The translations under genes and the position numbers were made by a program. From the IMG/VR virus record IMGVR_UViG_3300010354_017031, positions 1-30,899 of that record: 30,899 nt of DNA; one strand, written 5' to 3'. The notes under the pieces were generated by a model that saw only the letters and a list, made by a program, of their open reading frames with translations, was not told the origin of the DNA and ran no database searches. Origin of the DNA: a virus. Of this stretch, positions 1 to 30,899 are shown piece by piece; the first letter of the stretch is position 1, and every line of letters starts with the position of its first letter.

Positions 1-3000
1 CCTTACGAAGTCTACCATTGTACGCTCTCCAGCAGGGGATGATATGAAATCTTGCACACGCCGGTGATCGTCTACCAGGATAACACGCATGGACTGATTC
101 TCCCCTCCCGACGCAGCGGCCTTTGGCGACATATCTACAGGGGAGATGCTGTTGGTAGATTGCCTCAGCGGGGATACCATGCCTCCCAGTGCGTACTTCA
201 TCGGGTACTTTCCATGAAAATTCCAAGCATCCAAAGTATCTTTGCCAATGGCTGCAGCAGTCTTCGCGTTCAGCATATACTCTTTATCGGAAGCTCGGAT
301 CAGGAAGGAATCTGACGTTGTCGTTCCTGGGCCTCTTAACTGCCCTCCTGTGGCGGCCCCAGCGAACATGCCGAGAATCGAAGTAATGCTGCTGAGCCAG
401 CTCATCCAGCCGCCTCCGCCTCCGCCTCCGCCTCCGCCGCCTCCGAGAGCACCGACTACGCCCAATATTCCGTCAAGCCAGCCCGTGCTGCTACCCCCTC
501 CGCCAGCTCCGCTACTGCTGCTGAATAGGCCGAGCAGACTATCCCACCAACTCGATTCTGGTGCCGGAGGCCCTACGAAGTTAGGGTCTTGCGCCCCCGC
601 ACCACCGAACAACCCACTGAACCATCCACCTGATTCGCTCACAGCCCCAGTCGCGCCTTTCAATGCGTCGGCAGGTCCTGGCACAACTTTGACATACATA
701 GCGTTGAGAGGGCTGCTGCCTAGTTGCCCTATCCCGAATATGCTAGATATGCCTTGCAGCAGCGTTCCTTTGATAAGGTCCGTAACAATCCCGCCCACCA
801 ACTCTTTGGAAATGGCAGTCAGCTTTCCTTGGAAGCTGTTATCGAACTCTGCTTGGTCATAAGCGTCCTGCGCATTCTGCACATTGGCCCTGGCGGCTTC
901 TTCCGCCATCTTCTGAGCATCAAGAGCGCGTTGAATCAGGTACTCTTGCCGCGCCGGGTCAGACTCATTCCTGCGGATATCCTCGATCTGCCTAGCAACA
1001 TCCAAACTCTGAGACTGCACGTCGCTAAGGGCAAGCTTAGCGTCCCCGATATCGCTGATTTCCTGTCGTAGATCGTCAACCGAATCCACAATGCCCAGCA
1101 TCTGCAATGCTGCATCCGCAATGGCAGAGGTCATCTGATCCATTGCATTGACAATCCGGTTCTCGAAGTTCTCGTTAAAGCGTTTCAGTGATTGAGGCAG
1201 TTCGGCAATCTTGGCAGCAATGCTGGCTCCAGAAATCTGGCTAAGCTCTCCAACGACAGAAGGGTTCAGGTCTTCCAGGCGAGCCGCAGCCGCGCCGGCC
1301 GCTTGAGCCAGCTGACCGAGTTGAGATTGTAACCCTTCAATCTGTGACGCTGCGGTGGTACGGTCGAACGCTGTCTTACCATTGCGAGACTCATCGAGAG
1401 CCTCCTTATACTTGGCTTCGATAACCTTGTAAGCACTGGTAGTTTTATCAAGCACAGATTCAGCCAATGCTCTTTGCTCTGGCAAAGAGATAGCCTGCCC
1501 GGTGCCCGCTCTATATCCTTGAGATGCCAACTGCGTATCAGAAAAAGCATACCGCCCTTCCTGAGCATATCTAAGCTGAGATAAAGCGTTCTGAATTTCC
1601 GCTTGATCCTTTAGCGCCTTCATCTCCGCTTGACGGCGAGCCTTTTCGTCCTCAACGCGCTGCTTTGATATACTACCGCGGATTTGTTGATCCTCAAGAT
1701 AAGCATTTTCCGCATCTAACAGCTTCTTCTCGACATCCGCTAAATCCTCGTGGAACTCATTCAGCCGGCCACTCGCTGCCAAGGCTTGGCGCCACTGGGT
1801 GAGTACCCCGAACCGTGTTTCAAGGTCTTGCCGATTCAGGCTCTTAATCTGAAGGTCGTAATCCTGCTGTACCTTCTCACTGTTTCCTAGCGCTTTCTTG
1901 GTCTCTAGCTGAATGTTTTGCAGCTGATTAAGTCGTTCTTTGGCCGCACCAAACTGACGTAGACCCTGAGGCCCCATGTCGGCATATTGTTTGACGATCG
2001 CTTCCGTCTCAGCAATCTTGGCATCCAAGGCACGGAGTAAGTCAGAAAGAGCGCCGGCCGATGCTTGTTCTCCCAGAGCCAGCAATTCACGATTGCCGGG
2101 GGCGCCGAGTTGAGTTTGCAACTCCTCTTTGATGAGGCCGCGCTGCGAGAAGAAGTCCTGATTATTGGCCGCCTTCTGCAGGGTAGAAGAGAAAGCATCT
2201 GCAATGATGGCAGTGTCTTTACGCAAGGACTCAGCATCAGCTTCCTGGAGCTTGTCTTGCTGAACTTCCAGAGGCTGACCCAGATTATTGGTCTCTTTTG
2301 TGATCAGCTCTCGATTGTAAGAATCACGGATTCCAACAGCCTCTTTTCGCTGGTTTTCTAACTCCGCAACCCTATCTCTGGAGAGACGCTCGGTCTGGTC
2401 GCGCAATTTCTGGTCATTGATCAGAACAGTGCTATCATTAATGCTCTTAATCTGCGCATCAATATCAGCAATCGTCTGATTCCAGTCGGAGACTTTCTTG
2501 GTCAGTGAAGCAATTTGTTCATCAGTATCCACACCAATTTTCTTGGCTTCGATATTGCTCTTCCGCGTCAACTCGTCGTTGATAACCAGCTGACCACCTG
2601 GGGTGGTAGAAATGATCCCCTGCTGGACCGGATTACCTTCGGCAGTGAGCCCCAGAGTGTCCTTAGGACGCCGAATGAACGCTCTGACGTTATCCTCCGA
2701 AAAGCGCTGCTGAGAACCGCCAGGGAAAGATACCCAACGCTTATTGAGTATTCTCGTTAATCTGACGATATCATCTTCGCTCAGAGTTTTTTCAAACGGG
2801 TTTCCGCCATACTCCCGCTTGATGATCTCCATGGCCATTTTCATCTGGTCGGCCGGAGCCATGGTAGCGCCCTCGGGGAATGCCCCTGAGTTCTTGGCAA
2901 AATCTCTCCATGTCTGCCCACGGAACTGGAAGGCTCCAACGGCTACATTCCGCACATCAGGATAACGCGTCATATCCTGTAGCATCTCGTGCTTGCCGCT

Positions 3001-6000
3001 GTCATGGGAAACCGTTCTCCAGTTCGCCCCTTCAGCGGTCGCAATCAAGTTATAGAACATCTCCTCCTGCGTCATGGGCCGTTTCACAGAGATGTCTGGC
3101 TCGCTCATGCCTTGCAGCAGTTTGTCTTTTTGCTGGTTGAAGGCTACAACTCTTTCTCCTGGAGAGCCCCCTGCTCGAATATTCCCTATCGTCGATAGGA
3201 GGTCCTGGGTTTCCTTAAGTGCGCGTGGTAACCATTCCTCAACCAATTTTTTGGCTTCAGTATCCTTGACAGTTCGTTTCTGGCCTGTCTTCGGATCGAC
3301 CATGGTGACAACATCGCCTGTGGTTCTCCACTCCTTCAGGAAAACGTCGATCTTCTGCAGCTCAGCAGCCCTCTGCTTGACTTTTCTCTCAATACTGTCG
3401 ACGACTGTATCGATAACACTGGCTGCGACGAAGCCAAGTTCAGGCTTATTCTCAACAATGCTTCGCTTGAATGCATTAGTGATGTAATCAATGAACTGTT
3501 TAGCAAACTCCTCAGAGAAGGTAGAAAACCCGTTCTGGATATATGTTTGCAGAGCAGCGACATTGACTGCTTGGCTCTCGGTATTAAGGCTATTAGCCGT
3601 ATTCTCGAACTGTTTGGTTAAGGCATCAAAGCTCATCGCACTTCTTTGCGCTGGAATTTCAATTCCAGCTGTCCTTCCAGCCTCCGCAATTTCGGAAACT
3701 ACTGCCAGAACCTTATCCAGATTGGCCTTGACAGCCGGGTCGAAGAACCAAGACATATCAGGGTTAGATCTGATCGTTTGAAGAGCATTATATTCCTTCT
3801 CCCGCTCAGGGTTGTTACCCAAAGTTCCAGCTAGTTTCTCTGAATCAAGCTCGCTGGCTGTATTGATCAGCGCCGAGCGCAGGGCATTGACACCAGTGAG
3901 CAAGTCTACGGCTGTATTTACCGTATCCTGTACCGCTTGTTGATCAGCCTCCCCCGATCCGCCAAGACTGCTTTGAATTTGCTGAAGCAACACCTTGCGG
4001 CCCTCATCGGACCCTCGGTATTCCGCCAATTTTGCAAGCTCAGTGACAATATCCGCGGAAGTTATTTTGCTGTCAGCAGAGACGCCAAAAGTCTGTTTAG
4101 CTTGCTCTGTCAGTAAGGCAAGCTGTTTGCTTCTTTCAGTTACTTGCCGATCATAGGAGTCAGTCGGAGCCTCTTGATCATTATATGCTTTACCGTATTT
4201 TGTCGAGGCACGATCACTCTCCATCTGCGCTTCGGTAAGCTGCATGGCGAGGTCGGTCGGGTTATTGGCAGTGAATCTGTTTTTTAACCCTTTAAGTTTG
4301 TCAGTCGGCTCCTTTAATGCGTCAGAGAATGCTTCGAAAACTTCCCAGACTGCTAATACCGTCAAAAAGAAACCTATGACCCCCTTAACGTGTGGCGGGA
4401 GAGGTGATGATACAAGGGTGGATAGGCGAGCGACTGCTGCCGTTCCCATGATCTTCGCCCCCCATCGCTGAAACGCAGAACCCATGGCCGTAACGAGGCC
4501 AGTAATGCCTCCTACACTTCCTCCGACCATTCTCGCGCCAAGCGAGGCAGACGCAGCTCGAGCAAACATACCAGAAAATACTTTCTGAATAATCTTTGAC
4601 CCGGTAATCCCAATAACTATAGCGTCGAATATAGTCTTACTGATCCCACTTGAGTCGGTAGCCGCAATCGCTCTGTCAGCTTGGTATGTGCCTAATCCCC
4701 CGAAGAAAGCGCCTACTGCTCCCTTCGCAATAGCGCTGATCGGACTTCTAGCGCCTTTAGCCGCCGCCATGGCTCCCGCAGCCGCTCCAGCAAACCCTGT
4801 AGCGATAGTGGAAGCGCGAGTGCCTGAGCCTGCTTCTCTATCCCGCTCATTGCCTTCCGCTCGGTCAATAATTTTTCCAAGGAGCTCAGCAAACCTACTC
4901 AACCCTGTTACAACTCTGGTTAATGGCCCGAGTAATGGGCTGATAGCTTTATCCGCGAGAGCTTCTAGCTGATCTCTGAGGTTTTCTGAAGCTTTTTTCA
5001 AGCTTTCCATCGCCACGGCAGCCGATTCAGCGGCTGTCGGCGCCGCCGTTCTGCGGGCTTGAATGTCGATTAATGCCTGAGGGTTATCAAGCAGCGGCGT
5101 CAGAGCACGTACCGCCCGTTGATCAAGTGCCCGCTGCAGCCCGATCAAGGATTCTGGGGAGTTGGCGCGAAGGCGTGTCAACTCCTGAAGGGCGGCCTGC
5201 ATGGGGTCGCCCGTGTCAGTAAATCCTGCGAACTTGGCTCTTGCCTTGTCCGGGCTTACCCTTTCCCCAATCTTCAGGTACTGGTTAGAAAGGTAATTGG
5301 CAAATTTATCGTCAGGAGAAAACAGCTCCTTTAAGAGTTGGCTTAGCCCAGTACCGATTGTGGATGGCTTACGGCCCGCATTACGCAGCGCAGCAACAAG
5401 GTTCAGATACTGATCCAAGTTGATGTTGGCTGATTCAGCGAAAGAGGCTCCAAAGTTGAAGATGCTTTGCAAGTCTTCTACGGCAAGTTTGGAGACGTTA
5501 GCTGCCTGGGCGACCTTGTTGGCAATGTCCTCAGGGCTGATATTGTCCCATACGGCTTGAGCTGTCGTAATAATGTCCGCAGCTGTCTGCAGCGACGTTC
5601 CCGAAGCTGTAGCCAGATCAGAAACCGCCTTCACCGCTTTCGGTACATCCTTGAGTTCAACGCCCGCCTGGATAACCGTCCGCACGGCGGTGGCAATATC
5701 GTCAATTTTAAAGGCACTGGTGGTCGCAACCTCCTCAATGACCTTCTTCATATTGACCATTTCACTGGATGTCGTGCCAGTGATGGCTTGGATGCCTTTT
5801 AGGTCATCCTGCAAGTTAATAGCCGCCGCCGCAAGATCCTTAAAGCCTTGGATTAGCTTATAGAGAATCGTGTAACCGACGGCATATCTCAAGAAGTTAT
5901 TGAGCAGTATCCCTGCTTGGTGCCAAAACGGGTTGCCATGGGCAACCTCTTGGTTAACGTCACGATAAGCTTGCCCGAGCCGGTGCATATGGTCGGTAAG

Positions 6001-8487
6001 CCGCTGTACCCTTTCTGGCGACTGCCCAGACTGATAGGCACGATCGCGCAACTCTTCAGTGCGACGACGCTGCTCAGCAAGGTATGCGCGAACATCCTCC
6101 CGATTCTCTTCTCTCACATTGAAGACGCTTTTTCCGGCTGCAAGGTATTCCCTACGACCAAGCTGATAGCTTGTGTCCTGCCGGCGAGCCATCATCTCCT
6201 CGCGGCGATCAATGATCTTACCGGCTGACTTTAATTCCTTCCGATACTGCTCCAGTTTCTGAGCAGTTTTAGACACGTTATATTTGACTGGGTCAAGATA
6301 TGCCTTTAACGCTTTATCAAGTAATTCTAGTCCAGTCTGTAGCTGCTTGATTTCTTCAGCAGATTTGCTGGTGTATTGGGTGCGATCAAACCCTCCCAGG
6401 GTTTTAAACGCTAATGTCGCATCTCCGACTCGAGTCTTACGCTCTTTGCGCGTTTTAGCAGCACGTTCTAACTCTCCGGCTTCCTTCTTGGCAGCATTGT
6501 TGGCGACCGTAGCTTCATAGACAAAGTTAAGCAGATAATTAAACTCTGCGTTTAACGCGGCGTCGGCCCGTCCAACAGCAGTAGCCACGGCCGCCTGATA
6601 ACCGCTCACTGCATATTGCAATTGGCGCATCTGGGCGCCGGTCGCGTTCGCATAGTCTTGAGGAGACTGCCGCTTGACCTGGGCAAAGACTGACCGGAAT
6701 TTATTTAGATTGTCGCTGCTCGTCTGACGAGTGCTCGCGGCTTTCGCTTCCGCTACTCGGCGCGTTTGTTCCGCTTTTACCTTCTTCAGGTACTCTTCAT
6801 ACGCGGATACGCGCTGCTGGTCGTAACCCGCCGTTCCAAGAGTGACATTTTCCTGATTGATAGACTGGTCGATCGCTCGCGATAAGTCACGTAGGCGGCG
6901 ATCAGTCAAGTTCTGCAGGGTTTGGTTCGCTCGCGGGGAAAATTTGACGACAGCCTTTCGGAGGTCATCACGCTTAGCAATGTAGCTGGAGTCCTTGGAG
7001 ACCGCGTTGATAGAATCAGCAAGGTCTTTTCTGAACTGCTGCAATCCTTCGAATTCCTTATCGTATTGCCGGCGAGCATCCCCTTTGATCTTGTGGATCG
7101 CGCTTTGGTACCGGTTAAGGTAATCGAGGATATTGGCTTTCTCACCAGCGCTGAGAGCTGCGATATCCTTAACGGATCTACCGCCTATTGCTTGCTCGAA
7201 CGCGGTCCTGGCCGAGATTACGCCCTTTTGATTATCAGATAACCGAGTAAGCGCATCTGCTTCTTTCTTGATGGCTCGTTCTTCGGTCTTGAGCTGCTCA
7301 GCCAGCGCCCGCATTTTATCGCGCTGATCTTTTATCGCCTGCGTGGCTGCAGTCCCCAGTGCGCGTGTGCCGCTGACATAGGCTTGGATGACGTCTCTGA
7401 CCTCGGAACGACGCTCAGGAGGGAGCGCTGCCAGCTGGGCGGCAGACTGGGCCCCCACCAAGCGCTGATATTCCTTCTGCAAGTCCCCCAGGCTGAGTTG
7501 CTTAGTATCGAGCAGGTCCTGAGCCCGGGTCGCCTTACCGCGAGCTTGCAATTCCTTTACTACTTGACTTCCTAAGTCAGAATACTGGTTAAAACGTGTC
7601 TTGCTGTAGAGTTTGGTGCCTTGCTGCGAAATCTCGGCCGCCCGGGCTCTCTTCAGCGCAGCCGCAAATTCATCAAGCTGCTGATCCGAATAGCCTGACA
7701 GTTTTTGGCTGCGGGTGGGCTTAAGTTCGGTAACGACCTTGCCCAAAATCTGCATCTTTTCTTTCTGAGTCTCTGCATTGTCTGCCTGCCTTTTGAGCTC
7801 GCGTAAGTGCTGCTCTCGCTGCTTAAGCAATCCATCAACTTGCTTGATGGAATCCTGCATCTTGTTATTGCTTTTACGCAAGTCAGCAACAAGCTTGGCG
7901 CCGATATTCTCAGCGGTCTGCATGATCTCCACCCTACCAGTTTCATCTTTGATAGGTCGAGTTACATTGCGAATATCTCTGACTTTACCAAACTCGCGCT
8001 GAATCTGGCTCCAGGTACTCGATAATTCTTGCAGATATGCTTTGTATCGCTCAAGCTCACGGCGATTCAGCTTGTCGACACCCATCTTGCCGGCGGCAGC
8101 TTCCTGCACATTTTTCAAGAACGGCTTAGTGAATTTTGAACGCGACTGTACCTGTTCGAGTTTTTCAAGCGCACTGGTAAACTTAAGAACTGACTTTTCC
8201 GCCTCCAAAAATCCTTTAGTCTGGATAATTTCAGGACGTTTCTTCGCCTCCTCATAAATACTGCCCAGCGTACTTTTTAATTTCGAAGTGAGATCTTTTG
8301 TATCGAATTTAGGATCTATTTTGATCTTCTGCTGAACAATAGCGTCCCCTCCAGGCAATTTTTGCAAGGTACGCAGGACGACATCAGTGAGCTGCTTATC
8401 AAGGCTTTTCAGCTGGCTGTCATCGATCTTGCCGGACTCTAAGATGACATTTAGCTTTTGGATAATATCAATACTGTTCATCGCCAC
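1..8487 (-). CDS. Tail tape-measure protein with embedded muralytic domain (3' end outside window)
   Basis: Tape-measure proteins set tail length and are ejected into the cell envelope at infection. The frame is open from the GTG at 8487 (ATG alternative at 8481) to base 1, 2,829 codons; I checked nearly every line for in-frame stops. AAGGAG lies 7 nt before the GTG. The N-terminal 850 residues are charged and helical. Residues about 900-1050 match the TP901-type tape-measure core (AGVELKDVPKAVKAVSDLA, then a NAGRK segment). Residues about 1230-1390 are Gly/Ala-rich and hydrophobic, likely membrane-inserting. Residues about 1810-1935 resemble lambda R transglycosylase. A 12-Gly run and the motif SDSFLIRASDKEYMLNAK near residue 2725 are typical of tape-measure C-termini, so little is missing. 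At about 0.15 nm per residue the tail would be roughly 420 nm (inference). Confidence 0.95.
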   Translation of the reverse strand, partial: MAMNSIDIIQKLNVILESGKIDDSQLKSLDKQLTDVVLRTLQKLPGGDAIVQQKIKIDPKFDTKDLTSKLKSTLGSIYEEAKKRPEIIQTKGFLEAEKSVLKFTSALEKLEQVQSRSKFTKPFLKNVQEAAAGKMGVDKLNRRELERYKAYLQELSSTWSQIQREFGKVRDIRNVTRPIKDETGRVEIMQTAENIGAKLVADLRKSNNKMQDSIKQVDGLLKQREQHLRELKRQADNAETQKEKMQILGKVVTELKPTRSQKLSGYSDQQLDEFAAALKRARAAEISQQGTKLYSKTRFNQYSDLGSQVVKELQARGKATRAQDLLDTKQLSLGDLQKEYQRLVGAQSAAQLAALPPERRSEVRDVIQAYVSGTRALGTAATQAIKDQRDKMRALAEQLKTEERAIKKEADALTRLSDNQKGVISARTAFEQAIGGRSVKDIAALSAGEKANILDYLNRYQSAIHKIKGDARRQYDKEFEGLQQFRKDLADSINAVSKDSSYIAKRDDLRKAVVKFSPRANQTLQNLTDRRLRDLSRAIDQSINQENVTLGTAGYDQQRVSAYEEYLKKVKAEQTRRVAEAKAASTRQTSSDNLNKFRSVFAQVKRQSPQDYANATGAQMRQLQYAVSGYQAAVATAVGRADAALNAEFNYLLNFVYEATVANNAAKKEAGELERAAKTRKERKTRVGDATLAFKTLGGFDRTQYTSKSAEEIKQLQTGLELLDKALKAYLDPVKYNVSKTAQKLEQYRKELKSAGKIIDRREEMMARRQDTSYQLGRREYLAAGKSVFNVREENREDVRAYLAEQRRRTEELRDRAYQSGQSPERVQRLTDHMHRLGQAYRDVNQEVAHGNPFWHQAGILLNNFLRYAVGYTILYKLIQGFKDLAAAAINLQDDLKGIQAITGTTSSEMVNMKKVIEEVATTSAFKIDDIATAVRTVIQAGVELKDVPKAVKAVSDLATASGTSLQTAADIITTAQAVWDNISPEDIANKVAQAANVSKLAVEDLQSIFNFGASFAESANINLDQYLNLVAALRNAGRKPSTIGTGLSQLLKELFSPDDKFANYLSNQYLKIGERVSPDKARAKFAGFTDTGDPMQAALQELTRLRANSPESLIGLQRALDQRAVRALTPLLDNPQALIDIQARRTAAPTAAESAAVAMESLKKASENLRDQLEALADKAISPLLGPLTRVVTGLSRFAELLGKIIDRAEGNERDREAGSGTRASTIATGFAGAAAGAMAAAKGARSPISAIAKGAVGAFFGGLGTYQADRAIAATDSSGISKTIFDAIVIGITGSKIIQKVFSGMFARAASASLGARMVGGSVGGITGLVTAMGSAFQRWGAKIMGTAAVARLSTLVSSPLPPHVKGVIGFFLTVLAVWEVFEAFSDALKEPTDKLKGLKNRFTANNPTDLAMQLTEAQMESDRASTKYGKAYNDQEAPTDSYDRQVTERSKQLALLTEQAKQTFGVSADSKITSADIVTELAKLAEYRGSDEGRKVLLQQIQSSLGGSGEADQQAVQDTVNTAVDLLTGVNALRSALINTASELDSEKLAGTLGNNPEREKEYNALQTIRSNPDMSWFFDPAVKANLDKVLAVVSEIAEAGRTAGIEIPAQRSAMSFDALTKQFENTANSLNTESQAVNVAALQTYIQNGFSTFSEEFAKQFIDYITNAFKRSIVENKPELGFVAASVIDTVVDSIERKVKQRAAELQKIDVFLKEWRTTGDVVTMVDPKTGQKRTVKDTEAKKLVEEWLPRALKETQDLLSTIGNIRAGGSPGERVVAFNQQKDKLLQGMSEPDISVKRPMTQEEMFYNLIATAEGANWRTVSHDSGKHEMLQDMTRYPDVRNVAVGAFQFRGQTWRDFAKNSGAFPEGATMAPADQMKMAMEIIKREYGGNPFEKTLSEDDIVRLTRILNKRWVSFPGGSQQRFSEDNVRAFIRRPKDTLGLTAEGNPVQQGIISTTPGGQLVINDELTRKSNIEAKKIGVDTDEQIASLTKKVSDWNQTIADIDAQIKSINDSTVLINDQKLRDQTERLSRDRVAELENQRKEAVGIRDSYNRELITKETNNLGQPLEVQQDKLQEADAESLRKDTAIIADAFSSTLQKAANNQDFFSQRGLIKEELQTQLGAPGNRELLALGEQASAGALSDLLRALDAKIAETEAIVKQYADMGPQGLRQFGAAKERLNQLQNIQLETKKALGNSEKVQQDYDLQIKSLNRQDLETRFGVLTQWRQALAASGRLNEFHEDLADVEKKLLDAENAYLEDQQIRGSISKQRVEDEKARRQAEMKALKDQAEIQNALSQLRYAQEGRYAFSDTQLASQGYRAGTGQAISLPEQRALAESVLDKTTSAYKVIEAKYKEALDESRNGKTAFDRTTAASQIEGLQSQLGQLAQAAGAAAARLEDLNPSVVGELSQISGASIAAKIAELPQSLKRFNENFENRIVNAMDQMTSAIADAALQMLGIVDSVDDLRQEISDIGDAKLALSDVQSQSLDVARQIEDIRRNESDPARQEYLIQRALDAQKMAEEAARANVQNAQDAYDQAEFDNSFQGKLTAISKELVGGIVTDLIKGTLLQGISSIFGIGQLGSSPLNAMYVKVVPGPADALKGATGAVSESGGWFSGLFGGAGAQDPNFVGPPAPESSWWDSLLGLFSSSSGAGGGGSSTGWLDGILGVVGALGGGGGGGGGGGGWMSWLSSITSILGMFAGAATGGQLRGPGTTTSDSFLIRASDKEYMLNAKTAAAIGKDTLDAWNFHGKYPMKYALGGMVSPLRQSTNSISPVDMSPKAAASGGENQSMRVILVDDHRRVQDFISSPAGERTMVDFVR
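409..444 (-). repeat. Twelve-glycine codon run in tape measure
   Basis: Twelve consecutive Gly codons (GGC/GGA mix) at residues about 2682-2693 form a low-complexity tract, preceded by further Gly/Ser-rich sequence. It probably acts as a flexible linker before the conserved C-terminal domain, and may be prone to copy-number change. Confidence 0.85.
2690..3060 (-). other. Lambda R-like lytic transglycosylase domain inside the tape measure
   Basis: Residues about 1810-1935 of the tape measure read like phage lambda endolysin R. The segment opens with LIATAEG, where Glu1819 occupies the position of the catalytic Glu of lambda R (LAWSEG). It continues with VGAFQF (R: AGRYQL), a helix with QMKMAMEII (R: QDAVALQQI), and RWVSFPGGSQQRF (R: IWASLPGAGYGQF). 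Motif order and spacing agree. This is a comparison from memory, not an alignment. The domain would cut peptidoglycan locally during DNA entry. Confidence 0.7.
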
Positions 8488-8498
8488 TGTTTATCTCC

Positions 8499-9068
8499 TT
8501 AAAACCCGCAGGCTTTCAGGGCTTCTCTGCCCTCTGGTGTCGTGATGTCATGATGAGCAGCGTCGCCATCATCGCCATTATATTTGCCGCCCATCCCATA
8601 GAGAACCGCCTCCATCCTGGTCTGAATAGTTTTACTAGCATGCTCCCCTTTCATGATCACTGCCTCTTTGATTGAGGAAGCGTCATGACACCAGTAATAT
8701 TCGTGCGCCAAGGCAACATTGAAATCGGCAAGGTAAAGGCACGATCTTTCACTGTCAAGGCTGGCCAACCACTCGGCAAAGGCGGTGCCCATAGATCGCC
8801 CGATCCTGATATTGTTAGGCTTCGCCTCCGCATCTTCCGCGGCTTCACGCATCTCCGCTATTTTTATAAGGACGCGCTCTGTCAGCTCATGCAAGTTCTC
8901 GCGTACCCGTGTGCGAGCGTAAACCAAGCAAAAGCTATCTTCCACTATGTGCGCGAAAGCGTCCTGAGTGATGTCAACATCGGACAAAGCTTCAAATATA
9001 CATCGCTCAATCCCGAGGGATAGGTATAAGTGATCGTCTTTTGGGGGGAAGTTGTGAAAAAGTGACAT
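8499..9068 (-). CDS. Probable tail assembly chaperone
   Basis: 189 aa from the ATG at 9068. An in-frame upstream ATG at 9110 sits in the T-tract of the preceding terminator and is unlikely to be used. The protein is mostly helical and acidic, with no recognised domain. It lies between the tail-tube gene and the tape measure, where siphoviruses encode tail assembly chaperones (lambda G/T position). The stop codon is 11 nt before the tape-measure GTG and overlaps its ribosome-binding site, implying translational coupling. Many chaperone genes produce a longer frameshifted form; both alternative frames at the 3' end stop within a few codons, so no such product is visible. Function is inferred from position only. 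Confidence 0.6.
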   Translation of the reverse strand: MSLFHNFPPKDDHLYLSLGIERCIFEALSDVDITQDAFAHIVEDSFCLVYARTRVRENLHELTERVLIKIAEMREAAEDAEAKPNNIRIGRSMGTAFAEWLASLDSERSCLYLADFNVALAHEYYWCHDASSIKEAVIMKGEHASKTIQTRMEAVLYGMGGKYNGDDGDAAHHDITTPEGREALKACGF

Positions 9069-9103
9069 GATCGCACATCCATGTGGCTGATTGCGCCGAT
9101 TAT

Positions 9104-9142
9104 ACAACAAAAAAGGGCTGCCGATATGCTCGACAGCCCTTT
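9104..9142 (-). terminator. Rho-independent terminator after tail-tube gene
   Basis: On the minus strand a 9-bp perfect stem (AAAGGGCTG/CAGCCCTTT, 9112-9142) with further pairing inside the loop is followed by a T-rich run (TTTTTTG). It lies 28 nt downstream of the tail-tube stop codon and 36 nt before the next start, so it probably lowers transcription of the chaperone and tape-measure genes relative to the abundant tube protein. Confidence 0.85.
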
Positions 9143-9169
9143 ATACCCGAGTGGACTCTTCCGCGCTGG

Positions 9170-10012
9170 CTAGCCTGAGAAGTACATTCCGTATGGGTGA
9201 GTTGGAATGAGGTCAGCCAAATGATCCAGGTCTCCGCCCACCTCGTATTCAGCTATGGCCGGCTGCAGAACTTTGAACGTCATTGGAGTGACAGCCCAGT
9301 TGTCGTTGGAGAACGCGTATTGCATACCGCCGGATACCGCAACTTTCCAGAACTTGAAGCCGACAGGGCGGCCAGAGTTGTGCTCCAGGCCAATGACGTC
9401 GACAGTAAAGTAGTTGGTTTCGGTAGAATTGCCAATACCGATTTCGTTGGCCTTGTAAATCAAGGTGCCAACTGGGGCATCGAACAACAGAGGGGTTTTG
9501 GTGCCGTCAACAGTAATCTTCGCCATCAAAGCGTTGGGCGCATCCCGCGCTGCTTTGTCTTTCACAACAACCACAGACACTTTTTCAGGAGCGCCGACGT
9601 TATGGAATACAATCATGTCACCAATGGTAACGTCCGCCAGCAAGATATCGGTCTCGATGATTTCGTTGGCAGTCGTGCCTTTAGTGTAAGACACAGCCAC
9701 GGCACCGTCGTAAGTGGTAGGAGCTACCAGCTCAGTGCCCTCGTTGATCATTACCCGGATGTTACGGCGAGAATACTCGTAGGCCTGGGCATCGATGGTG
9801 ACGTTGGTGCGGGTAATCACCGTGTCGATCAGGGTTTTAGGCAAGCCGCCTTCCAGGTCGACAGATTCTTGGTTGAAGTTCACAGTGGCACTTTGCAGCA
9901 AACCCAAGGAGTTTGATTGTGTCAACTGGTTGGCCAAGGTCATTGGCCCCATTCTGATCTCAGCGTTACCGATATGGAATTTATTGGTAACTGGCATTCC
10001 TAGTTGTGCCAT
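9170..10012 (-). CDS. Major tail (tube) protein
   Basis: 280 aa, beginning MAQLGMPVTNKF. The protein is beta-rich, with a segment containing NFNQESVDLEGGLPKTL and an internal region of repeated Val/Thr-rich strands, as expected for a tube protein with an inserted surface domain. It would polymerise into the tail tube around the tape measure. Position supports this: downstream of connector and terminator genes and directly upstream of the chaperone and tape measure. GGAGG precedes the ATG and sits in a hairpin loop (10016-10031), a leader shared with the capsid and decoration genes, so high expression is expected. No sheath gene follows, which argues for a siphovirus. A Pfam family was not assigned. 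Confidence 0.82.
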   Translation of the reverse strand: MAQLGMPVTNKFHIGNAEIRMGPMTLANQLTQSNSLGLLQSATVNFNQESVDLEGGLPKTLIDTVITRTNVTIDAQAYEYSRRNIRVMINEGTELVAPTTYDGAVAVSYTKGTTANEIIETDILLADVTIGDMIVFHNVGAPEKVSVVVVKDKAARDAPNALMAKITVDGTKTPLLFDAPVGTLIYKANEIGIGNSTETNYFTVDVIGLEHNSGRPVGFKFWKVAVSGGMQYAFSNDNWAVTPMTFKVLQPAIAEYEVGGDLDHLADLIPTHPYGMYFSG

Positions 10013-10015
10013 GAT

Positions 10016-10031
10016 TCTACCTCCATGTAGA
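10016..10031 (-). promoter_or_regulatory. Shine-Dalgarno hairpin of tail-tube gene
   Basis: On the mRNA, TCTAC-ATGGAG-GTAGA forms a 5-bp stem with a 6-nt loop holding GGAG of the ribosome-binding site. It ends 3 nt before the ATG. The surrounding leader (ACTCTACATGGAGGTAGAA) is nearly identical to that of the decoration gene at 15481. Confidence 0.65.
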
Positions 10032-10110
10032 GTGTGAGTTGTTAAAGTAATTCATGTTCCAGAGCCAGTACAATACACCAAATGCGGTGAAATGAAAATG
10101 ACTTGTATCA

Positions 10111-11667
10111 TCATTTTTTGAACCGATTTGCGATGTCCGCGATGAGTTTCAGTCTCGACTTCTTCTTATAGCGTTTTTCTGCGGCCTGAGCTTGCTGCAC
10201 CTCTTTTTCTTTCAACGATTTCCATTCTGCTGTCGACCGCGTTGACAGATAGCGTTGATTTTTCGCTTTGAGTTCTGCTTTAATCGCGGCATTCTTCGCC
10301 TTAAGTTCATCGAAGCGCTTGTTGTTCTCAGCAATCTCTGTACTTCTCCATTTTCCGGAGCGATCAGTTTTAACAGCCCTTCCTCCTCCGAACGTGCGTA
10401 AGGCCTCCATCTCCATTGCCCGTTTCAATTTCAACTCCTGAGCTTTCAATTCCTCCAAAGCCTCATTGAGTCTCATCTGGTCGGTGGCTCTTTCTTTAGC
10501 TCGCTTAACAGTCGGAGGGGTAGTGCGGCGACGTTTCGGGATATTTCTCTTTAGATTCTGTTCGGCTTTGGCCAGCTGAGCAAGAGACCCGCCAGGAGGA
10601 GTAGGTAGTCCAAGGTATTTGCGCAATGCAGTGCCACCCTCGATCGCTAAGGCTCGAAGCCATGGCCGTTTGGACTCGGCTGCCAGTATGCGATCAATCC
10701 CTCGCAACTGCGTATTAATGTAGGCCCCATCTTCATTTTGTTCTGGACGAGTAAAGTTGAGTCCTAAACCTGTAGTCAATGATACTACCTTACCAGTAGC
10801 GAATGGGACGGTAAACAATAAGTCCATCTTCGGATTCCAGGCTGGAATACCTATCTCAACCTGATAGCTCACTCGTCCATACGTTTTCTTGTTCTTGCCC
10901 CTGCCCAGAGTGAAAGCAGTCACTCCTTGACTAGCTTGGGGTGTAGTCACTTTTGCGAAGTTGCTGTAGCGTAATGAACTCAAGCGTGTCCTGGCAGCCG
11001 ACCGAAAGGCAGCAAACCCTTTTCCGGTATGTTTCCAGTAAGTTGGGGTAGTGCTCAGCAGCTCATCCTTTTCCCACAAGGTATAAGGACGTAGTGCTGA
11101 AAAAACCCCGCTCACCTCGACCGTGTCGGCGCGATTAAGCCCTATCGCTTTAGCTTCAGCGCCGTTTGTTTTAAGGGTGAATGCTCGGCGAAATGGGGTG
11201 TCATAACCCTGGTAATTCGTGTCCTCGTTGCCCTTATAATATGTACCATTGAACCGAGGAGGTACCTGCGGCTCCTGCAGGGCTTCAACCAAAGTCTGAA
11301 GAGATGCCTTATAGTATAGGTAGGTAGCAACCTGCATCCGGGTAGCTGGACGCGCAATCTGTTGTGCAAGTTTCCTGAGATCGGACACTGCTTGAGGTGC
11401 AGCAACTTCCTTTATACCAGACTTAGACGATAGAGGCTCAGCCGACTCCTTTTTAAGTAAATCAACCAACTCCTCAGGTATTGTCTGTTTAATGGACTGC
11501 CTGATTTTCAATAGATCGGCAATATACTTCTTGAATTCAGCTTCACCGCCGCGCTTACCGTTCGCCATCACGAACTCGGTACGTGCCCTATCCAGGGCCT
11601 TCCCTGTAGGAGGCTTCAGTAATTGAACCTTCGCTTGGCTCCCAGGGAGGCGGCGAAAGATGGTCAT
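10111..11667 (-). CDS. Large basic protein between tail terminator and tail tube, function unknown
   Basis: 518 aa. The ATG overlaps the preceding stop by one base (TAATG) with no evident Shine-Dalgarno, so translation is probably coupled. Residues about 1-130 are helical and charged. Residues about 150-360 look globular and beta-rich (for example YGRVSYQVEIGIPAWNPKMD). Residues about 375-518 are Lys/Arg-rich, predicted helix or coiled coil with RRRTTPPTVKRAKERA. Siphoviruses usually place tail completion or terminator genes here, but those are about 130-200 aa. It could be a tail-completion protein with added domains, a minor virion protein, or a DNA-contacting head-tail protein. I do not recognise the family. 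Confidence 0.8.
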   Translation of the reverse strand: MTIFRRLPGSQAKVQLLKPPTGKALDRARTEFVMANGKRGGEAEFKKYIADLLKIRQSIKQTIPEELVDLLKKESAEPLSSKSGIKEVAAPQAVSDLRKLAQQIARPATRMQVATYLYYKASLQTLVEALQEPQVPPRFNGTYYKGNEDTNYQGYDTPFRRAFTLKTNGAEAKAIGLNRADTVEVSGVFSALRPYTLWEKDELLSTTPTYWKHTGKGFAAFRSAARTRLSSLRYSNFAKVTTPQASQGVTAFTLGRGKNKKTYGRVSYQVEIGIPAWNPKMDLLFTVPFATGKVVSLTTGLGLNFTRPEQNEDGAYINTQLRGIDRILAAESKRPWLRALAIEGGTALRKYLGLPTPPGGSLAQLAKAEQNLKRNIPKRRRTTPPTVKRAKERATDQMRLNEALEELKAQELKLKRAMEMEALRTFGGGRAVKTDRSGKWRSTEIAENNKRFDELKAKNAAIKAELKAKNQRYLSTRSTAEWKSLKEKEVQQAQAAEKRYKKKSRLKLIADIANRFKK

Positions 11668-12128
11668 TAGACTTTGCGACTGGCGCGGGCAGTAACGGTC
11701 ACAAAACGCAAGCCAGATACCCGATCGGCCTGCTGCGGTGTGACCCCAGAAGAGACGATAAACAAGGAACCAGCCTCTACTGGCGGATTCTCTTCATCCG
11801 GAGCCAGCGAATAATCGCAGACGATGAAGGATTTGCCGGCTTTGAACGTGTCGATGAACATGCTGACATAGTCTAGGCTCTCATACTGAGATGGGTCTAG
11901 CGCAGTCATTACTCCGATATCGAACATTACCAACCATAACGGGTCCATCGGGTCTTCCGCAATCGAGGCAAACTCCCAGCATACAGCAGGCTGATCACTT
12001 TCCAGGATATCCGTACTAAACCTCTCGGTTGCTAAGTCGATAAAGGGAAGCCCCTTGCTGACTGCAAGTTGCAGGGCATAGAAGTCAATCGTTGATTTTA
12101 CCGCTTTAGTAAATGTGCTGTAACTCAT
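11667..12128 (-). CDS. Putative tail terminator protein
   Basis: 153 aa. The ATG overlaps the upstream stop as ATGA. The sequence suggests an alpha/beta fold: an N-terminal helix (FTKAVKSTIDFYALQL), a strand PAVCWEFASI, a strand-rich middle (LWLVMFDIGVMT), and a C-terminal strand GLRFVTVTARA. This strand/helix pattern, the length, and placement after the stopper-like gene fit tail terminators (lambda gpU-like), which cap the tube and dock to the head. No diagnostic motif is visible; the call rests on size, order and predicted fold. Confidence 0.5.
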   Translation of the reverse strand: MSYSTFTKAVKSTIDFYALQLAVSKGLPFIDLATERFSTDILESDQPAVCWEFASIAEDPMDPLWLVMFDIGVMTALDPSQYESLDYVSMFIDTFKAGKSFIVCDYSLAPDEENPPVEAGSLFIVSSGVTPQQADRVSGLRFVTVTARASRKV

Positions 12129-12715
12129 GATGACCTCTTTTGGATTGCGCGACAGATCTTGAATCCGGAGGCGCTTGTGACTTCCGTGATGTCGTGAAAC
12201 CGGCCAGCAGCCTGAAGCTCATTATCAGTATCCACCGGGCAGTCTCGCGGAAGCATAATTGCGTTCTGAGTGTAGGAGATGTTATCGAATTCCTTGCCCT
12301 GCTGGAAAGTTATCCGTTCCACGTCACACCAGAATTGCCCGAGAGAGCTCCGTGTGGCCGTAGCCTTCATCCCAGACGCCGCAGTGGTATGCGAAAACCC
12401 ATACAGAGTACCAAAGTACGCAGCTCTGTGGATCAGCGCTACTTTGCTGTATGGGTCGACAAAAATATCGTGATTCTCGTTACCAAGCAAATAGACCACA
12501 CCTGTCTGAGAAAACTTGATGACAGAGTAATTGGCAAGGGCTGTATCCCACTCTGGGACTAGAAGATGCCGGCGCTTATTCCCGAACTCGCGCTCGGAGA
12601 TAAACCGATCAAACGGAAGTAATGTGACTAGGGAGACGTCCTCATCCCAGTCCACCCCATTCCAGCCAGCGACCGCAGTCTTGGCAAATTTCGTTGCTGC
12701 TTTGGCTAAGTCCAT
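12125..12715 (-). CDS. Putative head-closure (stopper) protein
   Basis: 196 aa starting MDLAKAATKFAKTAVAG, 3 nt after the connector gene and overlapping the next gene by 4 nt. The body appears beta-rich with a C-terminal strand pair (FHDITEVTSASGFKICRAI), reminiscent of stopper/adaptor proteins that close the portal after packaging. At 196 aa it is longer than typical stoppers (about 100-130 aa). Order connector, this gene, terminator-like gene matches head-tail joining modules. Inference from context; no signature motif seen. Confidence 0.5.
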   Translation of the reverse strand: MDLAKAATKFAKTAVAGWNGVDWDEDVSLVTLLPFDRFISEREFGNKRRHLLVPEWDTALANYSVIKFSQTGVVYLLGNENHDIFVDPYSKVALIHRAAYFGTLYGFSHTTAASGMKATATRSSLGQFWCDVERITFQQGKEFDNISYTQNAIMLPRDCPVDTDNELQAAGRFHDITEVTSASGFKICRAIQKRSS

Positions 12716-12718
12716 ACA

Positions 12719-13195
12719 TCACTGCGTCGAGGTGACTGGGTCAACGGCGAGCGCCACACCAGCAAATAAGGTGATTGAAGCAACCGTGGCTGTCTGCGCG
12801 GTCAGGTCAGAGACAATGCCTTTGTAATAGGCCGCTCGGCCAGACAGGTCTCTGATCAGTTTATCCCAATCTATGGTAGGGAATCGACTCAACGTGTTCT
12901 TCCCGTCGCCGACCTGCTGTGGCGCGGCGAATTTCAGGGATTGTGCAGCAAGCACGGCACAGTAGTATGTGCAGTACAGTGTAATCGCATCGGAAGTAGA
13001 TCGAGCAGTTTCCGAAGCGTCAGTGGCCGCCCCCGCGGCATATAGTGCCACATGGGTCGGCAACCAACTCAAAAGGTCCAACCGAAGCTCTTTATCGAGA
13101 TTTCTGTCAATCAGCGCTTGGTCAGACAAGTCGGATTGGTCCACCCCGAGTACAGAGCGGATTTGGTCTGTATCGGTGTAGAGTATTTCCGACAT
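12719..13195 (-). CDS. Putative head-tail connector (gp6-like adaptor)
   Basis: 158 aa. The N-terminus ILYTDTDQIRSVLGVDQSDLSD followed by helices resembles head-tail connectors of the HK97 gp6 / phage gp6-like type, which form a ring under the portal. An Ala-rich helical middle (LYCTYYCAVLAAQSLKFAA) is followed by FPTIDWDKLIRDLSGRAAYYK, also common in these adaptors. The C-terminal 30 residues are hydrophobic. It starts 1 nt after the upstream stop (TAAAATG). Family call is from pattern recognition and operon position. Confidence 0.6.
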   Translation of the reverse strand: MSEILYTDTDQIRSVLGVDQSDLSDQALIDRNLDKELRLDLLSWLPTHVALYAAGAATDASETARSTSDAITLYCTYYCAVLAAQSLKFAAPQQVGDGKNTLSRFPTIDWDKLIRDLSGRAAYYKGIVSDLTAQTATVASITLFAGVALAVDPVTSTQ

Positions 13196-13196
13196 T

Positions 13197-13493
13197 TTAC
13201 AGCTCTTTAATCAAGCCAGCAGCGATCTGGCTACGCAGCCAGCCTGTCATCTTTTCTACCACGACAGGATTTCCTTTGGGGAAAATCTGCAGGGTATAAG
13301 GGTCTCTCAGCTTTACGCTGGAAATGAACTGTTTTGGCTCAATGACTTCCAGAGTAGTGCGCAGGCTAATCGGGTCTGGTTGAGTTTCTTCCACCGCAAC
13401 CACTTCTGCCAGTTGCTCCCCGAGGACGTCTTCGATTTGCCCAACATCTTCTGGAGTTATCGTTTCCAGCTCTTTCTTTGCTTTCGCCATCAT
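13197..13493 (-). CDS. Small protein downstream of capsid gene, unknown
   Basis: 98 aa starting MMAKAKKELETITPEDVG. AGGAG lies 4 nt before the first ATG and 7 nt before the second (13490), so the second Met may be the real start. The N-terminal half is acidic; the C-terminal half (FPKGNPVVVEKMTGWLRSQI) looks like a short folded unit. It lies between the capsid gene's hairpin and the connector. Candidates are a head-completion or head-fibre protein, but no family is recognised. Confidence 0.7.
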   Translation of the reverse strand: MMAKAKKELETITPEDVGQIEDVLGEQLAEVVAVEETQPDPISLRTTLEVIEPKQFISSVKLRDPYTLQIFPKGNPVVVEKMTGWLRSQIAAGLIKEL

Positions 13494-13509
13494 GTTTCTC
13501 CTAAATGAA

Positions 13510-13527
13510 GCCCTGCCGAAGCAGGGC
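13510..13527 (-). terminator. Partial terminator after major capsid gene
   Basis: A perfect 7-bp GC-rich stem with a TTCG tetraloop (minus strand GCCCTGC-TTCG-GCAGGGC) starts 25 nt after the capsid stop codon and is followed by TTCATTT. The stem is very stable but the U-tract is poor, so it may act as a leaky terminator or as a 3'-end stabiliser that keeps capsid mRNA abundant. Confidence 0.6.
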
Positions 13528-13551
13528 TATCAGATATATCAGCCGGCTGCC

Positions 13552-14745
13552 TTAAGCGCCTGCAGTCAGGGTCAGCATCTTCCAGCCTTGATCAATCAGA
13601 CGGAAGTAGTTTTCGCTGAAGTCAAAGCGCATTGCTGTGCCTTTTCTCAGAACGAACTCTTCGATCGCCTGATAGGTCGCGCCCACATAGACAACCTTGC
13701 GGATCGCCTTGGTGCTGTCGATACCTACGATGGTGTTGGCGCCGATAGTTGCGGTCTCCACCGGGAATACTCTGACGACATTTGGGATGCCTGGGAGAGA
13801 CATCAACGGCAGAGAGGTCAAGTACGCATTACCGGTATTGTCAGTGACAACCGGACGATCAGAGCGTTTTTCGATAGCCAGGAACGAATCCAGGTCCATC
13901 ATGGCCCAGTCGATGGTCATCTTCTTCCAATCTTTGCGCAACCATTTGATCCACGCTTTGTTGGAGATGACACCATCGGTAGACAGCGCTGAGTCATAGA
14001 CAGCTACATCTTCTGGAGTCAGAGCAGACATGCCAAGGTCGGTATCACCGTAAACCATATTGTAAATGGCTTCGTCGATGATCGCCGCACGTTCAGCCGC
14101 CGCTTGCTCACGCAACGCAATGCCCACAAGATCCAAGGTGGATGCTTGCAGAGACTCATTGGAGAACTCGATACCCAGCGAGATGGTTGGCAATCTGAAC
14201 GAGGTTTCGCTCAGAGTGATGCTTACCATTGATGGTGGCAGCGACAATTGTGAAATCGGCTGGCTACGCACCGCTCGTGGAGCAGTTAAGTTGATGATCG
14301 GCTGATCAACCCGCGGGCTATCCGAGTTGAAAGTGGTCGCGATCATTTGGTTGAAAGTCGCCTGATAGGAAGACTCATCCGTGGTCAACTCAGAAGCGAT
14401 CATTTCCAGCACCGCTGCCGGGAACAACAAGCGACCAGTCAAGGTTTGAGCTTGGCTGCCATCCGGACGCATAATGGCATTCATGTTGATATCCGCCAGC
14501 CCGCCCAAGACGTCCTTCATAGAAGGCGGCTTAATGCCGGTCTTGTTATCTGCGGTCAGGAAGAGCCCATTAGATGCCAGCGCCTGCTCGAACGGGGTTC
14601 CGAACTTTTCAGCATCGGTGTCCGCGCCGTACTTCTGGTTAAGGTATTGTGGCAACGACAGATTCAACTTAAAAGCTGCTGCGTAGTCGTCCATGCTCAA
14701 GGTAATTTCATGAGCTTTACCGCTTTTGTCGACAAGTTGTGTCAT
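13552..14745 (-). CDS. Major capsid protein (HK97 fold)
   Basis: 397 aa. It follows protease/scaffold and decoration genes. The N-terminal 100 residues are charged and helical like a delta/scaffold domain. The body carries a strand-helix pattern typical of HK97-fold capsids, including PTISLGIEFSNESLQ, a long helix ALREQAAAERAAIIDEAI, and the C-terminal segment RKVVYVGATYQAIEEFVLRKG followed by FSENYFRLIDQGWKML. The AAGGAG ribosome site is in the loop of a 5-bp hairpin 3 nt before the ATG. It would assemble the prohead with portal and scaffold. Whether the N-terminus is cleaved by the S49 protease cannot be read from sequence. Confidence 0.85.
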   Translation of the reverse strand: MTQLVDKSGKAHEITLSMDDYAAAFKLNLSLPQYLNQKYGADTDAEKFGTPFEQALASNGLFLTADNKTGIKPPSMKDVLGGLADINMNAIMRPDGSQAQTLTGRLLFPAAVLEMIASELTTDESSYQATFNQMIATTFNSDSPRVDQPIINLTAPRAVRSQPISQLSLPPSMVSITLSETSFRLPTISLGIEFSNESLQASTLDLVGIALREQAAAERAAIIDEAIYNMVYGDTDLGMSALTPEDVAVYDSALSTDGVISNKAWIKWLRKDWKKMTIDWAMMDLDSFLAIEKRSDRPVVTDNTGNAYLTSLPLMSLPGIPNVVRVFPVETATIGANTIVGIDSTKAIRKVVYVGATYQAIEEFVLRKGTAMRFDFSENYFRLIDQGWKMLTLTAGA

Positions 14746-14748
14746 TTC

Positions 14749-14764
14749 GAACCCTCCTTGGTTC
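14749..14764 (-). promoter_or_regulatory. Shine-Dalgarno hairpin of capsid gene
   Basis: On the mRNA, GAACC-AAGGAG-GGTTC gives a perfect 5-bp stem and a 6-nt loop that is exactly the Shine-Dalgarno. It ends 3 nt before the ATG. The stem sequence differs completely from the tube and decoration hairpins, yet the architecture is the same. Confidence 0.65.
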
Positions 14765-14773
14765 TTAAGTTAA

Positions 14774-15481
14774 TTAAATGCGTTCCAACAGGACGGTGTC
14801 CCCTGTTACGCCGGTGCCAGTGACATGGCGGATGCAGCGCCAGAGTGCTCTGAGTGGAGCAGTCTGAGTGAAGATGTTGGTCTTCACGCTGTAAACCGAA
14901 GTATTATCAGGATTAACCGACCAAGTTGAGACTGTGGCAACCTTCGTTGATCCGACGTAGTCGGTGATCACTTTGGTTTGACCAGCGCCGGTACCGCTCA
15001 ATATTTCAACGGTCATACCGTTGTAATAGTCATCGACGGCCGACGCAGTTCCATCCAAAGTGATTGAAGTTGCGCCACCAGCAGCAGCTGTGCCTGCCTC
15101 AACTTCGACAGAGGTCAGAGCCGGAGCACCGCCTGCTTTAACTTGGGCAGCACCGACAGTTCCCAAAGCTACTTGAGTGTCAGCAACAACATAGCTACCA
15201 ACTGCCAAAGCGCCGACTTGGTTAGCACCTACCGCAGCCTCAACGCGACCTTCGAGTTGGACGCCGCCAAAGCTGAAACCGTCATTGACCGTGAAAGGTT
15301 CGATGGCTTTGACAAATCCGTCGATTTCGTCGCCATTGGTCGCCAACACATAGTTATTGGCAGTACCCAGCTTGACGGCTTTATTCAGGTCCTTGTCAGA
15401 GAATTTGGTGGAATTGTTTGGCCCCAGTGCAGCAGAAACCAATTCTGTTTCGACTAATTGAGTAAATACAAATGCAGTCAT
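14774..15481 (-). CDS. Capsid decoration-like / structural beta protein
   Basis: 235 aa, directly upstream of the capsid gene where head decoration proteins are common (lambda D position). The N-terminus (FVFTQLVETELVSAALG) is followed by a strand-rich region. Residues about 145-205 hold a repeat-like unit with DDYYNGMTVEILSGTGAGQ then TKVITDYVGSTKVATV, a module I have seen in several phage surface and tail proteins. The C-terminus ends TGDTVLLERI. GGAGG sits in a hairpin loop before the ATG, so high expression is expected. A decoration role is inferred from order, size and predicted beta content. Confidence 0.65.
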   Translation of the reverse strand: MTAFVFTQLVETELVSAALGPNNSTKFSDKDLNKAVKLGTANNYVLATNGDEIDGFVKAIEPFTVNDGFSFGGVQLEGRVEAAVGANQVGALAVGSYVVADTQVALGTVGAAQVKAGGAPALTSVEVEAGTAAAGGATSITLDGTASAVDDYYNGMTVEILSGTGAGQTKVITDYVGSTKVATVSTWSVNPDNTSVYSVKTNIFTQTAPLRALWRCIRHVTGTGVTGDTVLLERI

Positions 15482-15483
15482 TT

Positions 15484-15501
15484 TTCTACCTCCATGTAGA
15501 A
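15484..15501 (-). promoter_or_regulatory. Shine-Dalgarno hairpin of decoration gene
   Basis: On the mRNA, TTCTAC-ATGGAG-GTAGAA forms a 6-bp stem with a 6-nt loop containing GGAG, ending 2 nt before the ATG. The leader is nearly the same as that of the tail-tube gene 5.5 kb away, suggesting duplication or shared selection. Confidence 0.65.
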
Positions 15502-15514
15502 GTGTGGGTTAAGT

Positions 15515-16093
15515 TTACTTTTTTACCGGTCTCACCGCGCCGATTCGCGCAGCATGCATCGGCATGACAACCGCCCCCATGCTTCCCTCATCAGGAGCAT
15601 CACTTGGAGGCTGAGCCACCCCGCCGATCTTGAAGGACTTGCCGAATTCAGCATTCACCTGTGTAAAGTGCTGCAACAAAGCCTCATCGCTCAGCGAGCT
15701 CAAATCGCTACGGGTACCGCCCAAGGCGATCTTGCGCAGATTAGAGAAATCCTCCACGATGGTACGCATTTGCGCATGCGTGGCATTCATCGCATCGACT
15801 TGAGCTTGGATATTATGCTGTTCGACCGACATGGTAACCAGCTTCTGGTTGGCTGTTGCCAACTCAGCTTTCAAATAGGAGACCAGACCATCATCAGCCG
15901 GCTGCAGTGCCGCGGCGACTGGTGCTTCAGCGGACGCCTCTGGCGCTGGCGGAGTCTCTGGAACTTCTGGCACTTCTGGTGCAGACGCCTCTGGCGCTGG
16001 CGGAGTCTCTGGAGTTTCTGGAAGTTCGGCTGAACCTGTCAAAGTCAGCAAAGCTGCTTGCTGTTCAGTAAGAAATTTAGTTTGTTTCGCCAT
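15515..16093 (-). CDS. Nested scaffold protein (internal start in protease gene)
   Basis: In frame with the protease at codon 292, an ATG (MAKQTKFLTEQQ) is preceded by GGAGG with 8-nt spacing. The 192-aa product would be the scaffold domain alone, as with lambda Nu3 inside gene C. It contains the Pro/Glu repeat, a central coiled coil, and the C-terminus VVMPMHAARIGAVRPVKK, which may contact the capsid protein. The start is inferred from sequence; expression is not shown. Confidence 0.6.
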   Translation of the reverse strand: MAKQTKFLTEQQAALLTLTGSAELPETPETPPAPEASAPEVPEVPETPPAPEASAEAPVAAALQPADDGLVSYLKAELATANQKLVTMSVEQHNIQAQVDAMNATHAQMRTIVEDFSNLRKIALGGTRSDLSSLSDEALLQHFTQVNAEFGKSFKIGGVAQPPSDAPDEGSMGAVVMPMHAARIGAVRPVKK

Positions 16094-16966
16094 GTCATCA
16101 GCCTCCATGCTTGTGACGTTTGTTGATTCCATTCTGGTAGGCCGCTGTTGCTGACCCACCGGTATCGATTTAGATGGCTTTGTCAATTTGCTCATCATAT
16201 CATCAATTGACATAATTCCGTCAATTAATCCGACTGCATGCGCTTCTGCGGCCAAGAACTCTCGACCATCGGCCATGGTATTGTGGACGATCTCCGAAGT
16301 TGTTTTGCGCGATTTCGCAACATGCGCTACGAATTCATTATACATCGCATCAAGCCGATGCTGAATAATGCCTTGCGCTTGTGGCGTTAGTTTCTCATAC
16401 GGGCCGCCCAAGGCTTTAAATTGCCCAGCCCTTAAGACTGTAGCCTTGATGCCTTCATTTGCCAACATCTTCGTGATTTCCTGATGTACCGTAATGACCC
16501 CGATCGACCCGACGGTAGCCATCTTGGACGCATAGATTTGTTTCGCACTGGCGCCGATCCAGTACGCCGCCGAAGCCATCATGCCATCGGTATAGGCATA
16601 CACCGGTTTACTGATTTTAAGCAGAAGGTCGGATACCATTTCAATACCCTTGGCAGCTCCGCCAGGAGAGTCAATATGCAGCAAAATCTTATCGGTCGTG
16701 CTGTCTTGTTCAGCAAGGATCAGTGCCTCACGGATATCCGGATAGCTGGGGATCCCAAATAACTTGGTCACCCAGTTACTGGATGAAACGATGCCACCCT
16801 TAATGGTTACCATCGAGACGTTCTGATGATTACTCAGCAGGGCATTGTCTGGAGTCTCCTCCTCGACATTCATAGAGCGGAGCTCGACATCGAAGGATTT
16901 ACTCTCGAGGGCGAGGTATGTGTCAAAGGAATCTTCATCCCCCAACCAATAATGATATTTTGGCAT
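15515..16966 (-). CDS. Prohead protease (S49/SppA family) with C-terminal scaffold domain
   Basis: 483 aa. The ClpP/crotonase-like fold is clear: strand LLHIDSPGG (oxyanion PGG about 101-103), nucleophile Ser132 in MMASAAYWIG, strand MATVGSIGVI, and general-base Lys184 in AGQFKALGGPYEKLT. This matches S49 phage proteases (lambda gpC type) that mature the prohead. Residues about 292-483 form a scaffold-like part: a Pro/Glu/Ala-rich repeat, then a coiled coil (YLKAELATANQKLVTM) and a basic tail. An internal start with its own ribosome site at 16093 suggests a nested scaffold product. The gene lies between a small helical gene and the decoration gene. Confidence 0.9.
   Translation of the reverse strand: MPKYHYWLGDEDSFDTYLALESKSFDVELRSMNVEEETPDNALLSNHQNVSMVTIKGGIVSSSNWVTKLFGIPSYPDIREALILAEQDSTTDKILLHIDSPGGAAKGIEMVSDLLLKISKPVYAYTDGMMASAAYWIGASAKQIYASKMATVGSIGVITVHQEITKMLANEGIKATVLRAGQFKALGGPYEKLTPQAQGIIQHRLDAMYNEFVAHVAKSRKTTSEIVHNTMADGREFLAAEAHAVGLIDGIMSIDDMMSKLTKPSKSIPVGQQQRPTRMESTNVTSMEADDMAKQTKFLTEQQAALLTLTGSAELPETPETPPAPEASAPEVPEVPETPPAPEASAEAPVAAALQPADDGLVSYLKAELATANQKLVTMSVEQHNIQAQVDAMNATHAQMRTIVEDFSNLRKIALGGTRSDLSSLSDEALLQHFTQVNAEFGKSFKIGGVAQPPSDAPDEGSMGAVVMPMHAARIGAVRPVKK
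15933..16013 (-). repeat. In-frame 30-bp direct repeat in scaffold linker
   Basis: Two identical 30-bp copies (15933-15962 and 15984-16013) with a 51-bp period encode a repeated ETPPAPEAS-type sequence. Such linkers can change length by recombination without breaking the frame. Confidence 0.85.
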
Positions 16967-16967
16967 G

Positions 16968-17273
16968 TTATGTTCCTGGCTTATGGCGAGTGGTGTCGGA
17001 ATATAGCTGATCTATTCTCTGATGAGTACGATCGAACCCCTGGTTCAAGTCGTGCTTCAGGTCTCGTAATATCCCTTCTAAATCGTCCCTGGTAACGAAC
17101 CTGGATTCAATATGTGCTATTCTAAGTTCGTATTGATCTAATTTGTTGTTAACATCTCCGACCTTGCTTGCCGCAGCTCTGAAGGCTATCGAACTGACTG
17201 CCGCAACCCCCAGCCCAGCCCAGTTGGCGAGTTTCTCCAAGAGTTCGATCGGCTCGAATAGCGGCTCTTGCAT
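16968..17273 (-). CDS. Small protein with hydrophobic N-terminal helix and coiled coil
   Basis: 101 aa from the ATG at 17273, 1 nt after the upstream TGA; an in-frame ATG at 17294 overlaps the transglycosylase and lacks a ribosome site. Residues about 14-33 (LANWAGLGVAAVSSIAFRAA) form one moderately hydrophobic helix; the rest is predicted coiled coil (DQYELRIAHIESRF, then LKHDLNQGFDRTHQRIDQLY). It lies directly after a lytic transglycosylase, so a membrane-associated lysis partner (holin or holin-like) is possible; a head protein is equally possible. No family recognised. Confidence 0.65.
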   Translation of the reverse strand: MQEPLFEPIELLEKLANWAGLGVAAVSSIAFRAAASKVGDVNNKLDQYELRIAHIESRFVTRDDLEGILRDLKHDLNQGFDRTHQRIDQLYSDTTRHKPGT

Positions 17274-17274
17274 A

Positions 17275-17802
17275 TCACATATCTCTGAAGACATTCAGAA
17301 CTTTGTCCACATAGCCCTGGTTCTCGAAATGCCCTCCGGAAAACCTGACTGACCCAGCGTTGTAGGCAGCGGCAACCCCAGCATAACCATGCTTATCAAA
17401 GAACCTTGACATTAGCTTAGACAAGTGGAGAGTGCCATACTGTACCCCTATAACTCCGCAGAGCTCTGGAAAGTACCCACGGAACCCATGCTCCCTGGCA
17501 ACCGCCCCCATGATCTGCATCGGCCCCCATGACGCTTGCTGCCCCATCCATTCAGTATTCCTCGACCCAATGCTGGGGAGATACGGAAAATCAGCCGGGG
17601 CCTTTTCATTATTGATCTCTTCTGGTTTCAACGACCGGAACGGGCTATCTGAATGCACATTCCACAGATAGCGGTATGCTACCTCTGTTCTCCAGGCACA
17701 CTCCTGCGCGTCCGATTCAACAACCATAATTGCCCGGATAAATCCAGGTGCAACATTATATTTTTGCCCTAAAGCGTAGATATCTTTTGCAGTGACAGTC
17801 AT
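17275..17802 (-). CDS. Lytic transglycosylase (SLT/lysozyme-like fold)
   Basis: 175 aa. Motifs of soluble lytic transglycosylases appear in order: catalytic Glu29 in IRAIMVVESD, SWGPMQIMG (about 91-99, the usual GLMQ motif with Pro for Leu), and AAYNAG (about 145-150). The enzyme would cleave the glycan between MurNAc and GlcNAc. There is no signal peptide. It starts a few bases after the portal stop, within the head operon rather than in a lysis cassette. It may be the endolysin or a virion-associated enzyme for DNA entry. AAGG lies upstream of the ATG. Confidence 0.88.
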   Translation of the reverse strand: MTVTAKDIYALGQKYNVAPGFIRAIMVVESDAQECAWRTEVAYRYLWNVHSDSPFRSLKPEEINNEKAPADFPYLPSIGSRNTEWMGQQASWGPMQIMGAVAREHGFRGYFPELCGVIGVQYGTLHLSKLMSRFFDKHGYAGVAAAYNAGSVRFSGGHFENQGYVDKVLNVFRDM

Positions 17803-17803
17803 A

Positions 17804-19279
17804 TTATGCCTTCTTATTGCTTTTACCGCCGGCTGCTGTCGGCGTGTTAGGGGTTAAAGCTTGCTTTACAGGATCTCCATTAGGGCTCGGAATCTCGGCT
17901 CCGTTCCCCGCCCCGCTAGAAGTTACAGTAAACAGGGAGCCAGATAAAGGAGGCGCCCCAGGAGCTCGTGGGCCTGTATGCAGCAGCTCTGCAGCCTCAT
18001 CATCAGTTATGAAGCCCAGAGATAGTTGCTCGAGGATCCTGGTTTGATGCATAGACTTGAAAGCTTCAAGTTCTGCTTCAGGGCGCAAATCGATAGAGTC
18101 GAACTCACAAACCACATAGCCCTCGAAGCCGAGCAGGCGCATGGACAAAGTGAGGGCTCGAGAAAGCACCGCTTCAACAGGCCGATGAGGGCTGGCTGCG
18201 GTTTTCAAATATAGGAGGCTTTCCGTGCTGGAAGTGTTTTGCGATCCGCCACTGGTTCTCTTGCCGACGATCGCCGCCGGCGTCTTCAAGGCCGTGGCCA
18301 AGATTGCATCAATAGTTTCCATGAGCGGCTTGTAATCAGCCGAAGCCCCGATCTCAGAATTCAGATAGTCAGTTTGCATGGAGTCGAAGTAAATGATTGC
18401 AGCTTCCGGCGTTAAGCTTTCGATCTCAGTCTTGATCTTGAGACGTTCATTCTCTACCCACTGAGCAATCTGCACTGGGTCTGACTGTACAGACGGCGGA
18501 GCGCTCTTAATGACATCCTGCAAATTCAGTTTTACCACCAAGCGCGAGTGCCCAGACCTCTTCACCACCCGGCGAATATCGTCCACCGTCTCAGCATGGA
18601 AAAATGAGGTATTAAGCCCAGGCTCCATCGGCGACTGACTATACGTCGAGGTTAAATCTTGATCGAGAGCAGCATAGAAAAAAGTTGGGATATCCAGCAG
18701 GATGTCCTCTCCATTCGCGGTTTGGTACGGTATGGCTTTGTTAGTTTCATTGGCACCCAGTTTCTGGTTACCCACCTTCCATTTAATGGTCTCAGGGCTG
18801 ACTGGCTGTAATCGGTATGGCACTCCAGCCTCATCAAGTACCAGTTCGACCGCACAAGCTCCGGTCAACGGGATGGAGCGAATCAGCGACGACTTCACCA
18901 AATCGAAAGTCATCCGGTCGTCAAAGCCCAAGGTATAGTCGTACTGGTTATTGAATCGGTTAATCAAGGAGCGTAGAAGCGCCGATCCGTCCGCGCTAAG
19001 CTGGTGGTCAGCGTCGTACACCCGCATATAGAGTTCGGTCTCTGCCAGCCGCACCAAAGCGGCCACAGCGGCAGATACGTCCCCGTGCACCCGCGCCAGT
19101 GTGCGGATCGCTTGCAGCGTCTGTCCGGTATTGCGAAGGGAGGCGAGGGTTTGGTTGAAGTACGAGGTGAGCGAATTGGTGATATTCGCATCGGGGTCTT
19201 TGCCGGTGGTGGGCGTAGCAGTGACCACGCCATTTTTCAGCTTTTTGATCACCACCTTGTCGTTTATGTCCGTTGCCAT
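17804..19279 (-). CDS. Portal protein
   Basis: 491 aa. Typical portal pattern: an N-terminal domain with VHGDVSAAVAALVRLAETEL, central strands with GACAVELVLDEAGVPYRLQPV, a wing/clip region with an amphipathic helix, the phrase LATALKTPAAIVGKRTSGGS followed by LLYLKTAASPHRPVEAVLSR, and a crown helix ending in FITDDEAAELLHTG. The C-terminal 60 residues are Pro/Gly/Ser-rich. It forms the dodecameric DNA channel at one capsid vertex and binds the terminase. GAGGGGA precedes the ATG. Position between terminase and protease matches lambda-like head modules. Confidence 0.88.
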   Translation of the reverse strand: MATDINDKVVIKKLKNGVVTATPTTGKDPDANITNSLTSYFNQTLASLRNTGQTLQAIRTLARVHGDVSAAVAALVRLAETELYMRVYDADHQLSADGSALLRSLINRFNNQYDYTLGFDDRMTFDLVKSSLIRSIPLTGACAVELVLDEAGVPYRLQPVSPETIKWKVGNQKLGANETNKAIPYQTANGEDILLDIPTFFYAALDQDLTSTYSQSPMEPGLNTSFFHAETVDDIRRVVKRSGHSRLVVKLNLQDVIKSAPPSVQSDPVQIAQWVENERLKIKTEIESLTPEAAIIYFDSMQTDYLNSEIGASADYKPLMETIDAILATALKTPAAIVGKRTSGGSQNTSSTESLLYLKTAASPHRPVEAVLSRALTLSMRLLGFEGYVVCEFDSIDLRPEAELEAFKSMHQTRILEQLSLGFITDDEAAELLHTGPRAPGAPPLSGSLFTVTSSGAGNGAEIPSPNGDPVKQALTPNTPTAAGGKSNKKA

Positions 19280-19336
19280 CCGGGGCTCCCCTCTGTTATT
19301 CCGTTATGATATGCTGATCAAGCATATTATGCAATA

Positions 19337-19561
19337 TCACTCATTGTCACGCGCCCAGGCATCACGGCACTCGATAGAGCACCACCGATGCTGTGGGCTT
19401 TTCGTCGTCGCGGGACATTGCCAACAGATCTGTTCAGGGTTATCCAGGCGTATCTCCACTTTCCCGGTCTCCTCATCACGCATCTGCTCAGTTTTATTAA
19501 GCGCCGCCTTTAGAAACACCTCGGTTGTCGCTGCAGCCGCTTCAGAATTGATCCCATCCAT
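19337..19561 (-). CDS. Small zinc-finger protein upstream of portal
   Basis: 74 aa. The C-terminal half has four cysteines in CWQC-x11-CSIEC spacing, a likely zinc site, followed by RDAWARDNE. The N-terminal half is helical and acidic. AAGGA lies about 9 nt before the ATG. The cysteine pattern suggests a TraR/DksA-like or zinc-ribbon protein; DksA-type proteins bind RNA polymerase, but the needed coiled-coil tip is not evident. Function unknown. Confidence 0.7.
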   Translation of the reverse strand: MDGINSEAAAATTEVFLKAALNKTEQMRDEETGKVEIRLDNPEQICWQCPATTKSPQHRWCSIECRDAWARDNE

Positions 19562-19573
19562 GGGTGTGAGTCC

Positions 19574-19867
19574 TTATTCCTCTGGTGTCTCTTGCATCGG
19601 CAAGGTAACTGACATATAGCCGACGATACCTGGATATTTGCCGGTTCTGCAAAACTCCAAGAAATTATCCATGCGCTGCTGATTCATTTTCGCAGTAGAC
19701 AGCAAATCATCCGTAATCGCATTCCGAAGATGTTGTAATTTATTGTCTACTTCCAGCAAAACCATGCCAACATTGTCGATAGTCAAGTTGGCATGAATAT
19801 GCTGCGGGATCAGCGCGGCCACATTAATTTCATCATCATTCAGGAGTACTGCGGTTTGTCCAGTCAT
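19574..19867 (-). CDS. Small acidic protein, unknown
   Basis: 97 aa starting MTGQTAVLLNDDEINV at 19867, overlapping the upstream stop as ATGA; a longer TTG-initiated form from 19882 is less likely. GGGGAT is placed about 7 nt before the ATG. The middle (MVLLEVDNKLQHLRNAITDDL) is helical. It lies in the terminase-portal interval with two other small genes, where lambda-like phages carry head-completion genes, but I see no similarity to those. Confidence 0.7.
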   Translation of the reverse strand: MTGQTAVLLNDDEINVAALIPQHIHANLTIDNVGMVLLEVDNKLQHLRNAITDDLLSTAKMNQQRMDNFLEFCRTGKYPGIVGYMSVTLPMQETPEE

Positions 19868-20178
19868 AAATATAATCCCCAAGCAAGATCAAGAATAACG
19901 CAGACGAACAAGTAGGCCGCCTGCCCAAGTGAAATAGCTAATATCCCGAGCAAACCCAGGATAAACAAGGTACCGGCCCATTCCATTAGCCCATGCGGGC
20001 CTTCCCCGAAAGCACCACGAATATCCGTATCGAGCCAGCTCAAAACCCTCTCCTGCGAAGCGATGACAGGGAGTCGGCTATAAATCAAGAGCATCGCCCT
20101 GGCATAGAGCCTGCGAATCAAAAACACGGCATTAGATACCGCCTTCAGCGTACTAGATCCTGCGCCCGTTGCTATCAT
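19864..20178 (-). CDS. Small membrane protein overlapping terminase gene
   Basis: 104 aa. The start lies inside the last 26 nt of the large terminase gene and is supported by AAGGAT 7 nt upstream. The C-terminal 38 residues are strongly hydrophobic (LFILGLLGILAISLGQ, then LFVCVILDLAWGLYL), enough for one or two membrane spans; an N-terminal amphipathic basic helix contains FLIRRLYARAMLLIYSR. A holin or antiholin role is possible, given the transglycosylase four genes downstream, but no family is recognised. Confidence 0.7.
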   Translation of the reverse strand: MIATGAGSSTLKAVSNAVFLIRRLYARAMLLIYSRLPVIASQERVLSWLDTDIRGAFGEGPHGLMEWAGTLFILGLLGILAISLGQAAYLFVCVILDLAWGLYL

Positions 20179-21955
20179 ATTTGTAATCCTTCCTAAAAAG
20201 GGTCAAAGGGTCGGCCGGCACTTCCTCCGGAATATTTTTACCAACTGTGGCTGACATCACTGAGAGCCTGGGCGTCCACGCCTCGCTATAAGCTGCTTCA
20301 ACCCGTGTAGCAGCTAAATTAAGGTAGTTGAGGCAGTGCATGTAGTGGTCTGGCCCAGCCTTTACCCACTCAGATACGACATCCCCGTTCTCTTCCGAGC
20401 GATCAACCCGCTTGGAATTCTGCAAATGAGCCTCAACAAGGTCGATATCCGGCAGCCGCGCAAACTTCACATGCCGGTTGTTCACCCGCTTCACTACCGC
20501 ATCCAGCGCTTTCGTGCGGTTTATTTCTAACGTGTAGTCAGATTCACGCACTTGCGATATCGCCGTGCGCCTGTCCGTTAGCGTATACATGGCAAGTAAT
20601 ACTTGGCCAGCCGAGAACCGGCGCTGGATGCGCAGCATTGTATCAGTATACGGCTGTGCGTCAAATACCGCGAGCTCGACGCCGAACTGAATAATCCGCT
20701 CAACCACGGTTTCAAACAAGGCATCATCCAGATCCTGCACAAGTTTGATCTGTTCGTACCAGATCACCTCAAGGTTTTCGCCGTTATTCTTACCCACCAT
20801 GAGCCAGCTCGTCTTACCAACGTCAAGAGCCATGACCGTTCCCCGCACCCCGCCACTGTCTGGGTACATAGGCAGCAGTGTCGCACACTCCTTCACTCGC
20901 CCAGGCATGACCGAGTTGCTGGCATCCGCGAAGGGAAGCCCCAAGGTAAAGTTCCTGAAGTGGCCTACCTCTTCCTTATACTGCAGCATTTTCCGCAGCA
21001 ATGAGGACGGGTTATGGTATTTAGGCAAGTCGAACGGGGACACCGCCCAACCCCTGATATCCTTCCGCTCTGTATATTCAGCCACCCACTCCCGGTGGTC
21101 TGGCCCCAAGTCAGCCTTGCTGACCGGATGCCGGCAACTCGGACACAACAACTTGGCCGTCTCTAGGAGCCCTCGGCCCTCCAGGCTTTGAACTTCCAGG
21201 TAAGTAATCTCATACATCGAACCGTCATAGCCAGAGACAACAACATGCTCAAGAAAGTTAGGCCAGAACCAGTGAAAACAGTGTTTACACCGAACAAGCC
21301 GGCGACGCTGATCGCTTTTATCATATTTCGCTGCCACGCCCATATTAGGAAGCGTAGGCGTCGAAAACTGCCGGCGGATGCCGCGGATATCCAATTCCTC
21401 ATTGTAAATCCTTGAGTGCGAAAGCCGCGACTCAGCTGTGACCAACACTTCCGGGTTGGAGAAGTCAATTTCGTCCGAAATCAGGATGTCGGTAGGGATC
21501 GAGATAATCGCCTTGCCGAACGTCCCCATCATGAACAGCTGACTGGAGCCCAACTGCTTGAAGGAAGCGCTGTCGCCCCCCGGCACCATCAGTTCGGACA
21601 GAGCTCTGCTTCCCCGAATAACCGGATCGATTCGAGATTTGGAAAACCTAAGAGACTCATACACTGTAGGAAGAGTGTAGATTGCAACAGTATCAGGACT
21701 AATAGCAATAAACCCAAGGCCAAGCCTACAGATGCATTCAGAGACGCCCACCTGTGATGGCTTAGTAACCACTGAATTTGGGTGCGTATCGTCGACAATA
21801 TCTTTTTGAAACTCATGGTCTTTAAAGCTGAAAGGTTTCCCATGTAACGTCGTATGCTTCTCCAGCCATGAAGACACCCGCCCCAGCGCCGAAGTGCTGG
21901 TAATTGCGTCCTTGATGCGGTTTACGTATTCCTGGGCGAAACTTGAAAGGGCCAT
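20153..21955 (-). CDS. Terminase large subunit (lambda gpA-like)
   Basis: 600 aa, close to lambda gpA (641 aa). The ATPase has a variant Walker A TKPSQVGVSE (64-73) and Walker B ILISDE (157-162). Paired cysteines CKHC (223-226) and CPSC (271-274) form the zinc element seen in GpA-family terminases. The RNase H-like nuclease shows Asp378 (VMALDVG), Asp432 (AVFDAQPY) and Asp536 (GPDHYMHCLNYL). It translocates DNA into the prohead and cuts genome ends. AGGA lies 5 nt before the ATG. GpA-family enzymes often act at cos sites, so cohesive ends are likely but not shown. Confidence 0.93.
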   Translation of the reverse strand: MALSSFAQEYVNRIKDAITSTSALGRVSSWLEKHTTLHGKPFSFKDHEFQKDIVDDTHPNSVVTKPSQVGVSECICRLGLGFIAISPDTVAIYTLPTVYESLRFSKSRIDPVIRGSRALSELMVPGGDSASFKQLGSSQLFMMGTFGKAIISIPTDILISDEIDFSNPEVLVTAESRLSHSRIYNEELDIRGIRRQFSTPTLPNMGVAAKYDKSDQRRRLVRCKHCFHWFWPNFLEHVVVSGYDGSMYEITYLEVQSLEGRGLLETAKLLCPSCRHPVSKADLGPDHREWVAEYTERKDIRGWAVSPFDLPKYHNPSSLLRKMLQYKEEVGHFRNFTLGLPFADASNSVMPGRVKECATLLPMYPDSGGVRGTVMALDVGKTSWLMVGKNNGENLEVIWYEQIKLVQDLDDALFETVVERIIQFGVELAVFDAQPYTDTMLRIQRRFSAGQVLLAMYTLTDRRTAISQVRESDYTLEINRTKALDAVVKRVNNRHVKFARLPDIDLVEAHLQNSKRVDRSEENGDVVSEWVKAGPDHYMHCLNYLNLAATRVEAAYSEAWTPRLSVMSATVGKNIPEEVPADPLTLFRKDYKYDSNGRRI

Positions 21956-21973
21956 CTGTATCCTGGTGGGTCA

Positions 21974-22609
21974 TCAATGCTCGGCATTCATATCTATGCT
22001 GGGCATAGTGTCCGTTACAATCCCACCCACTTGCCATTTTTTATCTCTAACCGGCCCAGAACTTGCAGCAAACCTTTCAAAAGACTCCCCTCCCGATATC
22101 CAAGGTACAAGGCGTCTCCTCATGATCTCCTCTCTCATCGTCTCCGACATTGCCGGCAATAGCCCAGCTGATTCCCCTACAGCGATTCGAAATAAAGTTG
22201 TGGCCCCCCCTCGATACTGGAAAATCAACGGCAGACACCTGCCCAACCCAGGTTGGACATGCAGGAACAGCACCCAGCGCCGCTGTGTATTCAAGAAAAC
22301 AAACCCGCGTTTAGTGTACTCCGGAGATAGCGCCTGTAAATCAGCTCGCATTTCAAGGAACTCGTCCCCCGTTGGGCTGTTAATGTCGAAAACGCTCCAT
22401 GCCCTGGCTAATGTGCCCAATGACTGGTGTATTTCGCGCATCAACCCTGGCGACGCCTCCAACATCCGGAAGGCCAAAGTGTGATCTTGAGCCGTCTTTA
22501 TCGCAAATTTCATTAAATCAAACTGCGAAACCAGCAGATTTAACAGGTATTTTGCCTTGCGGAGCACGGGAACCCGAGTATTTTTTGAAATAGGAGGGTG
22601 AATATTCAT
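21974..22609 (-). CDS. Unknown protein between candidate small and large terminase
   Basis: 211 aa, starting with an ATGA overlap on the preceding gene and ending 18 nt before the large terminase. The N-terminal part is basic (LRKAKYLLNLLVSQFDLMKF); the middle has strand-rich stretches (RGFVFLNTQRRWVLFLHVQPG) and QYRGGATTLFRIAVGES. No motif recognised. Its position makes a packaging role plausible, for example DNA recognition or a terminase accessory protein. Confidence 0.75.
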   Translation of the reverse strand: MNIHPPISKNTRVPVLRKAKYLLNLLVSQFDLMKFAIKTAQDHTLAFRMLEASPGLMREIHQSLGTLARAWSVFDINSPTGDEFLEMRADLQALSPEYTKRGFVFLNTQRRWVLFLHVQPGLGRCLPLIFQYRGGATTLFRIAVGESAGLLPAMSETMREEIMRRRLVPWISGGESFERFAASSGPVRDKKWQVGGIVTDTMPSIDMNAEH

Positions 22610-23058
22610 AGCGCTTTCTCTAATAACCGTTCCAACTCAGTAAAAAACACGTTCTGCGCATCCTCTGGAAGTATATTTACCGCTGCGACAGTAGCCAACT
22701 CCACTTTTCTCAGCCTGTCCTGGTTAGAAATCTCGGTATTCATCTTGGTGAGCATGGTAAACAGGGATGAGGTGGCTTGTACCATGTTTTTCATCTCCTG
22801 CGTTGTCGAGGTGCGCGACGTCACTGACTTTCGCAGCTTGGTGACGTACTCCAGCTGGTGCTGGATCTCTTGCATGAGCCCATTGAGGATCTTGTCGGCC
22901 GGGATCGCCTTGGAGTCGGCGCCTATACTGTCGTCGTCAAGGGAAACCGAACGGAGAATATCGTGGATTCTGAGGACTTGGTCGTCCGACAGATACCGCT
23001 TGTGCGTATCGAGCGCTTCAAGCAGCTCGTCGAGGGAGTAGTCTATTAGCGCAGTCAT
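22606..23058 (-). CDS. Candidate terminase small subunit
   Basis: 150 aa, nearly all helical. The N-terminus (YSLDELLEALDTHKRYLSDDQVLRIHDIL) could hold a helical DNA-binding unit; the middle is a predicted coiled coil (QHQLEYVTKLRKSV), and the C-terminus LATVAAVNILPEDAQNVFFTELERLL resembles the C-terminal helices of small terminases. It is the first gene of the virion operon, two genes before the large terminase. The Shine-Dalgarno is weak (AAGAA). The small-terminase call is inference from position, length and helix pattern. Confidence 0.5.
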   Translation of the reverse strand: MTALIDYSLDELLEALDTHKRYLSDDQVLRIHDILRSVSLDDDSIGADSKAIPADKILNGLMQEIQHQLEYVTKLRKSVTSRTSTTQEMKNMVQATSSLFTMLTKMNTEISNQDRLRKVELATVAAVNILPEDAQNVFFTELERLLEKAL

Positions 23059-23392
23059 TTTCTTAAGAATATAACGACTAACGTCGTTAATCTAATAATT
23101 TTGCAAAATTATGAGTGAGCATCCGTGCTCAACGACATTCCGTTGATGCGCAGTATAAGGGGATTTTTTGAGAAAGCGATGATTTGAATCAATACTTGGC
23201 AAATATCTTGCCAATTTTCAGCGAATCCTGAGCAGGAATGTCAAAAACTGCCCAGGATTTGCCGGGAAATGCTCAACGTAACGGGATAGTATTACGTGGA
23301 TTAAACGGAGATAATTGCCGCAGCCCGGGTCAATGAACGCTTCTGATACCCTCACTGCCTGGAATCAGACTGGCGGCGAGGAGGATTATACC
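23059..23392 (+). promoter_or_regulatory. Divergent intergenic region dense in inverted repeats
   Basis: No gene is seen here. Dyads include TAACGAC/GTCGTTA (23072-23089), the perfect 18-bp palindrome ATAATTTTGCAAAATTAT (23095-23112), TTGGCAA/TTGCCAA (23196-23214), and AATCCTG/CAGGATT plus ACGTAA/TTACGT further right. The region lies upstream of the candidate small terminase gene, where promoters, operators and, in lambda-like phages, the cos site are found. No strong sigma-70 promoter could be assigned. Confidence 0.5.
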
Positions 23393-23617
23393 TCAACAGG
23401 CCTTGTTGTCAACAACCGAGATCGGCCCAGGCTTGGGCGAGGCCGGCGGCCAAGGCTTTGGCAGCAGTTCTTGGGGGTCGGCACCGCAGAGCTTGGCGAC
23501 ACTGATCTGGGCAAGGAGATATTCGAAGTATTGTTGGGGGTTCATGGGGGTTGGATTGTATACCGGGAATTGAGATTTGGGAAAAATTTGTGGGGGGAAC
23601 CTATTCGTTGCGTCCAT
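23393..23617 (-). CDS. Possible small minus-strand gene
   Basis: 74 aa, MDATNRFPPQIFPKSQ at the start, then QQYFEYLLAQISVAKLCG and a Pro-rich tail. AGGG lies 4 nt upstream of the ATG. It would be transcribed toward the virion operon. Amino-acid composition is more protein-like than that of the overlapping plus-strand frame, which begins with a TTG and has an unusual Gly/Arg-rich composition. Function unknown; existence uncertain. Confidence 0.4.
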   Translation of the reverse strand: MDATNRFPPQIFPKSQFPVYNPTPMNPQQYFEYLLAQISVAKLCGADPQELLPKPWPPASPKPGPISVVDNKAC

Positions 23618-23695
23618 ACATCCCTGGATTTATCTACGGGTGGGTAATGGGTAGACTATGCATTCCTAACAACGTTACTTATAAAGGTAATCACT

Positions 23696-24502
23696 ATGAA
23701 AACACATCAATTTTTAGATGATCTTAACAATATAGCCGGACATGATAGCGCTATTGCTAAGATTAACTTGGCTATTTCGGCCAATGCTGATGGCTTATCG
23801 GTTTCGGACATGTCCGAAACATTTTCGCGGGTACTGAATCGCATTGTTGCTGATAAGTCCATCATGTTAGACAGTATGAGGCATTCAGACTTGGCTGTCT
23901 TTTCACGTTTCGATAAGGCGATTCAGCGTCACAATGTAATGGTATTGTGGCAATCTGCGCGGCAGCATTTCGAGACGGACGGAGAAACAAGCCGATTTTT
24001 AAGCCATGTGCAATACAGCAAAAAAGACGGCTATCATTTTACTGTCAAAGCAAGCAAGGTTGAGATTAAGGGATATTCTACGTTTGAGGCAGCCGATGGT
24101 CAGCGCTTGATCTTATCGGCTAAAGCTAAAGCCGATAGCATTGATGTCTCGATCGAAACCTTGGTCATCCCGATTGAGCTGTTAATCGCAGACTATGAGA
24201 CATGGAAACTTAGTTTAACAGACTTTGTAGCCGTTGAATTACATGCTAGTCCAGAAACTGCACCGGACATCACGCTTGAAACTGTTAATAACGATGAAAG
24301 CTTGCTAAAAAGTCTAAATGTGATGAAAGGACAACATCAAATAGACTTATATCAGCTTCAAAGCGTACAAGCTGAAAACCAATCATTATTGCAACAAATC
24401 GCTGAACTGCAAAAAGAAGTTTCAAAATATCGAGACTTATATCATGTCGCTAGTGGCTTGCTTTCAATGCCTGTTAAACCAAAAAGCAAAAGACGTGCAT
24501 AA
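23696..24502 (+). CDS. Coiled-coil protein carrying an intragenic palindrome, unknown
   Basis: 268 aa. The N-terminus (THQFLDDLNNIAGHDSAIAKI) and the middle look globular, with a strand-rich part around residues 105-160 (YHFTVKASKVEIKGYSTFEA). Residues about 205-250 form a coiled coil (LYQLQSVQAENQSLLQQIAELQ), and the C-terminus is basic (KPKSKRRA). AAGG precedes the ATG. Codons are more AT-rich than in neighbouring genes, suggesting separate origin. Codons 36-42 contain the 20-bp palindrome at 23801. A DNA-binding protein that acts on the palindrome family is conceivable but no DNA-binding motif is recognised. Confidence 0.85.
   Translation: MKTHQFLDDLNNIAGHDSAIAKINLAISANADGLSVSDMSETFSRVLNRIVADKSIMLDSMRHSDLAVFSRFDKAIQRHNVMVLWQSARQHFETDGETSRFLSHVQYSKKDGYHFTVKASKVEIKGYSTFEAADGQRLILSAKAKADSIDVSIETLVIPIELLIADYETWKLSLTDFVAVELHASPETAPDITLETVNNDESLLKSLNVMKGQHQIDLYQLQSVQAENQSLLQQIAELQKEVSKYRDLYHVASGLLSMPVKPKSKRRA
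23801..23820 (+). repeat. Palindrome copy 1 (GTTTCGGACATGTCCGAAAC)
   Basis: A perfect 20-bp palindrome inside the coding region of the 268-aa gene. Core CGGACATGTCCG is identical to copies at 24694 and 25579. Confidence 0.9.
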
Positions 24503-24511
24503 TTAACTATA

Positions 24512-24570
24512 GCGTGCGGTAGCAATACCGCACGCGCACGCCTAAACCTATCGGCTGACGGTGGGTTTAG

Positions 24571-24583
<13 letters not shown>
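24512..24583 (+). other. Two mutually exclusive hairpins after the 268-aa gene
   Basis: Hairpin A: GCGTGCGGTA-GCAA-TACCGCACGC (24512-24535), a perfect 10-bp stem with a GNRA-type tetraloop, beginning 9 nt after the stop codon. Hairpin B: 24529-24548 pairs perfectly with 24564-24583 (20 bp), using the 3' arm of A. Only one can form at a time. No U-tract follows either, so this is not a standard terminator. Confidence 0.75.
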
Positions 24584-24638
<55 letters not shown>

Positions 24639-24693
24639 TATACGCCCGTTTACTCGGGGGCGCATTGTTGCGCCTATTGCATTGGTAGCCTGA

Positions 24694-24715
24694 TTTTTCG
24701 GACATGTCCGAAAAA
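24694..24715 (+). repeat. Palindrome copy 2 (22 bp)
   Basis: TTTTT-CGGACATGTCCG-AAAAA, a perfect 22-bp palindrome between the Z-DNA-prone tract and the structured region. No gene is convincingly associated with it. Confidence 0.9.
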
Positions 24716-24919
24716 AGCCGGCATAACTTGAAACCGGTACATTTTGATTTAATGGACTTTCTGGGTTTCCCCAGGGCGATAAGACATGCTTCGGCGTCGC
24801 CATACTTCTTTCAACATTATATTGAACCCATTCCGGGCCTTGTTTTGGTATCCGGGGTGGTAAACCTAGCTGCGTGGCTACCATTCTTGGACGGTGGCAA
24901 ACCTAAGCAGGACAAGTGT

Positions 24920-24948
24920 TTGAGCTTTTCGGTCCGATTTTTCGTAAT
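24920..24948 (+). promoter_or_regulatory. Weak candidate sigma-70 promoter ahead of the structured RNA region
   Basis: TTGAGC (24920-24925) and CGTAAT (24943-24948) are separated by 17 bp; each matches its consensus at four of six positions. The -10 overlaps the first copy of the 17-bp direct repeat. Transcription would start near 24955, just before the hairpin-rich region. Confidence 0.25.
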
Positions 24949-24979
24949 TGTTTAGCAAAATACGTAATTGTTTAGCAAA
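24943..24979 (+). repeat. Direct repeat CGTAATTGTTTAGCAAA, two copies
   Basis: Two identical 17-bp copies at 24943-24959 and 24963-24979, period 20 bp (about two helical turns). Such phasing suits a protein-binding site or short iterons upstream of the structured region. Confidence 0.85.
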
Positions 24980-24984
24980 GTGCC

Positions 24985-25500
24985 GCGTGGCGGGTGAGGG
25001 TGTTTACTGCAAAGTATCGGAAGTACGGGCAGTGCTGCACGGGTGAGGACTAAGCTCTCCCTGCGAAAAGCGGGCATAGCGCGAAAGCGCATTTGGCATA
25101 TGCTGCGCGTCGCATAGGGCTTAGGGGTAGCCTATTCGAAAAGATAACAGAGGACTAAGGCGCATAACCGACAAGTCTGGAGTAAGGATGCGTAAAATAT
25201 TGAACAGTGCAGACTATCAACAAAACGAGGGGGACTAGCCATCCCACGCGGTTATAGTCGTTTCGAGTTAGATTCTCGGGCACACCCTTTTTAATGTCCC
25301 CAGGCGCTTGCATCATGGATTGGTGCAGCTTACGCGGCAAACTATCCGGTGAAATGATATATCTGGATAAGTGCCTTACGTAATGAGCGAGCTAAGCAAT
25401 GGGGCGTTAATCAAGATAATCCTATATAAGCATATAGGGTTATGCTGATTAACGCGGTGCGCCCTGCGTAAAGATCATAGTGTGGCGCTGTACCTCCCTG
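24985..25500 (+). ncRNA. Candidate large structured non-coding RNA
   Basis: About 500 nt without a plausible gene fold into successive local hairpins: ACTGC/GCAGT (25006/25029), GGGTGAG/CTCTCCC (25041/25055), GCGC-GAAA-GCGC (25079-25090), ATAGGGCT/AGCCTAT (25114/25129), GACTAT/ATAGTC (25212/25254) with nested CG and GGG/CCC pairs, CGAG/CTCG (25264/25275), TTGCATCA/TGGTGCAG (25308/25321), TATCCGG/CTGGATA (25343/25363), a 22-bp hairpin (25404-25455), and GGTGCGCC/GGCGC-ACC (25456/25484). Two terminators follow at once, as expected for a defined RNA 3' end. GAGGACTAAG occurs twice. Phages are known to encode large ornate RNAs such as GOLLD and ROOL; I cannot say this belongs to either. An origin of replication is an alternative. 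Confidence 0.5.
25404..25455 (+). repeat. Long near-perfect inverted repeat (52 bp)
   Basis: Outer 10-bp stem GCGTTAATCA/TGATTAACGC, a 2x2 internal mismatch, and an inner 12-bp stem ATAATCCTATAT/ATATAGGGTTAT (one G-T pair), with loop AAGC. No T-run follows on either strand, so it is not an intrinsic terminator. It is the strongest single helix in the structured region. Confidence 0.85.
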
Positions 25501-25551
25501 CCCCCAACTGATTTTTCCGACATGTCGGAAACTTTGGAAGGGGGCTTTTTT
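25500..25551 (+). terminator. Terminator T1 with embedded palindrome copy 3
   Basis: GCCCCC (25500-25505) pairs with GGGGGC (25540-25545), followed by six T. The loop carries the palindrome TTTCCGACATGTCGGAAA (25514-25531), giving an inner 7-bp stem. It ends the candidate ncRNA unit. Confidence 0.8.
25514..25531 (+). repeat. Palindrome copy 3, symmetric variant
   Basis: TTTCCGACATGTCGGAAA. Compared with the other copies, G to C and C to G changes occur at mirrored positions, so the dyad is kept. Confidence 0.9.
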
Positions 25552-25564
25552 ATTCTACCAACCT

Positions 25565-25616
25565 GCCCCCAACTAACTTTTCGGACATGTCCGAAATTTT
25601 GGAAGGGGGTTTTTTT
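25565..25616 (+). terminator. Terminator T2 with embedded palindrome copy 4
   Basis: GCCCCC (25565-25570) pairs with GGGGG (25605-25609) followed by seven T. The palindrome TTTCGGACATGTCCGAAA lies in the loop (25579-25596). T1 and T2 are diverged tandem duplicates of about 65 bp. T2 ends 17 nt before the first gene of the early operon, insulating it from upstream transcription. Confidence 0.82.
25579..25596 (+). repeat. Palindrome copy 4
   Basis: TTTCGGACATGTCCGAAA, a perfect 18-bp palindrome with the same core as copies 1 and 2, inside terminator T2. Confidence 0.9.
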
Positions 25617-25633
25617 ATGCCCGGAGAAAAATA

Positions 25634-25957
25634 ATGATACGCTTAAGATCAATACTTCCCCAACAGGGGATGTCAACCCAAAAGACCACAAGTTTTCTCA
25701 GTGAGGTGATGCTATACATGCGGAGAGATGGCACAGATGCCCCTCCTTATGACAAGGAGAACTACTTGGAAGAGAAAGACTTCCAGTTCGTAGGAGTCTC
25801 CTGCCAGTCAGGCGAGATCATCATGAAGAGGTGGGTCGAATCTGAGGGCAAGACCATCTGGAGCTTCTACGACGCTGAATCCAAGCCGACCTGGGTGATC
25901 GGAACAAAGGAAGAGTTCATCGCTTTCTCCGAAAAGGATGCAAGGAGTTGGGGATGA
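25634..25957 (+). CDS. Small early protein, unknown
   Basis: 107 aa. GGAG lies 7 nt before the ATG at 25634, just after terminator T2; a later in-frame ATG at 25718 (MRRDGTDAPP) also has GAGG upstream. The second half is acidic/aromatic (IWSFYDAESKPTWVIGTKEEF) and probably a small globular fold. First gene of a tightly packed plus-strand operon; the next ATG overlaps its stop as ATGA. No promoter is evident between T2 and the gene, so some read-through may be needed. Function unknown. Confidence 0.75.
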   Translation: MIRLRSILPQQGMSTQKTTSFLSEVMLYMRRDGTDAPPYDKENYLEEKDFQFVGVSCQSGEIIMKRWVESEGKTIWSFYDAESKPTWVIGTKEEFIAFSEKDARSWG

Positions 25958-26139
25958 AAGCATACGTATTGATTGCCGTGAGCGTAGCCGTTATGCTTTG
26001 CGGCGACCCCCTCGGCGACGCCCTGGGCACACTGATTGAGCAAGCATATGAATGCAATCATATGAATGCTTTTCCTATGGATGCAAACCGTAAAATTTAC
26101 GGTTTACCGGAGAATGCAAATGAAGAATATCATCTTTGA
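25954..26139 (+). CDS. Small membrane or secreted protein
   Basis: 61 aa from the ATG at 25954, overlapping the upstream TGA by 4 nt, with GGAG nearby. The N-terminus (KAYVLIAVSVAVMLCGDPLG) is a hydrophobic signal-like or anchor segment; the Cys is not in a good lipobox. The rest is acidic. The 21-bp dyad at 26085 lies within its coding sequence (residues NRKIYGLP). Function unknown. Confidence 0.6.
   Translation: MKAYVLIAVSVAVMLCGDPLGDALGTLIEQAYECNHMNAFPMDANRKIYGLPENANEEYHL
26085..26105 (+). repeat. Dyad AAACCGTAAA-A-TTTACGGTTT
   Basis: 10-bp arms around a single base, 14 nt before the start of the 36-aa ORF. The CCGTAAA/TTTACGG core recurs at 27861 and 29066, also upstream of start codons. 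Confidence 0.9.
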
Positions 26140-26230
26140 ATATGGGCTCTATGCCATCGTTTTCCTGCTCGCGACTGCCCAGCGCGTCGCCGACCGCCGC
26201 AAGGCAAGGAGTAAGAATGCAAAACGCTAA
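26120..26230 (+). CDS. 36-aa membrane micropeptide
   Basis: ATG at 26120 with GGAG 7 nt upstream. The sequence begins MKNIIFEYGLYAIVFLLATA, one probable membrane helix, followed by a basic tail (QRVADRRKARSKNAKR), consistent with a cytoplasmic C-terminus. It overlaps the 3' end of the upstream gene and the 5' end of the next. Small single-span proteins of this kind are common in phage early operons, often as host-modulating factors; function unknown. Confidence 0.6.
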   Translation: MKNIIFEYGLYAIVFLLATAQRVADRRKARSKNAKR

Positions 26231-26429
26231 GCGCAATTGGTTCAACACCCTCAACGAAGCTCTCGAATCCGAGGGCCTCGTCGAACTCTGGCCGTTGGGG
26301 CTTAACATCCAGTATGGCCAAACCGTCGACCATACCGCCGATGATGGCACAAGGTATGGGCATTACATCACAATCTATAGGGATGAGAATGGGCGCTACG
26401 AAAGGCCCGTGCATTATCCAAGGGGATGA
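26217..26429 (+). CDS. Small early protein, unknown
   Basis: 70 aa, MQNAKRNWFNTLNEALESEG, from the ATG at 26217 preceded by AAGGAG with 5-nt spacing. A longer in-frame start at 26136 has no ribosome site. The middle has alternating strands (YGHYITIYRDENGRY). It overlaps the 36-aa ORF by 14 nt. No family recognised. Confidence 0.75.
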   Translation: MQNAKRNWFNTLNEALESEGLVELWPLGLNIQYGQTVDHTADDGTRYGHYITIYRDENGRYERPVHYPRG

Positions 26430-26431
26430 AC

Positions 26432-26626
26432 ATGAAATACTTTTTCTTTTTCGTAGTAACGACCAAGGTCGTTAGGTTCTACTGGCATGATGATGCCGAG
26501 AACCCGAATCACGGTGACGGATCCAATCCGAGACAAGGCCGGCCTTGCGGCGAAGTAATCGACGAAATCCTGGCAGGATACAAGCTCACACGTGAGCGCG
26601 TATGGATGCAAGTGAGGTTCGAATGA
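26432..26626 (+). CDS. Small early protein, unknown
   Basis: 64 aa from the ATG at 26432, chosen because AAGGGG is 6 nt upstream; the ATG at 26426 overlaps that ribosome site. N-terminus MKYFFFFVVTTKVVRFYWHD is aromatic-rich; a Pro/Gly-rich linker and a C-terminal half with CGEVIDEILAGYKLTRERV follow. It overlaps the next gene as ATGA. Function unknown. Confidence 0.7.
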   Translation: MKYFFFFVVTTKVVRFYWHDDAENPNHGDGSNPRQGRPCGEVIDEILAGYKLTRERVWMQVRFE

Positions 26627-26799
26627 ACTTGGTCCAGCATCTCGCTATGCAGGGATTCCTCTCTGTTATCGGCATCATAACCCTCTTCCTGCTCTTCACA
26701 TTCGCAGTGATCAGCATGGATGATGGCCCATTACGAAACTCGATCATCGGCGGCATCCTTGCCGCCCTCATGTTTGCGATTTATGGGGGGCACATATGA
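26623..26799 (+). CDS. Two-span membrane protein
   Basis: 58 aa from the ATG at 26623 (ATGA overlap; GAGG 5 nt upstream). Two hydrophobic stretches, GFLSVIGIITLFLLFTFAVI and IIGGILAALMFAIYGGHI, are separated by a short charged turn (MDDGPLRN). This topology suits a small holin-like or early membrane protein, but location among early genes gives no lysis context. Function unknown. Confidence 0.75.
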   Translation: MNLVQHLAMQGFLSVIGIITLFLLFTFAVISMDDGPLRNSIIGGILAALMFAIYGGHI

Positions 26800-27080
26800 T
26801 CTTCGCGTCGACCTTTGGAGGGCCTATCAAAGTCTCTCCCCCACTAGACGTCATCAAGGAGGATGGATGCCTCCCGCGTATCAAGGTAGAAGTCACAGAA
26901 GCCGCCCCCGGGTACAAGAAAGGAGATACCATCTATGTCTATCGATTCGATCTGTACGAGTATTACAAACAAGTAGGGATGCTGTCTGGGCAGTATTATG
27001 GCAGGCTCGACCTCCAAACACTTGAGCAATACGTCCCGGGCTCAACAAAACACTATGATGAGGTCGTCATATACGACTAG
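26796..27080 (+). CDS. Small early protein, unknown
   Basis: 94 aa, ATGA overlap with the membrane protein. Strand-rich with KVEVTEAAPGYKKGDTIYVY and an aromatic patch (LYEYYKQVGMLSGQYYG). The KGD-x-IYVY element suggests a small beta-barrel fold. Last gene of the seven-gene cluster; GC-rich inverted repeats follow the stop codon. No family recognised. Confidence 0.78.
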   Translation: MIFASTFGGPIKVSPPLDVIKEDGCLPRIKVEVTEAAPGYKKGDTIYVYRFDLYEYYKQVGMLSGQYYGRLDLQTLEQYVPGSTKHYDEVVIYD

Positions 27081-27093
27081 GGCGACGCGCAGC

Positions 27094-27145
27094 GGGCCGC
27101 GTTAGGCAATGGAAGCGCTCTAACCGCACTCGCTGCGGCCCTAAC
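27094..27145 (+). repeat. Alternative-pairing inverted repeats
   Basis: GGGCCGC (27094-27100) pairs with GCGGCCC (27135-27141) and encloses GTTAG/CTAAC (27101/27120). Alternatively GTTAGG (27101) pairs with CCTAAC (27140), or CCGC (27124) with GCGG (27135). It starts 14 nt after the operon's last stop codon. No T-run follows. Confidence 0.7.
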
Positions 27146-27309
27146 ATTTAACTCAGGATACTGGTTCAAAACAACCATATGGATGTGAATCAAGGTGTTA
27201 CAAGAGATATCTCGACATATCTCGACGCCTTTAAACTCAGTGGCTTTAGAGTTTGCTAATATAGCCCCTGTTTTTGGACCTTTTTGGCCTGTTTTCAGGC
27301 AATTTCTCG

Positions 27310-27329
27310 GCACTAAGTGCGGTTTTTTT
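27310..27329 (+). terminator. Weak candidate terminator
   Basis: A short stem GCAC-TAA-GTGC (27310-27320) is followed by GG and seven T (27323-27329). The 4-bp stem is marginal; another hairpin, GCCTG-TTTT-CAGGC, lies just upstream. It could end transcription of the small-gene cluster. Confidence 0.4.
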
Positions 27330-27860
27330 CTGGCACAGTTCTTGTATGTTTTTTTCCGATCATGATCTCGATCAACACTTAGCAAGAATGTTAGAAAAGA
27401 AAATATGGCATAATGACCTTCCTCCTCTATCAGGTATATATATAATAAATTATTGAATAAATTTTATTTATTATTTCAGGGTTTGGAATGTTCAGCTTTC
27501 GTTTTTTCGTCAAGGCACAAAAAACGTCCTAGCATACTTTTCTTGCTAAATCAAGCTGATTATTTTCGCTTCTCAACTGAAATTCCTCCGGCGGGGAATA
27601 GCCTTTTTGGCAAATAAAATTTATTTCATAATATCTTATAAATTCTATTGATAAAAGTGGGGGGTGTTTTAGCGTCGGCTGACAAAGACGTTAGAACTCT
27701 AACAAACTTTGCTCACCTTGCTAAAAATAATTATCTTGACTTATCAATATGAATGTGCATTTGCGACGCCCCAGACTCCAAGCATCCGCCGTAAATCGCC
27801 TCTCTCCCTTGATAATTTATTATGCCAAAAACCTAATAAATTATAGTAATATACCGCAAA

Positions 27861-27875
27861 CCGTAAATTTTACGG
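27861..27875 (+). repeat. Dyad CCGTAAA-T-TTTACGG upstream of regulator-like gene
   Basis: 7-bp arms around one base, ending 21 nt before the ATG at 27897. Same core as the dyads at 26085 and 29066. Confidence 0.9.
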
Positions 27876-27896
27876 CTAACTTCTTTGAGGATTCCT

Positions 27897-28685
27897 ATGA
27901 GTAATCACACCAAGCGGATTGATACTCCGAGCAATACGGAGCATTGGCAAATTATCAAAAAGGCCGTACACGGCAGATCTTACTGGATAGTCTCCTGTAA
28001 AAAATGCGGCAAGTCTGACGAGCGCACTGTTCGTCAGATAGAGACAAACCAATACCCTTGTTCCGGCTGCTCTTCGCACCGTAAGAATGCAATCATGCTC
28101 ACAGCCTTGGGGCAAACCCTGCCGCTGACCGCATGGGCTGAGCTGTACCCTGATCGAATCAAGCCGCAGAATGTCAGGCAATACCTGACCATGCGACGCA
28201 AAGGGCGACCCCCCTATCATCAATACACTGATGAACAGCTCCTATTCGGGGCCAACCTTGATCGTCACCCCGATCCCACCTTGTCAAGCATAGACAAGGA
28301 ATTGCTTTTGCAGGCCAAAAGCGTCAAGAAGAGCGCCTACCTGAACTCCATCGAGGTGATCTTTCAAGATGTCAGCAAGGCCTTGCTCGATGCGATGACG
28401 AAAGAGCTCGCCAAGTATGCCCTGAGCCCTGGCACAATAGCGATGCGCAGCCGCGTCGCCGGCCACGATTATCTTATCGATTCCCTTGGTATTACCGTAG
28501 GGGAGCTGCTCGAAGTGGACACTCCCGTCGCTGAGGTAGCTTCTTACTTGAAGCAGGAGAAGTTTTCCAACGTGTCGGAAAAGTCAAGCAAGTTGCTGGA
28601 TTTCGTCCCGACTGTGGAACCTCATAGGTTACACCTGACGGATATCGAAATAATGGCTCTGTTGAGCCGTTACTCTATGGATTGA
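27897..28685 (+). CDS. Zinc-ribbon / HTH-like putative DNA-binding protein
   Basis: 262 aa from the ATG at 27897 (GAGG 6 nt upstream). Residues about 30-60 hold paired cysteines CKKC and CSGC about 17 residues apart with a basic stretch between, like the zinc ribbons found beside AP2/HNH-type phage DNA-binding domains. Residues about 72-110 (LPLTAWAELYPDRIKPQNVRQYL) resemble the small HTH unit seen in phage regulators and homing-endonuclease proteins. The C-terminal half is helical and unassigned. A dyad lies in its leader. A regulator is the best guess; no nuclease motif is seen. Confidence 0.6.
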   Translation: MSNHTKRIDTPSNTEHWQIIKKAVHGRSYWIVSCKKCGKSDERTVRQIETNQYPCSGCSSHRKNAIMLTALGQTLPLTAWAELYPDRIKPQNVRQYLTMRRKGRPPYHQYTDEQLLFGANLDRHPDPTLSSIDKELLLQAKSVKKSAYLNSIEVIFQDVSKALLDAMTKELAKYALSPGTIAMRSRVAGHDYLIDSLGITVGELLEVDTPVAEVASYLKQEKFSNVSEKSSKLLDFVPTVEPHRLHLTDIEIMALLSRYSMD

Positions 28686-28724
28686 ATTTATCAAATCAAT
28701 AACACTAACAATCGAGGTATTTAT

Positions 28725-29072
28725 ATGGGCATGGCTGAAGTTTTTGCGCCTATCGAGGCTGCCAAGAGAGCGGCTATCTTTGCCGACACCTGGGGACATT
28801 TGTTCCCTAAAGGCCCAGCGACTGGCTATATCGTTGTCGCTCACAGTATTTACAGGGATGTCGTCATCCTTGAGGAGGAACTGAATATCAACGGCTCCCC
28901 TTGGTGGTATGAAACTGTTCATGATTTTGCGCGTGAACGTGCCAAGAAAATGAAACGTGGCTCTGTGAAGCGCTTCGATATCACGGCGCGGCCTGTGCGG
29001 GTTAGAGGGGGGCACGAGATTCGAATCCAGTGTCACCGTTCTTATTATGTTCAACTGAAATTCAAACCGTAA
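28725..29072 (+). CDS. Small early protein, paralogue of the 29476 fragment
   Basis: 115 aa starting MGMAEVFAPIEAAKRAA, with GAGG upstream. The middle is strand-rich (GYIVVAHSIYRDVVILEEEL), then a basic helical part (HDFARERAKKMKRGSVKR) and a C-terminal strand pair ending YVQLKFKP. The first 20 residues are clearly similar to the short ORF at 29476. The dyad at 29066 overlaps the stop region. Function unknown. Confidence 0.8.
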   Translation: MGMAEVFAPIEAAKRAAIFADTWGHLFPKGPATGYIVVAHSIYRDVVILEEELNINGSPWWYETVHDFARERAKKMKRGSVKRFDITARPVRVRGGHEIRIQCHRSYYVQLKFKP

Positions 29073-29082
29073 ATTTTACGGT
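29066..29082 (+). repeat. Dyad ACCGTAAA-T-TTTACGGT
   Basis: 8-bp arms around one base, overlapping the end of the 115-aa gene and 12 nt before the next ATG. Third copy of this dyad family. Confidence 0.9.
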
Positions 29083-29094
29083 AACGAGGTAGTT

Positions 29095-29466
29095 ATGAAA
29101 CACATAGCGATATATCACGCAAAACCGGATATGCTTCCGGACGGTAAGCTCATGCTTGCTGAATATGGATGGGCTACTGGCGAGCGCCGCGAAGAACTCC
29201 GCCAACTGGCTCGCATGTTCTTTGCCACAAGGTATGAATTGGTAGCAATTTACCGCTCCTCGGTAGAGGATACTGGGGACATCACCAATCACCTGGAGAA
29301 GGCGTATAGCAAAACGCAACACATAGGCGAGGATTGGCGGGATAACGAAGGTTTCCACTTCTTGCCTGCTAGGCCTGTTCTTGTCAGATCGACATCGATC
29401 GGCGATATCATGCAGGTGGGCGACGCCCTCTATATTGTTGAACCGATTGGCTACAGCAAACTTTAG
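29095..29466 (+). CDS. Small early protein, unknown
   Basis: 123 aa, MKHIAIYHAKPDMLPDGK, with GAGG upstream and the dyad at 29066 in its leader. The C-terminus STSIGDIMQVGDALYIVEPIG resembles a short motif (S-x-SVGD-x-hydrophobic ... GF) found at the end of several phage and mobile-element accessory proteins; I cannot name the family. The middle is helical (ERREELRQLARMFFATRYEL). Confidence 0.8.
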   Translation: MKHIAIYHAKPDMLPDGKLMLAEYGWATGERREELRQLARMFFATRYELVAIYRSSVEDTGDITNHLEKAYSKTQHIGEDWRDNEGFHFLPARPVLVRSTSIGDIMQVGDALYIVEPIGYSKL

Positions 29467-29475
29467 GAGGCTATC

Positions 29476-29547
29476 ATGAGCATGGAAGAAGTGCTGTCTG
29501 CGCTGGAAGCGGAAAAGTCAGCTGTTTTCATCGACAAAGGTCGCTAG
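29476..29547 (+). pseudogene. 23-aa truncated paralogue of the 28725 gene
   Basis: ATG at 29476 with a strong AGGAGG 5 nt upstream; encodes MSMEEVLSALEAEKSAVFID then KGR and stop. It aligns with the start of the 115-aa protein (M-x-M-x-EV...EA-x-K-x-A-x-F-x-D). Residues 24 onward are absent. It is either a remnant of a duplicated gene or a retained leader peptide, since the ribosome site is intact and the stop is 16 nt before the next gene. Confidence 0.55.
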
Positions 29548-29563
29548 TTCAAGTGAGGTATTT

Positions 29564-30208
29564 ATGCAACAAATAAAGAGAATAACAAAGAAATTCGTGC
29601 CCAGGGAGCATCCTGAGCACGGCACCTGGGGATGGCTCGAAGTAGGGAGCCCCGACACTTATTTTCCGCTGGAAGCGATGGGGGTAGCGCACGACGTCCT
29701 CGAACACAAACTGCGCCCGAAGCAGGGGATCGAAGAGGAGCTGATGGCATTCGGCGCAATGCTCTTCATCCGGTATGATGGAGGATATTGGGTTGATCGT
29801 AGGGGGTCTGCATCAGAATGGTATTATCAGGTCTCGACAGATCTTGCTGAGATGATGGTAAAATACGGGGATGCGGTAAAGCCCTGCAGATCCCGTATAC
29901 TTTCGGGGGAGCTTGAATTTCAGCGATCTATGGGGATAGATCATGCGAATCGTGAGGCATTCGATATGGATTACACGTTTCGTGGGCTCAAATACGAAAC
30001 TAGGGAGAACCTCTTGGGATGGATACGCAAAGGATACCGATGGGCTGTTAATCGGTATGGCGACGCATTCCGTGTTTGCTGTTGGTTTCAGCAAATTCAG
30101 GTATTAGTTGCGCGGCTGGATGCCGAATCATGCTATGAAAACGGTGAGATGCTTGTCATCTCTATTATTAACTCTACAGTTAAAGTGAGAACTCAATATG
30201 GCCCGTAA
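29564..30208 (+). CDS. Early protein with AHDVLEH motif, unknown
   Basis: 214 aa, GAGG upstream. Residues about 38-75 carry MGVAHDVLEHKLRP, then GIEEELMAFGAMLFIRY and YWVDRRG. The H-D-x3-H arrangement and the following ELMAFGA helix recur in phage proteins I have seen with no assigned function; the histidines could bind metal. The C-terminal part is aromatic and strand-rich (FRVCCWFQQIQVLVARL). It overlaps the next gene by 11 nt. Confidence 0.8.
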   Translation: MQQIKRITKKFVPREHPEHGTWGWLEVGSPDTYFPLEAMGVAHDVLEHKLRPKQGIEEELMAFGAMLFIRYDGGYWVDRRGSASEWYYQVSTDLAEMMVKYGDAVKPCRSRILSGELEFQRSMGIDHANREAFDMDYTFRGLKYETRENLLGWIRKGYRWAVNRYGDAFRVCCWFQQIQVLVARLDAESCYENGEMLVISIINSTVKVRTQYGP

Positions 30209-30485
30209 AGGTAAGAGAAAATCAATCTATCAGCAAAGCGTTAATACGCTTGCTGTTCTGCTCATGACTGCGATGCCTGAGCATGACAAGTACACGACGC
30301 TTGAACAGAAGTTCAAGCGTATGTTGTGGAGTAAGAATCCCGCTCGGGTTCGCAGTCCGGAGGAGTTGCGCCTGATGGAAGCGGCCAAACAAAAACGCGC
30401 AAAGCGCTTGGTTCGTAATCAACTGTGGCTGATTAATTACCGCCGCGGGAAGGATTTCGCAGCCTACTGCTTAGGCCTGCGATGA
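30198..30485 (+). CDS. Small basic protein, unknown
   Basis: 95 aa starting MARKGKRKSIYQQSVNTL, strongly basic (RLMEAAKQKRAKRLVRNQ) with helical middle and C-terminus. Overlaps its upstream neighbour by 11 nt and its downstream neighbour as ATGA. Basic composition suggests nucleic-acid contact but no motif is recognised. Confidence 0.72.
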   Translation: MARKGKRKSIYQQSVNTLAVLLMTAMPEHDKYTTLEQKFKRMLWSKNPARVRSPEELRLMEAAKQKRAKRLVRNQLWLINYRRGKDFAAYCLGLR

Positions 30486-30736
30486 GGCTCAGGCAGACAC
30501 ACTACGAGCCGGATGTCATTTGCGAATGCGGCGGCTCGCTTTGGGCGGACTGGGAAATGCCTCCTTTAGACTGGGACGGCGAACCCGTATCTCCTGAACA
30601 GGAGGGCATTCAACCTTGTCCATTTTGTGGAACGATGATTACCGTTAGGAGAGATCATGACAATCGGGGAAATACTGGCATTCCTGCAGCGCTTTCCGCT
30701 GGAAATGCCGTGTGCCATAAAAATACTCGTACCTGA
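30482..30736 (+). CDS. Small zinc-ribbon-like protein
   Basis: 84 aa. Two cysteine pairs, CEC-GG (residues about 14-18) and CPFCG (about 46-50), with acidic and aromatic residues between, suggest a zinc ribbon. The last 27 residues lie in the overlap with the next gene and look less constrained (Gly/Ala/Asn/Thr-rich). ATGA overlap with the upstream gene. Function unknown. Confidence 0.65.
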   Translation: MRLRQTHYEPDVICECGGSLWADWEMPPLDWDGEPVSPEQEGIQPCPFCGTMITVRRDHDNRGNTGIPAALSAGNAVCHKNTRT

Positions 30737-30899
30737 GGATATTCACGCCCTCGCGGAGGAACGCGGGGGGTTCTTAACTGATGAGGAGGTGGCGGACATC
30801 CTGAACAAGGTGCATCAGGGCAAGGATTTTGAAAATACGGATATGCTCGTCGGGCGTAAGCTCGGGGATGAGGACTTAGCTGAGATTGATGAATTAGCG
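30657..30899 (+). CDS. Start of a gene running off the right edge
   Basis: ATG at 30657 with AGGAG 5 nt upstream; open for 81 codons to the window end. Begins MTIGEILAFLQRFPLEMPC, followed by an acidic helical segment (LTDEEVADILNKVHQG). The start overlaps the previous gene by 80 nt in another frame. TIGEILAFLQRFP-type starts occur in small phage proteins of unknown role. C-terminus not visible. Confidence 0.7.
   Translation, partial: MTIGEILAFLQRFPLEMPCAIKILVPEDIHALAEERGGFLTDEEVADILNKVHQGKDFENTDMLVGRKLGDEDLAEIDELA

Follow-up and report, generated by a model that had tools for sequence, protein, structure and literature searches.

The described systems closest to the locus analyzed here are the large phage RNAs ROOL and GOLLD, tandem intrinsic (Rho-independent) terminators, and the terminator-gated early operons of lambdoid phages (lambda N/nut, HK022 put). 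ROOL RNAs often lie beside tRNA islands, and GOLLD RNAs are often over 800 nt in length. In phage HK022, an RNA with two stem-loops (~70 nt) can render RNA polymerase terminator-resistant (PMC9378689). The gene-free stretch at 24985-25490 of the window, i.e., the whole 30.9-kb virus record IMGVR_UViG_3300010354_017031 (positions 1 to 30,899), shares similar length, phage context, and lack of coding capacity with ROOL, and its character as a large gene-free stretch within a phage genome with GOLLD. It is shorter than GOLLD, however, and no tRNA or tmRNA was found in the window, which is probably a genome fragment. A sequence-only reading of this DNA had proposed a new large structured RNA and left membership in GOLLD or ROOL to a covariance-model search, in which neither family matched. 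ROOL was ruled out with its own model (RF03087) at E values up to 10, and GOLLD gave no match in scans with the whole Rfam library at either the gathering score or E up to 10. The same covariance-model search recovered the genuine ROOL RNA of plasmid pMP118 at 130 bits as a positive control. Those scans of 24500-25700 (gathering score and E up to 10) returned only chance matches of the eukaryotic miRNA/IRES type, mostly on a GTGCGC hairpin, as did a scan of 23050-30899 at E up to 1. By eye, the GACTAT/ATAGTC pairing resembles the P7 pairing of group I introns; this candidate, prompted by GACTA/TAGTC, was rejected with the RF00028 covariance model (no match at E up to 10). Small ribozymes were ruled out by the absence of the hammerhead pattern near the region.

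The left 23 kb of the window encodes, on the minus strand, the tape measure, major head protein, maturation protease, portal, and large terminase, whereas the right part carries small plus-strand genes, almost none with a known family. Terminase, head, and portal proteins place the closest named phages among the Vibrio SHOU24 type and the Pseudomonas phages Lana and PMBT3 (~33-37% identity), whose genomes are ~77-88 kb. The first plus-strand gene occupies 23696-24502, and the gene-free stretch begins ~0.5 kb 3' of it; from gene order, we infer that 23696 onward is the early region. The nearest relative, L005, has a terminase 93% identical, and its sequence stops within the early gene, before the gene-free stretch. 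In its divergent promoter region, L005 carries an HNH endonuclease gene (PF13392; L005:306-1085), and the counterpart in the window (23413-23554) measures only ~140 bases without blastn similarity, a difference that in sequence terms looks like a mobile gene gained or lost. A perfect sigma-70 consensus (TTGACA-16-TATAAT) is found at 23412-23385 on the minus strand, directed at the structural genes. Right behind the early gene, window positions 24525-24640 form a hairpin of -53.8 kcal/mol (z -8.4) that extends into a GTGCGC/GTGC repeat, which could be a Z-DNA former.

Two claims about coding potential in the sequence-only reading held. Scored by the phage's own codon usage, none of the frames in 24985-25490 carries a coding signal, and no ORF of at least 62 aa exists on either strand of 24956-25448. 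The ~500 nt are thus gene-free, and the absence of any frame signal argues against a decayed gene as their origin. The length of the gap is nevertheless a weak argument for an RNA because long ORF-free intervals are nothing unusual among these phages; relatives often leave 350-750 nt upstream of the terminase without an ORF, in sequence unlike this stretch. The features in and around the stretch are as follows.

24943 to 24979, no strand assigned: direct repeat, two copies of CGTAATTGTTTAGCAAA with starts 20 nt apart
24699 to 24710, no strand assigned: dyad CGGACATGTCCG, also at 23805-23816 within the early gene and at 25582-25593 in terminator 2
24967 to 25400, plus strand: candidate closed RNA domain (prediction only), with closing helix 24967-24976/25391-25400, then 24996-25003/25282-25289, and inner helices
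25050 to 25124, plus strand: sturdiest predicted 5' arm, CTAAGCTCT/AGGGCTTAG plus inner stems and a GCGC stem capped by GAAA; its helices occur in 16/16 constructs
25404 to 25455, plus strand: 22-bp hairpin of 10 + 12 bp with a 2x2 internal loop between them and a 4-nt loop (-28.3 kcal/mol, z -7.1)
25500 to 25551, plus strand: intrinsic terminator 1, a 17-bp interrupted hairpin (25500-25545) followed by TTTTTT (25546-25551; -24.9 kcal/mol, z -4.8)
25517 to 25528, no strand assigned: variant dyad CCGACATGTCGG, in terminator 1
25565 to 25616, plus strand: intrinsic terminator 2, a paralogous hairpin (25565-25610) with its T-run at 25610-25616 (-23.7 kcal/mol, z -4.6)
25623 to 25626, plus strand: GGAG ribosome-binding site of gene 25634, between the T-run of terminator 2 and the ATG
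25634 to 25957, plus strand: downstream early gene, 107 aa, with a codon-usage score typical for this phage's genes

The two strong terminators that had been read at the end of the stretch look real. Both combine a stable GC-rich hairpin with a U-tract encoded by 6-7 T, and none of 200 shuffles equaled the stability of the first hairpin. They are direct repeats, 87% identical and 65 nt apart, with a unit of ~63 nt, i.e., a tandem duplication. The copies differ at four stem positions without a single broken pair: one compensatory change replaces both partners (C-G versus G-C) and two single changes keep the pair (G-C versus G-U and G-U versus A-U). Such retention of pairing was matched by 245 of 500 shuffles and, coming from two sequences, is suggestive rather than statistical. 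As in described tandem intrinsic terminators, the GC-rich hairpins directly abut the T-runs in two copies on the early-gene strand; what differs is that the long interrupted stems hold the palindrome CGGACATGTCCG, present elsewhere in the region too. The 22-bp hairpin just upstream was also confirmed, standing well above chance (0 of 200 shuffles equally stable). This verified core, tandem intrinsic terminators plus one strong hairpin, is of an already known kind.

The best-supported reading, which we hold tentatively, is a transcription barrier: a double terminator that would gate the early genes downstream and is preceded by an untranslated transcript. Transcription would cross the stretch and the hairpins would terminate it, so that the untranslated rightward early transcript would end here, at a strong intrinsic terminator present in duplicate. 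RNA polymerase arriving from the early gene at 23696-24502 would be halted, and the cluster of small genes starting at 25634, whose first product (107 aa) has no PHROG or Pfam match, would be reached only via read-through, a terminator-resistant polymerase, or a phage-specific promoter. We infer that the 430 nt ahead of the terminators are for the most part leader or spacer of unproven function. The T-run of terminator 2 ends at 25616, 17 nt upstream of the ATG of gene 25634, a position that suits a terminator-gated operon no less than it suits the end of a stand-alone RNA. A simple scan of 24500-25634 found no plus-strand sigma-70-like promoter with 9/12 matches and usual spacing, and relaxed scans produced poor candidates only; gene 25634 thus lacks an obvious promoter of its own. 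As a counterpoint, the phage could rely on promoters of its own, and if an unrecognized promoter serves the downstream genes, the terminators may simply end the upstream RNA. The arrangement recalls lambdoid terminator-gated operons in that terminators sit just ahead of early genes and behind an untranslated stretch. It departs from lambda in that no lambda-type boxA (GCTCTT or a boxA-like word), and hence no nut site of boxA followed by a boxB hairpin, occurs in 24500-25640, and no N-like antiterminator protein is recognizable; a gating role here is a prediction. Such a gate would show how an uncharacterized siphophage group may time its early genes.

A stand-alone structured RNA, so far an undescribed class with a single member, is a less probable explanation and on balance doubtful. 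This early RNA would be ~600 nt long, running from about 24960 to a double-terminator 3' end at 25551 or 25616. The absence of coding signal from all frames, the strong 3' end, the G- and A-rich plus strand, and a predicted closed multibranch fold with several helices of at least 0.9 pair probability speak for it. Should a discrete RNA be produced from this stretch, the small set of large phage RNAs, which have no known function, would gain one more class. The fold is, however, sensitive to the choice of construct ends: two helices of the candidate domain at 24967-25400 reached pair probabilities of 0.97 and 0.96 in one construct, yet the closing helix was present in only 25% of 16 alternative constructs. 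The wider domain around the sturdiest arm (25036-25211) is not above chance (z -0.7). Folding of 24940-25620 as a whole exceeds that of shuffles (z -4.6), an excess stemming from 25400-25616; minimum free energy (MFE) z scores were -0.1 for 24985-25360 alone and -1.0 for 24960-25403, and 120-nt windows within 24985-25400 averaged about -0.2 on both strands. Energy, ensemble definition, and hairpin number of the 5' part all fall inside the shuffle range, and no sigma-70-like promoter precedes it.

The individual hairpins first pointed out in the stretch exist as sequence. Ten local hairpins can indeed be counted, a number not above chance (7.9 +/- 2.2 in shuffles, 25% of which reach 10). The bulged GGTGCGCC/GGCGC-ACC stem is present but within chance (z -1.0; 30 of 200 shuffles equally good). 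The GACTAT/ATAGTC arm and the GAAA-capped 4-bp GCGC stem have mean pair probabilities of only 0.68 (moderate) and 0.55, respectively.

Controls limit what these statistics can say in either direction. The genuine pMP118 ROOL RNA gave an MFE z of 0.0 and a mean local z of +0.2, and the flat z of 24985-25360 is therefore no argument against a structured RNA; a real ROOL is equally featureless by folding energy, and weak z scores were not counted against this explanation. Conversely, RNase P RNA, tmRNA, and 16S pieces overlapped coding DNA in all four measures tried, and known large RNAs could not be told from coding DNA by folding energy, by ensemble definition, or by how A-rich their unpaired bases are, so apparent hairpin richness is no argument for an RNA either. 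Single-sequence folding cannot decide the question of a structured RNA; covariation could. The practical lesson is that statistics from folding one sequence miss even a real ROOL RNA, and that without homologues neither a highly structured look nor folding no better than that of shuffles is informative.

Homologues were sought widely, and the failure to find any weighs against a stand-alone RNA. Beyond Rfam, blastn against 50,697 phages (E up to 10) and 72,556 plasmids found nothing similar to the stretch, and 46 loci with related terminases (722 kb) held no similar sequence. Searches of IMG/VR with exact 16-18-mers gave five matches to one of them, with similarity ending at 18-28 nt. A one-sequence covariance model run on 36 loci and 24 whole records produced a single weak match, in Pseudomonas phage Lana, not taken as a homologue; it skips ~75 positions of the model and has broken pairs. 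The 398 Pseudomonadota genomes yielded no homologue, a weak search because the host phylum is a guess. Several of the collections omit records very near the window, and failure to find homologues there thus does not mean that none exist.

That the stretch is a cis-acting leader controlling the double terminator, as an attenuator or a put-like antitermination RNA enabling read-through into 25634 onward, appears unlikely. By this account, upstream hairpins would modify RNA polymerase or refold. A hairpin leader with terminators immediately ahead of a gene's ribosome-binding site fits such control, and the two-stem-loop RNA of HK022 is a precedent for making polymerase terminator-resistant (PMC9378689). 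No mutually exclusive antiterminator pairing was identified, however, boxA is absent from 24500-25640, and the put RNA is far shorter than this stretch.

A role at the DNA level, as an operator or a replication or partition region, is improbable. The dyad CGGACNNGTCCG and the direct repeats would bind a phage protein, the terminator hairpins carrying copies of the dyad. Three exact copies of CGGACATGTCCG (0.08 expected) and one variant all fall in 23.8-25.6 kb, and from its sequence the dyad could mark a protein-binding site. As an observation in its own right, the longer palindrome TTTCGGACATGTCCGAAA (variant in terminator 1) clusters at 23802-23819, 24695-24714, 25512-25531, and 25578-25596, with one copy intragenic. 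A related phage (terminase 51% identical) has CGGACCAGTCCG near its own early gene, with CGGAC-NN-GTCCG as the common core, and shows the same design in and near that gene. The two 17-bp CGTAATTGTTTAGCAAA repeats might bind a protein or belong to a start region; no third copy occurs window-wide with up to 3 mismatches. Against such a site, an exact match occurs just once in the relative, its other copies carrying one mismatch and lying in a coding tandem repeat; the early proteins of window and relative are not recognizably homologous, and the region lacks a DnaA box. Moreover, the variant dyad of terminator 1 preserves pairing rather than sequence, and a hairpin role is therefore favored there. 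When used to find the host, the palindrome pointed to five unrelated genomes.

Least probable of all is that, the terminators excepted, the stretch is nonfunctional spacer or debris of past insertions between two early gene blocks: its 5' part is indistinguishable from shuffles, it is not conserved in relatives, and genes turn over nearby (the L005 HNH gene is missing here), but no trace of a coding frame is left, and phages rarely retain 500 useless bases for long.

The 51% relative (L007) showed further elements. Just behind its early gene, the minus strand carries two hammerhead-like cores, CTGATGAG...CGAAAC, one of which (L007:2895-2985) scores 45.6 bits against Rfam Hammerhead_3 (gathering score 48.5; E 6e-8), while the other (L007:2590-2660) matches the hammerhead pattern only. 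In-frame 36-bp repeats based on the word CGGACCAGTC run through the relative's early protein (L007:3091-3271 and L008:1-121). Two identical tandem copies of ~658 bp occupy L007:919-2242, and every copy contains an AT-rich center flanked by a large imperfect inverted repeat, together with a TTATCCACA DnaA-type box; they are possibly an origin or an assembly artifact.
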